Shown here: piece by piece, positions 1-64,000 of the stretch
Layout of the letters: every line of letters begins with the position of its first letter
Position numbering within the stretch: position 1 is the stretch's first letter
Made by a program: the position numbers and the translations under genes
The notes under the pieces: generated by a model
What the model was told of the DNA's origin: nothing
What the model saw: the letters and a program-made list of their open reading frames with translations, nothing else
Database searches by the model: none
DNA from: Bacteroidia bacterium
Lineage (GTDB): Bacteria; Bacteroidota; Bacteroidia; AKYH767-A; OLB10
NCBI GenBank assembly: GCA_016788065.1
Contig: JAEUTI010000081.1
Location: 1 to 64,000 of the forward strand
Reading direction: 5' to 3'
Length of the DNA stretch: 64,000 nucleotides

Positions 1-941
1 GCAACTCCACCACCACCGGTACTGAATACGTGTCCGATGTCATAGTTTGCAGAACCAATAACAGCATTGCAATTGTTAATGTTTTCAGTAAGCATAGTGC
101 TTCCATTTCCATTAGTGTAAGGATCAGTTGCGCTGTTTGTATATACAAGCAGGTTGTTGTTTGCAATTAAAACCATTCTGATACTTACTTCAGTTTCATA
201 AACTCCGTTAACACGGTTCATAGAAGTAACCATACCTGCTAATCCACCGGAAACAGTTCCACCTTTAGTTGCAGTATATTCTCCTGTTCCGGCAAGTGCC
301 AAACGATAAGTACGAAGTTGTGTTCCTATTGATCGTTGACCTTGATAATTGGAAGGGATTGACTTCTGAAGATCTTCAGATAAGTCCTCTGTTTCACAAG
401 TGAAGGATGTTGTTCTGGTTACATCTTTCTTGTAGTAACAGATGTAATCAGTAGTTGTGTTAGTACTGTAAGGATCAATGAAAACTTGTCCACGTGGAGA
501 TAGTATCATCGCATGAAAACCAAGCGGAGTGATATCTAACCGGATGTGATCTTCAGGATGATCAATACCATATCCTGCGAAAGTTTTAATCTCAGGAAAA
601 TTGGCTGCTAAATCGGGATGCATTACAACCGATTTGTAGATACTAAATGCTTGTGTTGTTCCATCAGGCATTGGCATATTGAATACTACCTGCCCACTCG
701 TCCGGTAAGCAGATTCTTCCGGAGCCTGTCCTAATAGTTGTTCCATCGCAACCTGATCGAGTTGCAATGTTCTGTAGTTAGATGGGAATGTGTAACGCTC
801 TCCTTTAAGAACAATAGCAGACTCCGATACATCTGTAAGTGGCTTCCTCAGCGTCTGCTGAGCATTCACTTTAATGCCCTGCACAAACAAGGCACTAACA
901 AGTAAACCCATAAGTTTACTTCTCATATTGAATTTTGTCAT
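1..941 (-). CDS. Secreted reprolysin-like metalloprotease, N-terminal part (runs off the window)
   Basis: The frame is open from an ATG at 941 to the left edge, giving about 313 residues without the C-terminus. A second ATG at 926 is an alternative start. The N-terminus is a signal peptide (hydrophobic core LMGLLVSALFV, cleavage probably after VNAQ near residue 28). The body resembles the N-terminal region of Bacteroidota secreted zinc proteases of the reprolysin-like group, including the stretch NYDIGHVFSTGGGGVA at the very edge. In that family this stretch lies shortly before the HExxHxxGxxH zinc site, which is outside the window. The usual partner feature, a C-terminal T9SS sorting domain, also cannot be seen. 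The family call rests on recalled similarity and is fairly firm; the active site is not verified. Confidence 0.75.
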   Translation of the reverse strand, partial: MTKFNMRSKLMGLLVSALFVQGIKVNAQQTLRKPLTDVSESAIVLKGERYTFPSNYRTLQLDQVAMEQLLGQAPEESAYRTSGQVVFNMPMPDGTTQAFSIYKSVVMHPDLAANFPEIKTFAGYGIDHPEDHIRLDITPLGFHAMILSPRGQVFIDPYSTNTTTDYICYYKKDVTRTTSFTCETEDLSEDLQKSIPSNYQGQRSIGTQLRTYRLALAGTGEYTATKGGTVSGGLAGMVTSMNRVNGVYETEVSIRMVLIANNNLLVYTNSATDPYTNGNGSTMLTENINNCNAVIGSANYDIGHVFSTGGGGV

Positions 942-1203
942 TGATAAATAATTTAGATTTTAAATTGGTTGGTTTTTGGGAATATCAAAGTTAGCGACTT
1001 ATACTATGCAGCGCAAGATGAAAACTGCCAAATAGTTAAGAAAAGTTCAACGGGAAGATGTTAATTTATTAATATTCAGCTATATAATATTAATTATATA
1101 GAATGAAAGTGCTCAAAACGACAAAACATTGACATCTTCTTTTGTGAATAACATCAACTGTGCATACAAGTAAAGTAAAATTGTAAAAGAAATGCTACAA
1201 AAA

Positions 1204-2463
1204 TTAGTCTCTTCTCAAGAGCTGTATAGCTTTTTTAACACCATCTAAAAGTTGGTCAATTTCGGTGAATGTATTATAAAACATAAACGAAGCTCTGATA
1301 GTACCGGGAATACCGAATCGTTGCATTACCGGTTCAGTACAATGGAGACCGGTTCTTACCGCAATTCCCAAAGTATCGAGATACATACCGGCATCCAAAG
1401 CATTTACACCTTCAATAACAAATGAAACAACACTGCTTTTTTTAGAGGCTGTTCCTATTAATTTCACATGCGGGATTTTTTTTAAGCCTTCTGTTGCATG
1501 AGCCAGAAGTTCTTGTTCGAATGCAGCTACTGAATTTAAATCAATCCCATTCATATAATCGATAGCCGTTCCCAAAGCGATTACATCAGCAATATTTGGG
1601 GTGCCGGCTTCAAACTTAAATGGTACTTCATTAAAAGTGGTCTTCTCAAAACTTACCGAATGAATCATTTCACCACCACCCTGATAAGGAGGCATATTTT
1701 CCAGCAAATTTAGTTTCCCATATAAAACGCCCACACCGGTTGGTCCAAACATTTTGTGACCCGAAAAAGCAAAGAAATCACAATCCAGGTCCTGAACATC
1801 GATTTTGGAATGAGCTACCGCCTGCGCACCATCTACCAATACAGGTATGTTTCTTTCATGTGCAAGAGCAATAATTTCCTTAACGGGATTTATGGTTCCA
1901 AGCGAATTGGAAGTATGCACTATAGCAACAAATTTTGTTTTTTCATTCAGTAATGATTTGAACGAATCGATGATTAATTCACCGGCATCATTCATTTCAA
2001 TTACTCTAAGTTTCGCACCTTTTTCTTCGCAAAGTAATTGCCAGGGAACAATATTACTGTGATGTTCCATGGCACTGACAATGATCTCATCACCAGCACC
2101 AATGTTTTTCCTGCCGTATGTAGCTGCCACGAGATTAACAGATTCCGTCGTGCCTCGGGTAAATATTATTTCACGTTCACTGGAAGCATGAATAAACTCC
2201 TGCACTTTTACCCTAACATCATCAAATGCCTGTGACGCCTTCTGACTCAAAAAATGCACACCACGATGAATATTCGCATTGTAGGTTGCATAATATTCCT
2301 GCAATGCTTCAATCACGATTGCAGGTTTTTGAGAAGTGGCAGCATTATCGAAATAAATCAGTGGCTTCCCATAAGGTTTTTCATTCAGAATAGGGAAGTC
2401 GGCGCGCAAGCCTGCACAATATTGCTGACTTTGGATGGCGGGAATAGGGACTTCGGTATTCAT
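1204..2463 (-). CDS. sufS: Cysteine desulfurase SufS
   Basis: A 419-residue class V PLP-dependent aminotransferase that takes sulfur from cysteine for Fe-S cluster assembly in the cytoplasm. The PLP lysine is K237 in SGHKMFGPTG, and the persulfide cysteine is C375 in RTGLHCTEP, the SufS/group II pattern. Conserved EHHSN and DGAQAVAH motifs are present. Length is usual for SufS. It is the last gene of the suf operon, 50 nt after sufD. No sufE or sufU lies in the window, so its sulfur-transfer partner must be elsewhere. Confidence 0.96.
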   Translation of the reverse strand: MNTEVPIPAIQSQQYCAGLRADFPILNEKPYGKPLIYFDNAATSQKPAIVIEALQEYYATYNANIHRGVHFLSQKASQAFDDVRVKVQEFIHASSEREIIFTRGTTESVNLVAATYGRKNIGAGDEIIVSAMEHHSNIVPWQLLCEEKGAKLRVIEMNDAGELIIDSFKSLLNEKTKFVAIVHTSNSLGTINPVKEIIALAHERNIPVLVDGAQAVAHSKIDVQDLDCDFFAFSGHKMFGPTGVGVLYGKLNLLENMPPYQGGGEMIHSVSFEKTTFNEVPFKFEAGTPNIADVIALGTAIDYMNGIDLNSVAAFEQELLAHATEGLKKIPHVKLIGTASKKSSVVSFVIEGVNALDAGMYLDTLGIAVRTGLHCTEPVMQRFGIPGTIRASFMFYNTFTEIDQLLDGVKKAIQLLRRD

Positions 2464-2513
2464 TTTTGTTATAGTATTATTACTAAGAAAAATTCTTCAT
2501 TGTTTTCGAAATA

Positions 2514-3740
2514 TTACTGCATTAATTTGGCCTCAGCTTTTTGTTGCAGCGTTTCCCTGAGTTCATCTGACTTTATATTATTCAGTACATCGGCTACAAA
2601 TGCAATATTCAGCAATGTGCGCGCACTCTTTTCTCCGATGCCACGGGCTCTTAAATAGAATAATGCTTCTTCATCAAGCTGACCTGTTGTTGCACCATGT
2701 GTACATTTAACATCATCAGCAAATATTTCAAGCTGTGGTTTGGTGTTCATGGTTGCATCATCAGAAAGCAAAATGTTTTTATTCGACTGATATGCATTTG
2801 TTTTCTGAGCATCTTTCCTTACAAATATTTTGCCATTGAAAACGCCGGATGCTTTCCCTCCAATCACGCCTTTATATAATTCATTACTGAAGCAATTAGG
2901 CATGGCATGGTCTACCAATGTGTGATTGTCGGTAAGTTGTTCGCCATCGAGAATATACAATCCAAATAAATGCGCTGTGCAATTGGTGTCGTTGAGCTTT
3001 ATATGTAGGTTGTTACGGGTCAGTCTGCCATTTAGTGTAACTGTTACCGTATCAAATGTGCTATTTTTCTCCTGAATGGTTTGTGTGAAATTTATTTGCG
3101 AAGCAGCATCAGAATCGAGCTGTGCTTTGCAAAGTTCAACCCTTGCACTTTCATGAACTACAATTTCATTTACCACATTAATTAATCCGTTGCACTGTTT
3201 ATTCAATGCATGGTAACTTTCTACAATTGAAATCGCAGCTTGCTTTTCTGCCACTATTAAATTCCGGATGGAAGTAATGTGATCTGATTGTTCGTTGGTA
3301 TTTACATGTAAAATGTGAATCGTTTTCCCGATCACCGCATTTGCCGGAACATGAATGAATACACCTTCGTGATCAACAGCAGTGTTTAAAGCAACAAAAG
3401 GTTCTGTACCAAAAGAAACGACCTTGCCAAAATTATTTTTGAAGGTTTGATTTTCTTTTAGAGAGGAAATGGGACCAATTACGAGATTTTCGATGGCGCC
3501 TGTTGAGGACAAGTCGGCCCTATAGATTCCATTTTCAAATACCAGAAGGTGCACATTATTGCCTGCAATCATGCAAGGGGTTAAGTCGGATGCGCTTAAA
3601 CGAGCAGGTGCGGCTGAAAATACGGGTTGATCGGGTAGTATTTGTTGTACATTAAAATATTTCCACTCCTCATTTTTTGTGGATGGGAAGCCTAGTCTTT
3701 TGAATGTTTCAACTGCTTCTTTCTTTATTTCGGCAATCAT
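2514..3740 (-). CDS. sufD: Fe-S cluster assembly scaffold subunit SufD
   Basis: A 408-residue SufB/SufD-family protein that forms the SufBC2D scaffold with SufB and SufC. The C-terminal half has the family core, with KCTHGATTGQLDEEALFYLRARG and a helical tail. The N-terminus (RLGFPSTKNEEWKYFNV) is the typical SufD entry, where the EEWK(Y/F) motif is conserved. It lies between sufC (95 nt upstream) and sufS. An exact 16-nt direct repeat (TATTACTGCATTAATT) covers its stop codon region (2512-2527) and recurs just upstream of its start (3777-3792). Confidence 0.95.
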   Translation of the reverse strand: MIAEIKKEAVETFKRLGFPSTKNEEWKYFNVQQILPDQPVFSAAPARLSASDLTPCMIAGNNVHLLVFENGIYRADLSSTGAIENLVIGPISSLKENQTFKNNFGKVVSFGTEPFVALNTAVDHEGVFIHVPANAVIGKTIHILHVNTNEQSDHITSIRNLIVAEKQAAISIVESYHALNKQCNGLINVVNEIVVHESARVELCKAQLDSDAASQINFTQTIQEKNSTFDTVTVTLNGRLTRNNLHIKLNDTNCTAHLFGLYILDGEQLTDNHTLVDHAMPNCFSNELYKGVIGGKASGVFNGKIFVRKDAQKTNAYQSNKNILLSDDATMNTKPQLEIFADDVKCTHGATTGQLDEEALFYLRARGIGEKSARTLLNIAFVADVLNNIKSDELRETLQQKAEAKLMQ

Positions 3741-3834
3741 AATTAATTCTAATTTTCCGGTGAACCGGGATGGTAGTATTACTGCATTAATTGCATTTAA
3801 GATGGATTTTTCGAAAAGTTAATGTCTGTATAAA

Positions 3835-4587
3835 TCAGGCTTCAACTTCTTCCTTAATCCAATCGTATCCTTTTTCTTCAAGTTCCAGGGCAAGCTCTTT
3901 GGTACCTGATTTAACGATGCGGCCTTTGTAAAGCACGTGCACGAAATCGGGAACAATATAATCCAGTAATCTTTGGTAGTGTGTGATTACAATGAAGGAA
4001 CGTTTCCCATCGCGCAAAGCATTCACCCCATTGGAGACAATACGGAGGGCATCGATATCGAGTCCGGAATCGGTTTCATCCATGATAGCTAATTGTGGTT
4101 CCAGCATGGCCATTTGAAATATCTCATTTCTTTTTTTCTCCCCACCACTGAAGCCTTCATTCACAGAACGTGTGGTCATCTGCTTGTCCATTTCAACGAG
4201 CTTCATTTTCTCTTTCATAACAGCAAGAAAGTCCTTCGAATCATAAGGTTCAAGTCCTTTTGATTTCCGAACCTCATTAACGGCAGTTTTAAGAAAATTC
4301 GCATTGCTTACTCCGGGAATTTCAACCGGGTATTGGAAAGCCAGAAATATACCTGCCCGGGCACGGTCCTCGGGAGACAATTCCAATAAATCGACACCAT
4401 TGAAAGTAACAGTACCATCGAGAACTTCATATTCTTCTCTTCCCGCTAAAACAGAAGCAAGGGTACTTTTTCCGGAACCATTAGGACCCATTATGGCATG
4501 CACTTCACCGGGTTTAACATCCAAATTCAATCCGTTTAGAATTTGTTTTTCTTCAACACGCGCATGCAGATTTTTGATCGTTAACAT
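3835..4587 (-). CDS. sufC: Fe-S assembly ATPase SufC
   Basis: A 250-residue ABC-type ATPase that powers the SufBCD scaffold; it is cytoplasmic and not a transporter. Walker A is GPNGSGKS at residues 34-41, the signature is FSGGEKKR at 146-153 and Walker B with catalytic Glu is LAIMDE at 166-171. The signature variant with EKKR is characteristic of SufC. Between it and sufB lie a tandem heptamer array, palindromic repeats and a four-helix-bundle gene, so the usual tight sufB-sufC spacing is broken by about 690 nt. Confidence 0.97.
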   Translation of the reverse strand: MLTIKNLHARVEEKQILNGLNLDVKPGEVHAIMGPNGSGKSTLASVLAGREEYEVLDGTVTFNGVDLLELSPEDRARAGIFLAFQYPVEIPGVSNANFLKTAVNEVRKSKGLEPYDSKDFLAVMKEKMKLVEMDKQMTTRSVNEGFSGGEKKRNEIFQMAMLEPQLAIMDETDSGLDIDALRIVSNGVNALRDGKRSFIVITHYQRLLDYIVPDFVHVLYKGRIVKSGTKELALELEEKGYDWIKEEVEA

Positions 4588-4600
4588 TTTTATTTAAGTA

Positions 4601-4640
4601 GTAAGTTGTAAGTTGTAAGTTGTAAGTTGAAGGTTGTAAG
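4601..4640. repeat. Heptamer tandem array (GTAAGTT)n
   Basis: Four perfect copies of GTAAGTT (4601-4628) are followed by a variant GAAGGTT and a partial GTAAG. The heptamer resumes as TTGTAAG at 4666-4672 and 4685-4691, after two palindrome insertions. The array sits between the four-helix-bundle gene and sufC. Confidence 0.95.
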
Positions 4641-4684
4641 CGCCGCCCTGAGCGCAGCCGAAGGGTTGTAAGCTAATCGAAGGG
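4641..4684. repeat. REP-like palindrome copy plus a truncated second copy
   Basis: A full copy of the dispersed palindrome family lies at 4641-4665 (core GCCCTGAGCG, end CCGAAGGG). A shorter piece with the same end, CTAATCGAAGGG, lies at 4673-4684. Both interrupt the GTAAGTT array, and deleting either would leave the 7-nt phase intact. Other copies are at 17689-17743 and 62764-62954. Confidence 0.85.
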
Positions 4685-4696
4685 TTGTAAGTTTTG

Positions 4697-5089
4697 TTAG
4701 ATATTTGCTTCCTTGTTTTTATCGGAGTTTTTTTCAAGATATTTTATAAAATTGTTGATCATGCTGCTGATTTCTGAAGCCATTTTTTGGCAACGGATGA
4801 AAACTTCTTCATTAATATAATTCAAGTCAAAGCAGATATATAATTGAGAGCGTAATTCACCTGCGGAGCCCTTCGCAACATTGAGAAAATATTTAAACTC
4901 TTTATTACTTTTTCTTTCAAAGCCCTCTGCAATATTTGACATGATTGAAATAGATGATTTACGAATTTGGTCTTTTAAAGCGAAGTCTTTGTTGAAGTTG
5001 GGTAAATTAGATTCTGCATAAATCATTTTGTTTAATTCTCTCGCGCGTTGCCAGGCTTGTATGTCTTCAAATTTAACTATTGCTGCCAT
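4697..5089 (-). CDS. Four helix bundle protein (23S rRNA intervening-sequence protein family)
   Basis: A 130-residue, all-helical protein. Motifs typical of the family are FEDIQAWQRARELNKMIY at the N-terminus, then KDQIRKSSISIMSNIAEGFER and the FLNVAKGSAGELRSQLYI helix. Its biochemical role is unknown; homologues occur inside 23S rRNA intervening sequences and as many free-standing copies in Bacteroidota. Here it lies between sufB and sufC on the same strand and is not part of known suf machinery. It is bracketed by heptamer arrays at 4601-4640 and 5237-5267, which share an inverted 13-mer. This suggests an inserted unit rather than an ancestral operon member. Confidence 0.88.
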   Translation of the reverse strand: MAAIVKFEDIQAWQRARELNKMIYAESNLPNFNKDFALKDQIRKSSISIMSNIAEGFERKSNKEFKYFLNVAKGSAGELRSQLYICFDLNYINEEVFIRCQKMASEISSMINNFIKYLEKNSDKNKEANI

Positions 5090-5236
5090 AAAAAAAGATT
5101 TTAAAAAGTGGTATATGTTTATTATTATATTAATTTGATAACCTTATTGAATCAAGAATTAATTTTAAGAATTAATATGAATTATTATAATGAATAACTT
5201 TTATATGTTATACATTTCAGCTATTCAGTACTCTAT

Positions 5237-5267
5237 AACCTTCAACTTTCAACCTTCAACTTTCAAC
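5237..5267. repeat. Heptamer tandem array (AACYTTC)n
   Basis: Four alternating copies of AACCTTC and AACTTTC plus a partial AAC. The 13-mer CAACCTTCAACTT at 5250-5262 is the exact reverse complement of AAGTTGAAGGTTG at 4624-4636, so the two arrays flank the four-helix-bundle gene in inverted orientation. Confidence 0.92.
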
Positions 5268-5275
5268 TGTTTTCA

Positions 5276-6721
5276 TTACCCTACACTTCCTTCTAAGCTA
5301 ATCGCAAGTAACTTCTGTGCTTCAACGGCAAACTCCATCGGCAACTGATTAAAGACTTCTTTACAATAGCCATTTACAATTAATCCAATTGCATCTTCTG
5401 TGGCGATGCCTCTTTGGTTGCAATAGAAGATTTGATCTTCGCCAACTTTCGAAGTAGTGGCTTCATGTTCTACTTTCGCAGATTTGTTGGCTACTTCAAG
5501 ATAAGGGAATGTATGTGCTCCGCATTTATCACCCAGCAATAAGGAATCACATTGTGAGAAATTTCGGGCATTATCTGCTTTCTTGTTAATCTTCACCAAC
5601 CCGCGATAACTATTATGACTTTTTCCTCCGGAAATTCCTTTTGATATAATGGTACTCTTGGTGTTTTTGCCAATATGAATCATCTTCGTTCCGGTATCGG
5701 CTTGTTGCATGTTGTTAGTGACAGCAACAGAATAGAATTCACCAATAGAGTAATTCCCTTTAAGAATTACACTGGGGTATTTCCAGGTAATAGCAGAACC
5801 GGTCTCGACCTGCGTCCATGAAATTTTGGAGTAGTCACCCAGACAAATTCCTCGTTTAGTAACGAAATTATAAATACCACCTTTACCTTCTTTGTCACCG
5901 GGATACCAGTTTTGCACGGTAGAATATTTTACTTGCGCACGTTCGTGAGAAACAATTTCAACAACTGCTGCATGCAACTGGTTCTCATCACGCATTGGAG
6001 CAGTACATCCTTCGAGGTAACTCACATAAGCGCCTTCTTCCGCAACTATCAGAGTACGTTCAAATTGACCGGTACCTGCTGAATTTATGCGGAAATAAGT
6101 AGATAATTCCATCGGACAACGAACGCCTTTTGGTATGTAACAGAAAGATCCGTCACTGAATACTGCCGAGTTAAGTGCAGCATAATAGTTGTCGGTTGCC
6201 GGAACTACAGAGCCAAGATATTTTTTTATTAAATCCGGATGTTCATGTACAGCTTCTGAGAATGATGAAAAAATAATTCCCAATTCAGCAAGTGATTCCC
6301 GAAAGGTCGTCTTCACAGAAACGCTGTCGATAACTGCATCAACAGCAACGTTAGCGAGTCGCTTTTGTTCTTCAAGTGAAATACCAAGTTTATCGAATGT
6401 TGCCTTAATTTCAGGATCAAGTTCATCGAGGCTGTTTAAAACCTTCTTAGGCTTAGGAGCTGAATAATAAATAATATCCTGAAAGTTAATTTCTGGGTAA
6501 TTTACATTGGGCCACTTAGGCTCGGTCATTGTCAGCCAATGCCTGTATGCTTTCAGTCTCCATTCCAATAACCACTCTGGCTCATTTTTTTTAGTTGAAA
6601 TGAATCGAACTATATCTTCACTCAATCCCATCGGTGCATTGTCGGATTCTATATCCGATACAAAGCCCCATTTGTACTCCGAAGAGGTTACCTCATCCAG
6701 TATTTTCTGATCGTCTGACAT
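5276..6721 (-). CDS. sufB: Fe-S cluster assembly scaffold protein SufB
   Basis: A 481-residue core scaffold on which Fe-S clusters are built in the SufBC2D complex. Conserved stretches include [21 protein letters not shown], the beta-helix region with [19 protein letters not shown], and the C-terminal [20 protein letters not shown], which contains the conserved cysteine-containing segment. Length is normal for SufB. It follows the sufA-like gene by 43 nt and is probably co-transcribed with it. Confidence 0.97.
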
Positions 6722-6764
6722 CTATTTTTATTTAGACTGATTCAAAGTAAGCAATGAAATTTTT

Positions 6765-7091
6765 TTAAACTGCGAAGCTTTCGCCACAGCCGCAGGTGCG
6801 GGAAGCATTGGGATTATTGAATACAAATCCTTTTCCATTCAACCCATCAGTGAACTCAAGTTGAGTTCCTATGAGGTACAGAAAAGATTTTTTATCGCAA
6901 ACAATTTTGACTCCCTTGTCTTCAAATACTTTGTCGTCGGCTTTCAATTGGTTATCGAAATCGAGAACATAAGTCAAACCGGAACAACCGCCACCGGCAA
7001 CACCTACTCGCACAAAATATGAATCATCACGATTGCCTTCAGCTCTCAGGTGGTTCAGTTTTGTTAATGCGGATTCTGTTACTGTAATCAT
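6765..7091 (-). CDS. sufA: A-type Fe-S carrier protein (SufA/IscA/ErpA family)
   Basis: A 108-residue HesB-like protein that carries Fe-S clusters to client proteins. The three ligand cysteines are C36 (GGGCSGL), C100 and C102 (RTCGCGESF). The frame is open upstream to 7241, but that extension runs through the terminator at 7210-7230 and past a promoter box at 7128-7135, so the ATG at 7091 is the real start. It heads the suf operon. The name sufA follows from position; sequence alone does not separate SufA from IscA or ErpA. Confidence 0.93.
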   Translation of the reverse strand: MITVTESALTKLNHLRAEGNRDDSYFVRVGVAGGGCSGLTYVLDFDNQLKADDKVFEDKGVKIVCDKKSFLYLIGTQLEFTDGLNGKGFVFNNPNASRTCGCGESFAV

Positions 7092-7127
7092 GGTAATATT
7101 TCTGATTTTAAGCTTTTTAACTAAGTG

Positions 7128-7135
7128 CAAAGGTA
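7128..7135 (-). promoter_or_regulatory. Putative suf operon promoter, -7 box TACCTTTG
   Basis: Read on the minus strand, TACCTTTG fits the Bacteroidota -7 consensus TAnnTTTG. Exactly 20 nt upstream is TTAG, one mismatch from the TTTG -33 box. It lies 36 nt before the ATG at 7091. Confidence 0.6.
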
Positions 7136-7201
7136 CGGTTTTATACCCAGAAATACTAACAATTTTCAATGGTTTAAGTTTGCCATGAAGTAAAAACGGG
7201 C

Positions 7202-7230
7202 AAAAAAAAGCCCCCTCAAACGGAGGGGGC
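7202..7230 (-). terminator. Rho-independent terminator of the PKD protein gene
   Basis: An 8-bp perfect stem GCCCCCTC/GAGGGGGC with a 5-nt loop. On the minus strand it is followed by eight T residues. It ends the 7254-8888 transcript and separates it from the suf operon. Confidence 0.9.
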
Positions 7231-7253
7231 AGGATAACCACTTAAAAACCAAA

Positions 7254-8888
7254 TTATTGCTTAACAAATTTTTGATGCTTCACAGAACCGTTGCTGATAA
7301 TCTGAAGAATATAGAGACCTTTTGTTAAGTTGCTGATATCCAGACGTTGTGAATGACTTCCGGCATTATAGCGTACCGTCTCTGAATTGTATACATTTTG
7401 ACCTGTAACTGAGCTTATGCTGAATGAAACTGAAGTTTCACGACTAACATTAAATTGTGCAGTTAAGGCATCCGTTGCTGGATTTGGTGCAACAGTCAGG
7501 GAGCTTACCAGGTCGGTGTTATTTAAGCCGGTTGTTCCGTTCACTACATTTATGGTAATAGGAGCATTAGTTATGCGCAGTAAGGAGAACTGGTAGCAGG
7601 TGGTGTTGGTGCATCCGGTTGCATCGGTAATTGTCAGACAAATAGTGTAAACCCCTGGTCCCGCATAGGTGTGGCTTGGGTAAGCTGTATTGCTGGATGT
7701 TCCATCACCCCAGCTCCATACATAGGTCATAGGTCCTGTTCCGAAGGCAAGATTGTAAGCTATGTAAGTGTGAGGTGTGAGTGTATCAGGATAAATGGCA
7801 AAGTTTGATCCGCAAGATGAACTACCGGTGATAGTGATTACCTGGCAAGATGTACAAGTTTGTCCTGCACCATTTACAACTGTAAGGCATGCTGTGTATG
7901 TTCCGGGAGTAGTGTAAACATGGTTCACATTCTGACCTGTGGCAACACTACCATCACCAAAATCCCATGTCCATGATACATTACCTTGTGCCGGACCATA
8001 AAATGCAGTTCCTGACGGTGCTGTCTGATATCCGAAAGTTGCAAAACATCCGGGGAGGGTATTGATATAAAGTGAGTCGCAATAAGTATCACTGCAACCG
8101 GCAAGTGAATCATAAATTGTTAGGCAAACATTGTACAATCCACCATTTGCATAAGTATGCGAAGGATTTGGTGAATAATCGAAGGAACCATCACCAAAAT
8201 TCCAAACCTGACTTATATTGTTGGTAGCTGTAGATTGATTAACGAAGTTGAAAGTTGTAGTGCCGGGGACCTGATTGGAAGTGAACAATGCATTGCAAGA
8301 GGAAGCACCTGTTACTAGAACTGTCTGGCAGGATGAGCATGTCTGTCCTGTTGTAGTCACAACTGTCAAGCAAGCATTGTAAGATCCCGGAGTCAGATAG
8401 GTATGAACGGGATTATTGCCTGTAGCTGAGCTTCCATCGCCAAAGTCCCAAGACCAAGAAGCATTATTTTGGGTCATGCCTGAAAAAGCAACTACACCCG
8501 GACTAATTTGCTGCCATCCGAATCCTGCATAGCAGGTAGGAGGAAGGACATTGACATAAATTGAATCGCAGAAAGTGCTTGTACACACAAAGCCCTGAAC
8601 CTGAGAGCTGATTGTCAGACAGGCTACATAAACGCCAGTGCTGCTAAAAGTAATTGTAGGATTCTCAAGCGTAGATGCCTGGCCATCAGAAAATGTCCAG
8701 CTGTAAGTAGGTGCAGAACCTGCGGTAAAAGATGAATCGTTGAAGAATACCGTTACGGAACCATTCGGGTTGGTAGTTCCTACAGCATAAGTAAACCCGG
8801 CCTGACAGAAAGGCTGTGCTTTCACGGTGGATGTCAAGCCGAACACCGAAAGCACTAAGAGTGAGAGAGTTAATAGATGTTTTTTCAT
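7254..8888 (-). CDS. Secreted PKD-repeat protein with T9SS type A sorting domain
   Basis: A 544-residue surface protein. A signal peptide ends at about residue 25 (VKAQ). Five PKD-like domains follow at roughly 27-113, 117-193, 197-275, 278-353 and 357-437, each with a WxFGDG-like turn and a Cys-rich end. The domains alternate between two subtypes (A-B-A-B-A): B copies share CYAGF/CFATF starts and GQTCSSCQ/GQTCTSCQ ends, which indicates internal duplication. The C-terminal ~80 residues begin with VAPNPATD and form a T9SS type A sorting domain. It is probably an adhesin or cell-surface structural protein; no enzyme motif is visible. Confidence 0.9.
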   Translation of the reverse strand: MKKHLLTLSLLVLSVFGLTSTVKAQPFCQAGFTYAVGTTNPNGSVTVFFNDSSFTAGSAPTYSWTFSDGQASTLENPTITFSSTGVYVACLTISSQVQGFVCTSTFCDSIYVNVLPPTCYAGFGWQQISPGVVAFSGMTQNNASWSWDFGDGSSATGNNPVHTYLTPGSYNACLTVVTTTGQTCSSCQTVLVTGASSCNALFTSNQVPGTTTFNFVNQSTATNNISQVWNFGDGSFDYSPNPSHTYANGGLYNVCLTIYDSLAGCSDTYCDSLYINTLPGCFATFGYQTAPSGTAFYGPAQGNVSWTWDFGDGSVATGQNVNHVYTTPGTYTACLTVVNGAGQTCTSCQVITITGSSSCGSNFAIYPDTLTPHTYIAYNLAFGTGPMTYVWSWGDGTSSNTAYPSHTYAGPGVYTICLTITDATGCTNTTCYQFSLLRITNAPITINVVNGTTGLNNTDLVSSLTVAPNPATDALTAQFNVSRETSVSFSISSVTGQNVYNSETVRYNAGSHSQRLDISNLTKGLYILQIISNGSVKHQKFVKQ

Positions 8889-8940
8889 TTTGATTGATTT
8901 TTGAATTATTTAAATTCGGTTTAATTTCTGTTTGATGACC

Positions 8941-8948
8941 CAAATGTA
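8941..8948 (-). promoter_or_regulatory. Putative -7 box TACATTTG for the PKD protein gene
   Basis: On the minus strand TACATTTG fits TAnnTTTG and lies about 53 nt before the ATG at 8888. No good -33 box is seen at the expected distance. Confidence 0.5.
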
Positions 8949-8998
8949 CGGGGTGCTTCCGGTTTCAGAATAGTCAATTCTTGGCACTTCTTACGCAC

Positions 8999-10462
8999 TC
9001 AAATAGTCCTTTTTTTCTTGGTTTTTTCCTTAATCCAGTTGGAATAATTAATAATCTCATCATCACTTCCATCTGTATCTTTATGTTTATCAAGAAATTC
9101 TGCTAGCTTTTTCCGGAAAGTAGCCTCGTGTCCGTAATGTTCCATTCTACCAATCAGATAAATGAATTCTTTCTCCTTCAGGAATTGTTCCTGCTTTAAA
9201 ATTTCTTTAAAATCCTTCTTCATTCTGTTAATCCGGTAGGTTACATAATCCATATCACGTAGTTCGTAACGGATCATAAGTTCGGCAACAGAAACTTTAA
9301 ATTGCAAGGCTTGATCTGCATTTTTGTAGCTTTCCAACTGGTGAAGCCGGGTCATGAAACGGATCGATTCGCGGTATTTGGCCAAATCGAAATGTAAGAC
9401 TGAAAGGTTCAGATAAATAAAGATCTCATAGAATGGAGTTGCTGTTATTTTTCGGTTTTCACGGATGTCTTCCAAAACCTGAATAGCTTTTTCCTTATCA
9501 AGTTTGGAATAATTTATCACCAGTGAATTGTAATAAAAGAAAAGGTACTTGTCATACAGCGATTTTCCGAACTCTTTCATCGCATCATGCAGGAGTTCGG
9601 TATATTGAAGTGATAATTTTAGCTTATCGTTTTTGAATAGTGAGTTCACCAGATAGGTGAGCATTTGCAATTTGGTATCGTGGTTATTCTTATTGAAAAG
9701 TTCGAGTTTGGTAAATTCTTTATAGGTTCTAAGCAGGTATTCTTCCAATGCCTGGTATTCTCGGTTCTGCAATAAAATCTGACTGGCTGCAGTGTAAATC
9801 CGGAAACGAAATTTAGGGCTCTTCCGGATTTCAGGATCATGGAGGAAGTCGTCGATTGTTTTTTGAAGAAGCCCTACAACCGATTCATCACTTTTGGCAA
9901 AATTCTGCGTTATTTTCAGACGGTAACTTAACACCGCAACCACATCATCAATGGAACGTAATTGTCTGATTTTTTCCTGATTTTCACGTCGCTTCAGAAT
10001 ATAAGTTTCCGGGTTAATTTCAAGTATGTCGTGCGATAACCTTATAAATTCACCGTAAATCAGATCCAACAGCTCAAAATTCTCGATTACATTGGAGCGA
10101 GCTTCTGCTTTCTTTAGAAAGTAGGTCGCAAGTTGCGGCTGACTTTTCGAAATATAGAAACGTGCCAATGCATACAGGTTAATCGACATCAAAGTATCTT
10201 CTTCATTATAGTGCTGAAGCAAAAGACACTTATTGAGTCCGTTCATCAATCGGTTTCGAAGTCGGTAAAAGGCATTTTTATCGCTACCGGGATATAAGTT
10301 TTGAAAGATCTTGTCTTCATCGTAATTTTTACCGGCCTTTCTGATGTAATCAAAGAGTAAGATATCTTTCCGTTCTCCGGACTCCATGCGGGAGTTGTAA
10401 AGTTTGAAAAACCGAATCTCTTCTTTGTTTAAATTGTGAATGATGGAGCCAACAATATCCAT
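8999..10462 (-). CDS. Conserved all-helical protein of unknown function
   Basis: A 487-residue, charged, leucine-rich helical protein without signal peptide or membrane segment, so probably cytoplasmic. Repeating helix pairs (for example LNLYALARFYISKSQPQLA-like and YLNLSVLHFDLAKYRESI) suggest a TPR or similar alpha-solenoid, but no clear 34-residue consensus can be traced by eye. The C-terminus is basic (IKEKTKKKRTI). It is divergently transcribed from the T9SS substrate at 10556. I recognise the overall pattern from Bacteroidota hypothetical proteins but no function. Confidence 0.8.
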   Translation of the reverse strand: MDIVGSIIHNLNKEEIRFFKLYNSRMESGERKDILLFDYIRKAGKNYDEDKIFQNLYPGSDKNAFYRLRNRLMNGLNKCLLLQHYNEEDTLMSINLYALARFYISKSQPQLATYFLKKAEARSNVIENFELLDLIYGEFIRLSHDILEINPETYILKRRENQEKIRQLRSIDDVVAVLSYRLKITQNFAKSDESVVGLLQKTIDDFLHDPEIRKSPKFRFRIYTAASQILLQNREYQALEEYLLRTYKEFTKLELFNKNNHDTKLQMLTYLVNSLFKNDKLKLSLQYTELLHDAMKEFGKSLYDKYLFFYYNSLVINYSKLDKEKAIQVLEDIRENRKITATPFYEIFIYLNLSVLHFDLAKYRESIRFMTRLHQLESYKNADQALQFKVSVAELMIRYELRDMDYVTYRINRMKKDFKEILKQEQFLKEKEFIYLIGRMEHYGHEATFRKKLAEFLDKHKDTDGSDDEIINYSNWIKEKTKKKRTI

Positions 10463-10527
10463 GATGAAGTAGTTTTGGGAGCGTAAGATATTAAAAAAAA
10501 TGAATACCCGGATTTAAATGGATTGCT

Positions 10528-10535
10528 TATTTTTG
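10528..10535 (+). promoter_or_regulatory. Putative -7 box TATTTTTG
   Basis: Fits TAnnTTTG and lies 20 nt before the ATG at 10556, which would give a leader of about 15 nt. No clear -33 box was found. Confidence 0.5.
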
Positions 10536-10555
10536 AAATTATAAAACAAAAAGCT

Positions 10556-11242
10556 ATGAAAAAAGCGCTGATGTTGGTGACGATATCACTCTTGGCAGGG
10601 TGGTTTTCTTTAATAAGGGCTCAAGGTTCCATCGGACTAAAAGTAACTCAGATGGCTGGATATCCGGTTTTACCTGATACAGCCTATGAAGGAGTTTCCT
10701 ATTCGGTTACCTTAAAAGTAAACAATAACTCTAATATTGCTATTAATGGTGGTGTCAATATTTTGCTAAAAGCCGATTCCGGATCTGTAGCCTTGACATC
10801 ATTCGCTGGATTAGTGTTGCTGCCCGGTGACTCCACAACCACATTAATTCAAACCTATAACTTTGATACACAAACATATAAAGCAGGCAATAATATTGTG
10901 GTAGTATGGCCTGTGGTCCAAGGGGCGCCTGCATTTCCAATCGATTCTTTCTATACTCAGGTTTATTTTGTTCCGCTTGCAAGTTTAAATGCACCTGAAG
11001 TGGAAGCCATCAAATTTGCTATGTATCCCAATCCGGCAACAAGTGAATTGAAAATTGTAGCATCCTCCGATGAGCCGCTTGAGTACGTAAGAATTTTGAT
11101 GCCGGATGGCCGCCAGATGACTCAATATCTTCCTCTCGGGGATGGTATCATTGATATCAGAAGACTGAATCCGGGCATTTACTTTTTGGAAGCATCTTCA
11201 AAAAACAGAAGAGGTGTTAAGCGTTTCATAAAGGTCAACTAA
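10556..11242 (+). CDS. Small secreted protein with T9SS type A sorting domain
   Basis: A 228-residue protein starting at the ATG at 10556. The frame extends to 10523 but would include the promoter box, so the downstream start is preferred. A signal peptide (MKKALMLVTISLLAGWFSLIRA, then QG) is followed by a beta-rich domain of about 115 residues with an immunoglobulin-like look (YSVTLKVNNNSNIAINGGVNI, alternating hydrophobic strands). The C-terminus from about residue 155 (FAMYPNPATSELKIVA) is a T9SS type A sorting domain ending RGVKRFIKVN. Its function is unknown. Confidence 0.87.
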   Translation: MKKALMLVTISLLAGWFSLIRAQGSIGLKVTQMAGYPVLPDTAYEGVSYSVTLKVNNNSNIAINGGVNILLKADSGSVALTSFAGLVLLPGDSTTTLIQTYNFDTQTYKAGNNIVVVWPVVQGAPAFPIDSFYTQVYFVPLASLNAPEVEAIKFAMYPNPATSELKIVASSDEPLEYVRILMPDGRQMTQYLPLGDGIIDIRRLNPGIYFLEASSKNRRGVKRFIKVN

Positions 11243-11281
11243 GGCACTTCATAGCAGAAAATCTGCTTTTGTCCATATTTT

Positions 11282-11322
11282 TTACAGCCTGCAATTAACT
11301 ACCTTGCAGGCTGTAATTTTTT
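11282..11322 (+). terminator. Strong rho-independent terminator abutting the rsmI start codon
   Basis: A perfect 13-bp inverted repeat, TTACAGCCTGCAA (11282-11294) and TTGCAGGCTGTAA (11304-11316), with a 9-nt loop and six T residues. The T-run ends only 4 nt before the rsmI ATG at 11327. It clearly can terminate the 10556-11242 transcript. Confidence 0.9.
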
Positions 11323-11326
11323 AAGT

Positions 11327-12025
11327 ATGTCGAAACTCATTCTGGTGCCAACCCCACTCGGAAATCTGGAGGATATCACTCTCAGAGCTATTCGTATTTT
11401 AAAAGAATCGGATGTCATTCTGGCTGAAGATACCCGGACTTCCAGAGTTTTGCTTCAACATCTTGGCATTGAAAAGAGAATGTTATCTCATCATCAACAT
11501 AATGAACATCAATCGGTTCCGGAAGTTGTGAAAATGCTTTTAGCGGGACAGCAGGTAGCATTGATCAGTGATGCCGGCACCCCGGGAATATCGGATCCGG
11601 GATTTTTACTGGTTCGGGAAAGTCTGAAAGCCGGAATAACAGTTGAGTGCCTGCCCGGACCAACTGCATTCGTACCTGCATTGGTAATTTCAGGCTTGCC
11701 TTGCGACAGATTTCACTTCGAAGGATTTTTACCTCCCAAAAAAGGCCGTCAAACCCGATTGAAAGAATTGGCATTGTTGGAGCCAACCATGGTTCTTTAT
11801 GAGTCGCCACACAAAATTTCAAAAACGCTGGATCAATTGTGTGAATATCTGGGTCCCGACAGACAGGCTTCTGTTTCTCGTGAATTGACCAAAATGTATG
11901 AGGAGACCATTAGAGGTACACTACAGGAAATAAGCAATCATTTCAAAAATACAGAGCCCCGGGGTGAAATGGTTGTCGTTGTTGGTGGATTGTCGTCTGT
12001 TGTAAAATCAAAAGACCAGAGTTGA
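11327..12025 (+). CDS. rsmI: 16S rRNA 2'-O-ribose methyltransferase RsmI
   Basis: A 232-residue SAM-dependent methyltransferase of the tetrapyrrole-methylase fold that modifies C1402 of 16S rRNA. Family motifs are VPTPLGNLEDITLRA at the N-terminus, AEDTRTSRVLLQH, the glycine-rich SDAGTPGISDPG, and PGPTAFVPALVISGLP. The protein is short compared with the E. coli enzyme, as is usual in Bacteroidota. The start is fixed by the motif close to the N-terminus. It is preceded by a terminator hairpin that leaves almost no room for a separate promoter. Confidence 0.95.
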   Translation: MSKLILVPTPLGNLEDITLRAIRILKESDVILAEDTRTSRVLLQHLGIEKRMLSHHQHNEHQSVPEVVKMLLAGQQVALISDAGTPGISDPGFLLVRESLKAGITVECLPGPTAFVPALVISGLPCDRFHFEGFLPPKKGRQTRLKELALLEPTMVLYESPHKISKTLDQLCEYLGPDRQASVSRELTKMYEETIRGTLQEISNHFKNTEPRGEMVVVVGGLSSVVKSKDQS

Positions 12026-12226
12026 TTTTATACATATCAGTCTGCACAAATGGCAGTTAATCCCAGATTTTCAGAGCTACCAAACACCTAATTGAATCAT
12101 ATTTAATTCAAACAGTGTACCTGGTTTGATTCTCAGATCATTATATTGTTGATTACTTTTGTAACAGCGGGCAGCAATTTTTCGTATCTCCATTTATCTT
12201 TACAGTGTATCCAAAACAAACTTTTT

Positions 12227-15200
12227 ATGGAAGTTATTAAAAAACTCCTCGTTGCAAATCGAGGAGAAATCGCAATCAGAGCGCTTCGGGCAGCAGCAGA
12301 ATTAGGAATTCGTACCGTTGCCGTCTTTACTTATGAAGACCGTTATTCATTACACCGATACAAAGCTGATGAGGCATATCAGATTGGTGGCGATAAAGAT
12401 CCGTTGAAGCCTTATCTGGATATCGAAGAGATTATCTCTGTTGCAAAAAAGAATCATGTTAATGCCATTCATCCGGGGTACGGTTTTTTATCTGAAAATG
12501 TGAGATTCGCAACCCGATGCAGGGAGGAAGGTATCATTTTTATCGGACCATCTCCTGAATCAATGGAAATGTTAGGCGATAAAGTTGCAGCAAAAAAAGT
12601 TGCACGTGAAGTCGGCGTACCTCTCATTGAAGGGAATAAGGAAGTTCTGGCAAATGCATCCATTGCATTGTCGGAAGCAAAACGTATTGGCTTTCCCGTT
12701 ATACTTAAAGCAGCTGCCGGTGGTGGTGGCCGTGGAATGCGGGTTATTCGTAAGGAAGATGAATTGGAAAAAGCTTTTAATGAAGCTAAACGTGAAGCAG
12801 GAAATGCATTCGGTGATGATACCATTTTCATTGAAAAATTTATTGATGATCCGAAACATATAGAAGTTCAGATTCTGGGAGATCAATTCGGAAATCTGGT
12901 ACATTTATTTGAACGTGATTGTTCAGTGCAACGACGTTTTCAAAAAGTAGTGGAAATTGCTCCTGCACCACATTTAAAATCGGAGACTAAAAGAGCACTC
13001 TACAATTATGCCTTGGATATTGCCGCTTATGCCGATTATTACAATGCCGGTACAGTGGAATTTTTAGTTGACAGTGATGAAAATATTTATTTCATAGAAG
13101 TAAACCCTCGGATTCAGGTTGAGCATACCGTTACCGAACAAGTTACCGGAGTTGATATTGTAAAATGTCAGATTCTGATAGCCGATGGTAAATCATTGGC
13201 ATCACCAGAAATTGATATCAAGCATCAGGTGCAGATTCAATGTAATGGTTTTGCAATACAATGTCGTATCACCACTGAAGATCCACAGAACGATTTCAAA
13301 CCTGACTATGGAACTTTAATTGCTTACAGAAATGCGGGTGGTTACGGAATCAGAATCGATGAGGGAAGTTCTTATCAGGGGGTAAAGATTTCTCCGTTTT
13401 TTGATTCCATGCTTGCCAAAGTTACTGCTTCAGGCAGAAACCTTGCGGATGCTGCTCAGCGGATGAATCGTACCCTGATGGAGTTTCGTATTCGAGGTGT
13501 AAAAACAAATATTCCATTTCTTGAAAATGTAATTAATCATCCCGAATTCCGTGCCGGAAAAGCAACGGTAAATTTTATAGGAAGATATCCCGAGCTTTTT
13601 ACTTTTTCATACAAGCAGGATCGCGGAACAAAAATACTTTCATACCTCGCAAATGTAATGGTGAATGGTCACCCCGATGTGAAAGTTGTTGATAAAACAA
13701 AAGTGTTTAGGGTGCCTCGTATACCTCAGGTTCCAACCGGTGCAACACACCAACCCGGCACAAAAAATAAGTTGTCGGAGCTTGGTCCTGAAAAATTTGC
13801 TGCATGGCTGAAAAATGAAAAACCGGTTTATTTTACCGACACTACCATGCGTGATGCACATCAGTCGCTGCTTGCAACGCGCGTTCGCACAACCGATATG
13901 ATGAAAGTGGCGCGTAGCTTTGCCATTATGCACCCACAGACTTTCAGTATGGAAGTTTGGGGTGGTGCAACTTTCGATGTAGCACTTCGCTTCCTGCATG
14001 AATGTCCCTGGAAACGATTGCAACTGATCCGTGAAGCAGTGCCAAATATTTTGCTGCAGATGCTGATCAGAGGATCCAATGCAATTGGTTATGCAGCTTA
14101 CCCCGATAATCTGGTGGTGAAGTTCATAGAAAAGTCATGGGATAATGGAGTGGATGTGTTCCGGATTTTTGATTCGCTGAACTGGAATAAAAGCATGAAG
14201 GTTTCTATTAATGCAGTCAGAGAATATACAGGAGGAATCGCTGAAGCCTGCATTTGTTATACCGGCGATTTACAGGATAAAAGTAAAACCAAATACAATC
14301 TTAATTATTACCTCGATCTGGCCGGTGAACTTGAACAGATGGGTGCTCACATGTTGGGAATAAAAGATATGGCAGGATTATTAAAGCCATATGCCGCTGT
14401 TGAATTGATTGACGCTTTGAAAAAAACGGTAAAAATTCCAATTCACCTGCATACACACGATACTTCTTCCATCCAGCCAGCTACTTATTTAAAAGCAATT
14501 GAAGCAGGAGTAGATGTGGTTGATGTTGCATTGGGTTCCTTATCGGGACTCACTTCACAACCGAATTTTAATTCCATGGTGGAGTCTTTAAAAGGCCATG
14601 AAAGATATATGCCTTATGATATTGATTCCCTGAATGCATTTTCTAACTATTGGGAAGTGGTTCGGGAACATTATTATCCTTTTGAATCGGGATTGCTTGC
14701 CGGAAATGCTGAAGTGTATAAGCATGAAATCCCAGGAGGTCAGTACTCCAATCTCCGACCGCAAGCTGCTTCCTTAGGCCTGGAAGATAAGATGGAGGAA
14801 ATTAAAAAGGCTTATGAAGATGTGAATGAAATGTTTGGTGATATTGTCAAGGTTACCCCATCATCCAAAGTAGTTGGTGATATGGCACTTTACATGGTAT
14901 CAAACAATTTCACTAAAGAAGATATTTTCACGAAAGGTGATGCTATTTCTTTCCCTGAATCGGTGAAGAGTTTCTTTAAAGGTGATTTAGGACAGCCACC
15001 CGGAGGATTTCCTAAAGAACTTCAGAAAATAATTTTGAAGGATGAAGAAGCATACACGGATTTACCGAACGCACATATCTCACCGGTTGATTTTGATAAG
15101 GAATTTGCTGCATTCAAACAAAAGTTCGATGACCGTCAGACATTCCTTGATTTCTTATCCTTTAAATTTTATCCGAAAGTTTTCGAAGAGTATTTCAATC

Positions 15201-15664
15201 ACGAGAAAAAGTATGGTGATGTAACTGCAATTCCTACCACAGCCTTTTTCTATGGTATGAAGAGTAATGAGGAAATTCTGGTCAATATTGGTCAGGGGAA
15301 AACCATTATCATTAGATTGTTGTATGTTGGAGAACCTGATGAATCCGGTAACCGCGTTGTTTATTTCAGGTTGAACGGACAGACTCGTTCGGTCGAAGTA
15401 GCAGATAAGAAGGCCGGTGTTAAGAAAGTAGCTCATACCAAGGCAACAGCTGATACGCACATTGGAACGCCTTTGCAGGGAATGTTATCGAAGGTTTTTG
15501 TGAAGCCCGGTGATCAGGTAAAGAAAAATACACCGCTGTTCACTATTGAAGCCATGAAGATGGAGACGACAATTACAGCACCTAAAGATTTTAAAATTGA
15601 GAAGGTGGTATTGGCTGAAGGTAATCTTGTTGAAGCCGATGATCTGGTTCTGGAAACAAATTAA
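12227..15664 (+). CDS. pyc: Pyruvate carboxylase
   Basis: A 1145-residue biotin-dependent enzyme that makes oxaloacetate from pyruvate, bicarbonate and ATP. From N to C: biotin carboxylase (about 1-450; KLLVANRGEIAIRALRA, ATP-grasp AAAGGGGRGMR, EVNPRIQVEHTVTE); carboxyltransferase (about 535-800; TDTTMRDAHQSLLATRVRT, and HLHTHDTS metal site); conserved PYC/OADA region; and a biotinyl domain with lysine K1111 in EAMKMET. Length is typical for a single-chain enzyme. The start at 12227 places the first motif at the N-terminus; an upstream extension to 12146 lacks similarity. A near-consensus -7 box (TATCTTTA, 12195-12202) lies 25 nt upstream. Confidence 0.97.
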   Translation: MEVIKKLLVANRGEIAIRALRAAAELGIRTVAVFTYEDRYSLHRYKADEAYQIGGDKDPLKPYLDIEEIISVAKKNHVNAIHPGYGFLSENVRFATRCREEGIIFIGPSPESMEMLGDKVAAKKVAREVGVPLIEGNKEVLANASIALSEAKRIGFPVILKAAAGGGGRGMRVIRKEDELEKAFNEAKREAGNAFGDDTIFIEKFIDDPKHIEVQILGDQFGNLVHLFERDCSVQRRFQKVVEIAPAPHLKSETKRALYNYALDIAAYADYYNAGTVEFLVDSDENIYFIEVNPRIQVEHTVTEQVTGVDIVKCQILIADGKSLASPEIDIKHQVQIQCNGFAIQCRITTEDPQNDFKPDYGTLIAYRNAGGYGIRIDEGSSYQGVKISPFFDSMLAKVTASGRNLADAAQRMNRTLMEFRIRGVKTNIPFLENVINHPEFRAGKATVNFIGRYPELFTFSYKQDRGTKILSYLANVMVNGHPDVKVVDKTKVFRVPRIPQVPTGATHQPGTKNKLSELGPEKFAAWLKNEKPVYFTDTTMRDAHQSLLATRVRTTDMMKVARSFAIMHPQTFSMEVWGGATFDVALRFLHECPWKRLQLIREAVPNILLQMLIRGSNAIGYAAYPDNLVVKFIEKSWDNGVDVFRIFDSLNWNKSMKVSINAVREYTGGIAEACICYTGDLQDKSKTKYNLNYYLDLAGELEQMGAHMLGIKDMAGLLKPYAAVELIDALKKTVKIPIHLHTHDTSSIQPATYLKAIEAGVDVVDVALGSLSGLTSQPNFNSMVESLKGHERYMPYDIDSLNAFSNYWEVVREHYYPFESGLLAGNAEVYKHEIPGGQYSNLRPQAASLGLEDKMEEIKKAYEDVNEMFGDIVKVTPSSKVVGDMALYMVSNNFTKEDIFTKGDAISFPESVKSFFKGDLGQPPGGFPKELQKIILKDEEAYTDLPNAHISPVDFDKEFAAFKQKFDDRQTFLDFLSFKFYPKVFEEYFNHEKKYGDVTAIPTTAFFYGMKSNEEILVNIGQGKTIIIRLLYVGEPDESGNRVVYFRLNGQTRSVEVADKKAGVKKVAHTKATADTHIGTPLQGMLSKVFVKPGDQVKKNTPLFTIEAMKMETTITAPKDFKIEKVVLAEGNLVEADDLVLETN

Positions 15665-15706
15665 TTATAATGTTTCCGGAAAATTCGTAAGTTGTATCAA
15701 GGATGA

Positions 15707-16330
15707 TTATTCCTTATTGAAATAACTTACATACCATTCATGCTGATCAAAATCCTTCGCATCCGGATTCGGTATATGTTCAGGATCAATTTTACTGTAA
15801 AGTAAATCGAGTGATTTAAATTCTCTCCAGCTTATAATTTTGAATCCGGCCCTGTGCAATTGCGCACCACATACTCCCATGCCTATTTGATATTTTTTGT
15901 TGGCTGCATATCGGTTGCCATCATAAATAACATGGTTGCCGCACGCTGCGCTCACATCCATCATCACAGCAAGTTCAATTTTATTTTCTTCAGCAATTTG
16001 CAACATTTTTTCTGAAGCTAAAATCATTCCTTCGGTCCAGTCGATTCCTGTTGAGGTCAATACTTTTGCGCGACCTTCGAGCACATCAAGTCCGTTGCCA
16101 CCATAGATATCGCACATTTCACGCGGTGTTCCAAATGAAAAATGTTCCGGACAAAAGGAGGTCAGTTTAACGGTTTTATAATTGAGTAACTTCAGAACAC
16201 TGGGATATTCACCATAACTGGTGCCATCAACAGCACACTTTTCACCTATCATACATGCGCTTACAAGGATACGTAGCGGGTTTTCTGCTGTAGGTATTCT
16301 CAGATTTCTGATATAATCCTGATCTGGCAT
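15707..16330 (-). CDS. DUF523 family protein (TudS-like)
   Basis: A 207-residue cytoplasmic protein. The N-terminal motif LVSACMIGEKCAVDGTSYG matches the DUF523 pattern with two cysteines, and further conserved sites are FCPEHFSFGTPRE and SAACGNHVIYDG. Some DUF523 members are 2-thiouracil desulfurases that bind a labile [4Fe-4S] cluster through three cysteines; C27, C33 and the cysteine of AACGN are candidates here. The substrate in this organism is unknown. It converges on pyruvate carboxylase with a 42-nt gap. Confidence 0.82.
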   Translation of the reverse strand: MPDQDYIRNLRIPTAENPLRILVSACMIGEKCAVDGTSYGEYPSVLKLLNYKTVKLTSFCPEHFSFGTPREMCDIYGGNGLDVLEGRAKVLTSTGIDWTEGMILASEKMLQIAEENKIELAVMMDVSAACGNHVIYDGNRYAANKKYQIGMGVCGAQLHRAGFKIISWREFKSLDLLYSKIDPEHIPNPDAKDFDQHEWYVSYFNKE

Positions 16331-16387
16331 AATTTTAAAGTTATTCCTAAAATTAAATCATTTAATTGTCCCGTCAAAATTTACCAC

Positions 16388-16420
16388 AAAAAAAAGCGAT
16401 GATATTTTCATCGCTTTTTT
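16388..16420. terminator. Bidirectional rho-independent terminator
   Basis: A GCGATGA/TCATCGC 7-bp stem with a 5-nt loop is flanked by eight A residues on the left and six T residues on the right. On the minus strand it ends the acyl-CoA dehydrogenase transcript before the DUF523 gene. Confidence 0.85.
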
Positions 16421-16439
16421 ATTTATATAATCATGCTAT

Positions 16440-17618
16440 TTACGAAAATGCATTTTCACCGGTGACATCCATACCTGTAATTAATAAGTGGATATCGTGT
16501 GTGCCTTCGTAAGTTATTACCGATTCGAGGTTCATCATATGGCGCATGATCGGATATTCTCCGGTGATTCCCATTCCGCCATGAATTTGTCTTGCTTCAC
16601 GGGCAATTTCAAGAGCCATATTCACATTATTTCTCTTAGCCATTGATATTTGTGCGGGTGTTGCTCTGTTTTCATTTTTCAGTACACCCAAACGCCATGT
16701 GAGTAATTGTGCTTTGGTGATTTCAGTAATCATCTCAGCAAGTTTTTTCTGCTGCAACTGAAATCCTCCGATAGGGCGACCAAATTGTTTACGTTCTTTA
16801 GAATATCTTAATGCGGAATCATAGCAATCCATTGCAGCACCAATTGCACCCCATGAAATTCCGAAGCGGGCAGAATTGAGACATCCCAAAGGACCTTTCA
16901 ATCCCTTTACATTTGGTAACAGATTTTCTTTAGGAACCTGAACGTTATCGAAAACAAGTTCACCGGTAGCAGAAGCACGAAGCGACCATTTGCCATGTGT
17001 TTCAGGAGTTGTAAATCCTTTCATGCCACGTTCAACAATCAGACCTCTGATAACACCTTCTTCATCTTTAGCCCAAACTACTGCAATTTGCGCAAATGGA
17101 GCATTACTGATCCACATTTTGGCACCATTTAAAACATAATGATCACCTTTATCTTTGATATTGGTTACCATACCATTCGGATTCGAGCCATGATCCGGTT
17201 CTGTTAGTCCGAAGCATCCCAACCATTCTCCGGATGCTAATTTTGGTAAGTATTTTTTACGTTGCTCTTCACTTCCGTAAGTGTAAATAGGATACATTAC
17301 CAGTGAACTTTGTACCGATGCGGTAGAACGCAGACCTGAATCACCACGTTCGAGTTCCTGCATAATTAGTCCGTATGAAATCTGATCTAATCCGCCACCA
17401 CCATATTCAACAGGAATATATGGACCGAAAGCACCGATCTCAGCTAAGCCTTTAACCAGATGTTTCGGGAATTCACACTTTTGACAAGCTTCTTCAATAA
17501 TCGGAGAAACTTCTTTTTTCACCCAGGCACGAACCGTGTCACGAATGAGTTTGTGTTCGTCGGTTAACAATTCGTCGAGTAAATAGTAATCGGGTGCCTG
17601 AAAACGGTCTTGAGCCAT
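16440..17618 (-). CDS. gcdH: Acyl-CoA dehydrogenase, glutaryl-CoA dehydrogenase type
   Basis: A 392-residue FAD-dependent enzyme. It closely follows the glutaryl-CoA dehydrogenase pattern: SVQSSLVMYPIYTYGSEEQ, LGCFGLTEPDHGSNP, KWSLRASATGE, and TYEGTHDIHLLI with catalytic base E371. Glutaryl-CoA dehydrogenases oxidise and decarboxylate glutaryl-CoA to crotonyl-CoA in lysine and tryptophan breakdown. No neighbouring gene of that pathway is present, so the substrate is inferred from similarity only. It has its own terminator downstream. Its upstream region is the repeat-rich spacer. Confidence 0.88.
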   Translation of the reverse strand: MAQDRFQAPDYYLLDELLTDEHKLIRDTVRAWVKKEVSPIIEEACQKCEFPKHLVKGLAEIGAFGPYIPVEYGGGGLDQISYGLIMQELERGDSGLRSTASVQSSLVMYPIYTYGSEEQRKKYLPKLASGEWLGCFGLTEPDHGSNPNGMVTNIKDKGDHYVLNGAKMWISNAPFAQIAVVWAKDEEGVIRGLIVERGMKGFTTPETHGKWSLRASATGELVFDNVQVPKENLLPNVKGLKGPLGCLNSARFGISWGAIGAAMDCYDSALRYSKERKQFGRPIGGFQLQQKKLAEMITEITKAQLLTWRLGVLKNENRATPAQISMAKRNNVNMALEIAREARQIHGGMGITGEYPIMRHMMNLESVITYEGTHDIHLLITGMDVTGENAFS

Positions 17619-17624
17619 GGAGAG

Positions 17625-17647
17625 AATTAAGGATTAAGGATTAAGGA
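17625..17647. repeat. Heptamer tandem array (AAGGATT)n
   Basis: About three copies of AAGGATT directly upstream of the acyl-CoA dehydrogenase start. The word is the reverse complement of the AATCCTT array at 63281-63304. Confidence 0.9.
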
Positions 17648-17688
17648 ATGTATTTGAGAAATTATCTAAATTTTTGAAATCATCAGCA

Positions 17689-17743
17689 CCCCTCAACTTT
17701 GCTCAGGGTAGCACATCAGCACCCATTCGGCTTCGCTCAGGGC
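17689..17743. repeat. Two REP-like palindrome copies separated by an octamer unit
   Basis: Copy one (17689-17708, ending TTTGCTCAGGG) and copy two (17722-17743, CGGCTTCGCTCAGGGC) are in the opposite orientation to those at 4641 and 62764. CATCAGCA units lie before, between and after them. Confidence 0.85.
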
Positions 17744-17747
17744 AAAG

Positions 17748-17850
17748 CATCAGCACATCAGCACATCAGCACATCAGCACATCAGCACATCAGCACATCA
17801 GCACATCAGCACATCAGCACATCAGCACATCAGCACATCAGCACATCAGC
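17748..17850. repeat. Octanucleotide tandem array (CATCAGCA)x12.9
   Basis: Twelve perfect copies of CATCAGCA plus seven bases of a thirteenth, with no spacer. It is non-coding in all likelihood. The length of 103 nt without a mismatch indicates recent slippage or active homogenisation. Confidence 0.97.
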
Positions 17851-18018
17851 GGGTGCAAAAGTAATGAAAAAACAGGATTGCTTCAAAACAACATTAACAA
17901 ATTGATTATTAATTACTTTGAATGCTCATTGGGCAATATATTTATAACAAATTGACTGTGTAAAAGGTTTAGCGGATGTCTGACTTATGCAGTAAAATGA
18001 ATTTTGCAATAATATGAG

Positions 18019-18026
18019 TAGATTTG
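18019..18026 (+). promoter_or_regulatory. Putative -7 box TAGATTTG
   Basis: Fits TAnnTTTG and lies 20 nt before the ATG at 18047. No clear -33 box is visible. Confidence 0.45.
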
Positions 18027-18046
18027 TGTTGATATAGGATCTGATC

Positions 18047-18925
18047 ATGAATCGACAAGCCGGATACATCTTTATTGCACTTGCTATCATAGCAGCAACA
18101 TTTAATTCGTGTTCCAAAGACGATGCAACTGACCATCACGGAATGGATCACAAATTAATTTTCAAATTTGTTTTCGATTCCACACAGGTGAGACTGGATG
18201 CATTTGGAAATCCTTCAACAGTTCCTTCTAACCATGGTGCTCAATCACCACGATTCAACAAAATGAGTGCGCATTATATGGAATTGGCTCCCGGAGCATT
18301 TACCGCATTGGGTGCCGGTGAAATTTTATATCATCATGATGAAACAACTGCAGGGGGAACATCGGCAATTGATTTTGTTAAATCGAATCCAGTAGGTAAC
18401 AATGAAGTATTTTTTTCAATACCATTTTCTGAAGTAACACCCGGAACATACGAATATTTGAGGGTTTCACTGGCATATCAGAATTACGATATAAATGTAA
18501 GGGCGAATGTGTCGGGTACCAATTATGATTTTATTGGTACGATTGCCTCATTTATTGGATTTAATACCTACATCACAGATCTGACGATTAAGGATAGCAC
18601 GATTCAGGTTAATTCGAATAAGTTGCAGGGTTTTTGGGCATTTGAATCCCAATATGGGGTAAGTCAGGGACAAGCTGCAGGCACCACAGTGCCTAATCCT
18701 ATATTTGCTACGTCACCCATACCTGCAGGTTCCTGTGTTGTTACAGCCGCATTCTCCTCTCCATTGGTGATTCCTGCAGAACCAACCGCTGATGTTGTGA
18801 TAACTGTTTCGTTGTCGACTAACAATTCATTTGAATGGATCGAAAATTCGACTCCCGGTTATTATGAACCCCTTGCCGGTGATCAGGTTGTGGATATGGG
18901 AATCCGGGGTATGGTTTTGGAATAA
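18047..18925 (+). CDS. Lipoprotein of unknown function (MbnP-like pattern possible)
   Basis: A 292-residue protein with a lipoprotein signal: hydrophobic IFIALAIIAATF followed by NSCSKDD, where C22 is the probable lipidated cysteine. The mature part starts with a His/Asp-rich stretch (DDATDHHGMDHK), then beta-rich sequence with FKFVFDSTQVRLDAFGNP. The histidines suggest possible metal binding, but no family was recognised with certainty. It is probably at the periplasmic or outer-membrane face. It sits alone between the repeat spacer and a small secreted-protein gene. Confidence 0.82.
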   Translation: MNRQAGYIFIALAIIAATFNSCSKDDATDHHGMDHKLIFKFVFDSTQVRLDAFGNPSTVPSNHGAQSPRFNKMSAHYMELAPGAFTALGAGEILYHHDETTAGGTSAIDFVKSNPVGNNEVFFSIPFSEVTPGTYEYLRVSLAYQNYDINVRANVSGTNYDFIGTIASFIGFNTYITDLTIKDSTIQVNSNKLQGFWAFESQYGVSQGQAAGTTVPNPIFATSPIPAGSCVVTAAFSSPLVIPAEPTADVVITVSLSTNNSFEWIENSTPGYYEPLAGDQVVDMGIRGMVLE

Positions 18926-19031
18926 TACTGGTTTTTGGTTTCATTTTCAGTTGATTGTATAAATTCTCAAACATTTTTTTGCACCGTAATCTCTGAACTG
19001 GTATTCAAAATGAAAAACCGGTAGAATTAGC

Positions 19032-19039
19032 TATTTTTG
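19032..19039 (+). promoter_or_regulatory. Putative -7 box TATTTTTG close to a start codon
   Basis: Fits TAnnTTTG. It ends 7 nt before the ATG at 19047, so a transcript from it would have almost no leader. Confidence 0.5.
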
Positions 19040-19046
19040 CAGCCTC

Positions 19047-19427
19047 ATGAAGAAAATTAACTGTTTGATCACCGGTTTGCTTACCTGGTTACTGATGAAT
19101 GCGTCGGCTTATGCAATTCCTGCAAGCAATGGTGAAAGTTATCAGTTTGTTGTTAGGAGTCATCATGTTACTCCCGGCCGATTTACACATGTGAGTGCCC
19201 CTGCTTTTCATGAAATGCAAGGTGTGTTGGAGTCAGCAAAATCTTTTTCTGGTTTTACTTCTCCACAATTAGTTCACAATGGAATGAAGAAGTTTTCCGG
19301 CACACCACAAGTATTAAGTGAAAAACTTATGTGTGCTGCTTTGAATGGCCTGATAGTTGTCTCTTTTATGAGAAACAATTCCGGTAGTATTGTACTTTAT
19401 TTACAACATTCGGAGCTGTTAATTTGA
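19047..19427 (+). CDS. Small secreted protein of unknown function
   Basis: A 126-residue protein with a signal peptide (KKINCLITGLLTWLLMNASAYA, cleavage probably near residue 23). The mature part has no recognised domain, and composition is mixed, with a hydrophobic segment near the C-terminus (MCAALNGLIVVSFM). A promoter-like box directly upstream supports expression. It is followed by the 41-residue membrane protein gene. It looks like a lineage-specific gene. Confidence 0.62.
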   Translation: MKKINCLITGLLTWLLMNASAYAIPASNGESYQFVVRSHHVTPGRFTHVSAPAFHEMQGVLESAKSFSGFTSPQLVHNGMKKFSGTPQVLSEKLMCAALNGLIVVSFMRNNSGSIVLYLQHSELLI

Positions 19428-19513
19428 GATTTAATTTTTTTAAGTAATTCTTCATCACACTAAACAAGCTGTGATGTATTGAACTGTTTATTAATTATTA
19501 AATCTCAATCAAA

Positions 19514-19639
19514 ATGGAAAACTCAAGTAATAATGAGTCTTCAGGTTCCAAATTCATGGAAGGCTGGGGACTTATGATCATAATTTTAACTGTAGTAATT
19601 GTTGGGCTGGTGGTATTGAAACTAGTCCTTGATATATAA
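19514..19639 (+). CDS. 41-residue single-span membrane protein
   Basis: A short frame opens at ATG 19514 and ends at TAA 19637-19639. The product starts with a polar, Ser/Asn-rich stretch (MENSSNNESSGSKF), followed by a Trp and one hydrophobic helix of about 20 residues (MIIILTVVIVGLVVLKLVL). A strong terminator lies 13 nt after the stop. The defined terminator and clean TM topology argue for a real gene. It precedes the MMPL exporter gene, but the terminator makes it a separate transcript. No family was recognised. Confidence 0.62.
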   Translation: MENSSNNESSGSKFMEGWGLMIIILTVVIVGLVVLKLVLDI

Positions 19640-19652
19640 CAACAACAAATAC

Positions 19653-19702
19653 GGAATTGCCGGTGTCGCGAATATAATCACGCACTGGCAATTCCATTTT
19701 TT
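19653..19702 (+). terminator. Rho-independent terminator after the 41-residue protein gene
   Basis: A GGAATTGCC/GGCAATTCC 9-bp stem (19653-19661 and 19687-19695), with possible extra pairing inside (GCG/CGC), followed by A and six T residues. Confidence 0.8.
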
Positions 19703-19731
19703 AATTTTCATTAGAACTGATTTTTGATATT

Positions 19732-22083
19732 ATGTGGAGGAAATTTGCATCATTAATTCTTAGAAACAGAGTAAGCTGGATCGTTATTATTTTACTTCTT
19801 ACTGGTGTTTTTGGTTTTTTCGGCAGCCGGATTCAGCTATCGTATGAATTTGCTAAAATTCTTCCACAAGGTGATCCTGCCTTAGCAGCATACGATTCGT
19901 TCAAACAAAAATTCGGACACGATGGCAGTGTGATGGTTATTGGATTTGATGCACCTGATTCAATGTCACTCGAATTATTTAATGGCTGGTTTAATCTCGG
20001 AAATGATTTAAAAAAACTCGATGGAATTGAGGAAGTGATTTCCATCGCAAATTTGTACACTATATCCGTTAATGACAGCATTAAGTCATTGAATTTTGAA
20101 CCGGTGGTAAAAAAGGTGGCAGGTAATCAACAGGAGCTTGATAGTCTGACGCAGATTATTTACAACATGCCTTTTTATAACGGATTATTGTACAACAAAG
20201 AAACGGGCTCCACTTTAATGGCTATAACATTTAAACAAAAGGATCTGAATTCAAAACACCGGATCGATTTGGTAAATGCTATTAAAGCCAGGGCAAGCGC
20301 ATTTTCTACTGAAAACGATATAAAAATCCACCTTTCCGGAATGCCTTACATAAGGACATCCGTCATGCAAAAGGTGTCACATGAAATGACACTCTTTCTG
20401 GTATTGGCAATTGGTGTGATGTCGTTGATTTTATTAGTGTTTTTCAGATCTTTTTCTGTGGTATTTTATTCCATTCTTGTGGTGACTATTGGTGTGATCT
20501 GGTCGGTGGGAACTATCGTAATTTTCGGATACAATATCACTATTTTATCCGGACTCATACCGCCATTAATTATGGTCATTGGAATACCTAATTGCGTATT
20601 TCTGATAAATAAGTATCATTCTGAGTATTCACGCCACGAGAATAAAATGAAGGCGCTGAGCAGAATGATAGAAACTATGGGTGTTTCTTTATTTCTTGCA
20701 AATATTACAACTTCCATCGGGTTTGGGGTTTTGTATTTTACAAATAGTTCTTTGCTTACCGAATTTGGTGTTGTAGCAGCAATCAGTGTTATGCTCACCT
20801 ATCTGATTACTTTAATCCTGATTCCCATTATTCTGAGTTATCTGAAAGCACCAGGCTTCCGTCAGGTGAAGCATCTCGAAGCTAAAAGAATCAATTACGT
20901 ATTGAATCTGGTGAATTATCTGGTGACTGAAAAGAGGCATTTTATTTATTACGGAACTGCCATAATTACACTCGTATCAGTTTATGGTATGCTGAAGGTA
21001 AATGTTATCGGGTTTGTGGTTGATGATTTGCCTGAAGGCGATGTGGTTTATAAAGACCTTCGTTATTTTGAAACGAACTTCAAAGGAATTCTGCCATTTG
21101 AAATCATGATTGATACTGAAAAGCCAAACGGAGTGTTCAGTAATTCAGGATCGACACTATATAAAATCAATAAACTTCAGAAGGTTGCCACTGAATATGG
21201 AGTTTTTTCACGACCCTTATCTTTGATCGAAGGAATTAAGTTTTCACATCAGCAACTAAATGGAGGTGAAGCTAAAAAATATGTATTGCCCGGAGCAATG
21301 GGATTGCAGGAAGTGGCATCCTACAAAATTGATCAGTCGGCAGGTTTAGTCCGATCCAATGCTTTTGTTGATTCTACAAAACAATACGCCCGAATTTCCA
21401 TGCAAATCGCCGATATAGGATCACAAAAAACAGATGAATTAATAGCGGCACTTAAAATAAGAACCGATTCTATATTTTCACCTGAAGAATTTAATGTTTC
21501 ATTTACAGGGCACAGTCTCATGTTTCTGAGAGGCAATGATTACCTGTTGCGAAATCTGCTGGAGAGTCTGCTGATAGAAATTCTCCTGATCACCATTGTA
21601 GGACTTGCGCTATTCCGTTCTTTGAGAATTATTCTGCTGTCTAAATTGCCCTGTTTAATTCCTTTGATAATTACAGCGGGTATTATGGGATTTCTTGACA
21701 TCAGATTCAAGCCATCGACTATCCTGATATTCAGCATTGCATTTGGTATTTCGTCGGATGGAACTATTTATTTCCTTACCCGCTATCGTCATGAACTTAA
21801 AGCAGGGAAGTCGGTAATTGATGCTATTTCTATCACCATCAAAGAAACCGGAATCGGAATGGTTTATACAGCTATTATTTTGTTTTCGGGATTTGCAATA
21901 TTTGCAGTCTCAGATTTTGGAGGTACCGTTGCTATGGGAATACTTTTATCTACAACTTTGCTGGTGGCAATGGTTACAAATCTGTTATTGCTCCCTGCTA
22001 TTTTAGTATCTATTAACAACCGGACTCTGCGTAAGGAACTGGAACAGGAAGCATTGGTTGAATTGGATAATGATGATGACTAG
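19732..22083 (+). CDS. MMPL/RND-family exporter
   Basis: A 783-residue inner-membrane transporter with the duplicated RND layout. One N-terminal TM helix (VSWIVIILLLTGVFGFFG) precedes a periplasmic loop of about 200 residues, then five TM helices (about 220-365), a second single helix near 400, a second loop, and five TM helices (about 620-765). Such proteins use the proton gradient to export lipids, hopanoids or hydrophobic compounds. No membrane-fusion protein or outer-membrane channel is adjacent, which fits the MMPL/hopanoid-exporter group better than tripartite drug pumps. The cargo is unknown. Confidence 0.9.
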   Translation: MWRKFASLILRNRVSWIVIILLLTGVFGFFGSRIQLSYEFAKILPQGDPALAAYDSFKQKFGHDGSVMVIGFDAPDSMSLELFNGWFNLGNDLKKLDGIEEVISIANLYTISVNDSIKSLNFEPVVKKVAGNQQELDSLTQIIYNMPFYNGLLYNKETGSTLMAITFKQKDLNSKHRIDLVNAIKARASAFSTENDIKIHLSGMPYIRTSVMQKVSHEMTLFLVLAIGVMSLILLVFFRSFSVVFYSILVVTIGVIWSVGTIVIFGYNITILSGLIPPLIMVIGIPNCVFLINKYHSEYSRHENKMKALSRMIETMGVSLFLANITTSIGFGVLYFTNSSLLTEFGVVAAISVMLTYLITLILIPIILSYLKAPGFRQVKHLEAKRINYVLNLVNYLVTEKRHFIYYGTAIITLVSVYGMLKVNVIGFVVDDLPEGDVVYKDLRYFETNFKGILPFEIMIDTEKPNGVFSNSGSTLYKINKLQKVATEYGVFSRPLSLIEGIKFSHQQLNGGEAKKYVLPGAMGLQEVASYKIDQSAGLVRSNAFVDSTKQYARISMQIADIGSQKTDELIAALKIRTDSIFSPEEFNVSFTGHSLMFLRGNDYLLRNLLESLLIEILLITIVGLALFRSLRIILLSKLPCLIPLIITAGIMGFLDIRFKPSTILIFSIAFGISSDGTIYFLTRYRHELKAGKSVIDAISITIKETGIGMVYTAIILFSGFAIFAVSDFGGTVAMGILLSTTLLVAMVTNLLLLPAILVSINNRTLRKELEQEALVELDNDDD

Positions 22084-22131
22084 TGTATCAGACAAAATTC
22101 ACCTTACAATTTCCCGGCGATATTTAGACCT

Positions 22132-25100
22132 TTAACGGAGAATGTTAAATGAGCCTTTCTTGGTTAGGATTTCCCCGTCCAACCATGTTTCTACACTTGT
22201 AAAATAAACATAGGTTTCAATAGGTTGCAATTCTCCACGATAATAGCCATCCCAGCCCTGATTTATATCAGCAGTTTCGAAAACCAATTGTCCAAAACGA
22301 TTGTAAATTTTAAATTCAATTAATTTTTTTATTCCAAATCCATCCACATAAATAACATCATTTTCGCCATCGCCATTTGGAGTAAAGGCAGTTGGAACAT
22401 CAATGGTAGTTATCGGTTTAATTTCAAATTCATAGGTTGATGTTACTTCAAAACATCCAACACCATCTGTGATTGTAACGGAGTAAACGGTATTAACTAA
22501 AGGTTGAGCAACTGGATTCGGACAATCGGTACAACTTAAACCTGTTGCAGGCGTCCAGCTGTAACTGTATCCTGGTCCTTGATCTACATTCAATTGATAG
22601 GTCTGACCAATTACCATAGCAGTATCAAATTGAACTGATGGTGGAGGCAGATAAATAATTACACTGGCAATTGCATTATCAGTACAACCATTTGCATCTG
22701 TTACAGTAACTGTATAATTGGTTGATACATTTGGTGTGGCAATCGGATTTTGAATGGTATCATTATTTAATCCTGTTGATGGGGACCAGCTATAAGCAAT
22801 ACCCCCTGAGCTGGAAAGCTGAACCGGGTTGCCCTGACAAGTATCACCACCTGCTGCGATTGCTTCCGGCAATGGTAAAATGATAAGTGATTTAGAAATC
22901 GTATCGTTACATCCAGTGCTGGAATTTGATATTGCCAAGGTAACAGTGTAAGATCCGGGTGTGGAGTACGTATGTGCAGGAGGCGTTAGTCCGTTGTATG
23001 AAGTTCCATCACCAAAATTCCAGTTGTTGGAAGTTGCATTGGTGGATGTATTTGTAAAGGAAATTTGTTCATTCAAACAAAATAAAGAGTCGGTTCCTCC
23101 AATACTAAATTCAGCGATGACAGGGAAGATGTATATGGGATTGGTGGCAACAGCAGTACAAGCTGAGTCAGGAGACCACAACACTAAACTTACATTGGTG
23201 GTTCCGGATGGCGGATTAATATTGTAAGTGTGAGTAATTGGAGAAATTCCGGGCGATGTAGTTCCATCTCCAAAGTCCCATAAATAGCCTAATACATCAG
23301 AGGTGTCTTTAATGGAGAAGGTTATGCTTTGTCCTTTACAAATTGTATCATTCAATATATTGAAATTCCCAACCGGGCCTTCAACAGTAATGCTTCTTGA
23401 AACAGTGTCGCTGCACCCATTCGTGGTTGTTTCAATAAGTGAAATGGTATATGTTCCCGGTGTTTGATAAATTGTTCCAACGGTTGGATTTCCTACTGTG
23501 GCTACACCATTTCCGAGATCCCATGTTCTGCTTCCAAATATATTTACGATAGATGTATCTGTAATTGATACCAATAAAGGATAACACTTATTGAAAACGG
23601 TATCGGCGGTTGTGACAAAACCTGCCAGCGGATATGATTGGACATAAACGAGACTCGGTTGAGCCAATGTAGCGGTGCAACCAATAGAATCGGTGATAGT
23701 TAGTGAAACATTGAAGAACCCCGGCTGATTGTAAATAGCCGACGGATTACTATTGGTCGAGGTGGTTCCATTACCAAAATTCCAGTTATAGGTAACATCG
23801 CCAAATGCACTTGCAAGAAATTTAACTGAATCACCCACGCAAATATTATTGGAGGATTGCAAGAAGAAATTGGCATCCGGAATAGAAGGTCTTATAGTAA
23901 CCATCATAGAATCTTTACATCCCAAAGCATTGGTAACCACGAGTTGTACCTGCCAATACAATACACCTGTTTGAGTAAATGTATGAGATGGATTCTGCAA
24001 GTTTGATGTTGTGCCATCTCCAAAATTCCATTGCCATTGCGTGATGGTGGTGTCAGAATAAGAACTATCCGTAAAGTTCACCGTTAATGGCAAACAGCCG
24101 TATAATTTATTGGGTTTAAAATAGGATTCAATATCATAAACTGAAATATTTCTTTTCACACTGTCGACACATCCATTTATATCGCGAACAACAAGTTTAA
24201 TCTGGAAGTTACCACCCATCTGATAAGTGTGCGTATCGACCGGTGCTGTGGTAGCGTGAGGAGGCATGTTATCTCCCCAGTACCAGGTGTAGCTGTTGTA
24301 GCAGCTTCCTCCAACACTTGTTGATGAACCAGCATCAAAGTTGGTAACCGAATTTGCACACACTCGTTGGTCTGCTGAAAAGGCAGCATTGAGTGCTCTT
24401 ACATTTACTAAAGCTGTATCAACGTAAGGATCGCAGCCCGATGTGTTATTGTATGCAGTGATGGTTACGAGATAATCGCCAACTGCTGTATAAGTATGGT
24501 TAATATTTGGTGCTGTTGAATTATTAATAATGGTTCCATCTCCAAAATCCCAGGTCCAGTAATCAGCATCTTCAATGGTGCCAATAATAGAATAAGTAAA
24601 TGGCGTGCTGCAATTACCAGTTGTCGAAATATGTGCCAATGGTCCTTTTACAGTTATTGCATTCGCAATGGTGGTGGTTCCTTCGCATCCATTATAAACT
24701 GTTGTAAGGGTTACAGACTGTGGTCCTGTAACTGTATTAAATGACCACACCGGATCCGGACTCGTGTAGCAATGCGACATGATTCCCCCATCGGTGCTGT
24801 AATGCCAGTATTGCGCTGAATCGGCTGCGGGGGTAAGGTCGGTGAATTGAACAGGTGTATCAACGCACACATTATTTGGCACCACGGAAAATGCAGGTGT
24901 GGATGGTTCGCCCACATAAATTGGAATCAGGTAGGAGGTGTCTTTACACCCTGCACTGTTTGTAATCACCAATCGCGCATAATAAATTCCGGGTGTTGTA
25001 TAAGTATGGTTGGGTGATGTTGCAGTTCCATTGTTTATAGCGCCATCACCAAAGGTCCAGTAATAATTTACAATAGGTTCATTAGAAATGCTGCTATCTG

Positions 25101-26505
25101 AAAATGCTACAGTAAGAGGAGCACAACCATGCGAAATATCAGGCATGAAGCGTGCAGTTGGTTTAAAGATGGAATCGGTTCGAACTATAGTATCCTTGCA
25201 ACCATGAACACTCGTTGCAATCAGTTGTGTTTGCAAATAAACATGATCATAGTAAATGGTATACTGATTGGTATCTGCATTCTGATAGGTATGCGAAGGA
25301 TTTATTCCCGTTGAAGTAAGTGAATCACCGAATAGCCAATTGTAAGTACTTCCATTCACCGATTGATTAGTGAACTGAATTGTAGTCGGCCAGTTGCATG
25401 AATAAGAAGGGTTCGTGGTAAAGTCAGCAACAATATTTTCTACCACAATAGTAATTGTTGTATCATCAACGCACGTTCCGGATTGTACCTGCAAAGTCAC
25501 CTGATATACTCCTGGTGTTTGATAGTAGTGTACAGAATCAATTCCTGCTGATCCGTCGCCATAAGTGTAAAAGGGATTTACGCCTGTGGAATTATTACGG
25601 AAAGTTACAGAAGGGCAAACGGTATCATTAACGGCGCCGACAGCAAAGAAGGAAGCCACCGGAGCACTAATTACCACATTGGTTGTTGTGGTTGCGGAGC
25701 AATTGTTATTGTCGGTTACCGTAAGTGTAATCGGATAAACACCATTTGTGGTATATGTATTCAGAGGTGGATTAATTGCAGTTGAAGTATTTCCACCGCC
25801 AAGATTCCATAAGTATGTGAGGCCGCTGCCGGTTGTGGAATTACTTGTTGACAGACCTGCAGAAAAAGAAACTACCAAGGGAGGCAGGCAGGCAGCAGGT
25901 GGAGTAGGATTCGTACTCAATACAACATTAGGCTTAACGGAGACATTGATGTATTGAGAACGCGAATAAGATGAATCGCACCCATTTGCATCGGTTACTT
26001 TCAGCGTAGGAGTAAATGCGCCGCCAATAGAATAGGTATAAGAAGGATTTGGATTGTTTCCTGATAAGGTTCCTCCATCGCCATAGGCCCATTCTCTTTG
26101 AACTATAGAGGTGCCTCCTTGTGCAGAAGAGGAATCTTTGAAATTAACGAGTAAAGGAACGCATCCTGACAAGGGCGGTGTTGCACCAAAATAGACATTT
26201 GGTTTACCATAAACAGTAATAGGGAGCGAATAATTAACAGGATTACCCGAAATTAATGCTGTAAATAAAACTGTGTAAGATCCAGGAAGTATGAACGTGT
26301 GAATGGGTGATGCCAGATTTGATCCGGTGCCATCTCCGAAATCCCAATTTATGTTGGTTGCTCCGGGAGGCGAACTGAAAACAACGTTGATAAGCGGTGC
26401 GCATCCTGTGGTCTGACTTGCAGAAATTTGTGCATTACCGGCTTGTGAAAACAAAAAAAGCAGCAAAGTAATTATTGCCCATCTGCAGTTTTTCAGGTTA
26501 TTCAT
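22132..26505 (-). CDS. Giant PKD-repeat protein with gliding-motility (T9SS type B) C-terminus
   Basis: A 1457-residue secreted protein starting at the ATG at 26505, so that the signal peptide (KNCRWAIITLLLFLFSQAGNA, then Q) is N-terminal; an in-frame extension to 26604 has no support. About 14 PKD-like units follow, recognisable by WxFGDGT turns and HTY ends; one near the middle (HYSTDGGIMSHCY) is degenerate. Then come two repeats with YSWSPSTGLN and YSWTPATGLS. The C-terminal ~85 residues (PTAFTPNGDGENDVIYVDG to KKGSFNILR) are the CHU_C/gliding-motility-associated domain used as a type B T9SS signal. It is probably a surface adhesin or filament protein. It converges on the MMPL gene. Confidence 0.93.
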   Translation of the reverse strand: MNNLKNCRWAIITLLLFLFSQAGNAQISASQTTGCAPLINVVFSSPPGATNINWDFGDGTGSNLASPIHTFILPGSYTVLFTALISGNPVNYSLPITVYGKPNVYFGATPPLSGCVPLLVNFKDSSSAQGGTSIVQREWAYGDGGTLSGNNPNPSYTYSIGGAFTPTLKVTDANGCDSSYSRSQYINVSVKPNVVLSTNPTPPAACLPPLVVSFSAGLSTSNSTTGSGLTYLWNLGGGNTSTAINPPLNTYTTNGVYPITLTVTDNNNCSATTTTNVVISAPVASFFAVGAVNDTVCPSVTFRNNSTGVNPFYTYGDGSAGIDSVHYYQTPGVYQVTLQVQSGTCVDDTTITIVVENIVADFTTNPSYSCNWPTTIQFTNQSVNGSTYNWLFGDSLTSTGINPSHTYQNADTNQYTIYYDHVYLQTQLIATSVHGCKDTIVRTDSIFKPTARFMPDISHGCAPLTVAFSDSSISNEPIVNYYWTFGDGAINNGTATSPNHTYTTPGIYYARLVITNSAGCKDTSYLIPIYVGEPSTPAFSVVPNNVCVDTPVQFTDLTPAADSAQYWHYSTDGGIMSHCYTSPDPVWSFNTVTGPQSVTLTTVYNGCEGTTTIANAITVKGPLAHISTTGNCSTPFTYSIIGTIEDADYWTWDFGDGTIINNSTAPNINHTYTAVGDYLVTITAYNNTSGCDPYVDTALVNVRALNAAFSADQRVCANSVTNFDAGSSTSVGGSCYNSYTWYWGDNMPPHATTAPVDTHTYQMGGNFQIKLVVRDINGCVDSVKRNISVYDIESYFKPNKLYGCLPLTVNFTDSSYSDTTITQWQWNFGDGTTSNLQNPSHTFTQTGVLYWQVQLVVTNALGCKDSMMVTIRPSIPDANFFLQSSNNICVGDSVKFLASAFGDVTYNWNFGNGTTSTNSNPSAIYNQPGFFNVSLTITDSIGCTATLAQPSLVYVQSYPLAGFVTTADTVFNKCYPLLVSITDTSIVNIFGSRTWDLGNGVATVGNPTVGTIYQTPGTYTISLIETTTNGCSDTVSRSITVEGPVGNFNILNDTICKGQSITFSIKDTSDVLGYLWDFGDGTTSPGISPITHTYNINPPSGTTNVSLVLWSPDSACTAVATNPIYIFPVIAEFSIGGTDSLFCLNEQISFTNTSTNATSNNWNFGDGTSYNGLTPPAHTYSTPGSYTVTLAISNSSTGCNDTISKSLIILPLPEAIAAGGDTCQGNPVQLSSSGGIAYSWSPSTGLNNDTIQNPIATPNVSTNYTVTVTDANGCTDNAIASVIIYLPPPSVQFDTAMVIGQTYQLNVDQGPGYSYSWTPATGLSCTDCPNPVAQPLVNTVYSVTITDGVGCFEVTSTYEFEIKPITTIDVPTAFTPNGDGENDVIYVDGFGIKKLIEFKIYNRFGQLVFETADINQGWDGYYRGELQPIETYVYFTSVETWLDGEILTKKGSFNILR

Positions 26506-26656
26506 ATTGCTGTTGGAAAGGGTCTGGAACAATAGATTAATAGTTCCTGTAATTATAGGAATATTTTTTGAAACAGCAGCTAAAATCGAATAAATTATAG
26601 CCATTTAGGATTTTATGCAACTTTTTATGAAATTAGCGCATCTGTCTCAAAAATGA

Positions 26657-26664
26657 TATATTTG
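26657..26664 (+). promoter_or_regulatory. Putative promoter: TTAG-N20-TATATTTG
   Basis: TATATTTG fits TAnnTTTG exactly; TTAG at 26633-26636 is 20 nt upstream and is one mismatch from the -33 TTTG. The same TTAG-N20 arrangement precedes the suf operon. The box overlaps a GTG at 26664 that would otherwise extend the next gene. Confidence 0.65.
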
Positions 26665-26702
26665 TGAGAACCTTTGTTTTTGAATCCCCAAACCGGATCG
26701 TT

Positions 26703-27551
26703 ATGCGATTATTGTCTTCTTTTATTATGTTCTCAACCACATTTGCTTTATTTGTGAATGTTCAGGTTATAGCACAACCTGCCAAATGCGGGACGATTGT
26801 AACACCTGAGCAGGTTGCAAAGGAAAAGGCAAAACCTTCATTTGGAAATCAGAAATCAATGTTTGCTCCCACCAAATGTTTTGGTAAAACACTTTCCATT
26901 ACTGCTCATGTTTTTGCGGATAGTCTTGGAAATTACGGCATTACAACTGTCGATATTACAAATTCCGTAACTGCGCTGAATCAGGCATTTGCCCCAATTT
27001 GCATTTCATTTCAGGTTTGCAATGTGAATTATATTCCCAATTATAAATACAATGATTTTTTGCAATCAGCTGATGAAGAGGAAGTGATTTCCCTCTACAG
27101 TGTGCCTAATACCATTAATATATTTTATGCCCGAAAGGTGGAAAGAACTCCCGGAAATCCGGTTGGTGGCTATGCGTATTTTCCGGGTGGTCCCGATTTT
27201 ATTGCACTCTCTAAATCAAGTCTTTCATCCATAATCCATGAGATGGGCCATTTTTTCGGATTGTATCACACATTCGAAACACAATTTGGGTCTGAATTAG
27301 CCAATGGCACCAATTGCGCAACTACCGGAGATCTGGTTTGTGATACCCCTGCCGATCCTGGCCTTGGAAATACTCCTGCACCTGATTGTAATTTATCGCC
27401 TTATATTAAGGATGCCAATAATGAATGGTATGTTCCAATGATTGGAAATACCATGTCATATTACTCCAGTGATTGTGAATGCGGTTTTACTCCCGATCAG
27501 TACAACAGGATGGCATTGAATTATCTGAATAGCCGGTTCTATCTTTGGTAA
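26703..27551 (+). CDS. Secreted M43-like (pappalysin-type) zinc metalloprotease
   Basis: A 282-residue secreted protease. The start at 26703 is chosen because the upstream GTG at 26664 lies inside the promoter box. It has a signal peptide (RLLSSFIMFSTTFALFVNVQVIAQ). The zinc site is HEMGHFFGLYH, the extended metzincin motif HExxHxxGxxH, followed by a Met-turn (NTMSYYS) about 70 residues later. Paired cysteines (NGTNCATTGDLVCDTPADP) match the M43 group. Unlike many relatives it ends soon after the catalytic domain, with no T9SS sorting domain, so it may be released to the periplasm or exported differently. Confidence 0.88.
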   Translation: MRLLSSFIMFSTTFALFVNVQVIAQPAKCGTIVTPEQVAKEKAKPSFGNQKSMFAPTKCFGKTLSITAHVFADSLGNYGITTVDITNSVTALNQAFAPICISFQVCNVNYIPNYKYNDFLQSADEEEVISLYSVPNTINIFYARKVERTPGNPVGGYAYFPGGPDFIALSKSSLSSIIHEMGHFFGLYHTFETQFGSELANGTNCATTGDLVCDTPADPGLGNTPAPDCNLSPYIKDANNEWYVPMIGNTMSYYSSDCECGFTPDQYNRMALNYLNSRFYLW

Positions 27552-27557
27552 AAAAAA

Positions 27558-29642
27558 TCAGAATATTCCCGGTTCCTGAATTTTGCCATCCGGGCGCATC
27601 TTTCCTATTATCCGAAATTCCGTTCTGCGGTTTAATTGTCGCCCTTCCGGATTGTCAGTTCCATCTGCAAATTGATTCGGTGCAATAGGTTGAGATTCGC
27701 CGTATCCACGCGCATTCAAATGGGTAACTTCAATACCTTTCTTAACGAGATAATCAACTACGCTCTGCGCTCTTTCCTGTGACAATATTTCATTGGCGGC
27801 ATCAGTACCAACATGATCGGTGTGCGAAGAAATTTCAATAACCAGATCAGGATTGTTTTGCATGATGATAAGTAAAGTTGTATCAATGGAATTCATAGCC
27901 GCTTGTGTCAGTGTGGCCTTCCCGTATTCATAATAAATGTTCTTCAAACCGATTGCATCAAAAGGAGCTTCTTTAACTCCAATGTTCATTTCTATTTCTT
28001 CATTCTTCTTGCGGTCTATTGTGCTGAACTCACGAACAGAACTCAGGTAACCCTCTTTTTTGGTAGTCAATCGGTATTCGCGATCAGGTAAAACTACCAT
28101 TTTGTATTTACCATCTAGATCTGTGAAAATACCATTTATTGGAATATAGGTAGTGTCTTCCGGATTTTTCATTTCCAGAAAAACTTTAGCTCCCTTTACA
28201 GGAATTCCTTCCGAAGTTAAAGCGGTGTCAGAAGTTTCATACAGCGATCCCTTTACTTCCAGCATGATTGCATCCAGCCAATGTATGCTGAAGATATCAT
28301 CGCAGCAACCTTTGGTAACATTGAGAGAAGTCTTTACCTCGCGGTTAGAAACCATCATGGCAAATTCGCCGTTATTTTTACTCTGCGAATAATAAAGATC
28401 ATCATAAGAAGAATTGACCGGTGCTCCTAAATTTTGTGGAATCGACCAGCGTTTCATCTCACCGCTTGTTTTGAAAATATCCAAACCTCCCAACCCCTGA
28501 AATCCATCTGAACTAAAAAATAAAGTTCCCGAAACATAATCATAGTAAGGGGTCATTTCATCACCTGCAGTATTTATTTTTGATCCTGCATTCGACGGTG
28601 GTTTGTATAGTTTTAGTTTGGAATCATAATAAGTATACCAGATATCCATTCCGCCACGGCCATTTTCACGATCAGATACAAAGTAGATGATCTCCCTGTT
28701 TTTCTTAGCTTCCGTTGCAACTGTTGGTTGTGTGCTGGTGAAACCCGAAAGATTTACATCATCTCCCAATGAAACCGGTTCACTCCAGGTTCCTTCATTT
28801 AAATTACTAACGTATAGTGCACATATGTTTTTGTTCTTTCTGTTTCTTTTACATCTTGAGAAATAAATACGCTGACCATCTTTTGAAAATGCTACATTCG
28901 AATTGTGAACACCTTCGGCATTGAAAGGACCGTCGAGTAAACCTTTAGTGATCCATTTATCATTTTCTTTGGTTGCCGTATATAATTTCCGGAAAGGTTC
29001 ATTAGATGAGGAATCTTCCGTATTCATGTAAAAATATTTCTGATCGGTTTTTAAAGATGAATAAATCATCGTGCTGTCGTTGATAAATACCGGACCGGCT
29101 TCAACATGATGGGTATTGATGGTAGAGTCGAGATGATCTATTTTTACATTCAGTGGTTTGTCCATCATTTCTGAAACAAAAGCAGTTGCCTTGGTATTAT
29201 TACCAATCATTTTCAGATAAGCGCTTTTGTCTTTGCCTTTATACTCTTTTTTAAACTTCGCGTAGTATTCATCGGACTTCGCAAAGTTGCCAATGTTCTT
29301 GAGCATGGTGGCATAATGAAAAAGTGCTAAAGCATTCTTTTTGGGATTAAGCTGATAAGCTTTCAGATACATTTTTTCTGCCTCGCGGTAATCTTTCGAC
29401 AAACGGTAACTTTCCGCAAGCTGATAAACTATTTTGTAATTCTTAGGACGCTTATCGCGATAACTTTCAAAGTACATGGCTGCAGAACTGTAGTCGCCTT
29501 GTTTAAAAGCACTTTTACCAAAAGCACGAAGTTGTCCGGCCCGCATAGATTTTACCGGATCATCATCCTGAGCGAATCCTCCTGAATGAAATGCCAGAAG
29601 AACCGAACAAATTATCAGTATGCTTTTATTAATAGCGTTCAC
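27558..29642 (-). CDS. PorE-like T9SS protein: TPR, beta-propeller, carboxypeptidase-regulatory and OmpA domains
   Basis: A 694-residue envelope protein. After a signal peptide (about 1-24, GGFAQ) come TPR helices (about 40-125), a PD40/WD40-like propeller (about 185-450, with repeated YFSRCK, YFVSDRENGRGGMD and FFSSDGFQGLGGLD), a carboxypeptidase-regulatory-like fold (about 465-555) and an OmpA C-terminal peptidoglycan-binding domain (about 570-680; ISSHTDHVGTDAANEILSQERAQSVVDYL). This order is that of PorE of the type IX secretion system. Its start codon overlaps the end of the PorP/SprF gene by 14 nt, indicating co-translation. The pair is a common Bacteroidota module that may serve a particular surface protein. 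Confidence 0.9.
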   Translation of the reverse strand: MNAINKSILIICSVLLAFHSGGFAQDDDPVKSMRAGQLRAFGKSAFKQGDYSSAAMYFESYRDKRPKNYKIVYQLAESYRLSKDYREAEKMYLKAYQLNPKKNALALFHYATMLKNIGNFAKSDEYYAKFKKEYKGKDKSAYLKMIGNNTKATAFVSEMMDKPLNVKIDHLDSTINTHHVEAGPVFINDSTMIYSSLKTDQKYFYMNTEDSSSNEPFRKLYTATKENDKWITKGLLDGPFNAEGVHNSNVAFSKDGQRIYFSRCKRNRKNKNICALYVSNLNEGTWSEPVSLGDDVNLSGFTSTQPTVATEAKKNREIIYFVSDRENGRGGMDIWYTYYDSKLKLYKPPSNAGSKINTAGDEMTPYYDYVSGTLFFSSDGFQGLGGLDIFKTSGEMKRWSIPQNLGAPVNSSYDDLYYSQSKNNGEFAMMVSNREVKTSLNVTKGCCDDIFSIHWLDAIMLEVKGSLYETSDTALTSEGIPVKGAKVFLEMKNPEDTTYIPINGIFTDLDGKYKMVVLPDREYRLTTKKEGYLSSVREFSTIDRKKNEEIEMNIGVKEAPFDAIGLKNIYYEYGKATLTQAAMNSIDTTLLIIMQNNPDLVIEISSHTDHVGTDAANEILSQERAQSVVDYLVKKGIEVTHLNARGYGESQPIAPNQFADGTDNPEGRQLNRRTEFRIIGKMRPDGKIQEPGIF

Positions 29643-30639
29643 AGGGTATTTTAACTTTTACTGCACGTGAATTGAGTGCTGTATAAATGATTGAAATTTC
29701 AAATGCTCCCCGGTTGCGGGTTACAGTTTGTGCTTCCGAAATATTAATGTCGTAACTGAATCCGAAGTCGAATAAATCGTATCGGAAACCGGTAACAAGT
29801 GCAATGGCATCGGTCTGACTTTTTACCGAATTCCTCACGAAGGCACCGTAGCTTACGGAAGAAATTTTATTGGTTACTTCTTTCGATTTGCGGGTAATTA
29901 ATACACCTGCCATAAAATCGTTTGCTTTCGATTGCTCCATAAAAAGAATCTGCGGAGTAATTATGGTGCGATCATTCTTTTCCCATTTATCAGACACCGT
30001 TACCACATAACGGTTAGGCAGTTTATTTTCGGGGCCAAAGAAATTTTCATCGGGACGATTCAGGTGAAACATGGCAAATCCTATTTTCGGAGTGTGTTTA
30101 CCAAATTTTCGGTTCCAGCCAATGCCGGCATTCACATCTAAATAAGATACTTTATCGTTGCGATCGGCCTCAGCACTTGCCACATTGGTATCGAAATAAC
30201 CAGTATTCAGGTTGAACTGATCCGGGAATGTAAGTTTGGATACATCAAATGATTTCATCACATATCCTCCCTGCACACCAATATGAAAAACACTTTTGCC
30301 TACCAATTTATGCCATGCTGCTGAAAGGTTAATTTTTGCAATCTGAAAGGCATTCACACCTGACTTATCATACACCACATTCAATCCACCACTCATCTTT
30401 TCATTTAGCACATAGAACTGCTGATCATACCCCGCCGAATTTGATAAATACCCGGGATCAAATTTGCGCCACTGACTCCGGAATGTATTCATAAACCGGT
30501 AATCTCCGGTGTAATCGCCTGTTAAAGAGGGGTTTATAGTTAAAGGTGCCGTGTAAAACTGGGTAAAATGGACATCCTGACTTAAAACTTGGGTCTGGAC
30601 GAAAATGAAAATGAGCAAAAATAACTTTATAAACTTCAT
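29629..30639 (-). CDS. PorP/SprF-family T9SS outer-membrane protein
   Basis: A 336-residue beta-barrel protein. The signal peptide ends near VLSQ (residue 21), followed by the family hallmark DVHFTQFYTAPLTINPSLTG and SQWRKFDPGY. Alternating beta strands continue to the C-terminus. PorP/SprF proteins help export or retain particular T9SS substrates, and PorP binds PorE. It is the first gene of a two-gene operon with the PorE-like gene. Large T9SS substrates lie on both sides (22132-26505 and 32101-39201), so either could be its client, but that is inference. Confidence 0.92.
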   Translation of the reverse strand: MKFIKLFLLIFIFVQTQVLSQDVHFTQFYTAPLTINPSLTGDYTGDYRFMNTFRSQWRKFDPGYLSNSAGYDQQFYVLNEKMSGGLNVVYDKSGVNAFQIAKINLSAAWHKLVGKSVFHIGVQGGYVMKSFDVSKLTFPDQFNLNTGYFDTNVASAEADRNDKVSYLDVNAGIGWNRKFGKHTPKIGFAMFHLNRPDENFFGPENKLPNRYVVTVSDKWEKNDRTIITPQILFMEQSKANDFMAGVLITRKSKEVTNKISSVSYGAFVRNSVKSQTDAIALVTGFRYDLFDFGFSYDINISEAQTVTRNRGAFEISIIYTALNSRAVKVKIPCERY

Positions 30640-30907
30640 TTTGAAGGCTCTGACTTTTAAGAAGGCGAATCAGAGCGTTAATTTACGTAAAGTGATTATA
30701 ATTCCAAATAAAAGTCATAAAAAATTCGTAAATCTGGATTGTGTAGATGCAATTGCAATACTAAACGGAGATTCACAAAACAAAAGGGAATATGTCTTAA
30801 AATGATTTAACCCAATTCTAGACCGTCTGTACCCTTTTTTTTTCAAGGTTATTTATTGCGAGTTATACGATTTCCGGGCAGAAGAATTGTCTGGGGAAAT
30901 ACTTTTT

Positions 30908-31060
30908 CTATGGTTCTATTTGTTGCGCCATGATCAGGCAATATATTTTGCACCATTTACATTCAACAACATTCAATGCATCTGCAGCAGTTTTAGGGTT
31001 TGGTGAATCGTTTTCGGCCTTTAAATCCATCTTAAATTGTTTCTTTTCTTTCCTTACCAT
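30908..31060 (-). CDS. Possible small protein, 50 residues, with a CKWC motif
   Basis: ATG at 31060 to TAG at 30908-30910. The product has a basic N-terminus (MVRKEKKQFK), a polar middle and VVECKWCKIYCL, a pair of cysteines spaced as CxxC plus a third. No homologue was recognised and no good ribosome binding site or promoter was seen. It may be chance in AT-rich DNA; it is listed because a CxxC pair and a start-rich context make it testable. Confidence 0.2.
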   Translation of the reverse strand: MVRKEKKQFKMDLKAENDSPNPKTAADALNVVECKWCKIYCLIMAQQIEP

Positions 31061-31229
31061 ACAAGGTTCAATTAGGTGAAGCAAAAATTGGTATCATCAA
31101 TAGGGTAATTGTTCGACTGAATTTAATAAGTCTCATAAAATTCCCTATGTACATCATTAAAAAATATTGTTATTATTTTGTTTTTGGCACTAACGATCAG
31201 ATTTATGGTTACATTGTTAGGTCTGTTCT

Positions 31230-31279
31230 ACAAGGGAAAACCCTTGTGACAAAATGTCAAAAAACAAGGGTAAACCCTA
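31230..31279. repeat. Cluster of three short inverted repeats
   Basis: In order: ACAAGGG/CCCTTGT (31230-31247, AAAA loop), TGACA/TGTCA (31247-31259, AAA loop), and AGGGT/ACCCT (31267-31278, AA loop). ACAAGGG occurs twice, 34 nt apart. No T-run follows, so these do not look like terminators; protein binding sites or RNA hairpins are possible. Confidence 0.6.
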
Positions 31280-31592
31280 GCGTTAAATTGACAAGTACTC
31301 AGTGTTCATAATGGTTTTAAGGATTTGCTTACATGAAAATTTTCGTAAAAAAATAAATATTTTCAAAAGTTTGTAGATTATATCAATTTTTAACTTATGT
31401 TTACATTGCTTCACTGAATATGATTAATTTTCCTTGAAGAAAAATGAACTTGACAGGAATCTGCCCGGAATCCTTGAAGAGAAGCGTTTGGGATTCATTT
31501 ATTAAAACATACACAACTAATAAGTGTTTCTTATTTAAACGATTTGAATTTGACTCTTTAAATATAAATATTTACTCTTTAATTTTCTCATC

Positions 31593-32036
31593 ATGAAAAA
31601 ATTATACATTCCGTCTGGAAAGGACATGTATTGTGCTACGTGTAAACGGAACTTTGCTAAAACAACTTTCAATCAGGTATTGGTTGTATTTTTAACCTTT
31701 CTTTCATTGGAAGGGAAAGCACAAACGCCTTTAGATGCAAATTTATCTATAAGTAATAACACTGGAATTTTTAGTCTTGTTATTCCTGACTCAACCAATA
31801 TTTCAGAAATCGAATTACAGATTGGATCCATTGCAAATCCTACGGAAGTATTTGAGCACACATTTGTTTATGATCAAACATCAGGGCTACCAACCGGGCT
31901 TTCCTATTCCAGAGCTGGTGTAAACATTAACCTGGGACTTGGTAGCCTAACACCTTTAAATATTTACCATGTTAAGACCCGACTTAAAAACGGCAGCGGC
32001 GCCTGGGGTGATTGGTATGAATTTGTCGGGAATTAA
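31593..32036 (+). CDS. Small secreted protein of unknown function
   Basis: A 147-residue protein. The N-terminus is long, with a CxxC (YCATCKR) before a hydrophobic segment (FNQVLVVFLTFLSL) and a probable cleavage site after GKAQ near residue 44. The mature ~100 residues are beta-rich (ISEIELQIGSI, YHVKTRLKNGSGAWGDWYEF) and resemble a fibronectin-III-like single domain. There is no T9SS domain. It lies 64 nt upstream of the giant beta-helix gene and may be co-expressed with it. An alternative start at the second Met (residue 12) would shorten the leader. Confidence 0.68.
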   Translation: MKKLYIPSGKDMYCATCKRNFAKTTFNQVLVVFLTFLSLEGKAQTPLDANLSISNNTGIFSLVIPDSTNISEIELQIGSIANPTEVFEHTFVYDQTSGLPTGLSYSRAGVNINLGLGSLTPLNIYHVKTRLKNGSGAWGDWYEFVGN

Positions 32037-32100
32037 CGCAACTGCCATTGTAAATAACAACAACCATCTATGATTTTTGACCTACAAACACATTTTACAC

Positions 32101-35100
32101 ATGAAAACCATATTAAAAGTTTTACTTATTTTCTTAACAACAAACCTGATTTTAGTAGATTACGCAGTGTCTGCAACAAAAACTTGGTCAGGAAATACAA
32201 GCACCGATTGGAACAATGCTGGAAACTGGGTAGGGGGAATAGTCGCCGACTCTAGTGATAATATAGTTATAAATAGTAATGCTCCTAACAATCTTATTTT
32301 AACTCAAAATCAGAAGATCACTAATTTAACGATAAATGGTGATACTGTCGATTTAGGAGGTTATACTTTTGAAATTACGGGCACTGCCTATTTCAATGGT
32401 GGATTGGTAAAAAATGGGTTATTAAAACCCACAGGCTCTTTGTGCCATTTTGGTGGAGCTACTTTAGATGCACGCATCGAAGCTACGTGCGGGTATTTTC
32501 ACATGAATTCAGGGTTTTACAAAAAGCCGGTTTTTTTGACTTCTACCGGAGCTGCAACATCTAGCAGTACCTATGGGAATCATTTTGAAGATAGTTTAAC
32601 AATTACTAATAATGGAGCCGTCTACTTCAATATGGGTTCAAGCGGTGAAGACATTTATGATGGACCGGTAATTTTGTATAATTATTCCAGCAAAGAAATA
32701 AGACTGGCTGCAACCGATACTAGCTACTTCAATAATCATGTCACCGTCAATGCAAGCTCCGGAGGTGTTGAATTCGGTGCAAGTGGAGGAGTAAGTATAC
32801 TTGCAAGTGGGAAAACAATTTCAGTTGGCACTTTCAGTAGCAGTTATCTGACTCTTACCAAATTTATACAATTAGGTAGCACAGCTCAAACTCTGACTTT
32901 GTCTGGCACCGGAGTGGTGTCATTAGAAGGTTGTGTTTTTAACGGGAACTTAACTATCAATGCACCTGGAATACTTACAAAAACCAGTACTTACAATGGC
33001 AATACAACATTCAACAGAACTGGTTCTGCAACAAATTTCCACAGCTACGGATCGAATGTCTATGCAGGAAATGTGACCTGGGACAATGCCGGAAGTGGGG
33101 GTAGAGTTCGCCTCGCATCCACTGCTCCGGATACCTATCTGGCTGATGCAACATTCAGTTCATCGGGTGGACAAGATATGCAAGTTGCTTATGTGGGTGA
33201 CAATGCTTTTAGCGGAAATATCACCATCAACAGCAACAAGGTCGTCTTTAACACAAGTACCGGAAAAGTAACTTTCACTGGTACCAATAATCAAACCTTA
33301 CACGGAAGTTACAATTACCCATTCAAAAAACTGGCAATTAACAAAACTTCAGGAACGGTTACCGCAAATACAAGTTTGAGTGTAGATGATTCGCTGATCT
33401 TCATACAAGGAAATCTAATCACCACGAGCACCAACCTACTCACCATGAAGCATGGGTCTACTGCGACTGGAGCCTCGAATAGCAGTTTTGTGAGTGGACC
33501 GGTGAAGAAAATAGGGAATTCTACGTTTGTTTTTAATGTGGGCTCAGGCAGCACCTATCGCCCTTTGACCATCACTGCACCATCGAACACATCAGATGCT
33601 TTTACAGCTGAATATTATAGTGCCGGACAAGCTCTAGGCGACACCAAAGATACCACGATTACCTTTGTGAGTGATTGCGGTTACTGGAAACTAGAACGGA
33701 ATGTAGGTTCATCTACTATTACACCCAAATTCTCATTTGATTCCTTACACTGCGATTACCTGACCGTCAAACCAGTTCACATTGCACTTTGGAATGGTAC
33801 TAAATGGACTGATAAAGGTGAAGCGGTAACCGAAAGCACCAACAAAACTACGAGCTCTGCCATGTCAAGCTATGGGTATTTTGCTTTTGCTTATGATCTG
33901 AAGCCTGGGGATGCACCTCAATATCCATTAAGTATTCAAACCTCATCCTCGTGCAGTGGTATGGATGTCGAATTCAACCAAAAGGAGTTCTGGATATCCT
34001 TCGATGTGGATTCAGCATTGTTTAAAATTGCATTATTTTCACCGGAGAATGATTCGGTCTATGCCCCAATTGCAAAACTAGAAGTATTCAACAATTATGA
34101 AGTGGGACAAACACAAGCTCTTATAGAAGGATGGAACTTTGATTGTGATAGTATGTTTCAAACTACGATACGAAAAACGGCTGTATTAGATATTTCGAAA
34201 CAATACTTGTTGAAAGTCACAAGATATATGCCAGAGGATTGTGCTGGAATTACGGACACTTTGGATCATTTTCTGAATTTTTGTTTGATGAATATCAGGA
34301 CTAATCCGGCATGTACAACACATTTATATGAGTCTGCAGCAAAATTGCAATATTATTTAGGCGATCTGAGTCAAGGCGGACAAGCTGTCAATGGTGATAT
34401 TGTAGCACCAGATCCGGCTTATCCAAATTTGGATATAGACGTGAGTGGATACCCACCTTTAACCATTGAAGAAGGAGTAACATTGACCGGCAATTATGAT
34501 TTGTTATCAAATGATATCAACATCTCAGGTTTAAATCCTGCATGTACTCTTCTGACTTATCAGGATAATAATACTTCTCCTTATGGTACGATCATTAGGA
34601 AAAATGTAAAGGGAGAGATGATCTCGCGTGTTTTGCAGAATCCGGGTTATATGTTTTTTATGTATGGCCAATCAAGGTTAAATAATATAAAATTGGTCGG
34701 TGGAATGACCGGCTTTCAAGATTACAATGAGGATAATTTTTCCAGTGCCTGCATTAAACTTAAACCAGGAATACAAGGGCCAGCGACCATTGAAAATTGT
34801 AACGTTTCGAAATTTTGTTACACAACTATTTTTATGGAAGAAGGAGCGCCGGGAGCAAATATAAATAATTGTTTAATTCATAGAGTGAAAGGCTCAGGCG
34901 GACACGATACAAATCCAAAAGGTTATGGAATTTGGCTCGCCGGCACCAATAGTACTTTAATCCCAGTTCCGGAAGTTCACATTGAAAACTGCTATTTCGA
35001 CGAATGCAAAACTGCTATTGATGATAAGGGTGAAGAAATGACCACTACAATCAATAATTGCACCTTTGGTTATTTTTTCAATCAGGAAACCATAAACAGG

Positions 35101-38100
35101 CACAATGAAAATGGTTCGGCTTTGATTGTATATAATCATCCGGCAACTTCAAACGGATGCCTATTTTATGTATCTGGATCACCAAATGCAACTACAAGTG
35201 GATATGATATAATTGATAAAGTTGCCGGAGATTATTCCATATTGAATTCCATATTTTATCAAAAAGGAAGTGTTGTTTCAACACCATTTCCGGTTCAAAT
35301 GAATGGCACAAATCCCACGCTATTTAAATTCACTTTGGGAAATAGTACTTTTTCAGAGACTAAGATTACAACTCAGCCAAATAATACAGGCGGATATGCC
35401 AAAATTGCAGACAATGATGTTGAAGCATGTGTTTGGGATGATGATAAACTACCTGGAGAAGTATTTGATGGATTTTTACCTAACACCCATGATTATGTTC
35501 CCGGTAATACCACTTTTGTTAGTGGCACACCACAGCCTGTTGAGCCGACTTTAACTTTTTCCGGTATCAATGGTACGGTTCCAGGATTTTCAAGTTCATC
35601 ACCAGAGATTGCTTTCATCAATCAAGGTGATGACTTTATTGTACAGGTTAGCGCACCCGGAACAAATGCGGCGCACATGATCAGGGCACATCCAAGCAAC
35701 AATGCTGCTGTGGGTGGAGCAACACACAATTCGGGTAATAATTCATATAACAATGCAGAAATAGTAACAAATCCATCAACAATTCAAGTTAGTGAAACAT
35801 TCGGACCATCTGCAACCGAACCCAGAAGATTTGATACCAATAAACCGGGATTGTATGGAATTGATTTGATATCTTTGGAAGCTTCCGGACCTTACAAAGT
35901 TTCGCAAATGGTGCATAAGCCAATCATTGTATCGCCAACATCCAATCATTTACTTATTTTTAACATAAAGGATAGTTATTATGCAGATTCATATTCTACT
36001 ATTAGTCTGTCGGGGGATGTGTACAAGCAGGTAGAATTAAATGGTCATTTGATTTGGCGGGAACCAATCCAGCTTGGTGGTGATGATTGGGAACATGTGG
36101 TAATAGATTTGTATGGCGGTACTTCTGTTTCGGGTCAACCAATCAAAAATCATTTAAAATTGAATGAAAAAAACACCATCACTTTTAGCATAGGTCTGGA
36201 CCTATCTAGTACTGTTTCAACAAGTGAATTGAGAGGTTTGGTTGTTTGGATTGATGATGTTTACCTTAAAAAATATGACAGTCCGGAAAACCTGATCAAA
36301 GATGGTGATATTGAAAATTCAGAGCCTGGCGGTCTTGCAAGTCAACCTACTTCGGCTTCACCTTGGTATCAATTAAATGTTGTTGGATACGATGATTATT
36401 CCTTAAATTACACTAACGGACATCCTACTCCACCTAGTAATGAACAAAGAGCACAGTCGCAAGCACGAGTAGGACCACAGGAACGAAAATCAGGAAAGTT
36501 TGCCATTCAACTGGATTTGGATGGTATGTATAACCATCCATATTATCCATTGCCTGTGATTGGGGGTGGAAATCCCAATGATGAAGTGATTTCAGCCGCT
36601 ATTGATTTTGATGCCAAGTATTTTTTGGGTTGCTCCGAGGTGGCATCCATGAATGGGGTACAGGAAATCAAAAATATGGATATTGTCCCAAGCACGCCTC
36701 CATATGACGATGGCCTTTACATTATCAGGGAGCCACTGGAAGTTCAATCTGGTGAAATTTTAGAGTTCGCCGGGAGCAGCTATTTTATAGATGCAACAAG
36801 CGGACCGGTCACTATTACAGTAAAAGATGATGGATTGTTAAAAATTTATAATGCAAATGGTTTCCCATCCCGACTCTTTTCCTGTGAGGATATGTGGGAT
36901 GGAATAATTGTTGAAGATGGAGGTCGAGTAGAAATTTATCCTTCATCAAGCTACCCAACAGAAATATACGATGCCATTAAAGCTATAGAAGTAGAGGGAG
37001 GAAGTTTAACTACTAAACCATTAAATATCAGGTATGCTCTCTTTGATCACAATTATATCGGACTTGATCTTTCCGATGCCGATTATTATAATGGACTTTT
37101 AACTGCTAGCGAAGGTATATTAGGCATTGACTTCAAATGCACCGGCGGTGAAATTTTAAAAGAACCACACATCGGAGAGCCTGCTTATGCTCACATTCAA
37201 TTAACAAATGTAACCGATATTCAAATTGGAAGTGCCGGCTCTGGTAGTCCACAAAGTTACACTAACACATTCTCTGATGCCATTTTCGGCATAAAAGCAA
37301 TTAACAGTCAAGCAACGATTATAAACAATGAATTTTCGGATATCACTACCGGTACGGCCAATTGTATGGAATGTGGCAGCAGCATCTTCTTTGAAAATAC
37401 AGACAATGTCGCTCGGGATTTAATTATCGGTGGGCCATATGTTCTCTCTATTCCATATACCGAATACCTAAAAAACCAATTCAGCAATTCAAAAAATGGA
37501 ATTTTTACCCGAGGTAATCATGTGACCACAATTCAGTCTAATACCTTTAACAATATTTATCAGGGTATCCGGTGCAATAGAAATTATGAGAATATTACTA
37601 TTAATGAAGAAAACACGTTCTCTGAAACCAAATTTGGTGTGATTCTGTTCAATGTGAGAGGAGATATACTTGTGGATGGAAATGTGTTTAATGATCCGGG
37701 AGTTGGCACGATAAATCCCAGTTTCTATAGGACTGCAATTACGGTTCAAAATCCAACTTCGAATCGCTTTTTTAGTCAAGCTGTTAGCATTACAAATAAT
37801 GAAATTGCCGATTACCGGATAGGTATTCATGCGGCGAATGTGCAAAATATAATCATTGGAGGGTATGATGGAAGTAGTACACCTGTACCGAATGAAATTA
37901 ATTATCATTTGGACGATGGCTCGGGATTGTCGAATTATCATACAGGAATTTGGCTTCAAAATTGTGACCATGCAGTTGTGAAAGTAAATACAATCAAAAA
38001 TGATGCTTTAATTTCTTCTAATCCTAAATTTATGAGGGGGCTTGTGGCCGACAATTCTACTTTCTTGAATATTTGTGGCAATACTGTTGAAAAAATGGGG

Positions 38101-39201
38101 GTTGCTATGCAGTTCGAAGGCGATTGTCAATTTTCGGAATTAAAAAATAACATCATCAAGGATTACAGCAGCGCTATCAACTACATAAATGCCAAATTTA
38201 CACCTCAGGGTAATTCAGCGGAACCGTGGGATAATAAATGGATTCAGACCAATACAAATACATCGTTGATTAAAGTGGATGGGAATCTTGATCCACCTGG
38301 TGGTTTCGATTGGTCATTCAGGGGTGATGATGTGTCATCGGGAAATGATTTCAGTCCCAATCCATATAGTTCTATTGTTGTATTACCTGATCCTTTTGCT
38401 ACGGGTTCAACAATCGATTGTATAGCTGAAACTTTATCAGTGGCAGGCATTGATAGAGATGCTGTATATGGCCCTGTTGTTGCCGATACCATTATATATA
38501 CCGATAATCAGGATAATTACCGATATTTGGCAAGGGAAGCGTTATTTAAATTGCTTTCCGAAAATCCGGACATGTTGACCATCAGCAGTTCTTTAGACTC
38601 CGCATTTGCTGCATTTTATGATGAAATGAGGTTAGAAAATGCAGGCAAGTTTGATTCTGTACAAATGGCAATAAACACCAACGAACTGGTAGAGGCGGGT
38701 AGCTTAAACGAGGCAATAGATGATGATAATGCAATAGAAACCAACAGAAAGATTGTTAACAACATTCAGATCAACAAAATTGAAATGGATATTGAATTAG
38801 ATGCTTCGGACACAACTGCATTGGAATCCATTTACGGACAACAATGGAAAGCAGGCGGTCTGGCAACCTATGAAGCGGCAGCAATTTTATTTAGAGAATA
38901 TTATACGGAGGAGAATTCTTTAAGAGTACAAAATAAGCCACAGGAAGAAACAGCTTTGAAACCTGAGAAGAGTAAAAATTTGGGTATCTATCCTAATCCG
39001 GCAAAAGGTAAAATCTATTTTGATCGAATTTTATCACCGCTCACCATAGTCAAATTATTTGATGCATCGGGCAGACAAATAGTGTCCTGCGCTGCAACTA
39101 ATGAAATAGACATAAGGGGATTGGAGGATGGATTTTATGTTTTGAAAGTTATTGAAGACCAAACAAATGTATACTTTAAAAATGTGGTAATAATAAAGTA
39201 A
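32101..39201 (+). CDS. Giant secreted beta-helix protein with T9SS type A sorting domain
   Basis: A 2366-residue surface protein; the start at 32101 places the signal peptide (KTILKVLLIFLTTNLILVDYAVSA) at the N-terminus. It opens with KTWSGNTSTDWNNAGNWVGG, a motif common at the start of Bacteroidota adhesins, then long Thr/Ser/Asn-rich beta-solenoid sequence (about 40-560). Parallel beta-helix rungs appear at about 870-1050 (IENCNVSKF, INNCLIHRV, IENCYFDEC, INNCTFGYF) and again at about 1710-2020 (INNEFSDI, SNTFNNI, NENTFSET, DGNVFNDP, TNNEIADY). The last ~80 residues (GIYPNPAKGKIYF to KNVVIIK) form a type A sorting domain. Such proteins usually act as adhesins or polysaccharide-binding proteins; no catalytic motif was identified. 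Confidence 0.88.
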   Translation: MKTILKVLLIFLTTNLILVDYAVSATKTWSGNTSTDWNNAGNWVGGIVADSSDNIVINSNAPNNLILTQNQKITNLTINGDTVDLGGYTFEITGTAYFNGGLVKNGLLKPTGSLCHFGGATLDARIEATCGYFHMNSGFYKKPVFLTSTGAATSSSTYGNHFEDSLTITNNGAVYFNMGSSGEDIYDGPVILYNYSSKEIRLAATDTSYFNNHVTVNASSGGVEFGASGGVSILASGKTISVGTFSSSYLTLTKFIQLGSTAQTLTLSGTGVVSLEGCVFNGNLTINAPGILTKTSTYNGNTTFNRTGSATNFHSYGSNVYAGNVTWDNAGSGGRVRLASTAPDTYLADATFSSSGGQDMQVAYVGDNAFSGNITINSNKVVFNTSTGKVTFTGTNNQTLHGSYNYPFKKLAINKTSGTVTANTSLSVDDSLIFIQGNLITTSTNLLTMKHGSTATGASNSSFVSGPVKKIGNSTFVFNVGSGSTYRPLTITAPSNTSDAFTAEYYSAGQALGDTKDTTITFVSDCGYWKLERNVGSSTITPKFSFDSLHCDYLTVKPVHIALWNGTKWTDKGEAVTESTNKTTSSAMSSYGYFAFAYDLKPGDAPQYPLSIQTSSSCSGMDVEFNQKEFWISFDVDSALFKIALFSPENDSVYAPIAKLEVFNNYEVGQTQALIEGWNFDCDSMFQTTIRKTAVLDISKQYLLKVTRYMPEDCAGITDTLDHFLNFCLMNIRTNPACTTHLYESAAKLQYYLGDLSQGGQAVNGDIVAPDPAYPNLDIDVSGYPPLTIEEGVTLTGNYDLLSNDINISGLNPACTLLTYQDNNTSPYGTIIRKNVKGEMISRVLQNPGYMFFMYGQSRLNNIKLVGGMTGFQDYNEDNFSSACIKLKPGIQGPATIENCNVSKFCYTTIFMEEGAPGANINNCLIHRVKGSGGHDTNPKGYGIWLAGTNSTLIPVPEVHIENCYFDECKTAIDDKGEEMTTTINNCTFGYFFNQETINRHNENGSALIVYNHPATSNGCLFYVSGSPNATTSGYDIIDKVAGDYSILNSIFYQKGSVVSTPFPVQMNGTNPTLFKFTLGNSTFSETKITTQPNNTGGYAKIADNDVEACVWDDDKLPGEVFDGFLPNTHDYVPGNTTFVSGTPQPVEPTLTFSGINGTVPGFSSSSPEIAFINQGDDFIVQVSAPGTNAAHMIRAHPSNNAAVGGATHNSGNNSYNNAEIVTNPSTIQVSETFGPSATEPRRFDTNKPGLYGIDLISLEASGPYKVSQMVHKPIIVSPTSNHLLIFNIKDSYYADSYSTISLSGDVYKQVELNGHLIWREPIQLGGDDWEHVVIDLYGGTSVSGQPIKNHLKLNEKNTITFSIGLDLSSTVSTSELRGLVVWIDDVYLKKYDSPENLIKDGDIENSEPGGLASQPTSASPWYQLNVVGYDDYSLNYTNGHPTPPSNEQRAQSQARVGPQERKSGKFAIQLDLDGMYNHPYYPLPVIGGGNPNDEVISAAIDFDAKYFLGCSEVASMNGVQEIKNMDIVPSTPPYDDGLYIIREPLEVQSGEILEFAGSSYFIDATSGPVTITVKDDGLLKIYNANGFPSRLFSCEDMWDGIIVEDGGRVEIYPSSSYPTEIYDAIKAIEVEGGSLTTKPLNIRYALFDHNYIGLDLSDADYYNGLLTASEGILGIDFKCTGGEILKEPHIGEPAYAHIQLTNVTDIQIGSAGSGSPQSYTNTFSDAIFGIKAINSQATIINNEFSDITTGTANCMECGSSIFFENTDNVARDLIIGGPYVLSIPYTEYLKNQFSNSKNGIFTRGNHVTTIQSNTFNNIYQGIRCNRNYENITINEENTFSETKFGVILFNVRGDILVDGNVFNDPGVGTINPSFYRTAITVQNPTSNRFFSQAVSITNNEIADYRIGIHAANVQNIIIGGYDGSSTPVPNEINYHLDDGSGLSNYHTGIWLQNCDHAVVKVNTIKNDALISSNPKFMRGLVADNSTFLNICGNTVEKMGVAMQFEGDCQFSELKNNIIKDYSSAINYINAKFTPQGNSAEPWDNKWIQTNTNTSLIKVDGNLDPPGGFDWSFRGDDVSSGNDFSPNPYSSIVVLPDPFATGSTIDCIAETLSVAGIDRDAVYGPVVADTIIYTDNQDNYRYLAREALFKLLSENPDMLTISSSLDSAFAAFYDEMRLENAGKFDSVQMAINTNELVEAGSLNEAIDDDNAIETNRKIVNNIQINKIEMDIELDASDTTALESIYGQQWKAGGLATYEAAAILFREYYTEENSLRVQNKPQEETALKPEKSKNLGIYPNPAKGKIYFDRILSPLTIVKLFDASGRQIVSCAATNEIDIRGLEDGFYVLKVIEDQTNVYFKNVVIIK

Positions 39202-39249
39202 ATGAGAAGAAAACTCTTGAGTGCAAGATTGCAATTTAATATAGCTGAG

Positions 39250-40761
39250 ATGAAATATTTGTGGATAATTATATTTTGCCTTACTTCAGTAATGGCAAAA
39301 GCACAAAACCGGAATTCTATCTGGTGCTTTGGTGATAGTGCTGCCATAGATTTTTCATCAGGTATTGCAACACCAATAAGTAGCGGTATGGATGGAAGGG
39401 GCAGTTGTGCAACCATAGCAAATGAAAGTGGAGACCTTCTCTTTTATGCTGCAACAATGTCGGCTTATTCTACAACTTTGGCGTATTCAACTTTTATATT
39501 TGATCAAAATCATAATATAATGCTAAATGGAGATTCAATTTTTGGGAAAGGTTGGTATCAGGAATTGGTAATTGTACCAAATCCTGCCAATGATAGTACA
39601 TACTATTTGTTTTCTATCGGAGTCACAGGAAATGATTTTGGCCTTAAATACAGCATCATAGACATGCGCTTGAACGGGGGGCTTGGAGCTGTTACTGTTA
39701 AAAATGTGCAACTACAAAGCTTTGCCATGGTTGATTGCATGAATGCTGTTAAACATGGTAATGGCAGAGATTGGTGGTTGATTTTTAGAAAATCTGATTT
39801 TCCAACGTTCACATCTAATAATGATTTTTACTCATATTTAATAACTCCAAATGGTATTCAGAATTTCTCAGTTCAATCCATCGGAGAGCAAAACAGAACC
39901 AATTTAGGGAATATCAAATTTTCAAGTCATGGTGATAAAATGGTATTCAGTAGCATAGCTGATGTTATAGAGCTATTTGATTTTGACAGGTGCACGGGCT
40001 TGTTAAGTAATCCTATTACCATCGAAGAAGATCCAGGTATGGCTCCTTACCTCCTAACCTGGAGTTGTGAATTTTCACCTGATGCTAGTAAGTTGTATGT
40101 AACAGCATCACCTTCATCAACAGTTTTATTCCAATACAATTTAAATGCGCCAAACATAACTTCCAGCAAACAAACATTGTGGTCAATAACATTTCCACAA
40201 TATGCAGGTGGCGGCTTAAAGAGAGCACCGGACAATAAAATATATCTTTCAACCATATATTATAACGGAATTAATACTCCTTATCCCTATTCTGATAGTA
40301 TTTACAACACATACAATATGAACTTATCTGTTATCAATCAGCCTAACAGTTTAGGTATCTTGTGTGACTTTCAACCATGGAGTTTTTTCCTTGGCGATAA
40401 ACGAACATATATTGGCCTCCCCAACAACCCCGATTACGAATTGCCTGCTCTTGCTGGCAGTCCGTGTGATACGTTGGTATCGCAAAATGAGTTGGCAGGG
40501 GCAGCGGCAATAGGCAGTCTTCATGTTTACTACCACCCGGCATGGGAAAAAGCATTTATTAATGCCAGTAACCTAAAAGGCAAAACAGGCAAGTTGTTAG
40601 TATATGATATGCAAGGGAAAGTTGTTCATTCGGAGCCTTTGCGAATACAAAATGGGTACTATACGAAAGATTTGTCTATGATAGGTAGGGCTGATGGGGT
40701 TTACCTTGTGGTAGTAGAGACGGAACAAGAGCGGTTGGTGAAGAAAATGGTAATTGAGTAA
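39250..40761 (+). CDS. Secreted propeller-like protein with T9SS type A sorting domain
   Basis: A 503-residue protein starting at ATG 39250, directly before the signal peptide (KYLWIIIFCLTSVMAKAQ). The frame reaches an earlier ATG at 39202, touching the stop of the previous gene, but that would bury the signal peptide. The body begins IWCFGDSAAIDFSSG, a Bacteroidota motif usually seen in WxFGxxAGIDF propeller proteins, and continues with SPDASKLYVTAS and RAPDNKIYLST blade-like repeats. The C-terminal ~75 residues (LHVYYHPAWEKAFI to VKKMVIE) resemble a sorting domain with a diverged start. It is 48 nt after the giant protein gene and is probably in its operon. Confidence 0.85.
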   Translation: MKYLWIIIFCLTSVMAKAQNRNSIWCFGDSAAIDFSSGIATPISSGMDGRGSCATIANESGDLLFYAATMSAYSTTLAYSTFIFDQNHNIMLNGDSIFGKGWYQELVIVPNPANDSTYYLFSIGVTGNDFGLKYSIIDMRLNGGLGAVTVKNVQLQSFAMVDCMNAVKHGNGRDWWLIFRKSDFPTFTSNNDFYSYLITPNGIQNFSVQSIGEQNRTNLGNIKFSSHGDKMVFSSIADVIELFDFDRCTGLLSNPITIEEDPGMAPYLLTWSCEFSPDASKLYVTASPSSTVLFQYNLNAPNITSSKQTLWSITFPQYAGGGLKRAPDNKIYLSTIYYNGINTPYPYSDSIYNTYNMNLSVINQPNSLGILCDFQPWSFFLGDKRTYIGLPNNPDYELPALAGSPCDTLVSQNELAGAAAIGSLHVYYHPAWEKAFINASNLKGKTGKLLVYDMQGKVVHSEPLRIQNGYYTKDLSMIGRADGVYLVVVETEQERLVKKMVIE

Positions 40762-40816
40762 TATGGTTATGCCTTCATGAATAGAGATTTGTACTTTGTA
40801 GGCATCCTCACCTCAA

Positions 40817-40832
40817 TCCGATAGCTATCGGA
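40817..40832. repeat. 16-bp perfect palindrome
   Basis: TCCGATAGCTATCGGA reads identically on both strands. It sits at the break point where RadC similarity ends. It looks like a dispersed short palindrome; only one copy was noticed in this window. Confidence 0.85.
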
Positions 40833-40841
40833 CGAGTAGGA

Positions 40842-41033
40842 TTGGGAATTGCACTTTAGTGCCACTGAAAAAATCAATTTAGGATCAATTAATTTACCTG
40901 ATGCTTCACCAACGGATACATTGAACCACCCCAATACATGATTAGGTCGATTAAGCAGAAGAATATTGAACTCTTCCCGAATTTCCAAATCATCCGACCA
41001 GATTTTTCTGAATTAATCACAAGCGATTACATA
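40842..41033 (-). pseudogene. Remnant of a RadC/JAB-domain protein gene
   Basis: On the minus strand the frame reads FRKIWSDDLEIREEFNILL, continues LNRPNHVLGWFNVSVGEA and ends DPKLIFSVALKCNS. This is the middle of a RadC-family (JAB/MPN) protein. A TAA at 41013-41015 interrupts the frame just upstream, where YVIACD continues the expected motif. The catalytic HNHPSGN segment that should follow ALKCN is absent; the sequence passes into the palindrome and unrelated DNA. It is therefore truncated at both ends and not functional as a JAB enzyme. Short RadC proteins are often carried by mobile DNA, so this may mark an old integration scar. Confidence 0.72.
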
Positions 41034-41186
41034 AGAAAGTCAGCAGTAGCCAATATGCTCAATACAAAAGGCTGCAGAAGCCGTAATGGTTCCCAGTTCG
41101 CAGACACTAACATTGATGGATTGCTTCATGATTCAGCCGCAAATGACCAAAGAAGGGCAAGTTATATCAAAATTCCACAAAGCCCT

Positions 41187-43043
41187 CTATTTTTTTAATC
41201 CCAAAATACCATCAATGGTTTGAATTGAAACTGCATGGTAGCCGGGGCGTGCTTTCTGGTAGATTTGGCGTCCCATTTCTAAACCTTTTTGAGTTTTGGC
41301 TAGCTCCGAGTAAATTGGTTTCAGGAATTTCCTTCTCCCTACGGTCATCAGGAATTTCTCCATGTTTGGATATGCTTTCTCATATCCGGAAGCAATGGCA
41401 TGCTGATACCATTCACATTGAATTTCACTATTTCCGGAATTGGTAAATCCGAAGGCCGCATCCAGTTCTTCCATTTTTTTAAGGTCCAGACTATCATTCA
41501 AATTTCTGAGGAAATACATCCAATGGTGTGTGGTCCACCCTTTGGTATCGATTGTTTTTGCCGGAGTGCCGCTTTTATATGCGGTGGCTGCATTGCCTGC
41601 TTTTTCCAGTTCTGTCGATTTTATTTCAGGACAACTAGCGGGTAATCCCGGAGCATAAATCCAACCTTCAGCATTTATTTGTTTGCGAAGTTTTTCGTCG
41701 CCTTTAATCAATTCACTCTCCAGATAGGCCAAAAATGTTTTCGTATCAATGGCACCCCATGCGTGTTTTTTGAAATAACTGTTCAGGAATGCATCCCATC
41801 GTTCGCGACCGATTGCATATTCAATTGAGGTGAGGAAAAACCTTCCTTTTTCATAGGCAATATCACTCACCCCATCATCGGGATCGCGACCTGCAAGATC
41901 GAGGTACAGATGCGTATCTTTACTGGTGTCGCCCATTGCATTAATAGTCTCGCGTAGTTCTCCGAGACTCAACAGTGTTAGCATATCGGCATAATCTTTA
42001 CCATAAATTTTTTCCATGATTCTGGTTTCAAAATAAACCGTAAATCCTTCATTCAACCAGAAGTCGTTCCAGGTAGCATTGGTAACTAAATTCCCCGACC
42101 AGCTATGAGCAAGTTCATGTGCTATAAGTGCCACCAGAGAGCGATCGCCCGCAATAATAGTTGGAGTGGCAAAAGTGATTCGTGGATTTTCCATCCCCCC
42201 AAAGGGGAAACTTGGTGGAAGTACCAATACATCATAGCGGCCCCATGCATATGGACCGTATAAAGATTCAGCACTGGTAATCATAGCATGTAAATCGGCA
42301 AATTCCCATGCCGATTTCTCAATCATGGCGGGCTCAGCGAATACACCACAATTCGGACCCAATGAACGGAATTGCAAATCACCAACCGCTAATGCCATCA
42401 AATAAGAGGGTATTGCCTGTGGCATATTGAAACGATAAATTCCATCAGGATGAAGAGTAGTATCATTTTCTGCACTCATTAGTGCCATCAGATTTGACGG
42501 TACTTTAATAGTCGCATCATAGGTGAATTTAATTCCGGGACTATCCTGAAGCGGTATCCAGGTGCGGGCTAAAATAGCTTGTGACTGAGTAAATAAAAAG
42601 GGCTGAGTGCCACCATTAGTTTGAGCAGGGTCGAGCCATTGCAAGGCACCTGCATCGGGACTGGTACTATAGGTAATTACTATTTTTTTTGTTTCAGGCT
42701 TGATGGCAACAGTTAAGTCGCTTCCTAAATATTCAACTGCGTCGGCCATAGAATAGGAGGTGGGCTCTCCTGAATCGAGCACCACAGACGAAATATTCAA
42801 TCCTTTAGAATCGAGATGTATTTGGTTAGCTCCTGTTTTATTTTTTATAGAAAGCGTTGCGGTTCCTGAAATAATTTTGGCGTTGAAATCTACATTCAGG
42901 TTCAGGCTCAGGTGTTCTACTACTGCCTCTTCCGGCCGTGCAAATGAGTGAATATCTTTAGTTGTCATAGTTTCAGTTGTCTTGGGTGATGTGCAGGATG
43001 TCCATAGAATTGTCAGCCCGGCGATGATAGTTACTATTTTCAA
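41187..43043 (-). CDS. M1-family zinc aminopeptidase (leukotriene A4 hydrolase-like), lipoprotein
   Basis: A 618-residue exopeptidase. The N-terminal lipoprotein signal (AGLTILWTSC, lipidated C17) places it on the envelope. An N-terminal beta-sandwich is followed by the catalytic domain with GGMENP (282-287), the zinc motif HELAHSW (309-315) and third ligand E332 in NEGFTVYFE. A helical C-terminal domain resembles the LTA4-hydrolase C domain (FLMTVGRRKFLKPIYSELA). It removes N-terminal residues from peptides; epoxide-hydrolase activity cannot be judged from sequence. The gene lies convergent with the T9SS protein upstream. Confidence 0.94.
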   Translation of the reverse strand: MKIVTIIAGLTILWTSCTSPKTTETMTTKDIHSFARPEEAVVEHLSLNLNVDFNAKIISGTATLSIKNKTGANQIHLDSKGLNISSVVLDSGEPTSYSMADAVEYLGSDLTVAIKPETKKIVITYSTSPDAGALQWLDPAQTNGGTQPFLFTQSQAILARTWIPLQDSPGIKFTYDATIKVPSNLMALMSAENDTTLHPDGIYRFNMPQAIPSYLMALAVGDLQFRSLGPNCGVFAEPAMIEKSAWEFADLHAMITSAESLYGPYAWGRYDVLVLPPSFPFGGMENPRITFATPTIIAGDRSLVALIAHELAHSWSGNLVTNATWNDFWLNEGFTVYFETRIMEKIYGKDYADMLTLLSLGELRETINAMGDTSKDTHLYLDLAGRDPDDGVSDIAYEKGRFFLTSIEYAIGRERWDAFLNSYFKKHAWGAIDTKTFLAYLESELIKGDEKLRKQINAEGWIYAPGLPASCPEIKSTELEKAGNAATAYKSGTPAKTIDTKGWTTHHWMYFLRNLNDSLDLKKMEELDAAFGFTNSGNSEIQCEWYQHAIASGYEKAYPNMEKFLMTVGRRKFLKPIYSELAKTQKGLEMGRQIYQKARPGYHAVSIQTIDGILGLKK

Positions 43044-43179
43044 GGATATGGGTTTTGTACGGCGAATATAAAACTTTCTGCTGTACGACCGATACTCCTT
43101 CAGGAATTGATCCGAAGAAATGAACGTAGCACCGTGAATAAGAGTTTAATAAAGCTTCCAAATGCAATTAATGCTATTG

Positions 43180-43187
43180 TATCTTTG
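43180..43187 (+). promoter_or_regulatory. Putative -7 box TATCTTTG close to a start codon
   Basis: Fits TAnnTTTG and ends 6 nt before the ATG at 43194, so initiation from it would give a leaderless or nearly leaderless mRNA. No clear -33 box. Confidence 0.5.
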
Positions 43188-43193
43188 TACCAT

Positions 43194-44069
43194 ATGCCGC
43201 AAGTCGATTCTTTATTTACTATTACTCCGGTTGTCACTCCCGATACAGTGAGGACAGCAGCTGGCAGTACCCAGGTATTGAATCAACCCGATTTATTCCG
43301 GTTTTCAGATTCCGACAGCACCTCCGCTTTGGCGCGGGAAACCGGTTATTACCGGGAAAATAAAAGTCTGTTTACCGGCCATGTATTGCAGCCAACGAAT
43401 GCTGCTCCGGTCACTTTTTATCGTCGTACCCCTGATTGGTTTACACTTGGATTGGTGGTAGTAGTAATTGCATTTACATGGATAAGAGTTTTTTACTCCA
43501 AAATATTTAAGCAGCTGGTTGGAGCTTTTTTCAGCAACTCCATTTCAAATCAGATAGTGAGGGATGAGAATATCCTTGTTCAAAGAGCCTCCATTCTGAT
43601 GTCTTTTATTTTTTATCTCACGGCATCCTTATTTATTTATCAGATCATCGATTTCTTCAAATGGAATAATCCGCTTATTTCGGATGGACTACTCAGATTT
43701 ATCCTGATTTGTCTGGCAGTGGCATTCACATATTCCTTTAAAATGGTACTGCTGAAAGGATTAGGTGAGGTGTTTGGTATCGATAAGCCGGTGGCAACAT
43801 ACATCTTCAATATCTTTTTGATCAATAACATTTTAGGAATTGTACTCATTCCAATTGTTGTTGGAATCGCCTATGTGGCTACTGTATCCACTTCTTTGGT
43901 TGTCTGGATAGGTGTTGGATTGGTTATTATTGCGTTCATTTACAGACTTGTGCGTGCTTTTTCGATATGGCTCACACTCAATAGGGTTTCATATTTCTAT
44001 TTAATTTTATACTTTTGCACCCTTGAAATTGCCCCCCTGGTAATTCTTGTTAAGCTGGTGCAGGGTTAA
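43194..44069 (+). CDS. DUF4271 membrane protein
   Basis: A 291-residue inner-membrane protein. The N-terminal ~85 residues are soluble and Thr/Asp-rich (VDSLFTITPVVTPDTVRT), and about six to eight hydrophobic segments follow (FTLGLVVVVIAFTWIRVFY, IFYLTASLFIYQI, LILICLAVAFTYSF-like, NNILGIVLIPIVVGIAYV, VGLVIIAFIYRLV, YLILYFCTLEIAPLVIL). The start is chosen because the promoter box lies immediately upstream; an earlier start at 43107 would overlap it. The family is Bacteroidota-specific, with no known role, and commonly precedes the uroporphyrinogen-III synthase gene, as here (44-nt gap). Confidence 0.85.
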   Translation: MPQVDSLFTITPVVTPDTVRTAAGSTQVLNQPDLFRFSDSDSTSALARETGYYRENKSLFTGHVLQPTNAAPVTFYRRTPDWFTLGLVVVVIAFTWIRVFYSKIFKQLVGAFFSNSISNQIVRDENILVQRASILMSFIFYLTASLFIYQIIDFFKWNNPLISDGLLRFILICLAVAFTYSFKMVLLKGLGEVFGIDKPVATYIFNIFLINNILGIVLIPIVVGIAYVATVSTSLVVWIGVGLVIIAFIYRLVRAFSIWLTLNRVSYFYLILYFCTLEIAPLVILVKLVQG

Positions 44070-44113
44070 TTTCTTTAAAAAGTTTTACCAGGGCTTAAAA
44101 CAGGAACGCAAAG

Positions 44114-44857
44114 TTGAAAGTTAAGACTATTCTGGTTACACAACCAAAACCTGAATCCGACAAGTCGCCTTATCACGATCTGGCGAAGAAATACGGACTG
44201 AAAATTGACTTCAGACCGTTTATTCATGTTGAAGGAATTCCGGCTAAGGACTTCAGAAAGGACAAAATCAACCTATCCGATTTTTCGGCTGTGATTTTAA
44301 CCAGCAGGCATGCTGCAGATCACTTTTTCAGGATGTGCAATGAAATGAGAATCACGAATCTGGATACTTTTAAGTACTTCTGTATTTCTGAATCTACTGC
44401 CTTTTATTTGCAGAAATATGTCGTTTACCGGAAGCGTAAAATTTTCTATGGCAAATCAACCATCAATGACCTTATTGATGTGTTGAAGAAACACAAAAAA
44501 GAGAAGTTTTTACTCCCTTGTTCCGACATTCACAAGCAGGAAATTTCCGATACTTTAACATCTTTCGGAATAGAACATATTAAGGCAATACTTTATAAGA
44601 CAGTCTGTTCCGACCTTTCCGATCTGGCGAATGTGAATTATGACATGTTGGTATTTTTCAGTCCATCAGGAATTACATCGCTGTTAAAGAATTTCCCAAA
44701 GTTCAAGCAAAATGCAACCCGTATTGCTGCATTTGGGGCTACCACGACACAAGCTGTTACTGAAGCAAACCTGAAGGTTGATGTAATGGCTCCTATTCCG
44801 GAAGCACCTTCCATGACCATGGCTATTGAGCAATATCTTAAAAAGGTTAATAAATAA
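44114..44857 (+). CDS. hemD: Uroporphyrinogen-III synthase
   Basis: A 247-residue cytoplasmic enzyme that cyclises hydroxymethylbilane to uroporphyrinogen III in haem and corrin synthesis. The start is TTG at 44114. The two-domain alternating layout fits HemD: VTQPKPES at the N-terminus, AVILTSRHAADHFF near residue 58, and in the second half DMLVFFSPSGITSLLKNF and RIAAFGATTTQAVTEANLKVD. The family is poorly conserved, so the call leans partly on the DUF4271 neighbour. Other hem genes are not in the window. Confidence 0.87.
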   Translation: MKVKTILVTQPKPESDKSPYHDLAKKYGLKIDFRPFIHVEGIPAKDFRKDKINLSDFSAVILTSRHAADHFFRMCNEMRITNLDTFKYFCISESTAFYLQKYVVYRKRKIFYGKSTINDLIDVLKKHKKEKFLLPCSDIHKQEISDTLTSFGIEHIKAILYKTVCSDLSDLANVNYDMLVFFSPSGITSLLKNFPKFKQNATRIAAFGATTTQAVTEANLKVDVMAPIPEAPSMTMAIEQYLKKVNK

Positions 44858-44870
44858 TCTTTTTCCGCTC

Positions 44871-44889
44871 AACAGGTTACTGTTTTTTT
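44871..44889 (+). terminator. Weak rho-independent terminator after hemD
   Basis: A short AACAG/CTGTT stem with a 4-nt loop, followed by five T residues. The stem is only 5 bp, so activity is uncertain. Confidence 0.45.
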
Positions 44890-44914
44890 ATTCTCTTTGT
44901 AAGGCAATTCATTC

Positions 44915-45316
44915 ATGATCAGCCGTAAAAACCAATTTCCGAAAGCCAGCAGGGTTCATCTTCGAAATGATATCAGTTTCCTTTTTACCAAAGGCAAAAG
45001 CATCAATGCATTCCCCGTAAAGGCTGTTTATAAGATAGAACCTCCTCAGAATGAGCATTGGCTCCGAATAGCGGTAAGTGTTCCGAAAAGAAATTTCAAA
45101 AAGGCCGTCGACCGGAACCGGATTAAGAGGCAAATCCGGGAGATTTACCGGTTAAACCACCATCCATATTCCGCTCAACTGGCAGCTCTGCAAAAAGGAG
45201 TTCAGCTGATGTTTATTTTTACAGGTAAGGAATCCCCCGAATATGCAGTACTTCAATCTAAAATAATCTTAATTTTACAACGTTTACTGGTAGCAGATGA
45301 AGTGGCTGTTAACTAA
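44915..45316 (+). CDS. rnpA: Ribonuclease P protein component
   Basis: A 133-residue basic protein that assists the RNase P RNA in 5' maturation of tRNA precursors. The hallmark RNR motif is [21 protein letters not shown] at about residues 54-74. Its 3' end overlaps yidD by 20 nt, the classical rnpA-yidD arrangement. There is no rpmH gene directly upstream, unlike in many bacteria. Confidence 0.95.
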
Positions 45317-45518
45317 ACTCCTTACCGGGATGATTCTTTTTTATAAAAAAGCGATCTCCCCCCTGTTAATGCCCTCCTGCCGGTATTATCCCACCTGCTC
45401 GGAATATGGATTGGAAGCAATTCGCAAACATGGACCATTTAAAGGAGGTTGGCTAACAATGAAAAGGATTCTTTCCTGCAACCCCTGGGGTGGTCACGGA
45501 CATGATCCGGTACCTTAA
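45297..45518 (+). CDS. yidD: Membrane protein insertion efficiency factor YidD
   Basis: A 73-residue protein associated with YidC-dependent insertion of inner-membrane proteins. The family signature is complete: [35 protein letters not shown] and [13 protein letters not shown], with three conserved cysteines. It overlaps rnpA by 20 nt and so is probably translationally coupled. The N-terminal amphipathic segment ([17 protein letters not shown]) fits membrane-surface binding. Confidence 0.96.
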
Positions 45519-45546
45519 TGAATTGAAATAAATAAAATGTTATACT

Positions 45547-47229
45547 ATGAAAGTTAACTTCTTAAAAAGAACCCGCACCTGGATAATCGCTATGGTTATT
45601 ACCATTGCCGGATTTTTCTCCTTTTCCTTCACCGACGATTACTTCGAGATTTCCCGCAATATGGACATTTTTGCCACCCTCTTCCGGGAGCTGAATATTT
45701 ATTACGTGGATGAGGTAAAGCCCGGCGACCTTATGAAAAAAGGTATTGATTCCATGCTGGAGTCACTCGACCCGTACACGAATTATATTCCTGAATCGGA
45801 AGTAGAAGATTACCGGTTCATGACTACCGGTCAGTATGGAGGAATTGGTGCCCTCATTGGTCAGAAAGGCGATAATGTGGTGATCACCGACCCTTATGAA
45901 GGATATCCGGCTCAAAAAGCCGACCTGCGTGCCGGTGATGTCATTCTTGAAATTGATGGCAAATCGATTAAAGGGAAAAAATATGATGAAATAAGCAAGA
46001 TTCTGAAAGGACAACCAAAAACTCCCGTTAAGCTTTTAGTGAAAAGAGAAGGTGAGCCTGCGCCGATTGAAAAAACAGTCATGCGTGATGAAATAAAAAT
46101 TAACAGCGTTCCTTATTTTGGTATGCTCGATAATGAAATTGGTTATATCCGTCTCACCGGCTTCACCGATAATGCAGGTGGTGAAGTGAGAGATGCTTTG
46201 ATGGAATTGAAGAGTAAAAATAATGTAAAATCTCTGGTTCTTGATCTTCGCGGTAATCCCGGTGGATTGCTCAATGAAGCAGTTAATATCACAAATATTT
46301 TTGTGAATAAAGGCGTAGATGTAGTGAATACGAAAGGAAAAGTTAAAGAGTGGGATAAAACTTATAAAGCACTCAATAATCCTGTGGATGTTGATATTCC
46401 ATTGGTTGTTTTGGTGAACAGCGGATCTGCATCGGCATCTGAAATCGTTTCAGGAAGTATTCAGGATCTCGATCGCGGAATTATTATCGGTCAGCGAACT
46501 TTTGGAAAAGGTTTGGTGCAGACAACACGACCACTCAGCTACAATGCGCAAATGAAAGTCACTACTGCTAAATATTACATTCCAAGCGGAAGATGTATTC
46601 AGGCACTCGATTACACCCATCGCAATGAAGATGGCAGTGTAGGTAAAGTGCCGGATAGCCTGGTGTCAGAATTTAAAACTAAAAACGGAAGAGTTGTTTA
46701 TGATGGCGGAGGTGTTTCTCCTGATTTCGCAACAGAAACACAGTATTTGTCTAACATCGCGCAAAGCTTATTGACTAAACAGCTTATTTTCGATTATGCT
46801 ACTTTGTATCGCGTGAAAAATCCGACTATCAGTTCTGCAAGAAGTTACCGATTCTCTGATCAGGAGTATAATGAATTTGTCGCCTGGCTTTCTGATAAAG
46901 AATATGATTACACAACCAAGAGCGAAAAAACTTATGAAGAGCTTAAGGAAATTGCAATCAAAGAAAAGTATTATGATGGTATGAAAGATCAGTTCGAAGC
47001 ATTAAAAAAATCTTTGATGCATGATAAACAAGAAGATCTTCAAAAGAATAAAGAAGAAATAAAACAACTTTTGCAGGATGAAATTGCCTCCAGATACTAT
47101 TATCAAAAAGGTCGTATTGAAGCTTCATTCGATTATGATCCTGAAATTACAAAGGCTACTGAAGCATTGAAAAACAAACAGGTATTTGATGCAATTATGA
47201 ACAGAAAGCCGGAAGCTTTGAAGAAATAA
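45547..47229 (+). CDS. C-terminal processing peptidase (S41 family)
   Basis: A 560-residue periplasmic serine protease with an N-terminal signal anchor (WIIAMVITIAGFFSF, about 12-27). A PDZ domain (about 95-170; GGIGALIGQKGDNVVI) precedes the catalytic core, with Ser294 in NSGSASASE and the Lys321 partner in TFGKGLVQ. A long charged C-terminal extension (about 435-560) with coiled-coil character (HDKQEDLQKNKEEIKQLLQ) is Bacteroidota-typical. It trims or degrades envelope proteins from the C-terminus. It begins 28 nt after yidD and is probably co-transcribed; a strong terminator follows. Confidence 0.93.
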   Translation: MKVNFLKRTRTWIIAMVITIAGFFSFSFTDDYFEISRNMDIFATLFRELNIYYVDEVKPGDLMKKGIDSMLESLDPYTNYIPESEVEDYRFMTTGQYGGIGALIGQKGDNVVITDPYEGYPAQKADLRAGDVILEIDGKSIKGKKYDEISKILKGQPKTPVKLLVKREGEPAPIEKTVMRDEIKINSVPYFGMLDNEIGYIRLTGFTDNAGGEVRDALMELKSKNNVKSLVLDLRGNPGGLLNEAVNITNIFVNKGVDVVNTKGKVKEWDKTYKALNNPVDVDIPLVVLVNSGSASASEIVSGSIQDLDRGIIIGQRTFGKGLVQTTRPLSYNAQMKVTTAKYYIPSGRCIQALDYTHRNEDGSVGKVPDSLVSEFKTKNGRVVYDGGGVSPDFATETQYLSNIAQSLLTKQLIFDYATLYRVKNPTISSARSYRFSDQEYNEFVAWLSDKEYDYTTKSEKTYEELKEIAIKEKYYDGMKDQFEALKKSLMHDKQEDLQKNKEEIKQLLQDEIASRYYYQKGRIEASFDYDPEITKATEALKNKQVFDAIMNRKPEALKK

Positions 47230-47249
47230 CCCTAAGAATATGAGTAACG

Positions 47250-47281
47250 GGAGCAGTTGGAAACAACTGCTCCTTTAATTT
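47250..47281 (+). terminator. Rho-independent terminator after the S41 peptidase gene
   Basis: A perfect 10-bp stem GGAGCAGTTG/CAACTGCTCC (47250-47259, 47264-47273) with a GAAA loop, then TTTAATTTTTTT. Confidence 0.92.
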
Positions 47282-47289
47282 TTTTACCG

Positions 47290-48903
47290 ATGCAGTTGCA
47301 TTCCGAAAAACAAAATATTCCGTTTTTTATTTTTTATGCAGGGCTGCTTATATTAACAGCTTCATTGCCGCTTTCAAAATTTGGCATGAGTCTGTCGCAA
47401 TTTTTTATTTTCGGTGGATGGCTTTTGAGTGGCGATTTTAAAGGAAAGCTGGAGCGATTTAAGAATGCTCCTGTCGCCTGGTTGTTGATGTCGGTTTTTG
47501 GACTACACCTTCTTGGTTTATTTCACACCACAGATTTCGCATACGCCTTTAAAGATCTCCGAATTAAATTACCACTGCTGTTATTACCATTGGTATTATC
47601 AACTGCCCCTCGATTAAAAACCAAACAGTTTGAAGGCGTGCTGTTCGCTCTCATTGGTGGCGCCTTAGTTTCCAGTATCATCAGTATTGCAGTGTTGAAA
47701 GGTATCATCAACCGGCCGGTGAATGATATTCGTGATATCTCTATATTCATTTCACATATCCGATTGTCGTTACTTTGTTGCCTCTCTGTTTTTGCATTGG
47801 TTTATCTTTTGTATCGTCATCGTAAAACGAATACTCTTCCACTAAAAATACTTTCTGTTGCCCTCATTGTTTGGTTCATCTGGTTTATTGTGATTTTAGA
47901 ATCCCTCACAGGAATGGCAGTTTTAATTGTGTGGGCTATTTTATTACCATTATGGATGTTATTCCGTTCGGGAAATTTGTTACTTCGTTCAGGCATTATA
48001 GCTTCTGCAATCATCATACTTTTTAGCGTGTACTGGTATGTGAATGGTATCAATGAAAAAATGTTGCGATACGAATCCGTTGACTTCAGCAGGCTGGAAA
48101 AAAACACACCATCCGGGCGTCCTTACCAACACGATTTTGAGGCCAGGCAATACGAAAATGGATATTTGGTATATATCAACATTTGTCAGGATGAATTGCG
48201 CCAGGAATGGAACAAACGGAGTGACCATGATTATGATGGAGCCGATAACCGGGGGCAGGAATTAAAGTATACACTGATTCGTTTTCTGGCATCAAAAGGT
48301 CAGAAAAAAGACTCTGCTGCTGTAGGTTTATTGAGTGATTCCGAGATCCAGTCAATTGAAAAAGGAATTGCAAATGTCGATTATCAAACCATTGGAAGTT
48401 TACGATCCCGCGTTCATCAGGTGCTTTGGGAAATTCACAATTTACAAGCAGGTGGAGATCCCAGTGGACATTCTGCAGCACAACGCTTTGAATTCTGGAA
48501 GGCCGCAACCGGTATTATAAAAGATAATTATGTGGTAGGTGTTGGAACTGGCGATTTACCTGTGGCTTTCAAAAATCAATATGAAAAAATGGATTCACCT
48601 TTGAGCGAGAAATGGCGATTGCGTGCCCATAACCAATATCTGAGCTTTGCAGTCGCTTTTGGTATTCCCGGTTTGTTGTGGTTTTTGGCAACATTATTGA
48701 TTCCTTTGGTATCGGGCATAAGAAATAGAAACTTTTTATATGCCTCATTTGCAATTGCTGCCATGGTTTCAATGATCACTGAAGATACCCTTGAAACACA
48801 GGCAGGAGTTACCTTCTTTGCATTATTTAACTCCCTTTTTCTGTTCGTTAACCCACAAAATAGTGCCGGTGGCGGAAAAAAAGGTGCTGAGGACCAGCAG
48901 TAA
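47290..48903 (+). CDS. O-antigen ligase/polymerase family membrane protein
   Basis: A 537-residue multi-pass inner-membrane protein of the Wzy/WaaL (O-antigen ligase-like) superfamily. About ten to twelve hydrophobic helices surround a large periplasmic loop (about 255-405); the loop precedes the family region RFEFWKAATGIIKDNYVVGVG and the HNQYLSFAVAFGIPG motif. It is likely to ligate or polymerise O-antigen or a similar surface glycan. The start at 47290 is used because an upstream TTG at 47257 lies inside the terminator. The glycosyltransferase pair at 53485-55361 could supply related steps. Confidence 0.87.
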   Translation: MQLHSEKQNIPFFIFYAGLLILTASLPLSKFGMSLSQFFIFGGWLLSGDFKGKLERFKNAPVAWLLMSVFGLHLLGLFHTTDFAYAFKDLRIKLPLLLLPLVLSTAPRLKTKQFEGVLFALIGGALVSSIISIAVLKGIINRPVNDIRDISIFISHIRLSLLCCLSVFALVYLLYRHRKTNTLPLKILSVALIVWFIWFIVILESLTGMAVLIVWAILLPLWMLFRSGNLLLRSGIIASAIIILFSVYWYVNGINEKMLRYESVDFSRLEKNTPSGRPYQHDFEARQYENGYLVYINICQDELRQEWNKRSDHDYDGADNRGQELKYTLIRFLASKGQKKDSAAVGLLSDSEIQSIEKGIANVDYQTIGSLRSRVHQVLWEIHNLQAGGDPSGHSAAQRFEFWKAATGIIKDNYVVGVGTGDLPVAFKNQYEKMDSPLSEKWRLRAHNQYLSFAVAFGIPGLLWFLATLLIPLVSGIRNRNFLYASFAIAAMVSMITEDTLETQAGVTFFALFNSLFLFVNPQNSAGGGKKGAEDQQ

Positions 48904-48959
48904 GAGGTATTTTGACACGTGCGAAGTTGAATGGTATCAAATTACCGGCACTTTCGCCT

Positions 48960-48967
48960 TAATTTTG
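48960..48967 (+). promoter_or_regulatory. Putative -7 box TAATTTTG
   Basis: Fits TAnnTTTG and ends 15 nt before the ATG at 48983. No -33 box at the usual distance. Confidence 0.45.
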
Positions 48968-48982
48968 TAGTAATTATTGCTG

Positions 48983-49489
48983 ATGACGACATTCGATTCC
49001 AGATTCACAGAGGCCGATCAACTGTATGCTAATGCCATTGCCATTTTGCACAATGGCGATGTTGCTAAAGCTGCAGGTTTATTTTCTGCCATCACTGTAA
49101 AGTTTCCTGATCATGGGAAAGCCTGGAATGAATTGGGGAATATTTTGTTCAATCATTTAAACAGTCCCGATGAAGCAGCTGAATGTTTTCAGAAAGCCAT
49201 GGAAGCTGATCCCAATCTTGCATCCGCTTATTTAGGTTATGCGGAAGTGCTATTTATTCAGGAAAGGTATGCCGAAGCAAATGCCATCGTTAATCAGGCT
49301 ATGGAAGTAAAGGGTGTCAGGAAAGATCTCGCATGGATGAGATCGGCACTCATCATGGAAAGTCAATCACGTTTTGATGAAGCTATTGAAACATATAAAA
49401 AGGCAATTTTAGCATCTTTTTCTGAAGAAGATATTACGCGTTGCGAAAAAGGTATCAGCAGATGCAATATCAAGAAAAAATATCAGTAG
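48983..49489 (+). CDS. Tetratricopeptide repeat protein
   Basis: A 168-residue soluble protein with about four TPR units: AIAILHNGDVAKAAGLFSAI, AWNELGNILFNHLNSPDEAAE then CFQKAMEADPN, AYLGYAEVLFIQERYAEANAI, and RFDEAIETYKKAILASFSEED. The ATG at 48983 is preferred over a TTG at 48977. There is no signal peptide. TPR proteins bind partner proteins; the partner is not indicated by the neighbours. It ends 72 nt from the convergent kinase gene. Confidence 0.85.
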   Translation: MTTFDSRFTEADQLYANAIAILHNGDVAKAAGLFSAITVKFPDHGKAWNELGNILFNHLNSPDEAAECFQKAMEADPNLASAYLGYAEVLFIQERYAEANAIVNQAMEVKGVRKDLAWMRSALIMESQSRFDEAIETYKKAILASFSEEDITRCEKGISRCNIKKKYQ

Positions 49490-49561
49490 CTGATCAGTCG
49501 AAATTGCTGAATTTTGTTGAGTAAGAATAAGACAGATTTTCGGAATTCCCTGTTGCAATAA

Positions 49562-51802
49562 CTAACTAAAAACTTCCTGCTTCTCTGCCCATTGATCTGT
49601 AGAAAAAAGATCAGGTAAAAATACAGTGAAACGGGTAAAGCTGTCCGAGTCGGCAGAGACTTCAATGTAACCACCCAGCCGGTCAATGGCATTCTTCACA
49701 ACATATAATCCGAGACCATTACCAGTGGAATTATTGTTTCCTTTATTAAACATCATAAAAATATTTCCGCGGGTTTTCTCATCAAACCCAACTCCGTTAT
49801 CAGTGATTTCAATTTTTACTCCATGCATGAAATCATGGATGTACACCTCTATGAAATCATCTTCACAATTTTTTCTGTAGCGGATAGCATTGTCGATGAG
49901 GTTGTGAAGAACCGAGGATAATAATTTTTTGTCCGTTCGAAGTTCTTTGTTCGTATCAACACTTATTTTCTTGGTAATAGTCTCAAATCCTGATGTCAAT
50001 TCAAATCCATTTAAAACAAAATCTAATTCTGTTTTGAAATTAATTTGTTCCGGATATATTTTCTCGCGTTTAATCCTTACCACATTGAGTAATTCATTCA
50101 ACATCCTGTCGAGCTTCTCGGCAGAACGACGAATCATGTTCACACATGGTGTAGCTGAAGTTCCTTCGTTTTCTTTTTCCAAAAGTTGAATCAATCCCAA
50201 AATAGATGATAAAGGTCCTTTTAAGTCGTGAGATGATTTATAGATAAAAGTATTTAATTCGCGCTGTGCCAGCTGAAGTTTTTCTTCTGTTGATTTACGA
50301 TCGGTAATATCGGAATAGGTAACGAGAATTCCTGTCAGCACACCTGTTTCATCGCGTGTAACAGAGCAGTTAATCATACACCACTTGCGTTGTGAATTAC
50401 GGGTGTGAATCTGTATTTCATACTGACAAGCAGCATTTGTTCCTGACTTACCATTATCCGCTTCTTCATAAATTAGCTCCAGCAATGTTTCCGGGAAAAG
50501 CTGATATGGAACTTTTTTACCATTTAAATCTTCTGTCGTAAAACCGGTGATTTCTAAAAATCTTTTATTGGCAAATTTCACTAATCCACTTCTGTGAATG
50601 TATAACAAGCCTTCATTCATCGTTTCCAGCAGGTTTTCATAATCCTGTTCCCGCTTGCGAATAGTTGCTTCTGCCTGTTTCTGTGCCGTTATTTCTGTAT
50701 GTGTAAGTAAGGTTCCTCCAATTTGTCCGGAATCATCCAGCAATGGTGTGCCTTTAACTTTAAACCAAACAACATCACCCGACTTCGATTTAAAATGTAT
50801 CTCTACCGGATTCATGTCATTCAATAATTCACCAACAATATTTTTGCCGTGAAATGGATCATTCTTATCCAACAAATCTCCAAATCGTTTTCCCGTGAGT
50901 TCAGTTTCTTCAAAACCTGTAGTCTCAATAAACTTGCGGTTTGCAAATTGAACCAGTCCGTCATTATCAACAAACATTACTCCTTCATTAATGGTTTCAA
51001 GGAGTAACCTGTAAGCATGTTCCGATTTTCGAATTCTCTTTTCAGCTCGTTTGCGCTGATCGATGTTTCGTGCAAAAAAGGAAACACCGGTGATTTGGTC
51101 ATTTATTGATTTTATGGGATTTACCGACAACTCAATATCATGCCTGGTATCTGTGAAATTTAATGTGGTCTCAACCCTAAACTGCTCGCCATGCAATGCG
51201 CGACTAAAAATTTCAGCAAACCAATCTTTATATGCTGATGGTAATGAAGTGCGCATGTTATCACCTATGACAGGACGTTTACCCGTTAGCAATTCAAAGC
51301 TTTCGCAGAAACGTGTATTAATGGTGATGTAGTTGAAGTCGCTGTCGACAGCCCAAATACTGTCTTTGGTATTTTCAATTAAGGCATCATTGTTGGCTTT
51401 CGAATACAACAACTGCTTCTCAATGGCTTTTCGCTCTTTTGAATAAATGATCGATCGGGCTACAAGCGCAGGGGTAATATCCTTTTTCATCAGATAGTCC
51501 TGTGCTCCGTTTCGAATGGCCTCAATGGCTTTCGATTCATCCTCATCGCCGGTAAGAATAACCACCGGAATCTCCGGGTAACGGGAATGAATTACTTCAA
51601 ATGTCTTCAGTCCATCACTATCCGGTAAATGTAAATCGAGAAAAAGGATGTCCGGGGTTGATTGGCCCAAAGAATCCAACGCTTCCTGTAAATTCATGGC
51701 AACCAAAATAAGCCCAATATCGGCTTGAGCATGTCCCAGCATTTGCTGAAATATGTTGACATCCAACGGGTTATCTTCTACAAGTAGAATTTTTTGGTTC
51801 AT
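49562..51802 (-). CDS. Receiver-PAS-PAS-PAS histidine kinase
   Basis: A 746-residue cytoplasmic signalling protein, started at 51802 so that the receiver domain (MNQKILLVEDNP) is N-terminal. The receiver (1-120) has phospho-acceptor D56. PAS domains follow at about 135-250, 262-375 and 388-500, each with a linker ending in QRKRAE, AQKQAE and DRKSTE. HisKA carries H525 in SSHDLKGPL; the ATPase domain has NLIDNAIRYRKN, ITDNGVGFDE and GNGLGLYVVKN. Lacking membrane spans, it probably integrates an upstream phosphorelay with ligands or redox sensed by PAS domains. No separate response regulator is adjacent. Confidence 0.93.
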   Translation of the reverse strand: MNQKILLVEDNPLDVNIFQQMLGHAQADIGLILVAMNLQEALDSLGQSTPDILFLDLHLPDSDGLKTFEVIHSRYPEIPVVILTGDEDESKAIEAIRNGAQDYLMKKDITPALVARSIIYSKERKAIEKQLLYSKANNDALIENTKDSIWAVDSDFNYITINTRFCESFELLTGKRPVIGDNMRTSLPSAYKDWFAEIFSRALHGEQFRVETTLNFTDTRHDIELSVNPIKSINDQITGVSFFARNIDQRKRAEKRIRKSEHAYRLLLETINEGVMFVDNDGLVQFANRKFIETTGFEETELTGKRFGDLLDKNDPFHGKNIVGELLNDMNPVEIHFKSKSGDVVWFKVKGTPLLDDSGQIGGTLLTHTEITAQKQAEATIRKREQDYENLLETMNEGLLYIHRSGLVKFANKRFLEITGFTTEDLNGKKVPYQLFPETLLELIYEEADNGKSGTNAACQYEIQIHTRNSQRKWCMINCSVTRDETGVLTGILVTYSDITDRKSTEEKLQLAQRELNTFIYKSSHDLKGPLSSILGLIQLLEKENEGTSATPCVNMIRRSAEKLDRMLNELLNVVRIKREKIYPEQINFKTELDFVLNGFELTSGFETITKKISVDTNKELRTDKKLLSSVLHNLIDNAIRYRKNCEDDFIEVYIHDFMHGVKIEITDNGVGFDEKTRGNIFMMFNKGNNNSTGNGLGLYVVKNAIDRLGGYIEVSADSDSFTRFTVFLPDLFSTDQWAEKQEVFS

Positions 51803-51905
51803 GGAACAGGCGATCAGACTACCTTTTAACCGGCAATCAAAATTCAAATGACCTCCTTTTAACGTTGATTACCAGTGCAAAAGTTACACGACCGGCATGA
51901 TGATG

Positions 51906-52826
51906 TCAGCTGATTTTTTCTGCAATAAAGCGGTAAAGGTTGAAGCCGGGAAGAGCTGATGCTTCTATTAGTTCGGCTTTAAAATTTTCGAAACGTTGTT
52001 TTTTCAGCAACTGCTGTGAGGCCACCCGGAGTGCACGCTGGTATAAAAGCTCCTCTTTATGTGTCGACTGCTTACCTGAAACCTGAATATGTTGGTTAAT
52101 TTGTGTAGACAGTTCTTCAATCCCAACCCCACTGAAAGCTACAGTTTTAAGTACCGGGATGGTCCATCCGCTATAAGGGCGCTCATGCAAGGTGGTTTGA
52201 AGCGACCTTACCAGTTTATCGGCGCCTTCCCGATCCGATTTATTGACTACAAAGAGATCGGCAATCTCCATAATACCCGATTTGATGGTTTGAATTTCAT
52301 CTCCCGATTCAGGAACAAAAACTACCACAGTTGTATCAGCCAAGGAGGCAATTTCAATTTCACTCTGACCAACACCAACTGTTTCTATCAGAATCATATC
52401 GAAGCCAGCAGCTTTGAGCAAATCCGTAATTTCAATGGTTTTAGCCGATAATCCTCCCAAAGCACCCCGGGTGGCAAGTGATCGGATAAAAATACCCGGA
52501 TTGTTAAAGTGTTCTGTCATCCGAAGTCTGTCACCCAACAACGAGCCTTTGGTAAACGGTGAGGTTGGGTCCACAGCCAGAATGGCAACATTCAGCTTCT
52601 GATGTTCGGAAATCCATCCGGCCAACGCACTTACAAGTGTACTCTTGCCTGCACCCGGTGGTCCTGTTATGCCTATTACGGGTATTTCCTTACGGGGATG
52701 AATTTGTCGAAGTATGGAATCACTGCCCTCAGAATCATTTTCGACCAGTGAAATGCATCTCGCCAGAGCCCGTCGGTCGCCCTGATGCAATTGTTCTAAA
52801 AGTGAGGTTATTTGTTGCTCTGTCAT
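51906..52826 (-). CDS. meaB: Methylmalonyl-CoA mutase-associated GTPase MeaB
   Basis: A 306-residue G3E-family GTPase that protects and reloads the B12 cofactor of methylmalonyl-CoA mutase. P-loop GPPGAGKST is at residues 55-63; DPTSPFTKGSLLGDRLRM and SLATRGALGGL are family motifs; ETVGVGQSEIEIASLADTT is the switch region, and NKSD gives guanine specificity. The mutase subunits are not in the window. It may read through into the kinase gene 103 nt downstream. Confidence 0.94.
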   Translation of the reverse strand: MTEQQITSLLEQLHQGDRRALARCISLVENDSEGSDSILRQIHPRKEIPVIGITGPPGAGKSTLVSALAGWISEHQKLNVAILAVDPTSPFTKGSLLGDRLRMTEHFNNPGIFIRSLATRGALGGLSAKTIEITDLLKAAGFDMILIETVGVGQSEIEIASLADTTVVVFVPESGDEIQTIKSGIMEIADLFVVNKSDREGADKLVRSLQTTLHERPYSGWTIPVLKTVAFSGVGIEELSTQINQHIQVSGKQSTHKEELLYQRALRVASQQLLKKQRFENFKAELIEASALPGFNLYRFIAEKIS

Positions 52827-52888
52827 GATTCAGTTGCGAAAAATACAGATAAATGATGAGTTTTTCGCTTTACGATATTTGCCTGAAA

Positions 52889-53344
52889 TCAGGAATTTTG
52901 ACTGTTGAAGTATCTGCGATGATAATTTATTTGTCCCAGATGGTAACTAAGATGGCCTGTCAGGTGCAACAATGCAAAAGCTGTCTCACGAGTCTGACCA
53001 CCAATTTCCTTGGGAAATGGAGCACTCATTCTTTCCGGATCCAATTGGTAAAAGGCGTGGGTAACTTCACTAATGCACGTCTCAAGCAAGGCATTCAATG
53101 TTACCAATGGTACATTCCGGGAATTAAATTCCGCTTCTCTTTCCCGGATATATCCTGAATTTCCGAGCTCAGCGCCAATGAAATGACGCAGGTTTCCAAT
53201 AAGGTGTAAGGCCAGGTTGCCGCCAGTATTGGTAGTTCCCGGCAAGGGCTGCCACATGGTTGCTTCATTGGTATAACTATTTATTTCATCTTTAAGTTTT
53301 TGCAGATCCCGAAGAATAATAGTTTGAAAGTGAAGTTGCATCAT
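52889..53344 (-). CDS. DinB-family protein
   Basis: A 151-residue four-helix-bundle protein. Histidines typical of the DinB/YfiT metal site are seen at ALHLIGNLRHFIGAEL and in the C-terminal helix HLTGHLSYHLGQINYHR. DinB-family proteins are often metal-dependent, thiol-linked enzymes or of unknown role; no specific activity can be assigned. An in-frame second Met at 53341 is an equally good start. It lies upstream of meaB (62-nt gap) and diverges from the glycosyltransferase operon. Confidence 0.83.
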   Translation of the reverse strand: MMQLHFQTIILRDLQKLKDEINSYTNEATMWQPLPGTTNTGGNLALHLIGNLRHFIGAELGNSGYIREREAEFNSRNVPLVTLNALLETCISEVTHAFYQLDPERMSAPFPKEIGGQTRETAFALLHLTGHLSYHLGQINYHRRYFNSQNS

Positions 53345-53484
53345 AACCGAATGTATTGGATTCCTGCAAAAGTAAACTCTTTTCAGCTATGGAAGCGAAG
53401 AAAAGAGGCAAATAAAAACAGATTGAATAGCATATTATTGTGTGGAAGTCGTTTGGGTTTTATTTACTTTGTGATCCTCAAATT

Positions 53485-54240
53485 ATGATCCGGATTTCAG
53501 TTGCCATTTTAACCTTCAATGAAGAACGCAATATCAGGCGTTGTATCGATAGCGTGCAAGCTGTTGCGGATGAGATTGTGGTCGTTGATTCTTATTCTTC
53601 AGATGCCACCATTTCTATTTGTGAATCAATGGGCGTTAAAGTGGTGCAAAATGCATTTGGTGGATACATTGAACAGAAGAATTTTGCAATTACCTGCTGT
53701 GCCAATCAACATATCCTTTCACTGGATGCCGATGAAGCCCTTTCAGAAGAGCTAATTGAGTCGATCAAACAAGTGAAAGACAATTGGAATGCGGATGGCT
53801 ATTACATGAACAGATTGACCAATTATTGCGGTTCGTGGATATATCATTCCGGTTGGTACCCCGACAGAAAACTAAGGTTGTTCGATCGCAGTAAAGCCTC
53901 GTGGGGAGGAGTAAATCCACACGACAAACTGGAAATGGTGCCAGGCAGTGTTACCGAACAGCTAAAAGGAGATTTACTGCATTACAGCTATTATTCCGTT
54001 GAGGAACATAAGGCACAGGTTGCTAAATTTGCAGATATTGCTGCTCTGGCAATGCACAAAAAGGGGTTACGGTCAGATATGCTAAAAGTCCTCTATAAAC
54101 CAATTGCCCGTTTCATGCGTTCCTATATTGTCAAAGCTGGTTTCCTGGATGGCAAAAACGGGTTAATCATTGCCATGCAAACAGCACGTGGTTCGTTTCT
54201 ACGATATTCAAAATTATTAAAGCTTCAAAAAAATAAATGA
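53485..54240 (+). CDS. Glycosyltransferase family 2 (WaaE/KdtX-like)
   Basis: A 251-residue GT-A fold enzyme. Motifs are ISVAILTFNEERNIRRCIDSV, VVVDSYSSDAT, and metal-binding LSLDADEALS, followed by DRKLRLFDRSKASWGG, which is typical of lipopolysaccharide core beta-glucosyltransferases of the WaaE group. It is likely to add a sugar to a lipopolysaccharide core or related glycan at the inner face of the membrane. Its stop overlaps the next gene by ATGA, which indicates translational coupling. An upstream extension to 53440 has no similarity and is not used. Confidence 0.9.
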   Translation: MIRISVAILTFNEERNIRRCIDSVQAVADEIVVVDSYSSDATISICESMGVKVVQNAFGGYIEQKNFAITCCANQHILSLDADEALSEELIESIKQVKDNWNADGYYMNRLTNYCGSWIYHSGWYPDRKLRLFDRSKASWGGVNPHDKLEMVPGSVTEQLKGDLLHYSYYSVEEHKAQVAKFADIAALAMHKKGLRSDMLKVLYKPIARFMRSYIVKAGFLDGKNGLIIAMQTARGSFLRYSKLLKLQKNK

Positions 54241-55361
54241 ATTCACATAAAGCTCCGGAATTTTCAGTTCTGCACGTCGCAACGGCATTCTCATGGCGTG
54301 GCGGTGAGCAACAGGTTGCTTATCTGACTTCGGAATTGAAACGACTTGGCATCAGACAATACATTTTGTGCACAGCCGGTTCTGCCATGGAAGAGTATTG
54401 CAGAACCAGCCATATCCCATTTTTTACCAGTCCCAAACGTTCCTCATTCGATATTTCTTTCGCTCAAAAAATTAAAAAACTTTGTGCAGGAAATTCTATC
54501 CAACTTGTCCATGCCCACGATTCACATGCGCATACGTTTGCTATTTATGCTGCAGTTTTATTCGGCAATAAAGCAAAAATCATTGTCAGTCGTCGGGTCG
54601 ATTTTAAAGTCAGCAAAAACATACTTTCAAAATTCAAATACAATCATAGTGCTGTAGCACGAATACTTTGTGTGTCTGATAAAATTCGTGAAATAACTTC
54701 TGAAGCTGTTAATGATCAGGCAAAGCTGGTTACCGTTCATTCCGGAATTGATGCATCCCGGTTTACCGGAAAAGTGAATACCGGCATATTGCACCGTGAA
54801 TTTTCTTTATCTCCTGGAACAAAAATTGTTGCTAATGTTGCAGCGCTCGCTCCTCATAAAGATTATCCAACCTTTCTCAGAACTGTTGCAATTTTAAAAC
54901 AAAAATTTACTGATGTTGCTTTTTTCATTATTGGCGATGGTCCCGAAAAGGAGAAAATTGATAACATGATTACCGAAATGCAATTGAGTGATGTGGTTTA
55001 TTGTACCGGATTCAGAACCGATATTCCAGATATTCTTCCTGAACTTGATGTGATGCTGATTACATCGGAAACAGAAGGATTGGGAACAGCAATTCTTGAT
55101 GCTTTTGCCTGCAAAGTTCCTGTTGTGGCAACGGCCGCCGGAGGCATTCCTGAAATTGTTATTCATCAGCAAACCGGTTTACTCGCTGCTGTAGCAGATG
55201 CTTCGGGACTAGCTGATGCCGTCACGAATTTATTAAATGATGTCAATTTGAGAAATTCTTTAATCGCAGGGTCAACAGCGCATTTGCAGAATTTTTCGCG
55301 TGAAGCAACAGCCGCAAAAACCTTACGGGAATATCTGGCTGTTACCGGAAGTCAACTATGA
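54237..55361 (+). CDS. Glycosyltransferase family 4
   Basis: A 374-residue GT-B fold transferase. N-terminal acceptor domain: SVLHVATAFSWRGGEQQVAYL. C-terminal GT1-type domain: VANVAALAPHKDYPTFL, FFIIGDGPEKEKI, GFRTDIPDIL and the nucleotide-sugar motif SETEGLGTAILDAFAC, with PVVATAAGGIPEIV. It probably acts with the GT2 gene in surface glycan synthesis; the sugar and acceptor are unknown. It overlaps uvrC by ATGA, an unusual link between envelope glycan genes and DNA repair, though such mixed operons occur. Confidence 0.92.
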   Translation: MNSHKAPEFSVLHVATAFSWRGGEQQVAYLTSELKRLGIRQYILCTAGSAMEEYCRTSHIPFFTSPKRSSFDISFAQKIKKLCAGNSIQLVHAHDSHAHTFAIYAAVLFGNKAKIIVSRRVDFKVSKNILSKFKYNHSAVARILCVSDKIREITSEAVNDQAKLVTVHSGIDASRFTGKVNTGILHREFSLSPGTKIVANVAALAPHKDYPTFLRTVAILKQKFTDVAFFIIGDGPEKEKIDNMITEMQLSDVVYCTGFRTDIPDILPELDVMLITSETEGLGTAILDAFACKVPVVATAAGGIPEIVIHQQTGLLAAVADASGLADAVTNLLNDVNLRNSLIAGSTAHLQNFSREATAAKTLREYLAVTGSQL

Positions 55362-57184
55362 GTAAATTCGGTGCACATATCGATTCTATTCTTGCTACTA
55401 TGCCCGATGCTCCGGGCATCTATCAGTTTTTTAATAAAGCTTCACAGATTATTTATGTAGGGAAAGCGAAAAATCTTAAGAAAAGAGTTTATAGCTATTT
55501 TGCTAAAGAAGTACACGACAGTGGCAAGACCACTATTCTTGTTAAACAAATTGAAGATATCCGCTATCTGGTAGTTGAAACAGAACAGGATGCATTGTTG
55601 CTTGAGAATAATTTAATTAAGAAGCATCAGCCACGATACAATGTTTTATTAAAAGATGATAAAACATTTCCTTGGATATGTATAAAGAAAGAAAGATTTC
55701 CCAGAGTCTTTACCACCCGCAAGTTTATTAAAGATGGCTCCCAGTATTTTGGTCCGTACACCAATGTTAAAATGGTTTACACCTTACTGGAACTGGTTGG
55801 AGCTTTATTCAAATTGCGAAATTGTAATTTGTTGCTTTCAGAGGAAAATATCGCTGCCGGTAAATTTCGGGTTTGTCTCGAATATCATGTTGGAAATTGT
55901 CTGGGACCCTGCGAATCACATCAGTCTGAAAGCGATTATCTGGCATCAATCAAACAAATTCGGGAAATTTTAAAAGGAAATATTAATACTGTGCTCGGTT
56001 ACCTCGAAGAGCTGATGCAACAATATGCTTCCGGTTATGAGTATGAGCAAGCTCAACTCATAAAAGAAAAAATTCAGATGCTTGAACAGTATCGTAGTAA
56101 ATCGGTTGTTGTAAGTTCATCAATTCACAATGTGGATGTGTTTTCTATCATCAATAAAGAAAAAGTTGCTTATGTTAATTTTTTGAAAATTATAAATGGT
56201 GCCATTATTCAGACACACACTTTGGAGATGCGTAAGAAACTCGACGAAACAGATGCCGAGCTCCTGGAACTGGCAATCATTGAACTTAGAAATCGCTATC
56301 ACAGCGATGCCCGCGAAGTGCTGGTAAATACAGAACTGGAATTAGAGCTTGAGGGAGTGACATTTGTGGTTCCGAAAATTGGTGATAAGAAACATTTGAT
56401 AAGTTTGAGTCTGAAAAATCTTTTCTATTACATCCGGGAACAGGAAACCAAAATGGATAAGCTCGATCCGGAACATCGAATTGACAGGCTGATGAATCAG
56501 ATGAAAACTGATTTGCGGATGAAGGAACAGCCGAGACTTATTGAATGCTTCGATAACTCAAATATTCAGGGAGCCTTTCCAGTTGCTGCTATGTCGGTTT
56601 TCAGAGATGGCAAACCTGCTAAAAGTGAATACCGCCACTTTAACATCAAAACAGTTGAAGGTCCCAACGATTTTGCTTCTATGGAGGAGGTGATTGAACG
56701 AAGATATTCCCGGGTAATGGAAGAAAATCTGGAGTTACCGCAATTAATCGTTATTGATGGTGGCAAAGGCCAACTGTCGGCTGCTGTGACCAGTTTGAAG
56801 AAAGTGGGAGTTTATGGAAAAGTAACTGTGATTGGAATTGCCAAGAAGCTGGAAGAAATTTATTTTCCGGAAGATTCTGTTCCGATTTATCTGGATAAAA
56901 AAGGAGAGACGCTACGAATTATTCAGCAAGCACGGGATGAGGTGCATCGCTTCGGAATTACACATCATAGAAATCGCAGAAGTAAATCGATTACGGCAAC
57001 GGGTCTTTCAGAAATAAAAGGTGTTGGATCTACAACAGCAACCGATGTATTGCGTCATTTTCGCTCCCTGAAAAGAGTTCGTGAAGCAACTCTTAGTGAA
57101 TTGGAAGAGGTGGTAGGTAAATCGAAAGCACAGTTAATTTTCAATCATTTCCATCCGCAGGAATTGCCGCCTGATGTTGCTTAA
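55358..57184 (+). CDS. uvrC: UvrABC excision nuclease subunit C
   Basis: A 608-residue nuclease that makes both incisions beside DNA lesions held by UvrB. Domains in order: GIY-YIG (about 12-95; PDAPGIYQFFNKASQIIYVGK), cysteine segment FRVCLEYHVGNCLGPC, UVR motif (about 205-240; EYEQAQLIKEKIQMLEQY), RNase H-like endonuclease (about 390-540; ECFDNSNIQGAFPVAAMSVF, VIDGGKGQLSAA) and tandem HhH (about 560-605; EIKGVGSTTATDVLRHF). Length is normal. It is the third gene of an ATGA-linked operon. Its stop codon shares TTAA with the stop of the convergent gene. Confidence 0.97.
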   Translation: MSKFGAHIDSILATMPDAPGIYQFFNKASQIIYVGKAKNLKKRVYSYFAKEVHDSGKTTILVKQIEDIRYLVVETEQDALLLENNLIKKHQPRYNVLLKDDKTFPWICIKKERFPRVFTTRKFIKDGSQYFGPYTNVKMVYTLLELVGALFKLRNCNLLLSEENIAAGKFRVCLEYHVGNCLGPCESHQSESDYLASIKQIREILKGNINTVLGYLEELMQQYASGYEYEQAQLIKEKIQMLEQYRSKSVVVSSSIHNVDVFSIINKEKVAYVNFLKIINGAIIQTHTLEMRKKLDETDAELLELAIIELRNRYHSDAREVLVNTELELELEGVTFVVPKIGDKKHLISLSLKNLFYYIREQETKMDKLDPEHRIDRLMNQMKTDLRMKEQPRLIECFDNSNIQGAFPVAAMSVFRDGKPAKSEYRHFNIKTVEGPNDFASMEEVIERRYSRVMEENLELPQLIVIDGGKGQLSAAVTSLKKVGVYGKVTVIGIAKKLEEIYFPEDSVPIYLDKKGETLRIIQQARDEVHRFGITHHRNRRSKSITATGLSEIKGVGSTTATDVLRHFRSLKRVREATLSELEEVVGKSKAQLIFNHFHPQELPPDVA

Positions 57185-57978
57185 AAGGTAACAGATACCG
57201 GCTTGCCAAAGGGACTGCTTTTTCCGCTCAAATCGACATGAGAAATGCGGTACCAAGTCTCCGGTTTAAAAGTACCATTGTCGATAAACGAATATTTGGA
57301 AGTTGTGCTATTTCTGTTATCTTTAACATAGCCTGCAAATTCAAATTGCGAACCGTTTTTAGACCGTTCAATCATAAAATAATTGCCATCCGGATTACCG
57401 GGTGCTGTCCACATTAAACGCACTACATTTCTTTCTTTCAGAACTGTAATTTTATCTGCCATAACCGGCTCCTGCGATTGAGAAGCTTCACCATCAAAGG
57501 CGCGGACACAAGCGGTGAGGTCACCGTTGGAGATTCTCCAATACTCATCAGCTTCATCACAAACCAAAGCAATACGCAGCTTGAAATTGCTGTTTGATGG
57601 CACTTCAATAGAATCTTTGTAATTGATAACTCCTTCCACCTGATCGCCACGTAGCGTTTTGGTGGAGGTAATTTTTCCATCAACATAATAGAATATCCAG
57701 GCGAAGTCCTTCTCGTCAAGAGTACCACTATTCGTTAACCGCATCCGGATATCGATTCGGCGGGGCTGTTTTTCGGGACTTTCACCGGTATTTAAGATAG
57801 GCGAATAAAAGTTGCACGAGTTTTTGTTCACAGTCCAGTCGCTGCCTTCCTGAGTTCCACAGGAAGTAGAGTAGGACGCCTTGTCGCTAATATTGAACCG
57901 GTAAACCTGGCTGCAATCCTGACTAACCCCCAAAACGGGGATCAAAAATGTGAATAGAAGTGTTTTAAAGGGTTTCAT
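57181..57978 (-). CDS. Secreted protein with fibronectin-III-like C-terminal domain
   Basis: A 265-residue protein. A signal peptide (KPFKTLLFTFLIPVLGVSQ, about 1-20) precedes a region with several cysteines (DCSQVYRF, TSCGTQEG, NSCNFY, LVCDEADEYW, LTACVRAF) that may form disulfides. The last ~95 residues (VVRLMWTAPGNPDGNYFMIERSK to WYRISHVDLSGK) have the pattern of a fibronectin III domain. It lacks a T9SS sorting domain. Function unknown. Its TAA stop (57181-57183, reverse) overlaps that of uvrC. Confidence 0.8.
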   Translation of the reverse strand: MKPFKTLLFTFLIPVLGVSQDCSQVYRFNISDKASYSTSCGTQEGSDWTVNKNSCNFYSPILNTGESPEKQPRRIDIRMRLTNSGTLDEKDFAWIFYYVDGKITSTKTLRGDQVEGVINYKDSIEVPSNSNFKLRIALVCDEADEYWRISNGDLTACVRAFDGEASQSQEPVMADKITVLKERNVVRLMWTAPGNPDGNYFMIERSKNGSQFEFAGYVKDNRNSTTSKYSFIDNGTFKPETWYRISHVDLSGKSSPFGKPVSVTF

Positions 57979-58151
57979 CCGCTTTTTTGGGTTTTGGTTA
58001 TAAACTTGTACGCTCAGACAGATACTTTGTTGCCTGGTTGTACCATAGAATTGTAGTATTCTTCAGATTCTGCCACCGGAATCCCTTTGATGGCAAAAAA
58101 TCATTAAATTCGCATATCCAACCGTCTTTTATTTACGTTGTAAATTGGAAT

Positions 58152-61100
58152 ATGACAAATTGTAAATCATTGATACTGCAAATATCCAGGATATTTATAG
58201 CTGTTCTGACAGCCCTTTTCATGATAATACCAACAGAGTTATCAGCACAATTCTATCAGGGTTACCAGATGGATTTTGGCAAAAACAGGGTTCAGTACAA
58301 TGATTTTTACTGGACTTTCTACCGTTTTAAGAACTTCGACACCTATTTTTATGTCGGCGGCAAGGATTTGGCCGAATTTGTCGGGCGCACAGCGGATGGT
58401 GAAATTGAGGAGGTTGAGAAACTCTTTGATTACCGGACAAATGGGCGGTTGCAGTTTATGATTTTTAACCGCTATTCTGATCTGAAACAAACCAATATTG
58501 GTCTGGAAGGCGATGAAATGATGGGAAATACCGGTGGTCTGACCCGGGTTCTGGGGAATAAGGTCCTCATTTATTTTGATGGTGATCACGAACACCTTCG
58601 CCAGCAAATCAGAGCCGGAGTTGCTCAGGTGCTTTTTCATCAGCTGTTGTATGGCGGTAATATTAAAGACCGGTTACAGACTGCCGTGCTGCTTACTATT
58701 CCACCCTGGTTTGAACAAGGACTGATTTCGTATGTCGCCAAAGGTTGGGGTGTTGAACAGGATAATCAGATGCGGGATGGAATCCTTTCCGGAAAATATA
58801 CCCGTTTTAACCGGTTACTGGAAGGAGAAAGTGAATTTGCAGGACACTCTATGTGGCATTACATAGCCCAAACATACGGTACCACTTCTATTGCAAATTT
58901 GCTCTACATGACCCGAATAAACCGCAGCATTGAAAGCGGGTTTAACTATGTGCTTGGTGTGAACTTGAAGCGACTCACTTCTAATTGGCTATTGTATAAT
59001 CAGAAATATTATCAGAATGATGAGAAAGGCCGCAACTTACCCTCAGGCGAAATGGTGGTTGGAAAGCCTAAATCGGGTCGCATTTACAGCAATTTAAGAG
59101 TCAGTCCCGATGGGAACCTTGCATCCTATGTCACTAACGATATGGGTAAGTATAAAGTCTTTATCGCCGACCTGAAAAAGGGTAAATCGAAACGTGTTGC
59201 TAAAGGTGGCTACAAATCCAATCAGCAAAAGGCAGACCTGAGTTTTCCATTGGTAGCATGGCACCCTTCCGGTCAGTACCTTACGGTGATGAAAGAGAAG
59301 AAAGGGAAGATATGGATGGATTACCACAAGCCCGGAAAAAGGAAAGCAGAAAAAAATAAGTTCTTTTATTTCGATAAAGTTCTCGACTTCAGCTATGCCC
59401 CCAATGGTCAGGATATTGTGTTGTCGGGAATTCAAAATGGACAATCCGATATTTTTGTCTTTAATGTGAGAAGTAAAACATCGCAGAATTTAACCGAAGA
59501 TCTTTATGATGATATGGATCCTGTCTTTTCTGCTGATGGAAAATATATTTATTTTTCTTCTGCCAGAACAAATGATACCTTGGGCGTTGATAACGATCGG
59601 TCGCTTTCTACAGCTACTAATTTCGATATTTTCCAAATGGATTTTTCGCCTCGTTCCAAAGTTTTAAAGCGTATTACATCTACACCACTGGCAAATGAAA
59701 TTCATCCGTTGCCACTCGATTCAGGAAGATTATTTTACCTGAGTGATGCCAATGGAATTTATAACCGTTATGTGGCTGGTATCGACAGCGTGATTTCGTT
59801 TATTGATACCACAGAACATTACCGGTATACGGTGCAAAATTTTCCGCAGTCTGATTTTTCAAGAAATATTGATGATCACGATATCAGTTTCCGGAGAAAC
59901 AAATATGCATCGATGCATTTTGCCGATGGGAAATACAGATTGCAGGTAGCACCAATGCCGGCTATAACGAATGATCAGGCATTTTCTCCTGCAAATACAC
60001 AATTGCGTCAGCTAAGTGCGAAATCATATCTTAAAGACAAACGAAATCCTTCTCAGCCAAAAGCAGCAGTGGTAGCACCCGGTTCACCAGCTGCAGGAAC
60101 GCCTGCTGATTCAACCAAAATTGACATCGACAATTACGTGTTTCAGAGTGAATTCATGAAACCCAAACCTAAGAAGGAACCTAAAAAAGAGACAGTACCC
60201 GATCCGGCTGCAGCCGCTGATACTTCTTTAGTTCCAACAGGCAAATCGGTTTCAGTAGCCAATCCCGATTCATTCATGTTGCCAAAACAACGCAATTATG
60301 ATATTGCCTTCAGTACCGATTATTTCATTACACAACTCGATAACAGTCTGCAGAATTCAACTTATCAGGCATTCACCGGCGATGCATTTTATTTTGATCC
60401 AGGCTTAAATGTTTTGATTCGCATTGGCGTGAATGATCTGATGAACGATTATAAAATTACCGGGGGCTTCCGTCTTTCTGGTGATTTGAATTCCAATGAA
60501 TATTTTGTCAGTTATGATAATCTGAAAAAACGAGTCGATAAATCTATTAGTTTTTACCGGCAGGCACGAGAATATATTTCAGGGTTTTCATATTTGAAAG
60601 TTCATACGCATGAAGGTAAGGGACAACTTCGTTTTCCATTTAATGACTTAGCTTCCTTACGTGGATCGCTATCATTTCGGACTGATCGTATTACAACACT
60701 ATCGACTGACATCGCCACTTTGAGTGAGCCTACGGTGAATAATTATTGGGGAAGTGCTAAAGTTGAATATGTCTATGATAACACACTCAATAAAGGTTTG
60801 AATTTATGGAATGGGTTGCGTTATAAATTATTTGCAGAAACATTCCGTCAGATTGACAAAGAAAAAACCTGGCTTGGTGTTGTTGGTGTAGATGCAAGAT
60901 ATTATTTGAAACTTCATCGTCAGTTAATACTGGCTTCCAGATTTGCTGCTTCAACTTCATTCGGTGATCAGAAATTAGTTTATTACCTCGGTTCTCAGGA
61001 TAATGCTATCATTCCAACCGATATTTTTGATTACTCCATACCAATTGATCAGACTCAGAATTATGGATTTCAGGCAATCGCAACCAACATGAGGGGCTTT

Positions 61101-61481
61101 ATACAGAACATTCGTAATGGAAACAGCTTTGCTCTCATCAATAATGAATTGCGGTTCCCGGTGTTTCAATATTTGCTGAACAAACCTATCAGATCCGATT
61201 TCATTCGTAATTTCCAGATTGTTGGATTCTTAGATGTTGGTACTGCATGGACCGGCAAGAGTCCCTATGCCAATGATAATTCATTCAACACTGAAGTGCT
61301 GAATGGTAATCCTGTAACAGTAATTCTCGACAGGCAAGTTGATCCTATTGTTGCAGGTTTTGGTGGAGGTATCAGAAGCAGGTTGTTTGGATACTTCATC
61401 CGATCAGATTGGGGCTGGGGGTATGAAGATGGTGTTGTTCGTGAACCTATATTCTACCTTTCATTGGGACTCGATTTTTAA
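58152..61481 (+). CDS. Outer-membrane protein with peptidase MA-like region, PD40 propeller and C-terminal barrel
   Basis: A 1109-residue protein started at ATG 58152, which puts the signal peptide (ISRIFIAVLTALFMIIPTELSA) at the N-terminus; an in-frame extension to 57987 is unsupported. About 25-330 resembles a peptidase MA-like domain with IPPWFEQGLISYVAKG, but where HExxH is expected the sequence is VLFHQLLYGG, so it is probably inactive. A TolB/PD40-like propeller follows (about 330-600; LRVSPDGNLASYVTND, DPVFSADGKYIYFSSAR). A Lys/Pro-rich linker leads to a beta-barrel (about 740-1109) ending YLSLGLDF, the terminal aromatic signature of outer-membrane proteins. It may be an outer-membrane assembly or transport protein. 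Confidence 0.86.
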   Translation: MTNCKSLILQISRIFIAVLTALFMIIPTELSAQFYQGYQMDFGKNRVQYNDFYWTFYRFKNFDTYFYVGGKDLAEFVGRTADGEIEEVEKLFDYRTNGRLQFMIFNRYSDLKQTNIGLEGDEMMGNTGGLTRVLGNKVLIYFDGDHEHLRQQIRAGVAQVLFHQLLYGGNIKDRLQTAVLLTIPPWFEQGLISYVAKGWGVEQDNQMRDGILSGKYTRFNRLLEGESEFAGHSMWHYIAQTYGTTSIANLLYMTRINRSIESGFNYVLGVNLKRLTSNWLLYNQKYYQNDEKGRNLPSGEMVVGKPKSGRIYSNLRVSPDGNLASYVTNDMGKYKVFIADLKKGKSKRVAKGGYKSNQQKADLSFPLVAWHPSGQYLTVMKEKKGKIWMDYHKPGKRKAEKNKFFYFDKVLDFSYAPNGQDIVLSGIQNGQSDIFVFNVRSKTSQNLTEDLYDDMDPVFSADGKYIYFSSARTNDTLGVDNDRSLSTATNFDIFQMDFSPRSKVLKRITSTPLANEIHPLPLDSGRLFYLSDANGIYNRYVAGIDSVISFIDTTEHYRYTVQNFPQSDFSRNIDDHDISFRRNKYASMHFADGKYRLQVAPMPAITNDQAFSPANTQLRQLSAKSYLKDKRNPSQPKAAVVAPGSPAAGTPADSTKIDIDNYVFQSEFMKPKPKKEPKKETVPDPAAAADTSLVPTGKSVSVANPDSFMLPKQRNYDIAFSTDYFITQLDNSLQNSTYQAFTGDAFYFDPGLNVLIRIGVNDLMNDYKITGGFRLSGDLNSNEYFVSYDNLKKRVDKSISFYRQAREYISGFSYLKVHTHEGKGQLRFPFNDLASLRGSLSFRTDRITTLSTDIATLSEPTVNNYWGSAKVEYVYDNTLNKGLNLWNGLRYKLFAETFRQIDKEKTWLGVVGVDARYYLKLHRQLILASRFAASTSFGDQKLVYYLGSQDNAIIPTDIFDYSIPIDQTQNYGFQAIATNMRGFIQNIRNGNSFALINNELRFPVFQYLLNKPIRSDFIRNFQIVGFLDVGTAWTGKSPYANDNSFNTEVLNGNPVTVILDRQVDPIVAGFGGGIRSRLFGYFIRSDWGWGYEDGVVREPIFYLSLGLDF

Positions 61482-61504
61482 TAGTTACTATTTCAACTCT
61501 CATT

Positions 61505-62686
61505 ATGCATCAAAAAATAAAATCACTTGCCGCCGGATATCTGAATGATGTAATCGGGTTACGTCGGCATTTACATCAGAATCCGGAACTTTCATTTAAA
61601 GAATTTAAAACTGCAGAGTTTGTCTGGAACCAACTCGATGCGATTGGTATTGCTGATAAACAGAAGTTAGCAGGAACTGGAATTGTAGCACTGATTAAGG
61701 GACGCAATGCTGATAAAAAAACGGTTGCTTTGCGTGCCGATATGGATGCTTTGCCAATTATTGAAGCAAATGAAGTTCCTTATAAATCTCAGAACATTGG
61801 AGTGATGCATGCATGTGGACATGATGCACACACAGCTTCACTTTTAGGAGCTGCAAGAATTTTAAATGAGCTGAAAAATGAATTTGAAGGAACCATCAAA
61901 CTGATTTTTCAGCCCGGTGAAGAAAAGTTGCCAGGTGGAGCATCGCTAATGATAAAAGAAGGTGTGTTACAAAATCCTGCACCTTCAGAAATTATTGGAC
62001 AACATGTGATGCCTTTGATTGATGCTGGTAAAGTTGGATTTCGCTCCGGTATTTACATGGCATCTACCGATGAAATTTATGTTACGGTTAAAGGTAAAGG
62101 CGGTCATGGTGCCATGCCTCATCTGAATATTGATCCGGTTTTAATAGCGAGTCACATGATTGTTGCATTGCAACAAATTGTAAGTCGACATGCAAACCCT
62201 ACCATGCCAAGTGTATTATCATTTGGAAAAGTAATTGCAAATGGTGCAACCAATGTAATTCCAAATGAAGTTTATCTGGAAGGAACATTTCGCACTCTCG
62301 ATGAAAAATGGCGAACTGAAGCACACTCCCGAATTTTAAAATTGGCCACCTCTGTTGTGGAAGGAATGGGTGGAACAGTGGATTTTGAAATCAGAAGAGG
62401 TTATCCGGCATTGGTGAATAATCCCGCATTAACTGCAGCTGCCAGAAAAGGTGCTGAAGAATACTTAGGAAAAGAAAACGTTTTAGATCTTGATATTTGG
62501 ATGGCAGCGGAAGATTTTGCCTTTTACTCACAACAGGCAGATGCATGTTTTTACCGCCTCGGAACACGCAATGAGTCGAAAGGCATTACTTCATCGGTTC
62601 ATACACCAACATTCGACATAGAAGAAAAATCTCTAGAAACAGGAATGGGACTCATGGCGTATTTGGCTGTGAAGCAGTTGGGGTGA
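61505..62686 (+). CDS. M20-family amidohydrolase (peptidase M20D)
   Basis: A 393-residue cytoplasmic metal-dependent hydrolase. Metal-binding motif HACGHDAHTASLLG and catalytic PGEEKLPGGASLM are present, the dimerisation domain occupies about 185-295 (VKGKGGHGAMPHLNIDP), and the third metal site is in AAEDFAFYSQ. It is close to N-acyl-amino-acid amidohydrolases of the IAA-amino-acid hydrolase/hippurate hydrolase type; the acyl substrate cannot be predicted. It begins 24 nt after the outer-membrane protein gene and is likely co-transcribed. Confidence 0.93.
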   Translation: MHQKIKSLAAGYLNDVIGLRRHLHQNPELSFKEFKTAEFVWNQLDAIGIADKQKLAGTGIVALIKGRNADKKTVALRADMDALPIIEANEVPYKSQNIGVMHACGHDAHTASLLGAARILNELKNEFEGTIKLIFQPGEEKLPGGASLMIKEGVLQNPAPSEIIGQHVMPLIDAGKVGFRSGIYMASTDEIYVTVKGKGGHGAMPHLNIDPVLIASHMIVALQQIVSRHANPTMPSVLSFGKVIANGATNVIPNEVYLEGTFRTLDEKWRTEAHSRILKLATSVVEGMGGTVDFEIRRGYPALVNNPALTAAARKGAEEYLGKENVLDLDIWMAAEDFAFYSQQADACFYRLGTRNESKGITSSVHTPTFDIEEKSLETGMGLMAYLAVKQLG

Positions 62687-62756
62687 TTTGCTGATTCTTT
62701 AATGTGCTAGTGTGCTGATTTTTGTTCCTCAGTAACAATTGGGTGACTGCACTTGA

Positions 62757-62805
62757 GTGACAAGCGCTGCCCAGAGCGAAGTCGAGGGGGGACAAGTGAC
62801 AAGTG
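62757..62805. repeat. GTGACAA heptamers interrupted by a REP-like palindrome
   Basis: GTGACAA at 62757-62763 is followed by a palindrome copy (62764-62790), then GACAA and GTGACAA at 62791-62802. The heptamer word is present on both sides. Confidence 0.8.
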
Positions 62806-62838
62806 GGGTGTGTGGACAAAAAGATGTGACTGCACATT

Positions 62839-62954
62839 GGTTGAAAGTTGAAAGCGCTGCCCAGAGCGTAGTCTAATGGGCGCCGCCCTGAGCGTAGTCG
62901 AAGTGTGCCCTGAACGCAGTCGAATGGGCGCTGCCCTGAGAAAAGCCGAATGGG
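62839..62954. repeat. TTGAAAG heptamers followed by four consecutive REP-like palindromes
   Basis: GGTTGAAAGTTGAA (62839-62852) also occurs in the array near the four-helix-bundle gene on the other strand. Palindrome copies are at 62854-62880, 62881-62905, 62906-62928 and 62929-62954, all in the same orientation and diverged from each other in the middle and at the ends. Confidence 0.87.
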
Positions 62955-63280
62955 TGCCGTTAAGCATGCTTCAGCTCTGCTTCACGGTTAGTGATTTGAT
63001 GATTCTTAATTTAAGTGTTTCTGCTCAGCAATTGAAATCTTTCTTAAAAATTGTTTGTTGCGGAATTAAAAGTGATAAACACATAATCAAAAAATTAATA
63101 ACGGCATTAGTTTTCTATTCAGAGTTCAGTGTTTTTCACTTTTAATTTTTAAGAATTATGTTTTTACCTATAAATATGTTTGCTCAAGAAAATCTCTTTT
63201 CATCTTAAAAATGATTTATTTAAGATTGACTAACAAAAATTGAAAAGTGAAATATTATAAAGCTAGAACCTAAAATTTTT

Positions 63281-63304
63281 AATCCTTAATCCTTAATCCT
63301 TAAT
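63281..63304. repeat. Heptamer tandem array (AATCCTT)n
   Basis: Three perfect AATCCTT copies plus AAT. It is the reverse complement of the AAGGATT array at 17625-17647. Confidence 0.92.
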
Positions 63305-63321
63305 TTTTCAAGCTCCCCATC

Positions 63322-63349
63322 TATCATTTATCATCTATAATCTATCATT
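63322..63349. repeat. Heptamer tandem array (TATCATT-like)
   Basis: Four 7-nt units: TATCATT, TATCATC, TATAATC, TATCATT. It lies 18 nt after the AATCCTT array and next to the recQ terminator. Confidence 0.85.
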
Positions 63350-63350
63350 T

Positions 63351-63390
63351 AAACAAAAGAGGCGCACTATGCAGTGCGCCTCTTTTGTTT
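63351..63390 (-). terminator. Strong rho-independent terminator of recQ
   Basis: A perfect 18-bp inverted repeat AAACAAAAGAGGCGCACT (63351-63368) with its complement at 63373-63390 and an ATGC loop. On either strand it ends in T-rich sequence, so it may act bidirectionally. It overlaps the recQ stop codon by 2 nt. Confidence 0.93.
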
Positions 63391-64000
63391 AATTAGCCAT
63401 TTCGCTCATAAACTTAATCCGCATCATCCGGATTTCGTCTTCGGAGTATTCTTCTTCCCTCAGTTCCCGCATCGCATCCTCTATGGAGTCGGTTTCTGCA
63501 GTTCGGAAATAATCATATACTTCATCCTGACGTTCTTCATCGATTACTTCATTGAGGTAGTAATTGATATCGATTTTAGTTCCTGATGAAACGATACTCT
63601 CAATTTCATTGATGAGCTCCGTTAAGGTTATTCCTTTGGCATCTGCAATATCGTCGAGTGAAAGTTTGCGATCGATATTTTGAATGATATAAACTTTAAG
63701 TCCGCTTTTATTGACAACCGATTTAACAACCAAATCCATTGGACGGTCGATCTCATTTTCCTCAACATATTTAGAGATGAGTTCAATGAACGGTTTACCA
63801 AATTTCTGTGCTTTACCCGGTCCAACACCACTGATGTTTTTCAACTCATCCATGGTAATCGGATACTGAATTGCCATTTCTTCAAGAGATGTTTCCTGGA
63901 AGACTACGAAAGGTGGCACGTTTTTCTGCTTGGCAACTTTTTTACATAAGTCTTTGAGCATTGCAAAAAGCTCGGCATCAGCAGCACTTCCACCTCCAGA
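63389..64000 (-). CDS. recQ: ATP-dependent DNA helicase RecQ, C-terminal part (runs off the window)
   Basis: The frame is open from the right edge, giving 203 residues of the C-terminus. The sequence ELFAMLKDLCKKVAKQKN then PPFVVFQETSLEEMA and NISGVGPGKAQKFGKPFIEL is an HRDC domain (nucleic-acid binding), followed by the acidic helical tail (SVVNKSGLKVYIIQNIDRKLSL) that Bacteroidota RecQ carry. The Met at 63961 is internal, not the start. The helicase domains lie outside the window. RecQ unwinds DNA in recombination and repair. Confidence 0.88.
   Translation of the reverse strand, partial: SGGGSAADAELFAMLKDLCKKVAKQKNVPPFVVFQETSLEEMAIQYPITMDELKNISGVGPGKAQKFGKPFIELISKYVEENEIDRPMDLVVKSVVNKSGLKVYIIQNIDRKLSLDDIADAKGITLTELINEIESIVSSGTKIDINYYLNEVIDEERQDEVYDYFRTAETDSIEDAMRELREEEYSEDEIRMMRIKFMSEMAN

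Follow-up and report, generated by a model that had tools for sequence, protein, structure and literature searches.

Inverted heptamer arrays around a four-helix-bundle protein gene between sufC and sufB of a Bacteroidia bacterium, and a palindromic passenger in one of them

In the window (the whole stretch of 64,000 nt analysed here) a GTAAGTT array is broken by palindromic sequence in such a manner that the 7-nt phase of the array is kept. Two questions are raised by this locus: what the array is, and why the palindrome lies in it in phase. Heptamer repeats of bacteria have been known since about 1990. To our knowledge, the origin of the heptamer tandem repeats of cyanobacteria, Bacteroidota, Xanthomonas and Beggiatoaceae is not agreed upon, and we know of no role outside rRNA for the genes of the four-helix-bundle 23S rRNA-intervening-sequence proteins (IVP). 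Joining the IVP genes with the heptamer repeats, as described below, gives a testable explanation for both and may explain part of the puzzling heptamers.

A cassette between sufC and sufB

The layout given for 4601–4691 in an earlier note (array up to 4640, 25-nt palindrome, TTGTAAG, 12-nt piece and array again) agrees with the sequence. That note overlooked the IVP gene as well as a second array, in inverse orientation, at 5237–5268. The features of the locus are as follows (read from the sequence where no other source is given).

3835–4587, minus strand: host gene sufC (ABC ATPase; PF00005, suf operon context)
4595–4640, plus strand: 3' arm of the cassette, located upstream of the sufC start; (GTAAGTT)n array of period 7 (TRF) that reads CAACTTAC on the coding strand
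4641–4665, plus strand: 25-nt palindromic passenger, composed of the foot CGCCG and the 20-nt core CCCTGAGCGCAGCCGAAGGG (core at 4646–4665); 82 genome copies, period restored on removal
4666–4672, plus strand: single array word TTGTAAG, separating both interruptions
4673–4684, plus strand: 12-nt piece CTAATCGAAGGG
4685–4693, plus strand: array restart, TTGTAAGTT
4697–5089, minus strand: IVP gene, 130 aa, four-helix-bundle 23S rRNA-intervening-sequence protein (PF05635, E 6.7e-36; TIGR02436, E 2.9e-34; PDB 2gsc, 2rld)
5237–5268, minus strand: 5' arm of the cassette, just after the sufB stop, a GAAAGTT/GAAGGTT array on the coding strand (TRF); inverted partner of 4595–4640
5276–6721, minus strand: host gene sufB (PF01458)

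The cassette spans 4595–5268 and is located between sufC and sufB; its IVP gene has the direction of the operon and lies between inverted heptamer arrays. The closest solved structures to the IVP are 2gsc and 2rld (five chains each). The inverted match of 4595–4640 with 5237–5268 has a score of 45 against a control median of 22. This anatomy, an IVP gene between inverted arrays, is well supported. The array at 4595–4640 is one arm of the IVP cassette, an assignment that is new and better supported than the reading in which array and palindrome form a composite element. A structure predicted for the intercistronic suf RNA has both arms paired around the IVP ORF, and the fold is moderately better than those of shuffled sequences (z of -2.2, 20 shuffles). 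The array words of the window, TTGTAAG and TTGAAAG, contain no runs of three or more G. Exact short tandem arrays make up 0.28% of the window, and the window has no match in Rfam. The 12-nt piece CTAATCGAAGGG is probably a remnant of the palindrome, in which a 13-nt internal deletion would have left the 5' C and the 3' TCGAAGGG.

Inverted arms at other IVP loci and in related genomes

At each IVP locus the sequence preceding the gene was scored against the reverse complement of the sequence following it, with a threshold of at least 33. This score is reached at 33 of 67 IVP loci and at 9 of 284 control ORFs (p 6e-18), and the inverted score exceeds the direct one at 55 of the 67 loci. Within single genomes the own arms match at 22 of 52 loci and mispaired arms of different IVP loci in none of 212 cases (p 6e-19); these loci overlap with the first set and some come from the same genus, so that the two tests are not fully independent. 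The controls used were direct orientation, control ORFs and the within-genome comparison, while mispairing of unrelated loci was dropped, being inflated by one very long low-complexity locus. RNA duplex energies of own and mispaired arms agree with these results (p 3e-18); the ORF control is here confounded by G+C content.

Arms are present at 45 of 97 distinct IVP loci, about half being without clear arms at this threshold. The autocorrelation of the arms (45 loci) is 0.55 at lags 7 and 14, ~0.35 at lag 8 and ~0.25 elsewhere. Most arms start within ~10 nt of the upstream stop codon, some overlapping it, and end within ~10 nt of the downstream start codon; for 76 of the 97 IVP genes, both neighbouring genes have the same direction as the IVP gene. 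In the same genome, other IVP loci have other words: ATTAAGG between pyruvate dehydrogenase genes, TTTGGTGA at the site at 97 kb of contig C59, and TCATTG words with small hairpins at the locus on contig C38. IVP genes are found in 193 of 247 Bacteroidota genomes, with up to 16 per genome. Among further genomes, nearly all of other phyla, arms are present at 14 of 23 IVP loci against 6 of 506 mispaired combinations, with the words GGGTAAA and GGGGACT in Nostoc calcicola, GTAACAAG in a Phycisphaerae MAG and AGTCAGC in Edaphobacter. A four-helix-bundle gene between matching inverted arrays, mostly of 7-base words private to each copy, recurs in several phyla. IVP genes have also been reported from cas operons, in Pleurocapsa for example between cmr3 and cmr2 (PMC3936711), which fits insertion between operon genes. 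No description of arms around IVP genes was found in the open-licence literature on IVP and arrays, PMC3936711 included. As a separate observation, the IVP gene of locus L068 (G000:C17) is flanked by long direct, not inverted, repeats.

The comparison of the present genome (G000) with that of a sister species (G001, genes 92–95% identical) and with a related genus bears on the mobility of the cassette. At the suf site of the sister species both arms carry a new word (TGGCAAG in place of TTGTAAG) and the IVP is 63% identical; at the 97-kb site of C59 both arms have changed from TTTGGTGA to TGTGCTGA and the IVP is 57% identical. The IVP of three loci without a change of word is 94–100% identical. 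Since both arms and the IVP differ jointly at two loci, arms and IVP change as a unit. Empty sites are seen in four genomes of the related genus, where the sufB-sufC gap is 54–108 nt against 688 nt here; the gap of the pyruvate dehydrogenase genes is 53–100 nt in four genomes of that genus against 585 nt here. No mobilising enzyme for the cassette was found, and its mechanism of mobility is one that we infer.

The palindrome as a passenger of the array

A search of the 4.26-Mb genome (97 contigs) for the palindrome core, with up to 2 mismatches allowed, gave 82 copies, and the same search with the reversed pattern as a control gave none. The earlier note proposed that flanking repeats be scored around the palindrome copies of the whole genome. 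Array words lie at most 45 nt away on the same strand in 71 of the 77 copies with full flanks and on the opposite strand in 4 of the 77 (214 words against 4). The claim of that note that removal of the palindrome restores the period of the array holds as well. When the 24–25-nt foot and core are cut out, 47 of 77 copies regain a 7- or 8-nt period at an identity of 0.7 or more. With mispaired flanks (200 shuffles) the number is 19.4 on average and never above 29, a level that is due to the words which the copies have in common. Excision 2–4 nt too short or too long restores it in only 4–25 of 77, and in the sister species the period is restored in 29 of 51 copies. The in-phase palindrome in a heptamer array is a real observation, stronger than first stated and general.

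The feet of the palindrome are CGCCG (31), CTTG (24), CGCTG (15) and CGTCG (9), and 8-nt array words go with a 4- or 5-nt foot. The bases 5' of the foot are mostly AAG, ATG or CAG; those 3' of the core are TG or TT. Probably, the palindrome was inserted in one strand orientation between the G and the T of (A/T)GT without target duplication and was later multiplied by slippage together with the words. The palindrome is in phase because of a short strand-specific target without target duplication, or because word and element were duplicated together; a new composite element, which the earlier note had read from the phase, is not required for this. A few compensatory changes are seen in the palindrome stem (2 of 6 pairs; 5 both-side cells, a number reached in 2 of 500 shuffles). 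A strong hairpin in single-stranded DNA was considered and rejected: the palindrome folds no better than shuffled sequences and its predicted stability is low. A RAYT was likewise rejected as its mover, the genome having 2 Y1 transposase genes with no palindrome copy in the loci around either.

The other sites of the window at which palindromes or arrays are found are listed below.

17626–17647, plus strand: ATTAAGG array, immediately ahead of the start codon of the minus-strand gene 16440–17618
17689–17708, minus strand: degenerate copy of the palindrome
17723–17742, minus strand: palindrome copy, in phase in the TGCTGATG array and common to the sister species (sequence comparison)
17748–17850, minus strand: TGCTGATG array, 12.9 copies here; in the sister species 2 plain words and three 34-nt word+palindrome units (comparison with G001)
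62770–62789, plus strand: palindrome copy flanked by GTGACAAG words (pattern search)
62886–62953, plus strand: three tandem palindrome copies (62886, 62908, 62934)
63279–63304, minus strand: TTAATCC array, reading GGATTAA on the strand that carries the gene ending at 63389

The pairing of palindrome and tandem repeat at 17681–17850 and 62757–62953 is real, but the palindromes at 62886–62953 are mostly tandem to each other and have no enclosing array.

According to the earlier note, a palindrome that targets short arrays forms one new composite mobile element with them. Within this genus, copying of the palindrome together with array words is borne out: its copies have a fixed strand and keep the phase of the arrays in which they lie, and at the 17.7-kb site the present genome has multiplied the 8-nt word and the sister species the 34-nt word+palindrome unit. 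Furthermore, a block of ~700 nt without an IVP gene (arrays, palindrome and TTAATCC words; L433 11230–11975, G000:C24) fills an intergenic region here from the terminator to the next start codon, whereas the orthologous site of the sister species (C215) has ~130 nt of unrelated sequence, so that a whole array block with its palindrome is present or absent between the two. One pair of orthologous loci (L030/L125) differs by the palindrome: both members have the same 8-nt word family, but only that of the present genome contains the palindrome, and the empty allele of the sister species is uninterrupted. The suf site offers no such pair, since the sister species holds a different cassette there.

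As a general rule the composite was rejected. The exact 20-mer of the palindrome occurs in at least 118 stretches (Spirochaetes, Verrucomicrobia, Acidobacteria, Chloroflexi, Cyanobacteria, Patescibacteria, Proteobacteria, Clostridia and others). In other genomes it lies mostly outside arrays; 13 of 115 copies pass the phase test as against ~6 with mispaired flanks, and the in-phase copies are single cases such as one among ATGCCCA words of Nostoc calcicola and one among TTGGAAG words of a Chloroflexi MAG. Targeting of arrays by the palindrome as such, or one new element made of both, is then not supported. Arrays and IVP arms also occur without the palindrome, and its absence near both Y1 transposase genes speaks against a composite too. 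Taken together, one composite mobile element is an unlikely explanation of the locus.

Nor would the combination be a novelty, since hairpin elements of 21–27 nt inside tandem heptamers, the small dispersed repeats (SDR) of Nostoc, were reportedly described by Elhai in 2008, a study cited in PMC3116915. The present palindrome resembles them by description, being 24–25 nt long, dispersed and in phase in heptamer arrays; it differs in belonging to another phylum and in its demonstrated strand-locking to the array word. REP/REPIN sequences with RAYT are dispersed intergenic palindromes of 20–40 nt with an unpaired foot (PMC3733652, PMC3116915), and the palindrome is likewise short, dispersed, intergenic and provided with a foot. 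In contrast to them its feet are CGCCG, CGCTG and CTTG rather than GTAG, the CGTC of the GTAG/CGTC tag pair being found in the 9 CGTCG copies only, and the repeat does not flank the Y1 genes of the genome. The palindrome is a secondary REP/SDR-like passenger.

Proposed role of the arms and relation to known systems

The closest known system to the IVP cassette is the intervening sequence (IVS) of 23S rRNA. IVS with an S23p/IVP ORF are found in Coxiella and Leptospira with a scattered, apparently horizontal distribution (PMC4990558); in Coxiella the S23p ORF lies in the loop of a 28-bp terminal stem which is cut by RNase III (PMC4990558). Common to the IVS and the cassette are the protein family (PF05635), terminal inverted repeats that could pair into a stem enclosing the ORF and the scattered distribution. 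In contrast to the IVS, the suf cassette lies between the protein genes sufC and sufB and not in a 23S rRNA helix, and this location places it outside the rRNA IVS family. The arms differ as well, being short-word tandem arrays, mostly of period 7 and private to each copy, and their excision by RNase III would be a matter of analogy.

By this analogy, the arms most likely pair in the operon mRNA with the IVP gene held in the loop, and such pairing would place the start codon of the downstream gene close to the stop codon of the upstream one. The paired arms are probably cut by RNase III, and the IVP may bind the arms of its cassette. We propose that the insertion would cost the operon little because the stem hides it and the arms are cut. 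Should cutting or bridging of the arms take place in mRNA, the cassette would be an intron-like insertion that bacterial operons tolerate. The array at 4601–4691 is thus probably the 3' arm of a mobile IVP cassette, an mRNA counterpart of the 23S rRNA IVS, with the palindrome as a secondary passenger. Such a cassette would dwell in operons as a selfish or regulatory element, whose arms must match each other and nothing else in the genome.

Several points count against this reading: the lack of clear arms at about half of the IVP loci, the z of only -2.2 for the suf fold and the failure to find a mobilising enzyme. Most palindrome-bearing arrays are not next to an IVP gene, which lies within 1 kb of only 1 of the 77 palindrome copies. 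The orientation bias may simply be due to a requirement for read-through transcription, the arms could have been made alike, with no RNA function, when inverted repeats were corrected by template switching, and the 57–63% identity of the IVP could also come from fast divergence in place.

A regulatory role of the arms is conceivable: by binding to its own arms the IVP would control translation of the operon or its stability, and this use would be the reason for keeping the cassette. The strict stop-to-start placement in the direction of the operon would suit such regulation, as would the relation of IVP to Avd, a nucleic-acid-binding DGR protein, although the match is weak (20.2 bits to the Avd equivalog model, below its cut-off of 80). 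The cassette is, however, patchy at each locus and missing from related genera, and its host genes are unrelated; this explanation appears unlikely as well. Mutation only, with slippage growing arrays and palindromes and template switching keeping inverted arms alike, without mobility or function, would fit the copy-number differences of 8- and 34-nt units between the two species, which look like slippage, but is quite improbable, since the empty sites, the locus-private words, the joint replacement of IVP and both arms and the tie of inverted arms to one gene family need more than slippage.

The reading as a mobile IVP cassette also touches on heptamer arrays described elsewhere. In the relevant passages of Rehm 2015 (PMC4692102), G-rich heptamer arrays of Xanthomonas and Nostoc lie between aligned ORFs; the G-strand follows stop codons at a distance of at most 50 bp and lies on the antisense strand ahead of start codons, and Xanthomonas has paired convergent repeats. 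The IVP arms share the placement of the G-strand after the stop and of the C-strand before the start (G exceeds C in 42 of 45 upstream arms), and as described in those passages the placement rule would be accounted for by IVP-cassette arms. Unlike the arms, which need not be G-rich or quadruplex-forming, these repeats are treated there with a focus on quadruplexes, and no IVP gene is named in the passages concerned. TAACTGA direct repeats, intergenic and near start codons in Beggiatoaceae, Cyanobacteria and Bacteroidetes according to the relevant passages of PMC4679880, are similarly intergenic heptamers common to distant phyla; they differ in having one fixed word, and neither an inverted partner nor an IVP gene is reported in those passages. 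More tentatively, IVP cassettes may be widespread mobile elements between operon genes of many phyla, with arms that serve as heptad barcodes specific to each element, fold in the mRNA and bear the recognition by their own IVP; many bacterial heptamer repeats would then be living or decayed arms and the palindromes second-order passengers.

Some further observations concern the arrangement of arrays and hairpins. A conserved connector of ~30 nt, TTCCTGAGTAAAAAGATGTGACTGCACTT, lies between array blocks of different words at 62700–62960 and at many other loci of the genome (L074, L077), and together with such blocks it forms long mosaic intergenic clusters, many of them at contig ends. The TCATTG arrays flanking an IVP gene (L063, G000:C38; L344, G001:C31) contain a second hairpin family, GCGGCGNAGCCGC and GCAGCTGAAGCTGC between TGTCATTG words, with changes on both stem sides. 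Eight palindrome copies, most of them in 32-nt word+palindrome units, are found in one IVP-cassette arm of the sister species (L133 2008–2210, G001:C176), the counterpart in the present genome having 0. In a Candidatus Aquidulcis MAG (L206) an inverted repeat of GTGATGC-like words has the palindrome at its centre.
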